A stretch of 44,721 nt of DNA, taken from assembly GCF_012272825.1 (NCBI RefSeq), contig NZ_JAAWWS010000124.1:1-44721 (forward strand), given 5' to 3'. A program made the position numbers and the translations under genes. Of this stretch, positions 1 to 44,721 are shown piece after piece. This stretch comes from Wenzhouxiangella sp. XN79A. Its GTDB lineage: Bacteria; Pseudomonadota; Gammaproteobacteria; Xanthomonadales; Wenzhouxiangellaceae. The first letter of the stretch is position 1. Each line of letters opens with the position of its first letter. Under the pieces are notes generated by a model, which was not told where the DNA came from, searched no databases, and was given only the letters and a program-made list of their open reading frames with translations.

Positions 1-1191
<1,191 letters not shown>

Positions 1192-1248
1192 GCACGCGGG
1201 CGAGTTCCGGCCCGCCGCGGGCGGGTCGGATCCCGGTCGGTTTTCAAC

Positions 1249-1324
<76 letters not shown>

Positions 1325-1345
1325 CTCAATCAGCAGAAGTGCGAT

Positions 1346-1723
1346 ATGGCAGCCGAAAACAACGCAACGCGTGACATTCCGCTCTGGATCGTCGCCATCC
1401 TGATTCTCGCCGGCGGCATCGTCGGGTACGGGTATCTGGAAGGCCAGGTCCTGGATCTTGTCCGGATCGTCGTGCTGCTCGCAGCCGCCGGCCTGGCCCT
1501 GTTCGTCGCGTCCCGGACCTCCAAGGGCGGCGAATTCTTCAGCTATGTGCGAGAAGTCGACGTCGAGCGTCGCAAGGTGGTCTGGCCGACCCGGCAGGAA
1601 ACGTTGCAGACCACGCTGATCGTGCTCGTGATCACGGTCATCGTCGGCATCATCCTGTTCGCGATGGATACCTTGTTCGGCTGGATCGTGCGGCGTCTGA
1701 TCGGGCTCGGCGGAGAGCTCTGA
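1346..1723 (+). CDS. secE: Preprotein translocase subunit SecE
   Basis: SecE clamps the SecY channel in the inner-membrane SecYEG translocon. The 125-residue protein has three predicted membrane segments (about residues 12–30, 36–54 and 88–112), the three-TM layout of enterobacterial SecE. Between them is the conserved cytoplasmic amphipathic region with [16 protein letters not shown], the family signature. I chose the ATG at 1346. A longer reading frame would start at 1295 inside the tRNA and is not credible. The stop codon overlaps the nusG start (TGATG at 1721–1725), so the two genes are translationally coupled, as in the conserved secE–nusG pair. Confidence 0.95.
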
Positions 1724-2256
1724 TGACCATGCGCTGGTACGTGGTTCATGCCTATTCGGGCTTCGAGAAGCAGGTTCAGCGGTCGCTGAAGGAGCGGATC
1801 GAGCGCGCCGACATGGAAGACCAGTTCGGCGAAATCCTGGTCCCGACCGAAGAGGTCGTGGAAATGAAGAAGGGCGTCAAGCGCAAGAGCGAGCGCAAGT
1901 TCTTCCCGGGCTACGTGCTGGTCGAGATGGAAATGAACGAAGACACCTGGCACCTGGTCAAGGACGTGCCGAAGGTGATGGGTTTCATCGGCGGACGGCA
2001 GGAAAAGCCGGCGCCGATCTCGCAGGCCGAGGCCGACGCGATCCTGAACCGCGTCAAGGAAGGCGTCGACAAGCCGCGGCCCAAGGTGCTGTTCGAGCCG
2101 GGCGAAATGGTCCGGGTCATCGATGGTCCGTTCAACGACTTCAACGGCACCGTCGAAGAAATCAACTACGAGAAGAGCCGCCTGCGTGTGGCCGTCTCGA
2201 TCTTCGGGCGTTCGACGCCCGTCGAACTCGACTTCCAGCAGGTCGAGAAAGTGTAA
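1723..2256 (+). CDS. nusG: Transcription termination/antitermination factor NusG
   Basis: NusG binds the RNA polymerase clamp, suppresses pausing, and links polymerase to Rho or to ribosomal S10. The 177-residue protein shows the NGN domain (about 4–115), beginning [18 protein letters not shown] and containing the [10 protein letters not shown] core. The C-terminal KOW domain (about 125–177) contains [22 protein letters not shown] second in-frame ATG at 1729 (Met-Arg-Trp-Tyr) is equally possible as the start; the first is used because it overlaps the secE stop. It sits directly upstream of rplK, the standard order. Confidence 0.96.
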
Positions 2257-2400
2257 GAAGTCCGCGACCGGCTGCGGCCGATCGCGAGGCCGGCGCGCCG
2301 TGAGGCGGGTCGGAACAATGAAACGACAACGATGGGGAGCCTCGTCGTACCGATCCAGGTCGGTGATCGGCAGGCGCTTGGACCCGAAGGAGAAACGACG
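2257..2400 (+). promoter_or_regulatory. nusG–rplK leader region with a strong hairpin
   Basis: This 144-nt gap holds no gene. At 2263–2286 there is a hairpin (outer stem CGCGA/TCGCG, inner stem CGGC/GCCG around TGCG) with no U-run, so it is not a clear terminator. In related bacteria L1 protein represses its own rplKA mRNA through a site in this position; I could not identify the L1 site by eye. A good ribosome binding site AAGGAG lies at 2387–2392. Confidence 0.4.
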
Positions 2401-2834
2401 ATGGCGAAGAAGATTTCGGCCTACATCAAGCTGCAGGTTCCTGCAGGCCAGGCCAACCCGAGTCCGCCCGTGGGCCCCGCGCTGGGTCAGCACGGCGTGA
2501 ACATCATGGAATTCTGCAAGGCGTTCAATGCCGCGACCCAGAGCATCGAGCCGGGCCTGCCGACGCCGGTGGTGATCACGGTCTACAACGACCGCAGCTT
2601 CACCTTCATCACCAAGACGCCGCCGGCCGCCGTGCTGCTGCGCAAGGCCGCCAAGATCCAGAAGGGCAGCGGTGAGCCGAACACGAAGAAGGTCGGTACG
2701 GTCACCCGTGCCCAGCTGGAAGAAATCGCCAGAATCAAGGAGCCCGACATGACCGCCGCCGACATGGACGCCGCCGTGCGGACCATTGCCGGTAGTGCGC
2801 GCAGCATGGGCCTGAACGTGGAGGGTCTCGAATA

Positions 2835-2835
<1 letters not shown>
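2401..2835 (+). CDS. rplK: 50S ribosomal protein L11
   Basis: L11 forms the base of the stalk at the GTPase-associated centre of 23S rRNA. It is needed for RelA activation by uncharged tRNA. The 144-residue sequence has the proline-rich N-terminal domain ([22 protein letters not shown], about 12–33) and the rRNA-binding C-terminal domain (about 70–144) ending SMGLNVEG. The ATG at 2401 follows AAGGAG by 8 nt. An in-frame ATG at 2332 would add 23 unrelated residues and is rejected. The stop overlaps the rplA start (TAATG). Confidence 0.97.
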
Positions 2836-3530
<695 letters not shown>

Positions 3531-3808
3531 TCCGGCAGCAAGGATTCGCACGGGCGCACGCGTCCGTGTGAAAAGCGGGCGTATCGCGGAGACCGTTTCC
3601 GCGCCCGTCATAGACCGCAGGTCCGAAGGTGGCAGACACCGGACGATAAAGGACGCGAGTCCGCCTGCGCAGATGGTGTCGCCCGATTCCCCGAATCGAT
3701 CTTCGGATCACGGGAAAACGGCCACCAACGAGGTGCCGGATCGAAATCGGATCCGGTGTGGCTGGACGGTCGGAACGATCCGACCCTCCGACTTGACGGA
3801 GGTAGCAC
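3531..3808 (+). promoter_or_regulatory. rplJ (L10) leader with mutually exclusive hairpins
   Basis: This 278-nt untranslated stretch carries four hairpins. The first, 3549–3568, is an 8-bp stem with a CACG loop. The second, 3575–3608, has an outer stem GCGGGC/GCCCGT, a five-base one-sided bulge GTATC and an inner stem GCGGA/TCCGC; such an asymmetric bulge resembles the kink-turn bound by the L10–L12 complex. The third, 3768–3785, is a perfect 7-bp stem (GGTCGGA/TCCGACC). The fourth, 3785–3802, pairs CCTCCG with CGGAGG, which is the rplJ ribosome binding site. Hairpins three and four share base 3785 and abut, so they compete or stack. L10 autoregulation at this position is established in other bacteria; the assignment here is by structure and position. 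Confidence 0.65.
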
Positions 3809-4336
3809 ATGGCTCTCAGTCTTGAGCAGAAGAAGGCGGTCGTGGCGGAAGTGGCCCTGGTGGCCCAGTCCGCACACTCAGCCGTAGCTGCCGAATACCG
3901 TGGCATCACCGTAGAGAAGATGACCGAGATGCGGGCCAAGGCCCGTTCCGAAGGCGTCTATCTCAAGGTGGCCAAGAACACGCTGGTCAAGCGTGCCGTC
4001 GAGGGTACCGAGTTCGAATGCATGGCCGAGGAACTGACCGGTCCGCTGTTGTTCGCGTTCTCCATCGAGGACCCGGGCGCCGCAGCGCGGCTGATCAAGG
4101 ACTTCGCGAAGAACGATGACAAGCTCGTCGTTCGTCTGGTTGCCATGGGCGCGACGCTTTATCAGGCTTCGGAGATCGAACGCCTGGCCAAGATGCCGAC
4201 CCGCGACCAGGCCATTTCCATGCTGATGGGCGTCATGAAGGCGCCGATCGAGAAACTCGCCCGTACCCTCGCCGAGCCGCACGCCAAGCTGGTTCGTACG
4301 GTCGCCGCGGTTCGCGACAGCAAGCAGGCTGCCTGA
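3809..4336 (+). CDS. rplJ: 50S ribosomal protein L10
   Basis: L10 anchors the L7/L12 dimers to the 50S stalk. The 175-residue protein has the N-terminal rRNA-binding domain, with the conserved run AEYRGITVEKMTEMRAKAR (about 29–47) and KVAKNTLVKRAVEG (about 53–66). The C-terminal helix that binds L12 dimers starts near 135. The ATG at 3809 follows GGAGG (3798–3802) by 6 nt. That ribosome binding site lies inside a possible hairpin (see leader), consistent with translational autocontrol of rplJ–rplL. Confidence 0.97.
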   Translation: MALSLEQKKAVVAEVALVAQSAHSAVAAEYRGITVEKMTEMRAKARSEGVYLKVAKNTLVKRAVEGTEFECMAEELTGPLLFAFSIEDPGAAARLIKDFAKNDDKLVVRLVAMGATLYQASEIERLAKMPTRDQAISMLMGVMKAPIEKLARTLAEPHAKLVRTVAAVRDSKQAA

Positions 4337-4371
4337 TCCTTTCGTTTATTTCGTTTAATGGAGTTTGAACA

Positions 4372-4752
4372 ATGGCCGTTTCCAAAGAAGATATTCTTGA
4401 AACCATTTCCAACATGACCGTCGTCGAGGTCGTTGATCTCATCGAAGCGATGGAAGAGAAGTTCGGTGTCTCCGCTGCCGCTCCGGTGGCTGCTGCGGCT
4501 GCTCCGGCGGCCGGTGGCGAAGCCGCTGCTGCTGAAGAGAAGACCGAGTTCGACGTCGTCCTCGCAGGCTTCGGCGACAAGAAGGTCCAGGTCATCAAGG
4601 CCATCCGTGGCATTACGGGCCTGGGTCTGAAGGAAGCCAAGGACATGGTCGAGGGCGCTCCGTCCCCGGTCAAGGAAGGCGTCAGCAAGGAAGAAGCAGA
4701 AGACATCAAGAAGCAGCTCGAAGAAGCCGGCGCTACCGTCGAGGTCAAGTAA
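4372..4752 (+). CDS. rplL: 50S ribosomal protein L7/L12
   Basis: L7/L12 is the multicopy stalk protein that recruits and stimulates translation GTPases. The 126 residues comprise the N-terminal dimerisation domain (about 1–35, [18 protein letters not shown]) and an Ala/Pro-rich hinge (about 40–58). The C-terminal factor-binding domain carries [21 protein letters not shown]. The 35-nt gap from rplJ is strikingly U-rich for this genome and includes a repeated TTCGTTTA, followed by GGAG 9 nt before the ATG. That is compatible with the extra translation needed for four or more copies per ribosome. A terminator-like attenuator follows. Confidence 0.97.
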
Positions 4753-4782
4753 TCTCGCCGGTCGCACATTGATGCCAGGCAT

Positions 4783-4822
4783 GGGCTGGGCGTTCTCGGA
4801 CGCCCGGCCCGTTCCTGTTTTC
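4783..4822 (+). terminator. rplL–rpoB attenuator/terminator
   Basis: A 10-bp stem (GGGCTGGGCG at 4783–4792 with CGCCCGGCCC at 4801–4810, one G·U pair) encloses an 8-nt loop. It is followed by the T-rich stretch GTTCCTGTTTTC. It has the position and role of the partial terminator between rplL and rpoB known in E. coli, which lowers polymerase-subunit expression relative to ribosomal proteins. Confidence 0.85.
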
Positions 4823-4930
4823 TATGCGGCCAGAAGAATCGATCGCCAGGGCCCGTTCCGGGTGTCCTGGCGGTTCAGTCTCGCATGAAGTGTCCCGGAT
4901 CAACTGCACCAGCACGCGGGTGAAATGCCG

Positions 4931-7900
4931 ATGAATTACTCGTTTACCGAAAAGAAGCGAATCCGGAAGGAATTTGGGGAACATGTGCAGGTTATTGACC
5001 CGCCGTTCCTGTTGTCAACCCAGGTGGAGTCATACAAGGAATTCCTGCAGGACAAGGTTCTTGAAAGCGACCGAGAGCCCAAGGGCCTGCACGGTGCGCT
5101 TTCGTCGGTGTTTCCGATCTCGAGCTACTCCGGCAACGCCGCGCTCGAGTACGTGAGCTACGAGCTCGGCAAGCCCGAGTTCGACGTCGTCGAGTGCAAG
5201 ATGCGCGGAATGACCTATGCGGCGCCGCTGCGCGTCACGGTGCGCCTGGTCATCTACGACAAGGACAGCCCGGCTCGCAACAAGAAGGTCAAGGAGGTCA
5301 AGGAACAGGACGTCTACATGGGCGACCTGCCGCTGATGACCGAGACCGGCACGTTCATCATCAACGGCACCGAGCGCGTCATCGTCAACCAGATGCACCG
5401 TTCACCGGGCGTGTTCTACGACCACGACCGCGGCAAGACCCATTCGTCCGGAAAGCTGCTGTACAACGCGCGGGTGATTCCGTACCGCGGCAGCTGGCTG
5501 GACTTCGAGTTCGACCCCAAGGACTGCGTGTTCACCCGAATCGATCGTCGCCGCAAGCTGCCGGTGACGATCCTGCTGCGTGCGCTGGGCATGGAGGACG
5601 AGGAAATTCTCGATACCTTCTTCGAGAAGTCCAGGATCACCCTGCGCAAGAGCGACGCCAAGATCGACCTGGTGCCGAAACGCCTGCGCGGCGAAACCGC
5701 GCTGGCCGACATTGCCGACAAGGACGGCAACGTCATCGTCCAGAAGGATCGTCGCATCACCGCGCGTCACGTCAAGCAGATGGAAGACGCCGGGGTGAAG
5801 GCACTGGATGTGAGCGACGAATACCTGATCGGAAGGATTCTCGCCCACAACATCGTCGATACCGATTCCGGTGAGCTGATCGCGGCCTGCAACGACGAGA
5901 TCACCGCCGAGCTGCTCGAAACGATGCGCGAGGCCAAGGTCAAGTCCTTCGAGATCCTCTACGTCAACGATCTCGATCAGGGTCCGTATATCTCGAGCAC
6001 CCTGCGCATCGACCCGACCTCCAGCGAGCTCGAGGCGCTGTGGGAAATCTACAAGATGATGCGCCCGGGTGAGCCGCCGACCAAGGAAGCGGCCCAGAAC
6101 CTGTTCAAGAACCTGTTCTTCACCGACGAGCGCTACGACCTGTCCTCGGTTGGCCGGATGAAGTTCAACCGGCGCGTCGGTCGCGACGAGCTGGAAGGCC
6201 CCGGCACGCTGGATCGCGAAGACATCCTGGCCGTGCTGAAGGTGCTGATCGACATCCGCAACGGCAACGGCACGGTCGATGACATCGATCACCTGGGTAA
6301 CCGTCGTGTCCGTTCGGTCGGCGAGATGGCCGAGAACCAGTTCCGGATCGGCCTGGTCCGCGTCGAGCGCGCGGTCCGCGAGCGGCTGAGCATGGCCGAG
6401 AGCGAAGGCCTGGGTCCGCAGGACCTGATCAATGCCAAGCCGGTGGCCGCCGCGATCAAGGAATTCTTCGGCTCCTCGCAGCTGTCGCAGTTCATGGATC
6501 AGAACAACCCGCTGTCGGAAGTCACCCACAAGCGCCGCGTCTCGGCGCTGGGGCCGGGCGGTCTGACCCGCGAACGCGCCGGCTTCGAAGTTCGCGACGT
6601 CCATCCGACGCACTATGGCCGCTTGTGTCCGATCGAGACGCCGGAAGGTCCGAACATCGGCCTGATCAACTCGTTGGCCGTCTATTCGCGGACCAACAGC
6701 TACGGCTTCCTGGAGACGCCGTACTGCAAGGTGGTCAACGGCAAGGTCACCGATGACGTCACCTACCTTTCGGCGATCGAGGAGGGCGACTACGCGATCG
6801 CCCAGGCCAATGCCGAGCTCGACAAGAACCGCAAGTTCACCGCCGAACTGATTCCGTGCCGCCACCAGGGTGAGTTCACGCTCAAGACGCCGGAGGAGAT
6901 CGATTACATCGACGTCTCGCCGCGCCAGATCGTGTCGGTGGCCGCGGCGATGGTGCCGTTCCTCGAGCACGATGACGCCAACCGCGCCCTGATGGGCTCG
7001 AACATGCAGCGCCAGGCCGTGCCGACGCTGCGCGTCGACAAGCCGCTGGTCGGCACCGGGCTGGAGCGCGTGGTCGCCACCGACTCCGGCGTGACGACCG
7101 TGGCGCTTCGCGGTGGTGTGGTCGACCAGGTCGATGCCGGCCGGATCGTCGTGCGCGCCAACGAAGAGGAAGTCGGCGAGGACGACCCGGGCGTGGACAT
7201 CTACAACCTGGTCAAGTACCAGCGCTCGAACCAGAACACCTGCATGAACCAGCGTCCGCTGGTCAAGGTCGGCGACGTGGTCAGCGCCCGGGACGTGCTG
7301 GCCGACGGTCCGTCCACCGATCTCGGTGAGCTGGCCCTGGGCCAGAACATGCGCGTGGCGTTCATGCCCTGGAACGGCTACAACTTCGAGGATTCGATCC
7401 TGATCTCGGAGCGCGTGGTCCAGGAAGATCGCTTTACCTCGATCCATATCGAGGAGCTGACCTGTGTTGCCCGCGACACCAAGCTGGGCTCCGAAGAGAT
7501 CACCAGCGACATCCCGAACGTCGGCGAGTACACCTTGAGCAAGCTCGACGATGCCGGGATCGTCTACATCGGCGCGGAAGTGCGCGCCGGCGACATCCTG
7601 GTCGGCAAGGTCACGCCGAAGGGCGAGACCCAGCTGACCCCGGAAGAGAAGCTGCTGCGCGCGATCTTCGGCGAGAAGGCCTCCGACGTGAAGGACACCT
7701 CGCTGCGCGTGCCTTCGGGCATGGACGGCACGGTCATCGACGTCCAGGTGTTCACCCGCGAGGGCGTCGACAAGGACTCCCGCGCGGTGTCGATCGAGAA
7801 GGAGCAGATCGACCAGGTGCGCAAGGACCTGGACGACCAGCTGCGAATCATGGAAGACGCGATCTTCAATCGCCTGCGCTCGCTGCTGCTCAACAAGGTG

Positions 7901-9010
7901 GTCGACAAGGGGCCGGGCCTGAAGAAGGGCGCCAAGGTCACCGACGACTATCTCGACGAGCTCAAGCGCGACCAGTGGTTCAAGCTGCGCATGCGCTCCG
8001 ACGAAGCCCAGGACGTGCTCGAGCGCGCCCAGCGCCAGATCGAGAAGCAGCGCAAGCTGGCCGACGAGCGTTTCGAGGAAAAGAAGGGCAAGATCACCCG
8101 CGGCGACGATCTCGCGCCGGGCGTGCTGAAGATGGTCAAGGTCCACCTGGCCGTCAAGCGTCGCATGCAGCCGGGCGACAAGATGGCCGGCCGCCACGGC
8201 AACAAGGGCGTCATTTCGACGATTGTCCCGGTCGAGGACATGCCTTATGACGAAAGCGGTACACCGGTCGATATCGTGCTGAACCCGCTGGGTGTGCCGT
8301 CGCGCATGAACATCGGCCAGGTGCTTGAAACCCACCTCGGCCTGGCAGCGCACGGTCTCGGCAAGAAGATCGAGGCCATGCTCGAGGCGCAGGAGAAGCC
8401 GGCCAAGATCAAGAAGTTCCTCGAGGAGATCTACAACTCGGATCGCAAGGGCCGGGTCTCGTTGAACGAATTCAGCGAGGGCGAGGTGCTCGAGCTGGCC
8501 GGCAACCTGACCGGTGGCGTGCCGATGGCCACGCCGGTGTTCGATGGTGCCGACGAGCAGGAGATCAAGAAACTGCTGAAGATGGCCGACCTGCCGGAAA
8601 GCGGTCAGATGACGCTGTACGACGGACGGACCGGCGATGCATTCGATCGGCCGGTGACCGTGGGCTACATGTACATGCTCAAGCTCAACCACCTGGTCGA
8701 CGACAAGATGCATGCGCGTTCGACCGGGCCATACAGCCTGGTGACCCAGCAGCCGTTGGGCGGCAAGGCCCAGTTCGGCGGGCAGCGCTTCGGCGAGATG
8801 GAGGTCTGGGCGCTGGAAGCCTACGGGGCCGCCTTCACGCTGCAGGAAATGCTGACCGTCAAGTCCGACGACGTCCAGGGCCGGAACCAGATGTACAAGG
8901 CCATCGTCGATGGCAACCACCGCATGGTGGCCGGCATGCCGGAGTCCTTCAACGTTCTCGTGAAGGAAATCCGCTCGCTGGGCATCAACATTGAACTCGA
9001 AGAATCCTGA
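4931..9010 (+). CDS. rpoB: DNA-directed RNA polymerase subunit beta
   Basis: The beta subunit forms one pincer and much of the active centre of RNA polymerase. The 1,359-residue protein is close to the E. coli length. The rifampicin pocket reads [21 protein letters not shown] followed by SALGPGGL. The usual D, H and S resistance positions are wild type (about D523, H533 and S538 here). [13 protein letters not shown] and the C-terminal [15 protein letters not shown] are intact. I prefer the ATG at 4931 (Met-Asn-Tyr-Ser, aligning with E. coli Met-Val-Tyr-Ser). The GGGTG at 4918–4922 is correctly spaced for it but almost touches the alternative ATG at 4925. rpoC follows 18 nt downstream. Confidence 0.97.
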
Positions 9011-9028
9011 TCGAGGAGGAGGATCCAC

Positions 9029-13249
<4,221 letters not shown>

Positions 13250-13259
13250 TAGCCGTCAT

Positions 13260-13287
13260 CGATCCGGGCGGCCCGCCGCCCGGATCG
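13260..13287 (+). terminator. Strong hairpin after rpoC
   Basis: A perfect 12-bp stem with a CCCG loop begins 10 nt after the rpoC stop codon. No T-run follows, so it may be a processing or mRNA-stabilising structure, or a weak terminator. It marks the boundary between the rpoBC and rpsP operons. Confidence 0.6.
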
Positions 13288-13310
13288 TGGCGTACGAATC
13301 AACCTGGATC

Positions 13311-13326
13311 GCGGGTACAATCCCGC
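13311..13326 (+). promoter_or_regulatory. Candidate rpsP promoter -10 element
   Basis: TACAAT at 13316–13321 is a good sigma-70 -10 element and sits at the centre of a small inverted repeat GCGGG/CCCGC. No convincing -35 element is visible 16–18 nt upstream. It is placed about 70 nt before rpsP and after the rpoC hairpin, which is where a promoter is expected. Confidence 0.4.
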
Positions 13327-13389
13327 GTCCTTCGAATAATCCGTCATGCCGACCGGGATGATCGACCGGTCCATCGAGCAGGAGTCAAC

Positions 13390-13650
13390 ATGGTCAAGAT
13401 CCGACTGGCACGTGGTGGTGCCAAGAAGCAGCCCTTCTACCACATCGTGGTTACCGACAGCCGCAACCGCCGGGACGGCCGCTACATCGAGCGGCTCGGC
13501 TTCTTCAATCCGGTCGCGCGCGGCCAGGCCGAGCGTCTTCGCGTCGACCTGGAGCGTTACGAACACTGGGTCGGAGAAGGCGCCCAGGTGTCCGAGCGTG
13601 TCGGCCACCTTGTCAACGAGTCGCGCAAGGCCGCCTCGGCCGACGCCTGA
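13390..13650 (+). CDS. rpsP: 30S ribosomal protein S16
   Basis: S16 is an early-assembly protein of the 30S body. The 86-residue protein begins [20 protein letters not shown], the family signature, and continues with [19 protein letters not shown], the most conserved part. The ribosome binding site AGGAG is at 13380–13384. It heads the classical rpsP–rimM–trmD–rplS cluster; rimM follows 6 nt after its stop. Confidence 0.97.
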
Positions 13651-13656
13651 TCCGGC

Positions 13657-14202
13657 ATGGGCGGTCCCCTCAAGGACGTGCCGGTCGAGGATGAGCTCAT
13701 CCCCGTCGGGCGCTTGAGCGGGGCCTGGGGTGTGGGCGGCGCCGTCAAGGTGTTTTCCTACACCGATCCGCCCGAGCAGATCTTCGAGTACCAGCCCTGG
13801 CGAACCGACGGTTCGCCAGGGCTGTTGCGTGTGCTGGGCTGGCGTCGCCAGGGGCCGCGCCTGGTCGCCGAGATCGAGCAGATCCCGACCCGCGAAGATG
13901 CCGAGCGGCTGGCGGGCCTGAACCTTTCGGTGCCGCGCTCGGCGCTGCCGCGGCCACCGGACGGGCGGTACTACTGGCGAGACCTGATCGGACTCGAGGT
14001 CGAGAACCGCGAAGGTCGACCACTGGGCCGGGTGCGCGAACTGCTCGATGCCGGCGTCCACGACGTGCTGGTCATCGATCGCCCGGGCCCGGGCGTGGAT
14101 CACCTGGTGCCGTTCGTGCGCGGCCGGTTCGTCGATTCGGTCGATCTGAAGACCGGTCGGATCGTTGTCGACTGGCAGCCCGAATGGACCGACGCGGAGT
14201 GA
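13657..14202 (+). CDS. rimM: Ribosome maturation factor RimM
   Basis: RimM binds S19 and helps mature the 30S head and process 16S rRNA. The 181-residue protein has the N-terminal RimM barrel (about 12–95; [21 protein letters not shown] is the conserved entry). The C-terminal PRC-barrel (about 100–175) begins [13 protein letters not shown] and ends in [21 protein letters not shown]. No clear ribosome binding site precedes the ATG at 13657. A GTG at 13678 (residue 8) is an alternative start, or translation may be coupled to rpsP. The stop lies just upstream of the trmD start. Confidence 0.95.
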
Positions 14203-14204
14203 GC

Positions 14205-14948
14205 GTGCTCGAAGAGATCCACGTCGTTTCGATCTTTCCCGGCTGGTTTCAATCGCTCGAAGCGCTTGGGTTGACCGGCCGTGCACTGGCCGAGCGCCGC
14301 GTTCGCCTCCGCACCTTCGACCCACGCGACTATGCCGAGGGCGTTCATCGCAGCGTCGACGACCGGCCCTACGGAGGCGGCCCGGGCATGGTGATGCGGC
14401 CCGAGCCGCTGGCGCGGGCGATCGAGGCCGCGTCGACAGGCTCCGACAGCCCGGTCGCCGCGCTGACCCCCCAGGGGAGGCCGCTCGACCAGCAGGCGGT
14501 CGAACAGCTGGCGGCCAGGCCGCGTCTGATCCTGGTCTGCGGTCGATACGAAGGCATCGATGAGCGGGTCCACGAAACCCTGGTCGACGAGGAGTGGTCG
14601 CTGGGCGACTTCGTACTGTCTGGTGGCGAACTGGCAGCCGCGGCGTTGATCGATGCGGTGGTCCGCCTGCAGCCCGGCGTGCTGGGCCACGCCGAGTCCG
14701 CAGCCCAGGATTCGTTCGCCCAGGGTCTGCTCGACTGCCCGCACTACACGCGGCCCGAGCAGTGGCGCGGGCTGGACGTGCCGGAGGTCCTGCGCTCCGG
14801 CGACCACGCGGCAATCGCGCGCTGGCGCCGCCGCCAGGCGCTCGAGCGCACCCGGGATCGCCGCCCCGACCTGATTGCCCGGCTCGACCGGGAGGACCGG
14901 CTCGATGCCACCGACCGGGCCATCCTGGCGGCATCCGATCCCGATTGA
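14205..14948 (+). CDS. trmD: tRNA (guanine37-N1)-methyltransferase TrmD
   Basis: TrmD methylates G37 next to the anticodon using S-adenosylmethionine and so prevents +1 frameshifting. Its trefoil-knot SPOUT fold is recognisable from [28 protein letters not shown] and [27 protein letters not shown] is the conserved N-terminal loop and [11 protein letters not shown] the C-terminal signature. I chose the GTG at 14205: GGAG lies at 14196–14199, and the product aligns with family starts at the first strand ([10 protein letters not shown]). The ATG at 14184 would overlap rimM by 19 nt and add seven residues. Confidence 0.95.
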
Positions 14949-14964
14949 ATCCAGGCCCCGGGGC

Positions 14965-15027
14965 TTTCGCGTGAAACGATCTTGCGTTATACTTTCGCGC
15001 TTGACTTCGCGGGCATCGTCGCCCGCG
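14965..15027 (+). promoter_or_regulatory. Candidate rplS promoter and leader hairpin
   Basis: In the 167-nt trmD–rplS gap, TATACT at 14988–14993 is a near-consensus -10 element. The hexamer 17 nt upstream (TTTCGC) is a poor -35. Just downstream, 15008–15027, is a perfect 7-bp hairpin CGCGGGC/GCCCGCG in the would-be leader. rplS may therefore have its own promoter as well as read-through from trmD. Confidence 0.45.
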
Positions 15028-15115
15028 CCGAACGGACCGACGGGATCGCCTTGACGGCCGAACCTGTCGGCGAAGCACTTGCCGAAGAATTTGCCGAGCG
15101 GACGGGATTCGCATC

Positions 15116-15478
15116 ATGAATATCATCGATCAGATCAACGCAGAACAGACCCAGCGGGAAATCCCGGATTTCGCGCCCGGAGACACCGTTGTCGTGAACC
15201 TGTGGGTTCGCGAGGGCGAACGTCAGCGCCTGCAGGCGTTCGAAGGCGTCGTCATCGCACGTCGCAACCGCGGCCTGCATTCGGCCTTCACGGTACGCAA
15301 GATCTCGCACGGCACGGGGGTGGAGCGCGTGTTCCAGAGCTACAGCCCGTTGATCGAGTCGATCACGGTCAAGCGCAAGGGCCGCGTTCGCCGCGCCAAG
15401 CTGTTCTACCTGCGCAATCTGGAAGGCAAGGCGGCGCGCATCCGCGAGAAGCTTACCGGTCGCGCTCGCGCGTCCTGA
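15116..15478 (+). CDS. rplS: 50S ribosomal protein L19
   Basis: L19 sits at the 30S–50S interface near bridges B6/B8. The 120-residue protein carries the family signature [21 protein letters not shown] (about 42–62). [26 protein letters not shown] follows it, and the protein ends in a basic tail (KLTGRARAS). The start ATG at 15116 is preceded by GGACGGGA about 7–14 nt upstream. It is the last gene of the rpsP cluster and is followed by two terminators. Confidence 0.97.
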
Positions 15479-15489
15479 CGCTTCATCGG

Positions 15490-15518
15490 AAAGGCCGAGC
15501 CCCGTGTGCCCGGCTTTT
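15490..15518 (+). terminator. Terminator 1 after rplS
   Basis: Imperfect stem GCCGAGC/GCCCGGC (one mismatch) flanked by AAAG on the left and TTTT on the right, 12 nt past the rplS stop. The A and T flanks could also pair, giving a bidirectional shape. Confidence 0.65.
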
Positions 15519-15537
15519 CGATCGCAGCGGTTCCCTG

Positions 15538-15576
15538 AACGGCCCGGTCTTCGCACCGGGCCGTTTCCTTGTGCTT
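15538..15576 (+). terminator. Terminator 2 after rplS
   Basis: A perfect 11-bp stem AACGGCCCGGT/ACCGGGCCGTT (15538–15548 with 15555–15565) has a six-base loop CTTCGC and is followed by the T-rich TCCTTGTGCTT. This is a strong intrinsic terminator backing up the first one. Confidence 0.85.
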
Positions 15577-15620
15577 CCAACGGCCGCTCGGGCGCTGCCC
15601 GCTGACAGGATCGAACGACC

Positions 15621-16103
15621 ATGCGACCCGGTTTGTTCCGCTGGATCATGAACCTGTGGCCGCCGTACCGCGGCGCCGGCGTTCGGGTGCGTGAGATCGC
15701 GCCCGATTGGCGCTATGTCCGGGTCGATCTGGTCGCGACGCTGCTCAATCGCAACTACGTCGGGGTCCACTTCGGCGGCAGCCTGTTCTCGATGGCCGAC
15801 CCGTTCCTGATGCTGATGTACATCAAGGCGCTGGGCCCGGACTACGTGGTCTGGGATCATTCGGCCTCGATCCGGTTCGTCCGGCCGGGCAGGGGGACGG
15901 TGACGGCCGAGTTCCGCCTCGACGAGGCGATGCTCGAGGAGGTGCGCGCGGCGACCTCAGCGGGCGAACGGTACCTCAAGACCCATGTCGTGGAAGTGTT
16001 CGACCAGCAGGGCGAACTCGTCGCCCGGATCGAACGGACCGTGTACGTCCGACGCAAGGCGCCCGTTCACGACGGGGCCGGGTCGAGCGACTCAGGCCGG
16101 TGA
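15621..16103 (+). CDS. DUF4442 hotdog-fold protein (thioesterase-like)
   Basis: A 160-residue protein of the DUF4442 family, related to hotdog thioesterases. The match rests on the layout: MNLWPPYRGAGVRV, then DLVATLLNRNYVGVHFGGSLFSMADPF and MLMYIKALGPDYVVWDHSASIRF. These are the family's hallmark stretches (NRNxxGxHFGG and the Met-rich helix). No catalytic activity is established for the family in general; an acyl-CoA thioesterase role is inference from fold. No signal peptide is visible, so the protein should be cytoplasmic. It starts 45 nt after the rplS terminator, and its last 12 nt overlap the 3' end of the convergent bactofilin gene. Confidence 0.8.
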   Translation: MRPGLFRWIMNLWPPYRGAGVRVREIAPDWRYVRVDLVATLLNRNYVGVHFGGSLFSMADPFLMLMYIKALGPDYVVWDHSASIRFVRPGRGTVTAEFRLDEAMLEEVRAATSAGERYLKTHVVEVFDQQGELVARIERTVYVRRKAPVHDGAGSSDSGR

Positions 16104-16535
16104 CGAAGAGCCTTCGGTCGACGCGTCCGCGTTCCTGGCCGCCGGTGGAGTCTTCTTCGTGCCGGCTTGCGTGGACGCGGCTTCCGGGCGGATCTCGCTG
16201 GAGCCGTTGAATCGCCCGCCCGGCTCGATCACCAGGTCGACCGTGACCACGTTGCCCTCGACCACGCCGCCGGCGACGATCTCCAGCCGTTCGGCCTCGA
16301 TCCGGCCCTGCACCCGGCCGCTGACGAGCACGCGGCGGGCGCGAATCTCACCCTCGAGGCGGCCGCTCTGACCGACGGTGACATCGGCGTCGGACTGGAT
16401 GTCGCCCTCGATCCGGCCGTCCAGGTGGAGGTTGTCGTTCAGGGTGAGATTGCCGACCAGCTGGGTGTCGGATCCGATGATGGTGGATCCAGAACTCGTA
16501 CCTTGCTGCGGACGGTCTCTGCCAAGGATTCCCAT
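16092..16535 (-). CDS. Bactofilin family cytoskeletal protein
   Basis: Bactofilins are polymer-forming proteins with a right-handed beta-helix; many scaffold cell-wall enzymes. The 147-residue protein has the typical short N-terminal tail. A repetitive beta-helix core (about 18–115) follows, rich in G-x-[LIV] steps such as LVGNLTLNDNLHLDGRIEG and GRLEGEIRARRVLVSGRV. The tail is disordered and Ser/Ala-rich. The start at 16535 has AGAGGA about 10 nt upstream on the minus strand. The first 97 nt lie within the 3' end of the upstream M23 peptidase gene in a different frame, so expression of the two is probably coupled. The 3' end overlaps the convergent DUF4442 gene by 12 nt. Confidence 0.93.
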   Translation of the reverse strand: MGILGRDRPQQGTSSGSTIIGSDTQLVGNLTLNDNLHLDGRIEGDIQSDADVTVGQSGRLEGEIRARRVLVSGRVQGRIEAERLEIVAGGVVEGNVVTVDLVIEPGGRFNGSSEIRPEAASTQAGTKKTPPAARNADASTEGSSSPA

Positions 16536-17392
16536 TGCACGCGTTCCTCTTTTTCGAATACCAGGTCATAGCGGTCGAGGGACCAGTCCAGAAATGGACG
16601 CGGATCCAGCCGACGGCCGAGATAGCGCACTTCATAGTGCAGGTGGGGCGCGGCCGATAGCCCGGTGTTGCCCGACTTCCCGATCGGCTCGCCTTCGCGG
16701 ACGTACTGGCCGACGCGGACATCGACATCGTCGAGATGCGCGTACAGGGTCGTGAACCCGTAGTTATGGACCAGTTTCACCATGGTGCCGAGCCCGGAAC
16801 CGGGATTCGGACCGGCCCATTCGACCACGCCGTCGGCGGTGGCCAGGACCGGGGTCCCGGGAGCGGCACGCATGTCGACACCGCCGTGCAGCCGCGTGCC
16901 CTCGGTGACCGGGTGGTCACGCATACCGAACCCGGAGGTGATCCGGGTTTCCGCCAGCGGATAGCCGCTGGGCACGGAGGTCAGGAGCAGGCGGCGCTCC
17001 AGGGCAGTGTGGCTGGCTACGGAAATCCGCTCCGCGACCGGCAACGCCTCCGGCGGGCGTACGCCGATGATCGTTTCGAGCTGCTCCAGTTCGTCGGTCA
17101 ACGCGATCAGTTCGCGGGCGCGGCTGTCGATCTGTTCGTTCAGTCGGTTCTGGTGGCTCAGCAACTCATGGTTGCGTTCTTCGACCGTGCGGTTCTGTTC
17201 GCGGAGTTCGGCCAGGTCGCCGTTCAGACCGTCGATCCGCCCCGACAGGAGCTGGATGACCATCAGGCTGCCGAGGAACACCAGCGCGACGACGCCGGCG
17301 CCGCCCAGTGCCGCCCGCCACATCACCTGGGACAGCGTGTAATGCCGTGCCCCGCGGTAGTCGGAAACGGTGATTCGGTAATGCTGTCGCAT
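16439..17392 (-). CDS. Membrane-anchored M23 peptidase (LytM-type endopeptidase)
   Basis: A peptidoglycan endopeptidase of family M23. Residues 28–50 form one membrane segment and about 52–108 a coiled coil (EQNRTVEERNHELLSHQNRL). The C-terminal LytM domain spans about 145–265. The zinc ligands are visible: H169 and D173 in RLHGGVDM, and H252 in PHLHYEV; H219 (YAHL) and H250 complete the active site. A complete motif set suggests a catalytic enzyme rather than an activator such as EnvC. It is transcribed with, and overlaps, the bactofilin gene; M23–bactofilin partnership in cell shaping is known elsewhere (for example CcmA with Csd proteins in Helicobacter). The start ATG is 17392. Confidence 0.93.
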   Translation of the reverse strand: MRQHYRITVSDYRGARHYTLSQVMWRAALGGAGVVALVFLGSLMVIQLLSGRIDGLNGDLAELREQNRTVEERNHELLSHQNRLNEQIDSRARELIALTDELEQLETIIGVRPPEALPVAERISVASHTALERRLLLTSVPSGYPLAETRITSGFGMRDHPVTEGTRLHGGVDMRAAPGTPVLATADGVVEWAGPNPGSGLGTMVKLVHNYGFTTLYAHLDDVDVRVGQYVREGEPIGKSGNTGLSAAPHLHYEVRYLGRRLDPRPFLDWSLDRYDLVFEKEERVQWESLAETVRSKVRVLDPPSSDPTPSWSAISP

Positions 17393-17486
17393 GCGCAGGA
17401 AACCGTGGCGCGCCGCCCGATGGGAACGTGACGCGGGAACCTTCCATTATCCCGATGCCGGGCGGCCGGCGCAACGGGCGGCGGGC

Positions 17487-17515
17487 CTTGAAAAAATGCC
17501 GGTCACCGCCCATCT
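17487..17515 (+). promoter_or_regulatory. Sigma-32 (heat-shock) promoter of htpG
   Basis: CTTGAAA at 17487–17493, a 14-nt spacer, and GCCCATCT at 17508–17515 match the RpoH consensus (CTTGAAA, 11–16 nt, CCCCATNT) at all but one position. It lies 35 nt before the htpG start codon, which also rules out the longer upstream reading frame as coding. Confidence 0.8.
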
Positions 17516-17549
17516 ACGCCAGGTCTTCGTGAAGCAATCGTCGAAACCG

Positions 17550-19517
17550 ATGTCAGAAACGCCGTCCACCCGCTCATCCGCCGACGTCGAGACCCATGTC
17601 TTCGGCGCCGAAGTCCACCAGCTGCTGAAGCTGATGATCAATGCGCTGTACTCGAACCGGGAGATCTTCCTGCGCGAGCTGGTCTCCAACGCTTCCGATG
17701 CGCTCGACAAGCTGCGCTTCGAGGCCCTCACCGACGAGGGCGCCGCGGCGCTGGCGGCGGACCCGGCCATTCATGTGCGCTTCGATGCCGAGCGCGGCCG
17801 GCTGTGGATCGAAGACAACGGCATCGGAATGACCCGCCAGGACGTCATCGACAACCTCGGCACCATCGCCCGTTCGGGCACGGCGAGGTTCCTGGAGCAA
17901 CTCAGCGGCGATCGAACAGCGGATGCGCGGCTGATCGGGCAGTTCGGCGTCGGGTTCTATTCGGCGTTCATCGTCGCCGACCGGGTCACCGTCGAGTCCC
18001 GGCGGGTCGGCGTCCCGTCCGATCAGGCCGTGCGCTGGCGCTCGGACGGGCAGGGCGAATACACGCTCGAGGCCATCGAGCGCGAGCGGCCGGGCACCAC
18101 CGTCGAACTGGAGATCGGCGCAGACCACCGGGACCTGCTCGACGCCGAGCGGCTGCGCTCGATTCTGAAGCATTATTCGAACCACGTCGCGTTTCCGATC
18201 CATCTGGACGGCGGCGCGGCCGACGACCGGGAATCGGCGAACACCGTCGAGCCGATCAATGAGGCGCAGGCGCTCTGGACCCGGCCGCGGCAGGAACTCG
18301 GCGACGAGGCCTACCGCGAGTTCTACGAAGGCCTGACCGGCGATACCCGGCCGCCGTCGACCTGGGCTCACCACCATGTCGAGGGCACCCAGAGCTACTC
18401 GCTGCTGCTCTACGTGCCGGGCCAGGCGCCGTACGACCTGGCCTGGAACCGCGACGACCGACGCGGCGTGCGGCTCTACATCCAGCGGGTGTTCATCATG
18501 GACGCCGCCGAGCAGCTCGTACCGCGCTACCTGCGTTTTCTGCGCGGCGTGGTCGATTCGGCCGATCTGCCGCTGAACGTTTCGCGCGAGCTGCTGCAGG
18601 AAAGCCCGCTGCTGGCCAGGATCCGCGCCGCCGTGGTCAAGCGCGGCCTGGCGATGATCGAGAAACTGGCCGAGACGGGCGGCGCGCCGTGGGCAGATTT
18701 CCAGCGCGACTTCGGTGCGATCCTCAAGGAAGGCCTGATCGAGGATCCGGACAACCGAGAGCGGATCGCACGCCTGGTGCGCTTCTCGAGTACGCGCGAC
18801 GATGCACCGCATTCCGTCGGTCTTGCCGACTACAAGGCGCGCGCCGGCGACGGCGTCGAAGCGATCTGGTACCTGACGGCCGAGAGCGTGACCCAGGCGA
18901 AGACCCGTCCGCAGCTCGAAGCCTTCCGGGCGCGCGACATCGAAGTGCTGCTGATGACCGACCCGATCGATACCTGGGTGGTCGGGCACCTGTTCGAATT
19001 CGACGGGACGCCGCTGAAACCCGTGTCGGAGGGTCCGCCCGGCGACGACGCCGACAGCGACGATGCCGAAGAGGCCGCCGCGGCGTCGGACGCCCGGGTC
19101 GAACGGGTCGCCGCGGCGCTCGGAGAGCGGGTCGGTGAAGTCGTCCTCTCGCGCCGGCTGACCGATTCGCCCAGCTGCGTGGTCGACCCGATCGGGCTGG
19201 ATCCGCGCATGCGCCGGATGCTGGAGCAGGCCGGGCAGCCGCTGCCGCCGATTCGCCCCCGCCTGGAGGTCAACCCGGCACACCCGCTGGTCAGGCTGCT
19301 CGGCGACCTGCCCGATGGCGACGAGCGCATCGCGACCATTGCCGAATTGTTGTTCGACGAGGCCGTGCTGCTCGACGGCGGGGAACTCGAGGATCCGGCG
19401 GGTTTCGTGCGGCGGGTGAACGCCATGCTTCATGCGGCCTGGGCGGGCGCGGACGCTGCCGCCGTTCGATCACCGGACCACCAGCCCGAAGCTCCGAACA
19501 TCGGTTCGCCGGATTGA
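17550..19517 (+). CDS. htpG: Molecular chaperone HtpG (Hsp90)
   Basis: HtpG is the bacterial Hsp90, an ATP-driven dimeric chaperone. The 655-residue protein has the N-terminal GHKL ATPase domain with [21 protein letters not shown] (catalytic Glu and Mg-binding Asn). [20 protein letters not shown] and [12 protein letters not shown] (ATP lid) follow. The middle domain carries [10 protein letters not shown], with the conserved Arg that contacts ATP. The C-terminal dimerisation domain follows an acidic linker ([14 protein letters not shown], about residues 499–512). I start at the ATG 17550 because the sequence then matches family N-termini and lies downstream of a clear heat-shock promoter. The gene is divergent from the M23/bactofilin pair. 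Confidence 0.96.
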
Positions 19518-19532
19518 TTTTGCCCCGGAGGC

Positions 19533-19561
19533 TTGCAAAGAAAATCATCTTCCGATACAAT
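19533..19561 (+). promoter_or_regulatory. Promoter of initiator tRNA
   Basis: TTGCAA (19533–19538), a 17-nt spacer and TACAAT (19556–19561) form a good sigma-70 promoter starting 16 nt after the htpG stop. The predicted start is about 6 nt before the tRNA, with the GC-rich discriminator typical of stable-RNA promoters under growth-rate control. Confidence 0.8.
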
Positions 19562-19573
19562 TCTCGGCTCGAT

Positions 19574-19650
19574 TGCGGGGTGGAGCAGTCTGGCAGCTCG
19601 TCGGGCTCATAACCCGAAGGTCGCAGGTTCGAATCCTGCCCCCGCTACCA
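19574..19650 (+). tRNA. metY: Initiator tRNA-fMet (anticodon CAT)
   Basis: A 77-nt tRNA with anticodon CAT and encoded CCA. Three features identify it as the initiator. Position 1 does not pair with position 72. The anticodon stem has three consecutive G:C pairs (TCGGG/CCCGA). The D stem carries A11:U24. The 1·72 mismatch here is U·U instead of the usual C·A. As in E. coli metY, it precedes rimP–nusA–infB. Confidence 0.96.
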
Positions 19651-19665
19651 GGTCATCGGTGCAAG

Positions 19666-19698
19666 AAAGCCCCTGGTCTTCAGGGGCTTTTTTGTTTT
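19666..19698 (+). terminator. Intrinsic terminator after initiator tRNA
   Basis: A perfect stem AAAGCCCCTG/CAGGGGCTTT (19666–19675 with 19681–19690) with loop GTCTT is followed by TTTGTTTT. It should end most tRNA transcripts before rimP, so rimP–truB needs read-through, antitermination or its own promoter. I see no clear promoter between 19699 and 19825. Confidence 0.95.
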
Positions 19699-19825
19699 CG
19701 GGCATTCTGCCGGATGTTCACCGCGGCTTGAAGCGGAGCAGAGCTGCCCCGCAGTTCGCGTCCGGTCGGCCCGATCCGGCGGCGGGTGCGGACGAAAAGA
19801 TCACGAAGACGACGGAGGCGCGTGC

Positions 19826-20326
19826 ATGGCGGTCCAGGACGATCTCAAGGCGCTGCTGAAGCCGGCGATCGAGGCGATGGGCTTCGAGTTCGTCGGGGTG
19901 GAGTACCTGTCCAACCCCAAGAACCGCCTCGTTCGTATCTTCATCGACCGCGCGCCCGACGGTGTTTCGATCGACGACTGCGCGGATGTCAGTCGAGAGG
20001 TCTCGGCACTGCTCGACGTCGAGGATCCGGTGTCGGGCCAGTACAGCCTCGAGGTCTCGTCGCCGGGCGTGGAGCGGCCACTGTTCGAACCCGGGCAGTA
20101 CGCCGCGTTCGCCGGTGAAGAGGCGGTGCTGCAGCTGCACGCCCCGATCGACGGACGACGCAAGCTGACCGGCATCCTGCGCGGTGCCGACGACGCCCGG
20201 GTCGAGATCGAGATCGACGGAGCGATCGTCGATGTGCCGTTCGATGCGATCCGGCGGGCCAATCTGAAGCCCGACTGGGACGCCCTGATGGCCGGCGAGG
20301 CGCGAACGGGCGACGTCGCCGAGTGA
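19826..20326 (+). CDS. rimP: Ribosome maturation factor RimP
   Basis: RimP promotes assembly of the 30S subunit, including S12 incorporation. The 166-residue protein has the N-terminal alpha/beta domain (about 8–88), with GFEFVGVEY, RIFIDRAPDGVSIDDCADVSREVSA and the conserved YSLEVSSPGVERPL. The C-terminal SH3-like barrel (about 92–155) contains KLTGILRGADDARVEIEI. GGAGG is 7 nt before the ATG. It opens the conserved rimP–nusA–infB–rbfA–truB operon. Confidence 0.95.
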   Translation: MAVQDDLKALLKPAIEAMGFEFVGVEYLSNPKNRLVRIFIDRAPDGVSIDDCADVSREVSALLDVEDPVSGQYSLEVSSPGVERPLFEPGQYAAFAGEEAVLQLHAPIDGRRKLTGILRGADDARVEIEIDGAIVDVPFDAIRRANLKPDWDALMAGEARTGDVAE

Positions 20327-20441
20327 AGTCGCACAGCGATTTCGCACACGGGTCGACGAAGGAGTTGACGAAAGGTCGAGCAGGAAACGGCCCCGCCGGG
20401 GATCATCGACCTCCATTGAATCAGCAACCGGAAGCACAGGA

Positions 20442-21950
20442 ATGAAGAAAGGCAAGGAAATTCTGGCGGTCGCCGAAGCGGTCTCGAACGAGAAGGGCCT
20501 TTCGCCGGACATCATCTTCGAGGCGATCGAAGCCGCGTTGGCCTCGGCGGCCCGCCGGCGCCATCCGCAGGACATCGACACGCGGGTCGCGATCGATCGC
20601 ACGACCGGCGACTACGAGGCGTTCCGCCGCTGGGAAGTCATTTCCGATGACGCCGAAGAGGTCGAGCTGGAATCCGAAGATCGCCAGATCCGGCTGGCCG
20701 ACGCGCTGGAACTCGACCCCGACCTGCAGATCGGCGATTACGTCGAGGAACCGATGGAAGCGCCTGAATTCGGCCGGATCGAGGCCCAGGCCGCCAAGCA
20801 GGTCATTGTCCAGAAAGTCCGCCAGGCCGAGCGCGCACAGGTCGTCGAAGCCTACGAAGACCGGGTCAACGAACTGGTGTCCGGCCAGGTCAAGCGGCTC
20901 GAGCGCGGCGGAATCTACCTCGACCTGGGCGACAATGCCGAAGCCTTCGTGCCGTCGCGTCACACCATTCCGGGCGAGAACGTGCGCATCAACGATCGCC
21001 TGCGCGGCTTCCTGTACGAAGTGCGCGCGGAACTGCGCGGACCGCAGCTGTTCGTCAGTCGCACGCTGCCCGATCTGCTGATCGAACTGTTCAAGATCGA
21101 GGTGCCGGAAATCGGCCAGGAGCTGATCGAGATCAAGGGTGCGGCCCGTGATCCCGGACGCCGGGCCAAGATCGCCGTCCACGCGCTGGATTCGCGGACC
21201 GACCCGATCGGCGCCTGCGTCGGCATGCGCGGATCACGCGTCCAGGCGGTGTCGAACGAACTCGGCGGCGAGCGCATCGACATCATTCTCTGGGACGAGA
21301 ACCCGGCCCAGTTCGTCATCAACGCGATGGCGCCGGCCGAGGTCGCGTCGATCGTCGTCGACGAGGACGCGCGCAGCATGGATGTCGCGGTCGAGGAAGA
21401 CAACCTGTCGCAGGCCATCGGCCGCGGTGGCCAGAACGTCCGCCTGGCTTCGGAGCTGACCGGCTGGGAGCTCAACGTCATGACCGTCGAGGATGCCGAG
21501 GCCAAGAGCGAGGAAGAATCCCGTTCGGTGCTGCAGATGTTCGTCGAGAAGCTGGATGTCGACGAGGAACTGGCCGGAATCCTGGTCCAGGAAGGTTTCT
21601 CGAACGTCGAGGAAGTGGCCTATGTGCCGGAATCCGAACTGCTGGCCATCGAGGAATTCGACGAAGGCATCGTCGCCGAGCTGCGCCAGCGCGCTCGCGA
21701 TGCCCTGCTGACGCAGATGATCGCGTCGGAGGAGCAGCTCGAGGAGAACCGCCCGGCCCAGGACCTGCTCGACCTCGAGGGCATGACCGAGGCGATCGCG
21801 TTCCGCTTGGCCGAGCAGGGCATCCGGACCCGTGACGATCTCGCCGAATGTGCGGTCGACGAACTGGAGGAGGTCAAGGATCTCGATCCGGAAACCGCCG
21901 CCACGCTGATCATGGAAGCCCGTTCGCACTGGTTCACCGAAGAAGGTTGA
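20442..21950 (+). CDS. nusA: Transcription termination/antitermination protein NusA
   Basis: NusA binds RNA polymerase, stabilises pauses and joins antitermination complexes. The 502 residues contain the N-terminal polymerase-binding domain (about 1–125), the S1 domain (about 135–200; [18 protein letters not shown]) and KH1 with GMRG near 265. KH2 has the GRGG loop in [20 protein letters not shown]. Two acidic C-terminal repeats (about 360–425 and 435–500) are the AR1/AR2 modules found in gammaproteobacteria. The gap from rimP is 115 nt with no obvious promoter; infB follows after 65 nt. Confidence 0.97.
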
Positions 21951-22015
21951 GCCAGCGTCGACGCGCTCGAACCACGAAATCAATGAAGTTGCATCGAAGA
22001 CAGCAAGGAGTCTGA

Positions 22016-24607
22016 ATGTCGCAGGTCACCGTTACGCAATTGGCAGAGGTGCTCGGTGTCACGCCCGATCGACTGTTGGCCCAGTTCAAGGAAGCCGGCA
22101 TCAAGATCGAGGCGGCCGACGCGCCCGTGACCAACGACGACAAGAAGAAGCTGCTGGCGTTTCTGCGTACGTCGCACGGCAAGTCCGAGTCACGCGACGA
22201 TACCGACTCGCCCAAGCGGGTGACGCTCAGGCGCAAGACCGTCAGCGAGCTGAAGGTGCCCAGCGGCGGTGCCGGCCGCACCCGCGGTCGTGGCGCCGCC
22301 CCTTCGCGTACCGTCAACGTCGAGGTCCGGAAGAAGCGCACCTACGTCAAGCGCGGCGCCATCGCCGAGGCCGAGCAGCCCGATGCCGAGCGCGAAGAAG
22401 CGCTGAAGGCCCTCGAAGAATCGCGCCGTCAGCGCGAGCAGGCCGAACTTGCCGAGCGCGAGCGCGAAGAGAAGCGCAAGGCCGAACTCGAAGCGGTTGA
22501 AAAGGCCGACGAGGAAGCCCGCGAGATCGAGCGGGCCGAGCGCGAGCGGCGCCAGGCCGAAGAAGAGAAGATGCGCGAAGCCGAGCAGAAGGCGCGCGAA
22601 GAGGCCGAGGCCCGTGCGCGCGCCGAGGCCGAAGCCGCTCGCCTGGAATCGGAGCGCGAGGCGCGTCGGAAGCGCGACGAGGAGAAGGAAGCCAAGCGCA
22701 AGGCCGGCAAGGGCAGCAAGACCCGCTATGGCCGCGAGGAGCTCCACGTGGCCAGCCGCAGCAAGCGTCGCAAGCCGAAGCGCCGCGGCAAGTCCTCCAG
22801 CGTCGGCGGCGAGCACGGCTTCCAGATGCCGACCCAGCCGGTCCGGCGCGCGATCGAGATTCCCGAGTCGATCACCGTCGGCGAGTTGGCCAAGCTGATG
22901 GCCGTCAAGGCCGGCGACCTGATCAAGGCCCTGATGAACATGGGCTCGATGGTCACGATCAACCAGGCGCTGGACCAGGAAACCGCGATCCTGGTGGCCG
23001 AGGAAATGGGCCACGAGGCCCGTCCGGCAGAAGACAAGGACATCGAGAGCGAACTGGTCGCCCAGGAAGAGGGCGGCGATGCCGTCACCCGTCCGCCGGT
23101 CGTGACCGTGATGGGCCACGTCGACCACGGCAAGACTTCGCTGCTCGACTACATCCGACGCGCCAAGGTGGCCGCCGGCGAAAGCGGCGGGATCACCCAG
23201 CACATCGGTGCCTACCACGTCGAGACCGAAAACGGCGTGGTGACCTTCCTGGATACGCCGGGCCACGCCGCGTTCACCGCGATGCGCGCTCGCGGCGCCC
23301 AGGCCACCGATATCGTGGTCCTGGTCGTGGCCGCCGACGACGGCGTGATGCCGCAGACCAAGGAAGCGATCCAGCACGCGCGTGCGGCCGGCGTGCCGCT
23401 GATCGTGGCGGTCAACAAGATCGACAAGCCGGAGGCCGACCTCAACCGCGTCAAGAACGAATTGTCGGCCGAGGAAGTCGTGCCCGAGGATTACGGCGGT
23501 GAAGAGATCTTCGTTCCGGTCTCCGCGATTACCGGCGAAGGGATCGATTCGCTGCTGGACGCCATCCTGCTCCAGGCCGAAGTGCTCGAGCTCAAGGCCG
23601 TTCCCGATCGGCGCTGCCGCGGCGTGGTGGTCGAGTCTGCGCTGGACAAGGGCCGGGGCCCGGTCGCCACGATCCTGGTGCTCGACGGGACTCTGAAGAA
23701 GGGCGACATGGTGCTGGCCGGCGAGGAGTATGGCCGGGTGCGCGCGATGTTCGACGAGTCGGGTCAGCCGATCGACGAGGCCGGTCCTTCGATTCCGGCC
23801 GAGATTCTCGGTCTGTCCGGGGTGCCGAACGCCGGCGACGACGTGCTGGTCGTGGCCGACGAACGCAAGGCGCGCGAAGCGGCCGATCAGCGCAAGACGC
23901 AGGCCCGTGAGGGCCGGCTGGCCGAGCGCCAGGCGGCGAAGCTGCAGAACCTGTTCGACCAGATGGGCGAGGGCTCGGTCGGCGATCAGCAGTCCGTGAA
24001 CCTGGTCATCAAGGCCGATGTCCAGGGCTCTGCCGAAGCGCTGCGCGATGCGCTGACCAATCTTTCGAACGACGAAGTCAAGGTCAACGTGGTGTCTTCG
24101 GGCGTCGGTGGCATCACCGAGTCCGACGCATCGCTGGCCCAGGCCTCGAACGCGATCATCATCGGCTTCAACGTGCGTGCCGATGCGTCGGCCCGAAAGG
24201 TCATCAGCGAGGCCGATCTCGACCTGAACTACTACTCGATCATCTACGAGGCGATCGACGATGTGAAGAAGGCCATTTCCGGCCTGCTCGGCACCGAGAT
24301 CAAGGAAGAGATCATCGGCCTGGCCGAGGTCAAGGACGTGTTCCGCTCGTCCAAGCTCGGTGCCATCGCCGGCTGCCTGGTGGTCGAGGGCGTGGTCAAG
24401 CGTGCCAACCCGATCCGAGTGCTGCGCGACAACGTCGTGGTGTTCCAGGGCGAACTCGAGTCGCTGCGCCGGTTCAAGGACGACGTCAAGGAAGTCCAGG
24501 CCGGCACCGAGTGCGGGATCGGCGTGAAGCAGTACAACGACGTCAAGCCGGGCGACCAGATCGAGTGCTTCGAGCGCTACGAAGTGGCGCGGACGCTGGA
24601 GGACTGA
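22016..24607 (+). CDS. infB: Translation initiation factor IF-2
   Basis: IF-2 is the GTPase that places fMet-tRNA on the 30S subunit and promotes subunit joining. The 863-residue protein has an IF2_N domain (1–55) and a long, highly charged Glu/Arg/Lys/Ala-rich helical segment (about 115–245). A second N-terminal domain (about 285–335) and the G domain follow. G1 is GHVDHGKT at 367–374, and DTPGHAAF and [12 protein letters not shown] are the switch II and specificity motifs. Domains II–IV follow, ending with the fMet-binding C2 module. It is co-transcribed with nusA and rbfA; the stop is one base from the rbfA start. Confidence 0.98.
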
Positions 24608-24608
24608 G

Positions 24609-24956
24609 GTGGCCGGACGTTCCGATCGGGTCGCCGGACTGCTCCGGCGCGAGCTGGCCGACATCGTTCGGTCCGGTTTCGAGCGCGAACTGCCGTCGCT
24701 GATCAGCGTGACCGACGTCGAGGTCTCGCGGGATCTTGCCCATGCCCGGGTCTACGTCTCGGTACTCGAGATCGAACACGCCGGCGAGGTGATGGCCTCG
24801 CTGGCCGAAGCCGCGCCGGCGATCCGCCACGAACTGGCCGGCCGCGTCCGGCTGCGCATCGTGCCTGCGCTGCGGTTCATCCACGACACGTCGACCGAGT
24901 CGGGTCAGCGTATCGAACAACTGCTGGCTGCCGCGCGCAAGCCTCGCGATTCCTGA
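24609..24956 (+). CDS. rbfA: Ribosome-binding factor A
   Basis: RbfA is a cold-shock-associated factor that helps mature the 5' end of 16S rRNA. The 115-residue KH-fold protein shows the family's RSDRVAGLLRRELADIVR start and ISVTDVEVSRDLAHARVYVSV core. It ends with the LRIVPALRFIHDTSTESGQRIEQLL signature. It starts with GTG one base after the infB stop, so translation is probably coupled. truB follows after 63 nt. Confidence 0.95.
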   Translation: MAGRSDRVAGLLRRELADIVRSGFERELPSLISVTDVEVSRDLAHARVYVSVLEIEHAGEVMASLAEAAPAIRHELAGRVRLRIVPALRFIHDTSTESGQRIEQLLAAARKPRDS

Positions 24957-25019
24957 CGGCCGATCCGGGCGCTGGCCGCTCGCCCGACTGCGATCCGACG
25001 GTTTCTCCCGACACCACTC

Positions 25020-25898
25020 ATGTCACGCTCCGGAATCCTGTTGCTGGACAAGCCGCCCGGCCTGACCTCGAACCAGGCGCTGGGCCGGGCCAAGCGCCTG
25101 CTCGGTCTGCGCAAGGCCGGGCATACCGGCGCTCTGGATCCGATGGCCACCGGGCTGCTGCCGCTGTGCTTCGGCGAAGCCACCAAGGTTTCGGCCTTCC
25201 TGCTCGATGCCGACAAGCGCTACCTGGCCGAACTCGAGCTGGGCGTGTCGACCGATTCGGGGGATGCCGACGGCAAGGTCATCGCGACGGCCGAGGTGCC
25301 GCCGCTGGACCGCGAAGGTCTCGACCGGCTGCTGGACCGGTTCCGTGGGCCGATCGAGCAGGTTCCGCCGATGGTCTCGGCACTGAAACACGAGGGTCGG
25401 CGCTTGCATGAGCTGGCCCGAGCCGGGATCGAAGTCGAGCGCCCGCCGCGCCCGGTCATCATCCACGAACTCGACCTGCTCGCCGTCGACGGCGCTCGGC
25501 TGGCGCTTCGCGTCGATTGCAGCAAGGGCACCTACATCCGCTCGCTGGCCATGGATATCGGAGCGGCGCTGGGCTGCGGTGCGCATCTCACGGCGCTGCG
25601 CCGGGAGCGTTCCGGGCCGTTCGCGCTGGCCGATGCGGTCACGTTGGAAACGCTGGAAGACGACGGCGAGGAGGCCGCCCGTGCCCGGATGATGCCGCCC
25701 GACCGGGCACTGCCGGGGCTGCCCTCGGTGGACATCGATGCCGATGCCGCTGCGCGGATTCGACAGGGTCAGGCGGTGCGCTGCACGGCGCCGCCGGGCG
25801 ACCCGGTGCGGATGTACAGCGAGGGGATCTTTCTCGGGCTGGGGCGGATCGACGAGCGGCAGACGCTGGGCCCGCGCCGATTGATCCATCCCGAATGA
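25020..25898 (+). CDS. truB: tRNA pseudouridine(55) synthase TruB
   Basis: TruB makes pseudouridine 55 in the T-loop of tRNAs and also acts as a tRNA chaperone. The 292-residue protein has GILLLDKPPGLTSNQAL (motif I) and the catalytic aspartate D40 in GHTGALDPMATG. KRYLAELELGVSTDSGDADG and the CSKGTYIRSLAMDIG motif follow. A C-terminal PUA-like extension spans about 235–285. It ends the rimP–truB operon. rpsO and pnp, which usually follow in gammaproteobacteria, are absent; instead the convergent ArsR-family gene ends 7 nt away. Confidence 0.96.
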   Translation: MSRSGILLLDKPPGLTSNQALGRAKRLLGLRKAGHTGALDPMATGLLPLCFGEATKVSAFLLDADKRYLAELELGVSTDSGDADGKVIATAEVPPLDREGLDRLLDRFRGPIEQVPPMVSALKHEGRRLHELARAGIEVERPPRPVIIHELDLLAVDGARLALRVDCSKGTYIRSLAMDIGAALGCGAHLTALRRERSGPFALADAVTLETLEDDGEEAARARMMPPDRALPGLPSVDIDADAAARIRQGQAVRCTAPPGDPVRMYSEGIFLGLGRIDERQTLGPRRLIHPE

Positions 25899-25904
25899 AG
25901 CGGG

Positions 25905-26297
25905 TCAGCGCTCGCCGTTGGACGGGGCGCAGAACTGTTGATAGAGCTGGTCCATGATGGCCTGGACGCCCGAATTGGCCAATCGATAGTAGATCGTCTG
26001 CTGCTCTCGACGCGTGGCGACCATGCCGCTGTTGCGCAGGATCGCCAGATGCTGGGACAGCGCCGACTGCGAAAGCGGGACGTGGCGGTTGATCTCGGAG
26101 ACCGACATTTCCTGTTCGAGCAGGTGGCAGAGAATCATCAGCCGGTGCGGGTTGGCCATCAGCTTCAGGAACTGCGCGGCATCTTCCGCGTGGCGCGCCA
26201 TTTCGGTCAGCGGCATGCCTTCGAGGCGGTAGTCTGCGGTGCTTGGTCTGGGTTCGGCTTGCGTCATCGCGGGTCCTGCCCGGTCGTGGTCGTCCAT
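25905..26297 (-). CDS. ArsR-family regulator with BigR/SqrR-type cysteine pair
   Basis: A winged-helix repressor of 130 residues. The core runs from KLMANPHRLMILC to QTIYYRLANSGVQ, with recognition helix SQSALSQHLAILRNSG. It lacks the CxC metal site of ArsR/SmtB (EMSVSEI at that position). It has two cysteines, C57 at the end of the helix carrying RLMILC and C123 in LYQQFC near the C-terminus. They are 66 residues apart, the spacing of the persulfide-sensing pair in SqrR and BigR as I recall it. A role in sensing reactive sulfur is therefore inferred. The start at 26297 has GAGG 5 nt upstream; an ATG at 26267 with AGGA is nearly as good and would shorten the protein by ten residues. The gene is divergent from the icmF-like gene and convergent with truB. 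Confidence 0.85.
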   Translation of the reverse strand: MDDHDRAGPAMTQAEPRPSTADYRLEGMPLTEMARHAEDAAQFLKLMANPHRLMILCHLLEQEMSVSEINRHVPLSQSALSQHLAILRNSGMVATRREQQTIYYRLANSGVQAIMDQLYQQFCAPSNGER

Positions 26298-26406
26298 CAG
26301 GGCCTCGCAGTGTACCGCATTCGCGATCGTTGGCCGATCCGGCACGGTCCGGCCTGGACGCCGCTCCGGGTAGAATGAACGGCTTTCCCAGCCTGGATGA
26401 GAAGCC
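26298..26406. promoter_or_regulatory. Shared divergent promoter region, arsR-like / icmF-like
   Basis: This 109-nt region separates the two divergent start codons. A TAGAAT hexamer at 26371–26376 could be the -10 for the rightward gene, without a convincing -35. Around 26325–26345 there are overlapping GATCG/CGATC half-sites that could serve as an operator. No BigR-like AT-rich palindrome is visible, so the operator assignment is open. Confidence 0.4.
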
Positions 26407-29400
26407 ATGTCCCAGAGCGCCGAATCCGTTTCCCGACGTCCCGAACGGGGCGCGGCCACGCCGCTGCGGTTCGTCACCGCCGCCAGCCTCTTCGACGGCC
26501 ATGATGCCGCGATCAACCTGATGCGACGGCTGATCCAGGCCGAGGGTTGCGAGGTCGTTCATCTCGGCCACAACCGGTCGGTCGCCGAGATCGTCCGGGC
26601 CGCGATCTGCGAGGACGCCGACGGGATCGCCGTCAGTTCCTACCAGGGCGGGCACAACGAGTTCTTCAAGTACATGGTCGATACGCTGGCCGAGCAGGGC
26701 GCGAAGCATATCCAGGTGTTCGGCGGCGGCGGCGGGACGATCACGCCGGCCGAGATCCGTGCTCTGGAGGCGGCCGGCGTGAACCGCATCTATCACCCCG
26801 ACGACGGCATGAAGATGGGGCTGGCCGAGATGATCGGCGACCTGGTCGAACGGACTCGCAAGGCCCGCGACGAGCGGGCGCAGGGCGCCGCGCGACTGCC
26901 CGGCGGCGGTGACGCGCTGGCCGCCGGCGATATCGCCGCGACGCTGTCGGCGATCGAGACCGGCAGGCTGTCGGAACACCAGCAGGCCCAGCTCGCCCGG
27001 CCGGTCGATGGCCCGGTCCCGGTGATCGGTCTGACCGGCACCGGCGGCGCCGGCAAGTCGTCGGTCACCGACGAGCTGATCAATCGCTTCCTGCAGTACT
27101 TCCCGGACATGCGTATCGCCGTGCTGGCTGTCGACCCGACCCGGCGCCGCACCGGCGGCGCGCTGCTCGGCGACCGGATCCGGATGAATACGCTGCGGTC
27201 GGACCGCGTGTTCATGCGCTCCATGGCCACGCGCCGCGCGCACCTGGCGACCTCCGAAGTCGTCCGCGACAGCCTGGAATTCCTTCGCCGCTGCGAGTTC
27301 GACCTGGTGATCCTGGAAACCGCCGGCATCGGCCAGTCGGATTCCGAGGTCGTCGACCTGGTCGATCTGCCGGTCTATGTCATGACCTCCGAGTACGGCG
27401 CGGCCAGCCAGCTCGAGAAGATCGACATGCTCGACTTCGCCGAGCTGGTGGTGCTGAACAAATTCGATCGGCAAGGCAGCCAGGATGCGCTGCGCGATGT
27501 ACGGAAACAATGGAAGCGCAACCGACTGAAATTCGACCTGGCCGATGAGCAGGTGCCGGTCTATCCGACCATCGCCAGCCAGTTCAATGACCCGGGCGTG
27601 ACCTGGATGTTCGCCAACCTCTGCCGGCTGGTGCGCGGGCTGGATCGTCGCGGGCCGCGCTGCGACTTCGAGCCGGACATCGCCGGTGAGGCGGTCGAGC
27701 CCAGGGGTACGGTGCTGATTCCGGGCCAGCGGGTACGCTACCTGGCCGAGATCGCCGAGCAGGGCCGGGCCCTGAACGCGTCGATCGCAGGCTGGGCCGA
27801 AGAGGCGCGGCGCGCCCAGCATTATTACGAGGTCCTGCGCGAGCTCGACACCGCGGGCCTTCCCGAGCCGCTGAACACGTTTCCGACGCTGCCCGACAGC
27901 GGGGAGCGCAGGCTGCTCGCCGAGCGCTACAACGAGGCGCTGAAGTCGATTCCCGAACACGCCCGCGATCGCCTGATCGGCTGGCCGGACCTGAAGGCCT
28001 CGGTCGAGGCCGACGCCTACAGCTACGAAGTGCGGGGCCGGGAAATCACCGGCTCGAACTACCGCGAGTCGCTGTCGAAGCTGCAGATTCCGAAGATCGC
28101 CGCGCCGCAGACCAGCGACTGGGGCGACCTGATGGTGTTCCTGCACAAGGAGAACCTGCCCGGGCACTACCCCTACACCGGCGGCGTTTACCCGTATCGA
28201 CGGACCAACGAGGACCCGATCCGGATGTTTGCCGGCGAGGGTACGCCCGAGCGCACCAACCGCCGGTTCCACTACCTGTCCGAGGGCCAGCCGGCGCTTC
28301 GCTTGTCGACCGCGTTCGACTCGGTCACGCTCTACGGCGAAGACCCGGCCGAGCGACCCGATATCTACGGCAAGGTCGGCAACTCCGGCGTCTCGATCGC
28401 GACCCTGGACGACATGAAGAAGCTGTACTCCGGCTTCGACCTGTGCGACCCGGCGACCTCGGTGTCGATGACCATCAACGGCCCGGCGCCGATGATCCTT
28501 GCGATGTTCATGAACACCGCCATCGATCAGCAGGTCGAAAAGCACCTGAAGGAATCCGGGCAGTGGGAGGACGCGCAGGCCAGGCGGCGTGAACTGCTCG
28601 GTGCGGACCTGCCCGAATACGCCGGCACGCTGCCGAAGACCAACGACGGCCTCGGCCTCGGAATGCTCGGCGTGACCGGCGATCAGCTGGTCGATGCCGA
28701 GACCTACGCCCGGATCAAGGCCGACACCCTGAAGGTCGTTCGCGGCACCGTCCAGGCCGACATTCTGAAAGAGGACCAGGCGCAGAACACCTGCATCTTC
28801 TCGACCGAATTCGCGCTGCACATGATGGGGGATATCCAGCAGTACTTCATCGACCACGGCGTGCGCAACTTCTACTCGGTGTCGATCTCGGGCTACCACA
28901 TCGCCGAGGCCGGCGCGAATCCGATCAGCCAGCTGGCCTTCACGCTGTCCAACGGTTTCACCATCGTCGAGTACTACCTCGCTCGCGGCATGGACATCGA
29001 TGCCTTCGCCCCGAACCTGTCGTTCTTCTTCTCCAACGGCATGGATCCGGAATACGCCGTCATCGGCCGCGTCGCGCGGCGCATCTGGGCGCGTGCGATG
29101 CGCGAGCGCTACGGCGCCAACAAGCGCTCGCAGATGATGAAGTACCACATCCAGACGTCGGGCCGCTCGCTGCACGCCCAGGAGATCCAGTTCAACGACA
29201 TCCGGACCACGCTGCAGGCGCTCTACGCGATCTTCGACAACTGCAACAGCCTGCACACCAATGCCTACGACGAGGCGATCACGACCCCGACCGAGGAATC
29301 GGTGCGGCGGGCCGTGGCGATCCAGATGATCATCAACAAGGAACTGGGTCTGAACTTCAACGAGAACCCGTTCCAGGGCAGTCACGCCATCGATCGGCTC

Positions 29401-29844
29401 ACCGACCTGGTCGAAGAGGCGGTCTATGCCGAGTTCGAGCGCATTTCCGAGCGCGGCGGTGTGCTCGGCGCAATGGACACCATGTACCAGCGCAGCAAGA
29501 TCCAGGAAGAGTCGCTGTACTACGAACACAAGAAGCACGACGGTTCGTTGCCGTTGATCGGGGTCAACACCTTCCTGCCGCCCGAGGGGGCCGAGCAGGA
29601 AGGCGGCGAAATCGAGTTGATGCGCTCGACGACCGACGAGAAGGACCAGCAGGTTGCCAACGTCCGTGCCTTCCAGCGGCGCAACACCGCTGAGGGCGAG
29701 CAGCGGCTGGCGAGGCTTCAGGACGTCGCGCGCGAGCGGGGCAATACGTTCGAAGCCTTGATCGAGGCGGTCAAGCGGTGTTCGCTCGGCCAGATCAGCC
29801 ATGCGCTGTACGCGGTCGGCGGAGAGTATCGACGCAACATGTAG
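26407..29844 (+). CDS. icmF: Fused B12-dependent acyl-CoA mutase with G-protein chaperone domain (IcmF-like)
   Basis: A 1,145-residue fusion that rearranges the carbon skeleton of a branched or linear acyl-CoA (isobutyryl-/n-butyryl-CoA in characterised IcmF). The order is diagnostic. A B12-binding domain (about 20–155) has FDGHDAAIN, in which H32 ligates cobalt. A MeaI/ArgK-type GTPase (about 200–450) has the P-loop [12 protein letters not shown] at 208–219 and VLNKFD. The TIM-barrel mutase (about 560–1145) has [20 protein letters not shown] and [14 protein letters not shown] (catalytic-type H831). The residue aligning with methylmalonyl-CoA mutase Arg207 is Gln793, as in IcmF; the one aligning with Tyr89 is Tyr595, where IcmF has Phe. 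A loop of about 60 residues (712–775) is longer than in the enzymes I remember. The exact substrate is uncertain. Confidence 0.9.
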
Positions 29845-29872
29845 CCGTTGCGCTCGACGTCGGAACCGCGGG

Positions 29873-31681
29873 TCAACCGCGCCGGCGCAGCCAGATGCGG
29901 GCGAGGCCGCGCGTGGTCGTCAGGACCGATAGCGTGGCATCGGAGCCGCCGGAATCCCCGGGCGTTCCCTGGCTGTTCTCGTAGCCGGTCCAGCCGCCGT
30001 CGGCCCAGTCGACGGCGGTCGACGGGTCGCTGTCCAGCGGCTGGCCGGTGAAGTCCGATGCGTTGATCACCAGCGTCTGGATGCTGGCCAGGGCCGCGCC
30101 CGGATCCAGGCTCTCGGGCAGCTGGAAGACCACCTCGAAGGTGTCGGTCGCGTAGCGATCGCCCGGCACCTGCCATCGGCCCGCCGAGGTGTCCACGGAG
30201 AACGTCGCGGCGGTCGGCGAGCCCAGCCAGATCAGCGGTTCCAGGCGGACCGAGTGCCCGGGCGCCGTCCGAACCTCCCCGTGCCGGTCGAGCCAGCGCA
30301 TCGGCTTGTCGAAGGTGATCCGGAGCCGATAGTCGAGTCCGGGCAGCAGCGGCTCCCGGAGTCGGGCCTCCAGCGACCGCTGGCCGTCGGCGGTCCTGGT
30401 CCATTCGGCGGTCAGGACCGGCCAGCGGCCGTCGGAGCTGTGGATCTCGACCGTTCTCACCGACGGCGGACCGGCCATCCGGTAGGCGACCACGGCATGG
30501 GTGATCGCCATGTCCTCGCGCAGCCGGGCGACTTCGGACTCCGGCAGGATGAATCCATCGTGGTTGGCGCCGAAGCCGCCGTAGTCCTCGCCGCCGTTGG
30601 CCGGCTCGATCTCCAGCGTCCAGCTCGGAATCTGGTAGGCGTAGGCGAAGTACTCGGCGGTCGTGCCGATTCCGGCGCCGATCGGATCGCGGACGTCGCG
30701 ATAGAGCCGTCCGTGGCCGTGACGCTCCTCCGACAGCGCATCGTGGAAGCGGCTGTAGGTCGACAGCAGTGCGTCCTGAATGGAATTGCGACGATCGTTT
30801 TCGGTGCGCGAGGAGAAGAACAGCTGGGTGAACGAATGGGTGTCCTGGTACCAGCGTAGCCGATCCTCGCCGGCATGGACCGCAGCGGCGGCCAGGGCCC
30901 GGGTCTCCGGCTCGCTCTGCGCGAACGGGCCGTGGTAGGTCAGGTCGGTCTCGACGTCGGTCCAGCCGCCCGGGTCGAAGAACGGCGGATTGTTCCGGTT
31001 CAGGTCGACGCCGAACAGGTGATCACCGACGGTGTCCAGGACTTCGTCGGCGTCGAGCAGGTTCTTGCGCCGCATCCGGCCGTCGCGCGGCCACTGGTCG
31101 GTGCGCGGATCCTCGCCGACCAGGACCTCGGTCGGGTAGCGCTGGGTCTGCAGGAAGCCGTCGATGTTGTTGACCGGCAGCACGGTGAAGCGCACGTGGT
31201 CGAGCAGGTAGTCGTACAGCCACCCGTCGCCGGCGCCTGCGGCGAAGCCCTCGATGAGCCCGGTGGTCAGTTCCGGGGTGCCCCACTCGCGGGCGTGAAT
31301 GCCGCCGTTGATCAGGGCCGAGGATTTCGGCCCACCGTCCGGCGTATCGGCGGCCGGAGTCGTGATCGCGTAGGCCCAGATATCCCGCCCGAGCCGCGTC
31401 TGGCCGACCACGGTCCCGTCGATGAAGTCGTTGAGCATCATCAGGTCCTGGTGGCGGGCGTGCAGCGCGGCCCAGGTCCGGAAGCCGTCGAACGGCAGGG
31501 TCGAGTCTTCGGGCACCGGGGGCGGATAGCCCAGCGCGAAGCTGCTGCCGCCGCTCGGGGACTCGACATAGGTGTAGCGCTGCTGGCCGTGGGCCGGGAC
31601 GGCGAGCAGCACCAGCAGGACCAGCGCCAGGACGACCGGCGCTGAGACGACGTGCTTCCGGGCGACGGTGCGCACGTTCAC
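29873..31681 (-). CDS. Secreted zinc carboxypeptidase, family M14
   Basis: A 602-residue exported peptidase. Residues 1–33 form a signal peptide (VVLALVLLVLLAVPAHG). The M14 domain follows, with the zinc ligands H129 and E132 in GGIHAREWG and H282 in YQDTHSFTQLFF. The substrate-binding DLNRN motif is at 226–230 and the catalytic Glu is probably E357 in SWTLEIEP. About 200 C-terminal residues look like one or more beta-sandwich domains. I start at GTG 31681 because it gives a proper signal peptide and overlaps the upstream stop codon in GTGA, implying translational coupling to the 350-residue gene. It converges on the icmF-like gene with a 28-nt gap containing the small hairpin CGCGG/CCGCG (29867–29881). 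Confidence 0.9.
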   Translation of the reverse strand: MNVRTVARKHVVSAPVVLALVLLVLLAVPAHGQQRYTYVESPSGGSSFALGYPPPVPEDSTLPFDGFRTWAALHARHQDLMMLNDFIDGTVVGQTRLGRDIWAYAITTPAADTPDGGPKSSALINGGIHAREWGTPELTTGLIEGFAAGAGDGWLYDYLLDHVRFTVLPVNNIDGFLQTQRYPTEVLVGEDPRTDQWPRDGRMRRKNLLDADEVLDTVGDHLFGVDLNRNNPPFFDPGGWTDVETDLTYHGPFAQSEPETRALAAAAVHAGEDRLRWYQDTHSFTQLFFSSRTENDRRNSIQDALLSTYSRFHDALSEERHGHGRLYRDVRDPIGAGIGTTAEYFAYAYQIPSWTLEIEPANGGEDYGGFGANHDGFILPESEVARLREDMAITHAVVAYRMAGPPSVRTVEIHSSDGRWPVLTAEWTRTADGQRSLEARLREPLLPGLDYRLRITFDKPMRWLDRHGEVRTAPGHSVRLEPLIWLGSPTAATFSVDTSAGRWQVPGDRYATDTFEVVFQLPESLDPGAALASIQTLVINASDFTGQPLDSDPSTAVDWADGGWTGYENSQGTPGDSGGSDATLSVLTTTRGLARIWLRRRG

Positions 31682-32730
31682 TGCCAGCGCTCCACCAGCG
31701 CGGATTCGTCGGCTGTCAGCCGATCCTCGTGCAAGGCCTTCAACAGTCGCCGGCTGGCGGCAGAATCGCGTAGATGCAGCGCCAGCAGCATGCGCAGCCG
31801 GGCGCGCTCGGAGGCTGCGTCGAACCTGCGGTCGATGCGGGCTTCGAGCCCGGGCGCGGTTTCGGCCAGCGCAAGCGCCGCGTCGGCACCGCGCTCCGGC
31901 TCGTCGAGCAGGCCCCACACGCGTGCGCGCAGCGACGCGTCGGAGCTGCGGGCGGCGTGGTGAACGGGCAGGCCGCCGAGCTCCGGGCGGTCCAGTGCGC
32001 GCCGAAGCAGCGAGACCGGTCCGGGGGACGCGCCGCGGACCGCCTCGCGGAACGCGGCCAGGGCCACGCGTGGCTCGGCCCGGTCGATCAAGGCGTCCAG
32101 CGTGTCCGGACCGAGCAGACCCTTGTCGACCAGGGCCAGCTGGACGTGGTCGGGGCGGGCCCCCTTGGCCAGGCGGTTCTGGAGGGTGTCCAGCACCTCG
32201 TCCCGGGCGGCCGGGGCCGATCGGGTCAGCGCACGCAGCGCGGCCCGGAATTCCTGTCCATTCGGCGGCGCGGCCAGCCCCGTGGTGATCGCATCCGGTC
32301 GATCGGTCCAGCGCTCGGCCAGCGTGCGTAGCTGTTGTTCGGCGATCCGGTTTCGCGCCAGCATGGCGACGTTGAAGGCCGGGTGGCTGCGGCCGGGGTG
32401 GTCGGGATGGAGCGTGCGGACCGTCGGCGGCAGGTCCAGCAGTCGCTCCAGCCGGCCCGATGGAACCGGAAATCCGGGCTCGGGTCCGATCCAGTCGCGC
32501 AGCCAGGCCGACAGCATGGCCTCCCGGCGCTCCGGGTCGGTCTCGATCCAGGCACGCTCGAAGGCTCGGTCGGCGGCCTCGCCGGTGCCGGGTCTGCCGG
32601 CGGCCGCCTCGAGATCGGCGCGGGCGCTGGCCTGCAGGGCCGCGAGTTCCGCCGGGTCCAGCACCTCGGCATCAGCAGCGCTGGCAATGAGCACCGCGAA
32701 AAGCAGGGTGACCGGGGCGACGAGGTTCAT
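31678..32730 (-). CDS. Exported helical repeat-like protein of unknown function
   Basis: I do not recognise this 350-residue protein. It has a signal peptide (MNLVAPVTLLFAVLIASAADA). The rest is almost entirely alpha-helical, rich in Ala, Leu and Arg, with repeated blocks such as LAAFREAVRGASPGPVSLLRRAL and RARVWGLLDEPERGADAALALAE. That pattern suggests HEAT-like repeats, although no family can be named. There are no cysteines in the mature part and no lipobox. Its stop overlaps the start of the M14 carboxypeptidase by four bases, so the two exported products are made together and may work together in the periplasm. It diverges from the ydcH-like gene, with 171 nt between. Confidence 0.75.
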   Translation of the reverse strand: MNLVAPVTLLFAVLIASAADAEVLDPAELAALQASARADLEAAAGRPGTGEAADRAFERAWIETDPERREAMLSAWLRDWIGPEPGFPVPSGRLERLLDLPPTVRTLHPDHPGRSHPAFNVAMLARNRIAEQQLRTLAERWTDRPDAITTGLAAPPNGQEFRAALRALTRSAPAARDEVLDTLQNRLAKGARPDHVQLALVDKGLLGPDTLDALIDRAEPRVALAAFREAVRGASPGPVSLLRRALDRPELGGLPVHHAARSSDASLRARVWGLLDEPERGADAALALAETAPGLEARIDRRFDAASERARLRMLLALHLRDSAASRRLLKALHEDRLTADESALVERWQ

Positions 32731-32901
32731 GCCGCGAGCCTATCGGATTCCGGGGCCGGGGACAATTCGGGCGCCGGCGTCCGGCGACCCCGACCGGACG
32801 ACGATTTGACCCAACGCAAGCGCGGCACGCTCGAGCTGCTTCAGACTGTCCCCGAGCGTCCGATGGGCGGACGCACCGTGAATTCGCAGAAGGAGACATG
32901 C

Positions 32902-33141
32902 ATGAGCCACGTCCCGCACGAGCTGGCCGAGGAATTCCCCGAGTACGTCGAGAAGATGCACACCCTGAAGATGAACGACCGGCATTTTGCCCACATGGCC
33001 GAGGAGTATCACAAGGTCAACCGTGAGGTGCACCGGATGGAAACCCGCGTCGAGCCGGTGACCGATCAAGTCGAGGAAGAAGCGCGCAGGAAGCGCATGC
33101 AGCTGAAGGACCGGATCGCCGAGTACCTGGCCGCCCACTGA
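32902..33141 (+). CDS. YdcH family protein (DUF465)
   Basis: A 79-residue small helical protein. It matches the YdcH/DUF465 pattern in HELAEEFPEYVEKMHTLKMND followed by HFAHMAEEYHKVNREVHRME, with RRKRMQLKDRIAEYL at the end. Helical hairpin or coiled-coil structure is expected; no biochemical role is established for the family. The ATG at 32902 is preceded by AAGGAG, 7 nt away, and is chosen over a longer in-frame extension that crosses into the divergent gene. The 171-nt upstream gap holds no clear promoter, only an isolated GACAAT at 32761–32766. Confidence 0.88.
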   Translation: MSHVPHELAEEFPEYVEKMHTLKMNDRHFAHMAEEYHKVNREVHRMETRVEPVTDQVEEEARRKRMQLKDRIAEYLAAH

Positions 33142-33346
33142 TCGACTGCCGGTCGCCTGCTGGACGGCGACGGGTCCCTCGACCAGGGCGCAGGATCGAT
33201 TCGCGCAATCGGCTCGGCCCCGCGTCGGGCCGCGCCTCGATCGACCGCTTGCCGCGTTGTCGCCGCCGGCGGTCATCGAAATCGAACGAGGCCGTCCCCG
33301 GAGCGCGATTGGTAGACCGGACCACGACCCGTCACGGAGACCGAGC

Positions 33347-33961
33347 ATGGGATCACAGGGTTCACCGGACGACCGCAACGCACTGCGCCTGCTGATTGCG
33401 TTCGGCGTGATCTGGATCGGTCTGGCGATCGCACCCTTCGATCGCGCGGTCTGGGCGCTGGAGCACGGGCTGACGGTGCTTGCCGTCGGGCTGCTGGCGC
33501 TGACCCGGTCGCGGCTGCGCTTCAGCGATCCGGCCCTGGCGCTGATTGCACTGTTTCTCGTTCTGCACGCCATCGGCGCCCATTTCACCTATGCCCGCGT
33601 TCCGATCGGCGAGTGGCTGACGGCGCCGTTTCCCCAGTGGAGCCGCAACCCGTACGATCGCTGCGTGCATCTTGCCTACGGGTTGCTGGTGACCCCTGCG
33701 GTGATCGAGTTGCTGGCCGAGCGGGCGCCGCCGCGCCGGGCCTGGCGATTCCTGTTGCCGGTCCTGTTCGTCGCCGGCACCGCGGCGATCTACGAAGTGC
33801 TGGAAGCGCTTGCGCTGGAGTGGGTCGACGCGTCTGCCGGAGAGCGCTTCCTGGCCACCCAGGGCGACCACTGGGATGCCCAGTGGGATCTTGCGTTGGC
33901 CATCCTCGGGTCGATCGTGACGGTGGCCTGGATGCGCGGCCGGCCCTTCGCTGCACGCTGA
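33347..33961 (+). CDS. YjdF/DUF2238-family membrane protein
   Basis: A 204-residue inner-membrane protein with about six hydrophobic segments. The DUF2238 family match rests on HAIGAHFTYARVPIGEWL, NPYDRCVHLAYGLLV and GDHWDAQWDLALAILG, three blocks that recur in this family. No function is established. Start ATG 33347 is preceded by GGAGA; an upstream in-frame ATG at 33257 would add 30 hydrophilic residues unlike a family start. The 205-nt gap after ydcH contains no gene and no strong terminator that I can see. Confidence 0.87.
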   Translation: MGSQGSPDDRNALRLLIAFGVIWIGLAIAPFDRAVWALEHGLTVLAVGLLALTRSRLRFSDPALALIALFLVLHAIGAHFTYARVPIGEWLTAPFPQWSRNPYDRCVHLAYGLLVTPAVIELLAERAPPRRAWRFLLPVLFVAGTAAIYEVLEALALEWVDASAGERFLATQGDHWDAQWDLALAILGSIVTVAWMRGRPFAAR

Positions 33962-34017
33962 TCGGCCGTCGCGATAGACTGGGGCCTGCACGCGATTCGA
34001 GCGACGAGGTGTTCAGC

Positions 34018-34287
34018 ATGGCCGGAGGTTGGGCCCGAGACGGTGCCGTTCAGGACCAGATCGACGCCAGCGTGGACGACGAAGTCCGGCGGGCGCGCAG
34101 CCGCCTGGTCGGCGGCGGCCCGAGCCTGGAGGAGTGCGAGGACTGCGGCGAGCCGATTCCCGAGGCTCGGCGGCAGGCCGTGCCGGGCGTCCGGCGCTGC
34201 GTGCCGTGCCAGGCCGAAGCGGATCGCGAGGCCGGGCGCGGCGCGGCGGTCAACCGACGCGGAAGCAAGGACAGCCAGCTGCGCTGA
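34018..34287 (+). CDS. ybiI: DksA/TraR-type zinc finger protein YbiI
   Basis: An 89-residue protein close to E. coli YbiI in length and sequence. The N-terminus reads MAGGWARDGAVQDQIDASVDD, the C4 zinc finger CEDCGEPIPEARRQAVPGVRRCVPC, and the end is NRRGSKDSQLR. The four cysteines (CxxC…CxxC) should bind zinc. DksA relatives of this size lack the long coiled coil that reaches the polymerase secondary channel, and the function of YbiI is not settled. GAGGTG lies 8 nt before the ATG. The stop codon is part of a palindrome shared with the convergent small gene. Confidence 0.93.
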   Translation: MAGGWARDGAVQDQIDASVDDEVRRARSRLVGGGPSLEECEDCGEPIPEARRQAVPGVRRCVPCQAEADREAGRGAAVNRRGSKDSQLR

Positions 34288-34293
34288 GCGTGC

Positions 34294-34572
34294 TCAGCAG
34301 GCCCGGTCGACGACCGAGGCGTAGGGCAACTCGGTCACCGGCACGCGCCAGTGCTCCGGAACCCCGGCCTGGAGCAGGCCGACCGGGTCCAGTCGCTGTG
34401 GTGATGAACGCAGCTCGGCGTTGTCGATCGACGCCGCGGGTCGGCCGGCGCCGGTCGCCGGATCGATCGGCAATGCGGCGGCCGGCGCCGTGTCGGGCGA
34501 TGGCATCCGGACGATCGCCAGTGCAGCGATCAACAGCAGCATTTCGAAGCGGTGTTCCTGGCTGGGTTTCAT
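34294..34572 (-). CDS. Hypothetical small protein with N-terminal hydrophobic segment
   Basis: A possible 92-residue product, not recognised. It has a short hydrophobic stretch (MLLLIAALAIV, about 11–21) after a basic start (MKPSQEHRF). A Pro/Ala-rich middle and a C-terminal segment HWRVPVTELPYASVVDRAC follow. AGGA is 8 nt before the ATG at 34572. It converges on ybiI with six bases between the stops and diverges from the phoD-like gene. The reading frame is short enough that it could be non-coding in a high-GC genome; the good ribosome binding site and tidy ending favour a real gene. Confidence 0.5.
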   Translation of the reverse strand: MKPSQEHRFEMLLLIAALAIVRMPSPDTAPAAALPIDPATGAGRPAASIDNAELRSSPQRLDPVGLLQAGVPEHWRVPVTELPYASVVDRAC

Positions 34573-34728
34573 TGGCGGGTTCCTGTTCCTGGTCCGGCTG
34601 CGCGTGCTCGAACCGGTACAGACCGGCCAATGGCCGAATCGATTGCACAACGGTTCGCCGGCCCGGTCGGGTCGCGCCGGCATTCAAGGGCAGTATCCTT
34701 GACCCCCGGCCCACATCAGGAAATGTTC

Positions 34729-36060
34729 ATGCTCCTTCGCTGGCTTTCTTTCGCGTTGCTCGTCACCCTTTCCGCGGCGGCCCAGGCCCAGCAGGTCGTG
34801 GCCGGTCCGATGCCCGGCCATTCGGCGATGCGCGCCGTTCAGGTCTGGATCCAGACCGACGCGGAAGCCGAGGTTCGGCTGGCCTATCGTCCGGTCGGTA
34901 GCGCAGGTGATGACCGGGTCAGCGAGGCCGTGGTCACCGATGCCGCCATGGCCCACGCCGCGGAGATCGACGTGACCGGCCTGGAGCCGGGCACCGTCTA
35001 TGAATACCGCGTCCTGCTCGACGGCACGGCGCAGGCCGCCGACCAGCCGCTGCGGTTCCGGACCCAGCCGCTTTGGCAATGGCGCGAGGACCCGCCGGAC
35101 TTCAGCTTTGCGCTGGGTTCGTGTTCCTACGTCAACGATCCGCCGTATGATCGCCCGGGTCGTCCGTACGGCGGCGAGTACCAGATCTACGATGCAATCG
35201 CCGAGACCGACCCGGACTTCATGATCTGGCTCGGCGACAACGTCTATTACCGCGAAGTCGACTGGGATTCGCCGTGGGCAATGGTGCAGCGCTTCAGCCA
35301 TGCCCGCCAGCTGCCGGAGATGCAGCGCCTGCTGCGCTCGACGCACCATTTCGCGACCTGGGACGACCACGACTACGGTCCGAACAACGCCGACCGCAGC
35401 TACGCACTGCGCGACACCGCCAAGGCGGTGTTCGATGCGTTCTGGCCCAATCCGCCGTTCTCCGGCGCCGGGGGCGGGGGCGTGATGAACTACTTCGAGT
35501 GGCACGATGCCGGCTTCTTCCTGCTCGACAACCGGTTCTTCCGCTCGGCCAACGACCGCGTGACCGGCGAGCGCACGATCCTGGGTCGCGACCAGGTCGA
35601 GTGGCTGATCGACGCGCTGAAGAAGAGCAACGCGACCTTCAAGTTCGTCGTCATCGGCGGCCAGTTCATCAACAGCGCCGAGTTGTTCGAGAACTACATC
35701 GCGCTGGCGCCCGGCGAGCGACGCGAGATCCTCGACCGACTGGCGGCCGAGGACATTCCGGGCGTGGTGTTCCTGACCGGCGACCGGCACCATTCGGTGC
35801 TGCTGAAGATGGATCGGCGGGGCGACTACCCGCTCCATGACTGGACCGTATCGCCGCTGACCGCGGGGCCGAGTTCGCCGCGAGACGGAGAAGGGCAGTA
35901 TCGCGTCGAGGGCAGCCTGTACACCGATCGCAACTTCGGGCGCGTCGAGATCAGCGGGCCGCGCGATGACCGCGTGGCGACCCTGGTCCTGCACGACAGC
36001 GACGGCGAGGAGCGCTACCGCTACACCATTCGAGCCAACGACCTCAGAAGCGGCTCCTGA
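34729..36060 (+). CDS. PhoD-like alkaline phosphatase/phosphodiesterase
   Basis: A 443-residue exported metallophosphoesterase of the PhoD family, expected to release phosphate from monoesters or diesters with Fe/Ca or similar metals. Residues 1–20 are a signal peptide (LLRWLSFALLVTLSAAAQAQ) without an obvious twin-arginine motif, unusual for classical PhoD. A fibronectin-like N-terminal domain (about 22–110) ends in GLEPGTVYEYRV. Metal-site motifs are GDN (169–171), WDDHDYG (211–217), GGQF and TGDRHHS (350–356). I chose the ATG at 34729 because AGGA is 7 nt away; the ATG at 34723 touches that site. A decayed pirin gene follows 36 nt later. Confidence 0.88.
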   Translation: MLLRWLSFALLVTLSAAAQAQQVVAGPMPGHSAMRAVQVWIQTDAEAEVRLAYRPVGSAGDDRVSEAVVTDAAMAHAAEIDVTGLEPGTVYEYRVLLDGTAQAADQPLRFRTQPLWQWREDPPDFSFALGSCSYVNDPPYDRPGRPYGGEYQIYDAIAETDPDFMIWLGDNVYYREVDWDSPWAMVQRFSHARQLPEMQRLLRSTHHFATWDDHDYGPNNADRSYALRDTAKAVFDAFWPNPPFSGAGGGGVMNYFEWHDAGFFLLDNRFFRSANDRVTGERTILGRDQVEWLIDALKKSNATFKFVVIGGQFINSAELFENYIALAPGERREILDRLAAEDIPGVVFLTGDRHHSVLLKMDRRGDYPLHDWTVSPLTAGPSSPRDGEGQYRVEGSLYTDRNFGRVEISGPRDDRVATLVLHDSDGEERYRYTIRANDLRSGS

Positions 36061-36095
36061 GCGCAACGGCCTGCCCGGGCGCGCGGCTGGATGCC

Positions 36096-36521
36096 GTGGC
36101 CGATCCGATCAGCGGCGTCGATCAGGTCATCGTTCCGCGCAGCAGCGACATCGACGGCTTCGAGGTCGCCCGAGTGCTGGCCAGCCGCGAGCGGCGGATG
36201 GTCGGGCCGTTCGTGTCGTTCGATCGGATGGGGCCGGGCGAATTCATGCCGGGCCGCGATCCGGACGTCCGGCCGGGGCCCTCGAATCGCCTGCGGGCGC
36301 TCGCCCCGGGCTGACGGTCGCACTCGAGGCGGATTCACCCGTTCACTTGATGGTGCCCGGTGGCGAACCGATGGACGACCCGCGGTTTCCCCTGGTGGAA
36401 GTCCGTGGTCTCGACACCGGAACGGAACCATGAAGCCCGGTCGGATCGGCAGGCCGGTCGCTTCGCGCCGGTCCCCGGCGCTGAGGAGCGGATCCCGCTC
36501 CCGGATCTTCCGGGGTTCTGA
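36096..36521 (+). pseudogene. Pirin pseudogene with large internal deletion and frameshifts
   Basis: Three fragments of a pirin (cupin-fold) protein lie in order. From a GTG at 36096 the frame reads VDQVIVPRSSDIDGFEVARV, then SRERRMVGPFVSFDRMGP and PDVRPG, which is the pirin N-terminus; it stops at 36314. In another frame, 36309–36390 reads LTVALEADSPVHLMVPGGEP and DDPRF, the pirin C-terminal barrel. After a one-base shift in the C-run near 36389–36392 the first frame resumes with WWKSVVSTPERN and AGRFAPVPGAEERIPLPD, ending at TGA 36519. About 150–170 central residues, including all metal-binding histidines expected after DVRP, are missing. The remnant is about half the normal gene length. 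Confidence 0.85.
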
Positions 36522-36637
36522 GCGGCCGGACTGCACCCGGATGACGTTTCCTCGAATTCGCGCGTCGAAAACGGCCCCGGTGATCGGCTGATCGATGGAC
36601 CGCGCGCTCATATATCAGCACCTGCTAAACTAAGAGT

Positions 36638-36982
36638 ATGCGTCCCGACCGCCTGCTTCCGACTCCGATGCTCGCCGCGCTGCTCGCGGTACTGCTGCTG
36701 CGCGCCCTGGTGCCGGCCGGCTTCATGCCCGGCAGCGACGGCTGGGTTCAGCTCTGCAGTCTGGATGGCGCACGCTGGGTGCTCGATGCCGATGGAGCGT
36801 CGTCCTCGCAGGATCGCTGCTTCTGGGACCAGGCCTTGACCAGCGCTGTCCTGCCGGATCTCGCACGTCTTTCCATCGACGCTTCGTTCCCGGGCGCTTC
36901 GCCTGTCGGGCGGCCATCCGCTCCGGCAGCGACGTGCCCTGCCTCGGGTCCGCCGGCGCGGGCCTCTCCTTCCTGCGCCTGA
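36638..36982 (+). CDS. DUF2946-like small exported protein
   Basis: A 114-residue protein with an N-terminal hydrophobic helix (MLAALLAVLLLRALVPAGFMP, about 11–31) and a cysteine-containing segment (VQLCSLDGARW, later DRCFW). The LRALVPAGFMPGSDG stretch followed by a Cys is the pattern of DUF2946 proteins. These are commonly encoded beside TonB-dependent copper receptors, and one follows here after 115 nt. A role in copper handling is inferred from that context only. The leader upstream (about 36608–36636) is AT-rich for this genome, with TAAACT at 36626–36631 as a possible -10 element. Confidence 0.7.
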   Translation: MRPDRLLPTPMLAALLAVLLLRALVPAGFMPGSDGWVQLCSLDGARWVLDADGASSSQDRCFWDQALTSAVLPDLARLSIDASFPGASPVGRPSAPAATCPASGPPARASPSCA

Positions 36983-37097
36983 TTCAGTCCACCGGCCCGT
37001 TCTCGGGCCTACCCGATTGATGTGAATCGCGACAAGCGCAGCCCGGCGGGCCGTTCCTGCCGGCGGCGACCCGCGTTGCCAAAGGAGAACCCGAACC

Positions 37098-39224
37098 ATG
37101 TACCCGTGCTCGTTGCGTGCCGTCACCCGCAAGGTGGTGGTCGCTGTTTTCATTCTGACGCTGTCGGCGACCCAATCCAGTGGGGCGGCCGATTCTCCTT
37201 CGGAGCCCCCGGTATCGGCGGCACAGGGCCGACCCACGGCGGCCGATCGGCACGAACTACTCGAACTGGACGACATCGAGGTCGAGCAGCCACCGCTGAC
37301 ATCGACGACACGGATTCTGGATCAGGCGGAGCAGGGGCCGGCGCGAGAGCTGGCCGACTGGTTGCGCGATATCGCCGGTGTATCGGGATCCCGCATGGGC
37401 GGCCACGGGACCGATCCGGCCATTCGCGGGCTGGCGCTGGATCGCATCAATGTCCTGATCGACGGGGCCCGGGTCGAAGGGGCCTGTCCCAATCGCATGG
37501 ATCCGGCCAGCGCCTATGCATCGCGCGCCGGCACCGATCGAGTCGAGGTGGTGCGCGGGCTGAGTACGCTGGAGGAAGCCAGCGGTCCGGGCGGCACGGT
37601 CCGGGTAATCCGGGATACGCCCCGCTTTCTGCAAGGTGAACCTGCCCGCCTCGAGATCGATGCGGGGTATCGAGACAACGGCGGCGGGATGGAGCTTTCG
37701 ATCGACCATGCGTCGGGCTCGCCGGCCGGGTTCGTTCGCTTGTTCGCGAATCGCAGCGAGGCCGATAACTACACCGACGGCGGTGGCGTCGAGGTTCGAT
37801 CGGGATTCGAAGACACCGGCGCCGGCGCCGAGTTCGGCTGGACGCCGGACGACGGCCAGCGGCTGACGGTCAGCGTCGAGCAGCGGCGGTTGCGCGATGT
37901 CCTGTTCGCGGGTGCCGGCATGGATTCTCCGGCATCCGACGCGACCCTGTGGCGTGCGGCCTGGAACCGGGACCAGGCGGGCCCCTTCCGCAAGCTGCAA
38001 CTGGCCGTGGATCGCTCCGAGATCGACCATGTCATGGACAATTACTCGCTGCGTGCCCCGTCCGAACCGACGATGCGACTGCGCGCACCGTCGAGTTCCG
38101 ACAACTCCGGTCTGCGCCTGCGTGCGGAGCTTCCGTTCGAACGCGGCGCGTTGCGCGCTGGGGTGGAACTGCGCGATACCGAACGCAGTGCACGACGCAT
38201 CAACGATGCGACCGACAGTCTGCAGTCCGTCCTGTGGCCGGACGTCGGAATCGCCCGACGGGGCGCATTCGTGGAATGGCGGGGTGCCGAGGCGCGCGAT
38301 GCGGGCTGGACCGTCGGAGTCCGCTATGACCGCGTTCGTGTGCAGGCCGATGCGGTCGATCTTCAGCCGGCCGGAGCGATGCGCTCACCTTCGGCTCTGT
38401 ACCGCATCTACTACGGCGTCGACGGCCTGGATTCCGTCACCGAGGATCACCTGGGCGGCCTGATCCGATATGTTCGGCCGGTGGCGGGCGGTCGCGTGTA
38501 CGTGGTGGCTTCCCGATCGTTCCGAACGGCCGATGCCACCGAGCGCTTCATTGCCTCCAATCGACCGATGCCCTCGATGCGCTGGGTCGGCAACCCGACG
38601 CTGGAGCCCGAGCGTCACGACCAGATCGAGCTGGGCTGGCAGATCGATCGCCGGCGCTGGGGACTGGAGTTCTCCGTGTTCGAAAACCGCGTGGAAGACT
38701 ACATTCTGCGGGATCGATTCGGCGCGCCGGGCAACAACGCTACCGTCTACCGCAATATCGATGCACGGCTGCGCGGCGGTGAACTGGCCGGGGAACTCCG
38801 CAGTGGGTCCGGCTGGATGGCAGGGTTCGATCTCGGCTATGTGCGAGCCACCAATCGCACGGAAGGTCGCCCGATCGCGCAGACGCCGCCGCTGGAAGGG
38901 TCGCTCCGAATCGAACGCCAGCAAGCAGGAACCGGCTTCGGGCTTCGCCTGCGGGCCGCGGCCCGGCAGACGCGAGTCGATGACGATCCATTGACCGGCA
39001 GCGGGCTGGATGCCGGTCCGACGGCGGGATGGTCGGTGTTCGATGTGTACGTATCCCGCGATCTCGGCCGCTCCTGGCAGCTTCGTGCCGGGATCGACAA
39101 CCTGTTCGATCGGGAGTATGCGCAGCACCTCAATCGGTCCAGTGCCTTCGACGCCACGCAGCTGCGTGTCAATGAACCGGGCCGGGCCGTCTGGATGGCG
39201 CTGGGTTATCGAAACGGGCTGTAA
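37098..39224 (+). CDS. TonB-dependent copper receptor (OprC/NosA type)
   Basis: A 708-residue outer-membrane receptor, expected to import copper using TonB energy. A signal peptide (about 1–31) is followed by the plug (about 65–175; VSGSRMGGHGTDPAIRGLA, DRINVLIDGARVEGACPNRM) and a 22-strand barrel ending with the hydrophobic strand RAVWMALGYRNGL. The four copper ligands described for Pseudomonas OprC appear conserved: a CxxxM pair at C130/M134 (ACPNRMDP) and an HxM pair at H311/M313 (DHVMDNYSL). NLFDREYAQHLNRSS near the end is also typical of this subfamily. It follows the DUF2946-like gene, a common pairing in copper loci. Confidence 0.9.
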   Translation: MYPCSLRAVTRKVVVAVFILTLSATQSSGAADSPSEPPVSAAQGRPTAADRHELLELDDIEVEQPPLTSTTRILDQAEQGPARELADWLRDIAGVSGSRMGGHGTDPAIRGLALDRINVLIDGARVEGACPNRMDPASAYASRAGTDRVEVVRGLSTLEEASGPGGTVRVIRDTPRFLQGEPARLEIDAGYRDNGGGMELSIDHASGSPAGFVRLFANRSEADNYTDGGGVEVRSGFEDTGAGAEFGWTPDDGQRLTVSVEQRRLRDVLFAGAGMDSPASDATLWRAAWNRDQAGPFRKLQLAVDRSEIDHVMDNYSLRAPSEPTMRLRAPSSSDNSGLRLRAELPFERGALRAGVELRDTERSARRINDATDSLQSVLWPDVGIARRGAFVEWRGAEARDAGWTVGVRYDRVRVQADAVDLQPAGAMRSPSALYRIYYGVDGLDSVTEDHLGGLIRYVRPVAGGRVYVVASRSFRTADATERFIASNRPMPSMRWVGNPTLEPERHDQIELGWQIDRRRWGLEFSVFENRVEDYILRDRFGAPGNNATVYRNIDARLRGGELAGELRSGSGWMAGFDLGYVRATNRTEGRPIAQTPPLEGSLRIERQQAGTGFGLRLRAAARQTRVDDDPLTGSGLDAGPTAGWSVFDVYVSRDLGRSWQLRAGIDNLFDREYAQHLNRSSAFDATQLRVNEPGRAVWMALGYRNGL

Positions 39225-39242
39225 TGGGGCCGCGAGTGCGAG

Positions 39243-39977
39243 TCAGCGCAGGTGGTGGTGCGGCGTCAGGAACCACCAGGCGACCGAGAACACCAGGCCC
39301 AGCAGGCCGAGCCAGAACAGCCGGCGCCAGTCGCTGTCCATCGAGGCCAGGATCTGTGCGTGCTCCAGGTGCAGGGTCTCGCAGGCGCCGTTGCCGCGGT
39401 CGGTCCGGGTGGTGCTGGTGCCCCGGATGTAGCCGCCCGGCTGGCCGTATTCCGACAGGTAGCCGCGCAGGTGGACGATGTCGCCGACGCGCAGGTCGTC
39501 GATCACTGCCTGGATCCGCGGATCGGTGGTCAGCAGGTGATTGTTCGACAGCGCGTTCTGGTCGAAGGCCGCCCAGGCATCCCGGTCGTTGGTCTTGAAG
39601 TTGCAGGTGAACTCCAGGTTCCAGAACTTGAACCGGTTCAGGTCGAGGTCGGTCGCGTTGGGGCCCCAGACCACGCAGACGTCGGCGACGTTGATGTAAT
39701 CGTTCCAGCGTTCGTGCAGGCCGATGCCGGGCCGGAAGCGCTTGAACGACACCACCAGTCCGGTCAGTTCGTAGGCGTAGAGCGGCTGGACCCGGTAATC
39801 GACGTCGTTGGCTCGCGCCATGAACGCCGGCCGCTCGACCGCGACCTGGCGCGGCGGCTCGGCCAGCGCCGGATCCCAGGGCAGGACCTCGGAGAACGCG
39901 TTGCGGTTCCACCAGGCCAGCGCGGTCACGACCAGTGCGCTGAAGAACAGGGTGGCGATCAGGTGTTTGCGTCGCAT
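39243..39977 (-). CDS. Uncharacterised membrane-anchored protein
   Basis: I do not recognise a named family for this 244-residue protein, although its layout looks like one I have seen as hypothetical in other proteobacteria. A basic start and membrane segment (MRRKHLIATLFFSALVVTALAWW) precede a soluble region. That region contains YRVQPLYAYELTGLVVSFKRF, CVVWGPNATDLDLNRFKFWN, FDQNALSNNHLL and VHLRGYLSEYGQPGGYIRGT. A second membrane segment lies at about 223–238 and the tail is HHHLR. The soluble part has three cysteines and an OB-like or SH3-like beta-rich character. It lies tail-to-tail with the copper receptor (18 nt apart) and head-to-head with the S9 peptidase. Start ATG 39977 is chosen for the signal-like N-terminus; no clear ribosome binding site precedes it. 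Confidence 0.8.
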   Translation of the reverse strand: MRRKHLIATLFFSALVVTALAWWNRNAFSEVLPWDPALAEPPRQVAVERPAFMARANDVDYRVQPLYAYELTGLVVSFKRFRPGIGLHERWNDYINVADVCVVWGPNATDLDLNRFKFWNLEFTCNFKTNDRDAWAAFDQNALSNNHLLTTDPRIQAVIDDLRVGDIVHLRGYLSEYGQPGGYIRGTSTTRTDRGNGACETLHLEHAQILASMDSDWRRLFWLGLLGLVFSVAWWFLTPHHHLR

Positions 39978-40170
39978 CGGTACAGGACGTTGATCGGAAC
40001 GGTGAACAGGGATCGGGCTGGGCCCGGACAAGAATACCCCGGACCCTGCTCGGGTCGAGGTGCGCGCCGGGCGGGCGCGGCGGGCCGCGCAGGGCTTGCG
40101 TTAGTATAGACAGAACGCTCGATCGAACCGCCGGGCGCGGTTCGATCCTGATCCGGAACCAAGGAGATCG

Positions 40171-42246
40171 ATGAACATGAGGCGAGTCGAACCCATTCCC
40201 GCCGACCGGGCCCTGAACGGCGCGGGCCTCGGCCTGGTGACGCTGCTCTGCGCGGCGCTGTTGCTGGCCGTTGGGCCGGTGCATGCCGACGGCATGACGC
40301 TGGAGCAGATCGCCCGGCTCGAGCAGGTCGGCTCGGTCGAGGTCAGCCCCGACGGCGAACACATCGCCTACACCCGATCGGTGCCCCGGATTCCGGGCCA
40401 GGGCGAGGATGGCCCGGCCTGGAGCGAGCTGCACGTGATCGACGCCGGCGGGGAATCGCATGCGTTCATCACCGGCAAGGCATCGGTAGCGTCGATCGGA
40501 TGGACTCCGGACAGCCGCCACATCACCTTCCTCGCCAAGCGCGAGGGCGACGATGCCCGCCGCCTCTACGCCATCCCGGTGGACGGTGGAGAGGCTCGGG
40601 TGCTGGCCCGTCTCGAGACCGACGTGCTCGGCTACTCGTTCCATCCCGCCGGTAGCCAGGTGGCGCTGATCGCGTTCGAGCCGGACGACGAGGCGGTGAC
40701 CGCACTGGAAGAGCAGGGCTTCGACCAGAAGGTCTACGAAGAGGGCCTGAAGTTCCGCCGGCTCTGGATCGTCGATCTCGACGACGATCAGGCCCGGCCC
40801 CGCATGCTCGAGCTCGAAGCTTCGGTCCAGGCCGTGGCCTGGTCGCCGGCCGGCGACCGCCTGGCGATCCGGGTCACGCCGCGCGAACTGGTCGATGACA
40901 CCCTGATGTTCGCCCGCATCCGGATCATCGATCCGGCAGGCGAATCGATCGGCCGGATCGACAACCCCGGCAAGCTCGGCGATATGGCCTGGTCGCCGTC
41001 CGGGGACCACCTGGCGTTCATCGGCACCAACATCGTCAACGATCCGCGCGAAGGGCGGTTGCTGATCGCCGACCGCAACGGCGGTCCGTTCACCGACCTG
41101 CTGCCGGGCCTGAAGGGCCACGTCTGGCACCTGGCCTGGTTGAGTGACCGACGCCTGGCCTACATCGCACAGGAAGGTGTGGCCACGCGACTCGGTTCGC
41201 TGGCACCGGACGGGTCGAACCCGCTGGACCTGGCCGACCCCGGCCCGATCCTGACCGGTCTCTCGATCGGTCAATCGCGCATTGCGGTCACCGCCAGCTC
41301 GCCGACCCATCCCGATGAACTGCTCGAGCGCGCCGACGACGAGTGGCTCCGACGGACCGACTCCAACCCCTGGCTGGCCGACGTCGAGCTGGCCCGTCAG
41401 CAGGTGGTTCGTTACCCCGCTCGCGACGGACTGGAGATCGAAGGGCTCCTGATCTACCCGCTGGACTATCGGCCGGGCACCCGCTACCCGTTGATCCTGA
41501 CCGTCCACGGCGGGCCGGAAGCGCACTACTCGAACGGCTGGCTGACCCGCTACAACACGCCGGGCCAGCACGCTGCATCGGAAGGATTCTTCACCTTCTA
41601 CCCGAACTACCGCGGTTCGACCGGCCGCGGGGTGGAGTTCACCCTGACCAGTCAGGGCCGGCCGGCGATGGAGGAATTCGACGACCTGATCGACGGCGTC
41701 GACCACCTGATCGACGAAGGACTGGTCGACGGCGACCGGGTCGGCATCACCGGCGGTTCCTACGGTGGCTATGCAACGGCCTGGGGCGCGACCGTGTACT
41801 CCGAGCGCTTCGCAGCGGCAGTCATGAACGTCGGTCTGAGCGACCAGATTGCCGCCTTCGGTACCTCCGATATTCCCTGGGAATTCAATCTCGTGCACCT
41901 GCGCAAGTGGCCCTGGGAGGACTGGGAGCTGTTCCGGCAGGCCTCGCCGCTGTACCACGTGACCCGGGCTGCAACGCCGATCCTGATCCTGCACGGTGAT
42001 GCCGATCCGCGGGTCGATCCGACCCAGTCGCGGATGTTCTACCGCTTCCTGAAGCTGCAGGAGAACGCGCCGCCGGTCCGCCTGGTGCTGTATCCGGGCG
42101 AAGGCCACGGCAACCAGCGCGCCGCCAGCCGCTGGGATTATTCGCTGCGCCTGATGCGCTGGATGAAGCATTACCTGACCGGCGAGGGCGGCGAGCCGCC
42201 GCCGTACCGGGTCGACTATCGCCTGGCCGACACGTCGGACGAGTGA
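40171..42246 (+). CDS. Secreted S9 prolyl-oligopeptidase-family peptidase
   Basis: A 691-residue exported serine peptidase (or acylaminoacyl-peptidase). A signal peptide (about 1–39, ending PVHADG) is followed by a beta-propeller (about 45–390) made of WD/PD40-like blades such as VGSVEVSPDGEHIAYTRS and WSPSGDHLAFIG. The alpha/beta hydrolase domain has the catalytic triad S530 (GGSYGGY), D612 (HGDADPRVD) and H646 (GEGHGN), with the oxyanion stretch VHGGPEAHYSNGW. AAGGAG is 4 nt before the first ATG (40171) and 10 nt before the next in-frame ATG (40177); either can be the start. A terminator follows at 42252–42282. Confidence 0.93.
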   Translation: MNMRRVEPIPADRALNGAGLGLVTLLCAALLLAVGPVHADGMTLEQIARLEQVGSVEVSPDGEHIAYTRSVPRIPGQGEDGPAWSELHVIDAGGESHAFITGKASVASIGWTPDSRHITFLAKREGDDARRLYAIPVDGGEARVLARLETDVLGYSFHPAGSQVALIAFEPDDEAVTALEEQGFDQKVYEEGLKFRRLWIVDLDDDQARPRMLELEASVQAVAWSPAGDRLAIRVTPRELVDDTLMFARIRIIDPAGESIGRIDNPGKLGDMAWSPSGDHLAFIGTNIVNDPREGRLLIADRNGGPFTDLLPGLKGHVWHLAWLSDRRLAYIAQEGVATRLGSLAPDGSNPLDLADPGPILTGLSIGQSRIAVTASSPTHPDELLERADDEWLRRTDSNPWLADVELARQQVVRYPARDGLEIEGLLIYPLDYRPGTRYPLILTVHGGPEAHYSNGWLTRYNTPGQHAASEGFFTFYPNYRGSTGRGVEFTLTSQGRPAMEEFDDLIDGVDHLIDEGLVDGDRVGITGGSYGGYATAWGATVYSERFAAAVMNVGLSDQIAAFGTSDIPWEFNLVHLRKWPWEDWELFRQASPLYHVTRAATPILILHGDADPRVDPTQSRMFYRFLKLQENAPPVRLVLYPGEGHGNQRAASRWDYSLRLMRWMKHYLTGEGGEPPPYRVDYRLADTSDE

Positions 42247-42251
42247 CGGAG

Positions 42252-42282
42252 GCCCCGACGGAGGAATTCCGGCGGGGCTTTT
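42252..42282 (+). terminator. Terminator after S9 peptidase
   Basis: GCCCCG (42252–42257) pairs with CGGGGC (42273–42278) around an inner loop containing the palindrome GGAATTCC, followed by TTTT. It begins 6 nt after the stop codon. Confidence 0.8.
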
Positions 42283-42283
42283 G

Positions 42284-42312
42284 TTGACTTTTCATGAGCT
42301 TGAGCGTAGCTT
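42284..42312 (+). promoter_or_regulatory. Candidate pilB promoter
   Basis: TTGACT (42284–42289), a 17-nt spacer and TAGCTT (42307–42312) form a sigma-70-like pair with a good -35 and weak -10. It starts directly after the S9 terminator and 100 nt before pilB. No sigma-54 site (TGGCAC…TTGC) is visible, although pil genes often use one. Confidence 0.35.
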
Positions 42313-42411
42313 CTGATCTTCTCGCGCAGACAGGGCCCGTGGATCGGTGTATCCTGCGGCTGTTGCGGCCCCTGCGCGGGGCCATTCGCGTACTGAACGG
42401 GGCTCGACCGC

Positions 42412-44136
42412 ATGGCATCGACTGTTGAATCCGTAACCGCCTCCCGCCTGCCCAGTACCGGCCGCCGGCTGGTCGACGAGGGCCTGCTCACCGAAGACGA
42501 AGCGCTGAAGGCGCTGGAGGGCGCGGCCGAGAAAGGCCGGACCTTCACCAGCCACCTGGTTCGGGAGAATCTGATCGACCCGACCGGCTTCGCCCACGTG
42601 GCGGCCAGCGAGTTCGGATTGCCCCTGCTCGATCTCAACGCCATCGATATCCGCCACTCGCCGAACGACAAGATCAAGGAAGACCTGATGCGCAAGCACC
42701 TGGTCTGCCCGGTCTACCAGCGCGGAAAACGGCTGTTCGTGGCGGTCGCCGACCCGACCAACCAGTCGGCGCTCGACGAGGTAGCGTTCACCACCGGCAT
42801 GAACATCGAAGCCGTGCTGGCTGCATCCGATTCGATCAACCAGGCGATCGATCGGGTGCTCGCCGGTTCCTCGCAGGCCTTCGATGAACTGACCGAGGGC
42901 GACGAGGACCTCGAGTCGCTGACCTTCGACCAGCAGCAGGACCAGGACCAGCAGCAGGACGATTCCTCGGACGACGCGCCGATCGTCCGCTTCGTCAACA
43001 AGGTCCTGATCGACGCGATCCGCAAGGACGCCTCCGACATCCATTTCGAGCCGTACGAAGACACCTACCGGATCCGGTTCCGGATGGACGGGGTGTTGAA
43101 GACGCAGATGCGGCCGCCGACCAAGATGGCCAGCCGCCTGTCGGCGCGCCTCAAGGTCATGTCCAGCCTCGATATCGCCGAGCGGCGCGTGCCGCAGGAC
43201 GGCCGCATCAAGCTCAATATCTCGAAGGGCCGCGCCTTCGACTTCCGTGTCTCGACCTGTCCCACGCTGTGGGGCGAGAAGGTCGTGCTGCGTATCCTCG
43301 ATTCCTCCGGCGCCTACCTCGGCCCGGAGAAGCTCGGCTTCGAGCCCGAGCAGAAGGACATCTACATGGAAGCCATCAGCAAGCCCTACGGCATGGTGCT
43401 GGTGACCGGCCCGACCGGTTCGGGCAAGACGGTGTCGCTGTACACCGCGCTCGGCCTCCTGAACCAGGAAGGCGTCAACATTTCCACGGTCGAGGACCCG
43501 GTCGAAATCCGGATGGCCGGCGTCAACCAGGTGCAGCAGAACAAGAAGCAGGGCCTGACCTTCGCGGCCGCGCTGCGTTCGTTCCTGCGCCAGGATCCCG
43601 ACATCATCATGGTCGGGGAAATCCGTGACCTGGAAACCGCCGAGATCGCCATCAAGGCCGCCCAGACCGGTCACCTGGTGCTCTCGACCCTGCATACCAA
43701 CGACGCGCCCCAGTCGATCACCCGACTGGCCAACATGGGTGTGCCGCCCTACAACATCGTCTCGGCCGTGCACATGGTCATGGCCCAGCGACTCGCGCGG
43801 ACGCTGCACAAGTGCAAGGTCCGAGAAGAGGACATCCCGGCCGAGGCCCTGCGCAAGATCGGGTTCACCGAAGAAGAAGTCGAGGAAGGTCTCGAGATCT
43901 ACACCAACAAGGGTTGCAATCAGTGCAACGACGGCTACAAGGGCCGGACCGGCGTGTTCCAGGTGATGCCCGTGACCGAAGAGATCGAGCAGGTCATTCT
44001 TTCCGGCGGCACTGCGCTGGAGATCGAGCGGCAGAGCAGGAAGGAAGGCGTCAACGACCTGCGGCGGTCGGCGTTGAACAAGGTCAAGGGGGGGGTGATC
44101 AGTCTGGTGGAGATGAACCGAGTCACCAAAGACTAG
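42412..44136 (+). CDS. pilB: Type IV pilus assembly ATPase PilB
   Basis: PilB is the hexameric cytoplasmic motor that drives pilus extension (GspE/PulE family). The 574 residues show the MshEN-like N-terminal domain (about 1–155; RRLVDEGLLTEDEALKAL) and a Gln/Asp-rich linker (FDQQQDQDQQQDDSS, about 170–185). N2 and the ATPase domain follow, with Walker A GPTGSGKT (333–340), Asp box, Walker B IIMVGEIRD and His box HLVLSTLHTND. The C-terminal zinc element has CNQCNDGYKGRTG, but its partner reads LHKCK, with one Cys instead of the usual CxxC. pilC and pilD do not follow; the gene stands alone before a repeat block and tRNA-Thr. Confidence 0.93.
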   Translation: MASTVESVTASRLPSTGRRLVDEGLLTEDEALKALEGAAEKGRTFTSHLVRENLIDPTGFAHVAASEFGLPLLDLNAIDIRHSPNDKIKEDLMRKHLVCPVYQRGKRLFVAVADPTNQSALDEVAFTTGMNIEAVLAASDSINQAIDRVLAGSSQAFDELTEGDEDLESLTFDQQQDQDQQQDDSSDDAPIVRFVNKVLIDAIRKDASDIHFEPYEDTYRIRFRMDGVLKTQMRPPTKMASRLSARLKVMSSLDIAERRVPQDGRIKLNISKGRAFDFRVSTCPTLWGEKVVLRILDSSGAYLGPEKLGFEPEQKDIYMEAISKPYGMVLVTGPTGSGKTVSLYTALGLLNQEGVNISTVEDPVEIRMAGVNQVQQNKKQGLTFAAALRSFLRQDPDIIMVGEIRDLETAEIAIKAAQTGHLVLSTLHTNDAPQSITRLANMGVPPYNIVSAVHMVMAQRLARTLHKCKVREEDIPAEALRKIGFTEEEVEEGLEIYTNKGCNQCNDGYKGRTGVFQVMPVTEEIEQVILSGGTALEIERQSRKEGVNDLRRSALNKVKGGVISLVEMNRVTKD

Positions 44137-44157
44137 AAAATCGACCATATCACTACT

Positions 44158-44189
44158 GAGCACCTGCCTGGCGGCGCCCGGCGGTGCTC
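44158..44189 (+). terminator. Hairpin after pilB
   Basis: GAGCACC (44158–44164) pairs with GGTGCTC (44183–44189), continuing after a one-base bulge with GCC/GGC. It lies 21 nt past the pilB stop and lacks a U-run. Its right arm is the first part of the repeat block. Confidence 0.4.
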
Positions 44190-44450
44190 GGATTCCTCAT
44201 GTGCCCGGCACGTACACTGCGGATCCTGCGCTCCGGCGGCCACCCGCAGCGAGCGTCCCAACGGCACCACGAACGATTTTCCACCATTCAGAACAGACGT
44301 CCGGCGGTGCTCGGAATCCTCATGTACCCGAACGTACACTGCGGTTCCTGCGCTCCGGCGGCCACCCGCAGCGAGCGTCCCAACGGCACCACGAACGATT
44401 TTTGACCGTAGAACCGCCGACGTCCGGCGATGCTGCTCGGTTTTCCTCAC
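44178..44450. repeat. Tandem repeat, unit about 123 nt, 2.2 copies
   Basis: Copy 1 spans about 44178–44300 and copy 2 about 44301–44423. A partial third (CCGGCGATGCTGCTCGG and a little more) runs to about 44450. The block 44212–44280 recurs at 44334–44402 with one substitution in 69 bases, while the ends of the units have drifted and carry compensating one-base indels. Each unit contains the inverted pair CTGCGG/CCGCAG about 20 nt apart. The block fills most of the 432-nt gap between pilB and tRNA-Thr, which otherwise holds the pilB hairpin and the tRNA promoter. I do not believe it encodes protein. Confidence 0.9.
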
Positions 44451-44502
44451 CGACTCACGCGTCCTCTGACGACCCCTGATCGATTCCTGACCAACTCGGG
44501 GC

Positions 44503-44532
44503 TTCCCACCGACCGGGAAGTTGTCTTACAAT
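44503..44532 (+). promoter_or_regulatory. Promoter of tRNA-Thr
   Basis: TTCCCA (44503–44508), an 18-nt spacer and TACAAT (44527–44532) are followed by the GC-rich ACGCGGC discriminator. A palindrome CTTCCC/GGGAAG (44502–44520) covers the -35 element. Confidence 0.6.
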
Positions 44533-44568
44533 ACGCGGCTTGCCGCAATCGCGGCTGTTCTTGCCAGT

Positions 44569-44644
44569 GCCGGTGTAGCTCAGGTGGTAGAGCAACGCAT
44601 TCGTAATGCGTGGGTCGGCGGTTCGAATCCGTCCACCGGCACCA
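44569..44644 (+). tRNA. tRNA-Thr (anticodon CGT)
   Basis: A 76-nt tRNA. The acceptor stem is GCCGGTG/CACCGGC, the anticodon stem ACGCA/TGCGT, and the loop TTCGTAA presents CGT. The T-arm has GGTTCGAATCC and the CCA end is encoded. No gene is recognisable in the remaining 77 nt of the window. Confidence 0.97.
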
Positions 44645-44721
44645 TTTCCGGATTTCGGCGCCCAACGCTGCCGATGCGCCCGCGTCGCCAGGCGCACGAT
44701 TCGAACCGCCGACCATCAACA

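Follow-up and report, generated by a model that had tools for sequence, protein, structure and literature searches.

An ArsR-family regulator beside icmF in Wenzhouxiangella sp. XN79A that probably acts in trans on sulfur genes

In Wenzhouxiangella sp. XN79A, icmF, the gene for a fused isobutyryl-CoA mutase, lies divergent from a gene for an ArsR-family regulator with a pair of cysteines. A preliminary description of this DNA took the regulator to be a BigR/SqrR-type sensor with icmF as its target, and the locus thus raises the question of what the regulator senses and which genes it controls. We analysed the whole stretch of DNA that carries the pair (44,721 nucleotides, hereafter the window), which is one whole contig of the 3.75 Mb, 171-contig genome (G000), together with a panel of 61 genomes, 37 of them from the host family (G000-G036). 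The regulator gene, here called arsR1, is open on the minus strand from an ATG at 26297 to a stop codon at 25905-25907 (Table 1), and the end of truB lies 6 bases from this stop. Many orthologues seem by eye to begin at the equivalent of Met11 (window position 26267), which would put the true start 30 bases downstream of the ATG at 26297. The product has an ArsR-type helix-turn-helix (PF01022, 55 bits). Translation bore out the description of a protein without CxC and with exactly two cysteines 66 residues apart, C57 (RLMILC) and C123 (LYQQFC), and the divergent gene is indeed that of a B12-dependent acyl-CoA mutase, IcmF. In the AlphaFold model of the regulator (mean pLDDT 82), C57 falls within a helix spanning residues 50-58 and C123 ends a helix spanning residues 109-123. 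Elsewhere in the window (13390-15478), rpsP-rimM-trmD-rplS directly follows rpoC, an order that differs from that of E. coli.

Table 1. Features of the arsR1-icmF locus, in window positions.
Feature	Coordinates	Strand	Basis
arsR1, HlyU/SqrR/YgaV-type ArsR regulator, 130 aa	25905..26297	-	ORF, PF01022 and BigR-model matches, PDB relatives
Cys57 codon, helix 2	26127..26129	-	translation, alignment, model
Cys123 codon, end of helix 5	25929..25931	-	translation, alignment, model
Predicted DNA-recognition helix, residues 77-89 (QSALSQHLAILRN)	26031..26069	-	alignment and model
Possible arsR -10 element TACACT	26309..26314	-	by eye
arsR-icmF intergenic region, no match to clade operator TTAG-N6-CTAA	26298..26406	.	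matrix scan
Possible icmF -10 element TAGAAT (relatives TAAAAT or TACAAT)	26371..26376	+	by eye
icmF, divergently oriented gene for a fused isobutyryl-CoA mutase, unlikely to be a target	26407..29844	+	NF045497 1675 bits, cut-off 1500
truB, convergent neighbour of arsR1	25020..25898	+	TIGR00431

A search of PDB sequences with the window protein ranked HlyU first (1.2e-24, 3.3e-22 and 5.6e-22), followed by SqrR (4.8e-20 and 6.4e-20) and then NolR, BigR and YgaV; SmtB and other metal sensors were weaker (2.5e-10 or worse). Foldseek analysis of the model placed HlyU, SqrR, BigR, NolR and YgaV ahead of SmtB and CzrA. By both sequence and fold, the nearest solved relative is HlyU, closer than SqrR or BigR. 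As the preliminary description had led us to expect, phylogenetic analysis grouped the window protein with HlyU, SqrR, BigR and YgaV: 67 of the 73 rows in the tree were separated from six outgroup ArsR proteins with support of 96/98, a tree of 97 columns with long outgroup branches that splits the group from the outgroup and leaves its inner order unseparated. The score against NF040642, the NCBI BigR equivalog, was 96.5 bits, below the curated cut-off of 155. Passages of PMC10509353 describe the persulfide sensors of cluster 4 as carrying a single cysteine in each of helices 2 and 5, and the traits given there for this SSN cluster, namely the helix 2/helix 5 pair and the lack of a metal-site CxC, are those of arsR1. 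The genomic tie of this kind of regulator to sulfur genes runs through orthologues, homologues and the operator described below, and not through the inside of the window. Sequence, fold, tree, cysteines, neighbours and operator thus place arsR1 with the dithiol reactive-sulfur sensors HlyU, SqrR, BigR and YgaV. The proposed BigR/SqrR-type assignment holds as to group, but sequence and fold put the protein nearest HlyU, and its sub-cut-off BigR score sets it apart from BigR proper.

Clear orthologues of arsR1 were found in 31 of the 37 family genomes; the gene was absent from G001, G004, G007, G008, G012 and G032, but G007 has a more distant homologue (54%). All 31 orthologues carry the cysteine pair, with a spacing of 66 residues in 30 and 67 in one; the pair is also present in all but one of another 31 homologues or paralogues, and C57 and C123 are invariant in an alignment of 33 of these 62 sequences. 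Judged by its retention in 31/31 orthologues, the pair is more than a chance occurrence, and its assignment to the positions of the redox pair, helix 2 and helix 5 in the model, is upheld. The recognition helix is mostly invariant in the same alignment, which spans arsR1 orthologues and homologues of other families linked to sulfide:quinone reductase (SQR). As NolR is among the near relatives, arsR1 might instead be a redox-silent, NolR-like repressor with structural cysteines and DNA binding ungated by sulfur. We regard this as very unlikely, because both cysteines are invariant across orthologues and across homologues linked to SQR or persulfide dioxygenase (PDO), and because the regulon that emerges below consists of sulfur genes.

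The arsR1-icmF divergent pair is present in 29 of the 31 genomes with arsR1, with varying genes on the far side of arsR1; in G009 and G013, icmF lies elsewhere. Outside the family, such an ArsR was found beside icmF at none of the 80 loci listed (tblastn, E 1e-6), for which flanks of up to 3 kb were analysed and at least 600 bases upstream were available in 75. These two counts indicate that the pairing is real and, in what was searched, family-specific. All 37 family genomes have icmF or icmF fragments, including the six without arsR1. In two genomes of the same genus, G004 (99% complete, icmF 90% identical) and G001 (99%), truB and icmF are immediate neighbours without an intervening arsR, and icmF keeps a TAAAAT -10-like box; no SQR, PDO or YgaP-like match was found in either genome.

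We then asked what this pairing means for icmF as a target. When the intergenic region was scanned with the matrix for the clade operator TTAG-N6-CTAA described below, the best score was -9.2 bits (P = 0.89). Across the 29 arsR-icmF intergenic regions, two reached P < 0.05, about the level of chance, and a role for icmF as target via this operator was unsupported. A de novo search for palindromes in the same regions was also set aside as too weak, with the best half-sites in 5 of 29 regions compared with 3-4 in 20 rounds of shuffling. Among the literature titles listed for ArsR or persulfide with isobutyryl-CoA mutase, none was relevant. Repression or activation of icmF by arsR1, which would tie reactive sulfur to B12-dependent acyl-CoA metabolism, would fit a divergent pair that persists in 29/31 genomes despite the varying genes beyond arsR1, and shared half-sites such as TTGAT-N4-ATCAA point weakly the same way, although descent also explains such sharing. 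We nevertheless hold control of icmF to be unlikely: the clade operator did not exceed chance in the intergenic regions, G001 and G004 have icmF without arsR1 and with the truB-icmF order intact, G009 and G013 have arsR1 without an adjacent icmF, and the flanks of the outside-family loci listed held no such ArsR. It is similarly doubtful that arsR1, besides acting on sulfur genes, touches the icmF promoter by a weaker or different site or by a shared divergent-promoter effect; if it did, reactive sulfur would tune the B12-dependent interconversion of isobutyryl-CoA and butyryl-CoA in one bacterial family. arsR1 may stay next to icmF because the divergent arrangement is frozen, because a weak site has escaped notice or because the two genes share promoter effects. 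A separate TGCATC/TTCATC element recurs between arsR1 and icmF in some relatives, including a TGCATCA-N4-TGATGCA dyad at locus L091, while the window has no clear copy; a different regulator of icmF might bind there.

The preliminary description had noted that sulfide genes were not near. This is correct for the window, where none was found among the proteins scanned by profile and the remainder was judged by eye, but not for some relatives in the family, in which the orthologue lies beside Blh-type or YgaP-like genes. In G009, arsR1 is flanked on one side by a gene with a sulfurtransferase domain, beyond which lies a PDO gene. The distance from arsR1 to a YgaP-like gene after it is at most about 0.5 kb in G015, G019, G030 and G035, and at most about 2.5 kb in G016, G024, G026, G028 and G033. 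Analysis of 24 regions from other families of the order (L048-L071) revealed SQR, PDO, rhodanese, YeeE-type or YgaP-like genes near the ArsR gene in at least 13, with neighbour identities assigned partly by eye and representative proteins by HMM. The PDO part of Blh in relatives scored 94-378 bits against NF040641, below the full-length cut-off of 625, and the SQR-like protein 94 bits against NF049943 (cut-off 525); rhodanese and YgaP-like transmembrane matches exceeded the Pfam cut-offs and YeeE-type matches fell just below.

Co-occurrence across the family gave a similar picture. At least one of the YgaP-like, SQR and PDO genes was present in 30 of the 31 genomes with arsR1 compared with two of the six without it (Fisher P = 0.001, a value that overstates independence because relatives share ancestry). 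At 90% completeness or more, the counts were 20/20 and 1/5 (P = 0.0004). G005 was counted on partial matches and weak SQR and PDO matches were left out; G003 (83% complete) has arsR1 and no YgaP-like, SQR or PDO match. Taken singly, YgaP-like genes were associated with arsR1 (P = 0.0007), and the associations with SQR alone (P = 1.0) and PDO alone (P = 0.39) were not significant. Sulfur genes thus accompany arsR1 while icmF occurs with or without it, which argues that the sensor goes with sulfur genes and not with icmF.

The candidate operator, the palindrome TTAG-N6-CTAA, was first spotted by eye in sulfur promoters of the family (the discovery set), and a pattern scan located it beside ArsR genes of other families. 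A matrix was made from 11 sites outside the host family and tested against dinucleotide shuffles. With one locus left out at a time, 18 of 31 upstream regions of homologues or second paralogues passed at P ≤ 0.01 and 13 failed. Among upstream regions of sulfur loci in the host family, 17 of 22 passed (14/14, then 3/8); the site was missing before PDO in G010, G022, G013 and G012 (both copies). Eight of the 17 are the discovery set (SQR of G000; PDO of G009, G011, G021, G027, G029 and G031; the second ArsR of G010) and another three had come up in pattern scans (G020, G002 and the YgaP-like gene of G000), the G002 site preceding the gene next to PDO and not PDO itself. Fresh SQR upstream regions from G014, G015, G010, G018 and G032 all passed (5/5). 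For YgaP-like genes, 19 upstream regions were tested of the 30 matches listed and 18 passed (P ≤ 0.007), the failure being a different YgaP-like type in G013; when the four already met by pattern scans (G000, G006, G018 and G023) are set apart, 14 of the remaining 15 passed. The G000 YgaP-like region sits in both counts, 17/22 and 18/19.

We also inspected 26 exact-pattern sites. Eleven precede YgaP-like, MMPL, SQR, PhsA-like or rhodanese genes and one lies by PDO (G002). About 14 have no apparent sulfur link, and five of these exceed 20 bits (L086, L190, L198, L199 and L201; the L086 site, by eye, precedes a DsrE-like gene). Some non-sulfur copies are expected, since an 8-base pattern was sought over whole genomes (0 to 42 per genome). 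In E. coli, ygaV has two tandem sites (23.2 and 20.2 bits, P = 0.008), which begin 24 and 40 bases ahead of the ATG; passages of PMC9774250 place the start site of ygaV 28 bases ahead of its ATG and report that a YgaV footprint covers the promoter. The HlyU operator of hlyA, as given in passages of PMC4330345, scored 17.3 bits with our matrix, a raw score that carries no significance value. No operator sequence was found in the passages of PMC5823870 and PMC12423496 that were consulted. The 500-base upstream regions of arsR1 itself contained no site passing P ≤ 0.01 (0/30), which suggests that, unlike many of its kin, arsR1 is not autoregulated in this way.

Within G000, the exact pattern occurs once, at C28:43775 on a contig other than the window, before a gene for an SQR-like protein (109 bits to NF049943); this operator (C28:43773-43790) scored 25.1 bits. 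The looser pattern WWTWAG-N6-CTWAWW occurs twice, the second time at C5:88006 (88006-88023, 21.5 bits), between a YgaP-like transmembrane gene, followed by eye by a DUF3365-like gene, and a divergent gene for an MMPL-like transporter. The MMPL call comes from a relative that matches PF03176 and shares 48% identity with the protein; an NCBIfam scan of the first 500 residues gave nothing at 1e-20. Both sites, by eye, fall in the stretch that separates the -35 box from the -10 box, a position that suits a repressor. The PDO of G000 (51% to the query, NF040641 394 bits) is preceded by a weak site (7.8 bits, P = 0.007). The sites at SQR and at the YgaP-like/MMPL pair, set beside the lack of one at icmF, count against icmF as the target. 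Rarity of the exact pattern in G000 was dropped as evidence because the backward control was common (1 versus 17) and composition explains much of the difference; for the looser pattern, the counts were 2 versus 0. The window protein was the only cysteine-pair ArsR found in this genome. Two other PF01022 proteins share 30-34% with it and lack the helix-2 cysteine, and four more HTH_20 matches, by eye, are unlike such an ArsR.

The link between arsR1 and TTAG-N6-CTAA is indirect, and arsR1 might have drifted to another target while an unseen regulator owns the operator. The arsR1 promoter without an operator fits this possibility, as does G032, a genome 85% complete that has SQR with a site and in which no arsR1 was found. 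We nonetheless consider such drift improbable, given the mostly invariant recognition helix, the co-occurrence of arsR1 with sulfur genes, and the sites in G000, G009, G011, G020, G021, G027, G029 and G031, where arsR1 is the sole close homologue among the matches listed. Taken together, the computed results (the position of the two cysteines, the clade, the operator sites, the missing operator at icmF and the co-occurrence) make it likely that arsR1 is a dithiol reactive-sulfur repressor that acts in trans on sulfur genes and sits beside icmF without controlling it by TTAG-N6-CTAA. By analogy with characterised relatives, from which DNA binding, repression and persulfide chemistry are carried over, reduced arsR1 dimers would bind a palindrome of approximately ATATTAG-N6-CTAATAT or CTTATAT between the -35 and -10 boxes. 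Bound arsR1 would block SQR, the divergent operon of the YgaP-like transmembrane and DUF3365-like genes with the MMPL-type transporter gene, and perhaps PDO. In the presence of persulfides, Cys57 and Cys123 would become linked, arsR1 would leave the DNA, and the handling of sulfide and sulfane sulfur would be induced. The regulator may also respond to other oxidants.

Several further observations were made at these loci. A second cysteine-pair ArsR paralogue is present in five family genomes (L088:6831-7280, L089:3662-4015, L038:7818-8171, L045:160-504 and L047:656-967). In G010 and G014 it lies beside a PHO4/PiT-type permease gene and a YgaP-like gene and has a TTAG-type operator of its own; in G017, G034 and G036 it is downstream of MMPL-type genes. 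Operator-like sites of 17.5-23.9 bits precede genes for a PhsA-like molybdopterin oxidoreductase (L184:2730, L187:2884 and L189:2927) in G016 and, by eye, in G024 and G026; none of these three genomes has a strong match to SQR or PDO. In two families, genes for MMPL/RND-type transporters are also immediately preceded by operators (L081:5104, L083:13265, L183:2611 and L059:8054), and these transporters are perhaps sulfur-responsive exporters of unspecified cargo. Genes for Glu/Leu/Phe/Val-type and acyl-CoA dehydrogenases lie near sulfur genes or arsR loci (L088:3348-5725, L038:9748-12201, L107:9834-12098 and L086:12280-14667); going by location, a tie of branched-chain acid breakdown to the sulfur regulon is possible.

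Phylogenetic footprinting can test a prediction made from a gene's neighbour, here that reactive sulfur controls a B12 mutase, and in this case the prediction fails. TTAG-N6-CTAA is a testable operator for one order of Gammaproteobacteria, for the promoter of E. coli ygaV and, to some extent, for the HlyU site as it appears in the published passages. With it, sulfur regulons could be catalogued even when the regulator gene is isolated, with candidate members of little known role among the YgaP-like membrane proteins, the DUF3365-like protein, the MMPL transporters and the PhsA-like molybdoenzyme.

Among characterised systems, HlyU of Vibrio (PDB 4k2e, 4ooi, 3jth and 5znx) is the best match to arsR1 in sequence and fold, with the same cysteine pair and 48-49% identity over 89-96 columns (Foldseek). 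Passages of PMC10509353 describe it as a sensor of persulfides in which a tetrasulfide forms. The hemolysin gene under HlyU is activated, whereas the candidate sites for the arsR1 kind overlap sulfur-gene promoters and are read as repressor-type for that reason. SqrR of Rhodobacter capsulatus (PDB 6o8k-6o8o) shares the cysteine pair and fold at 40-43% identity, below HlyU. Its deduced site, ATTC-N8-GAAT in passages of PMC9774250, has the same spacing of the outer ATT and AAT as ATTAG-N6-CTAAT but differs in the inner bases. BigR of Xylella (PDB 3pqj and 3pqk) likewise has the cysteine pair and the fold; arsR1 in the window differs in sharing no operon with Blh, and resembles BigR in that PDO or Blh-type genes are among the putative targets in the host family. 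YgaV of E. coli K-12 shares with arsR1 the cysteine pair and has a YgaP-type target, as is proposed for arsR1, the YgaP-like genes of the arsR1 family matching YgaP in its membrane domain, the one part compared. The ygaV gene shares an operon with ygaP, and YgaV acts on the promoter of its own gene, whereas arsR1 stands apart from its putative targets, behind a promoter without the operator.
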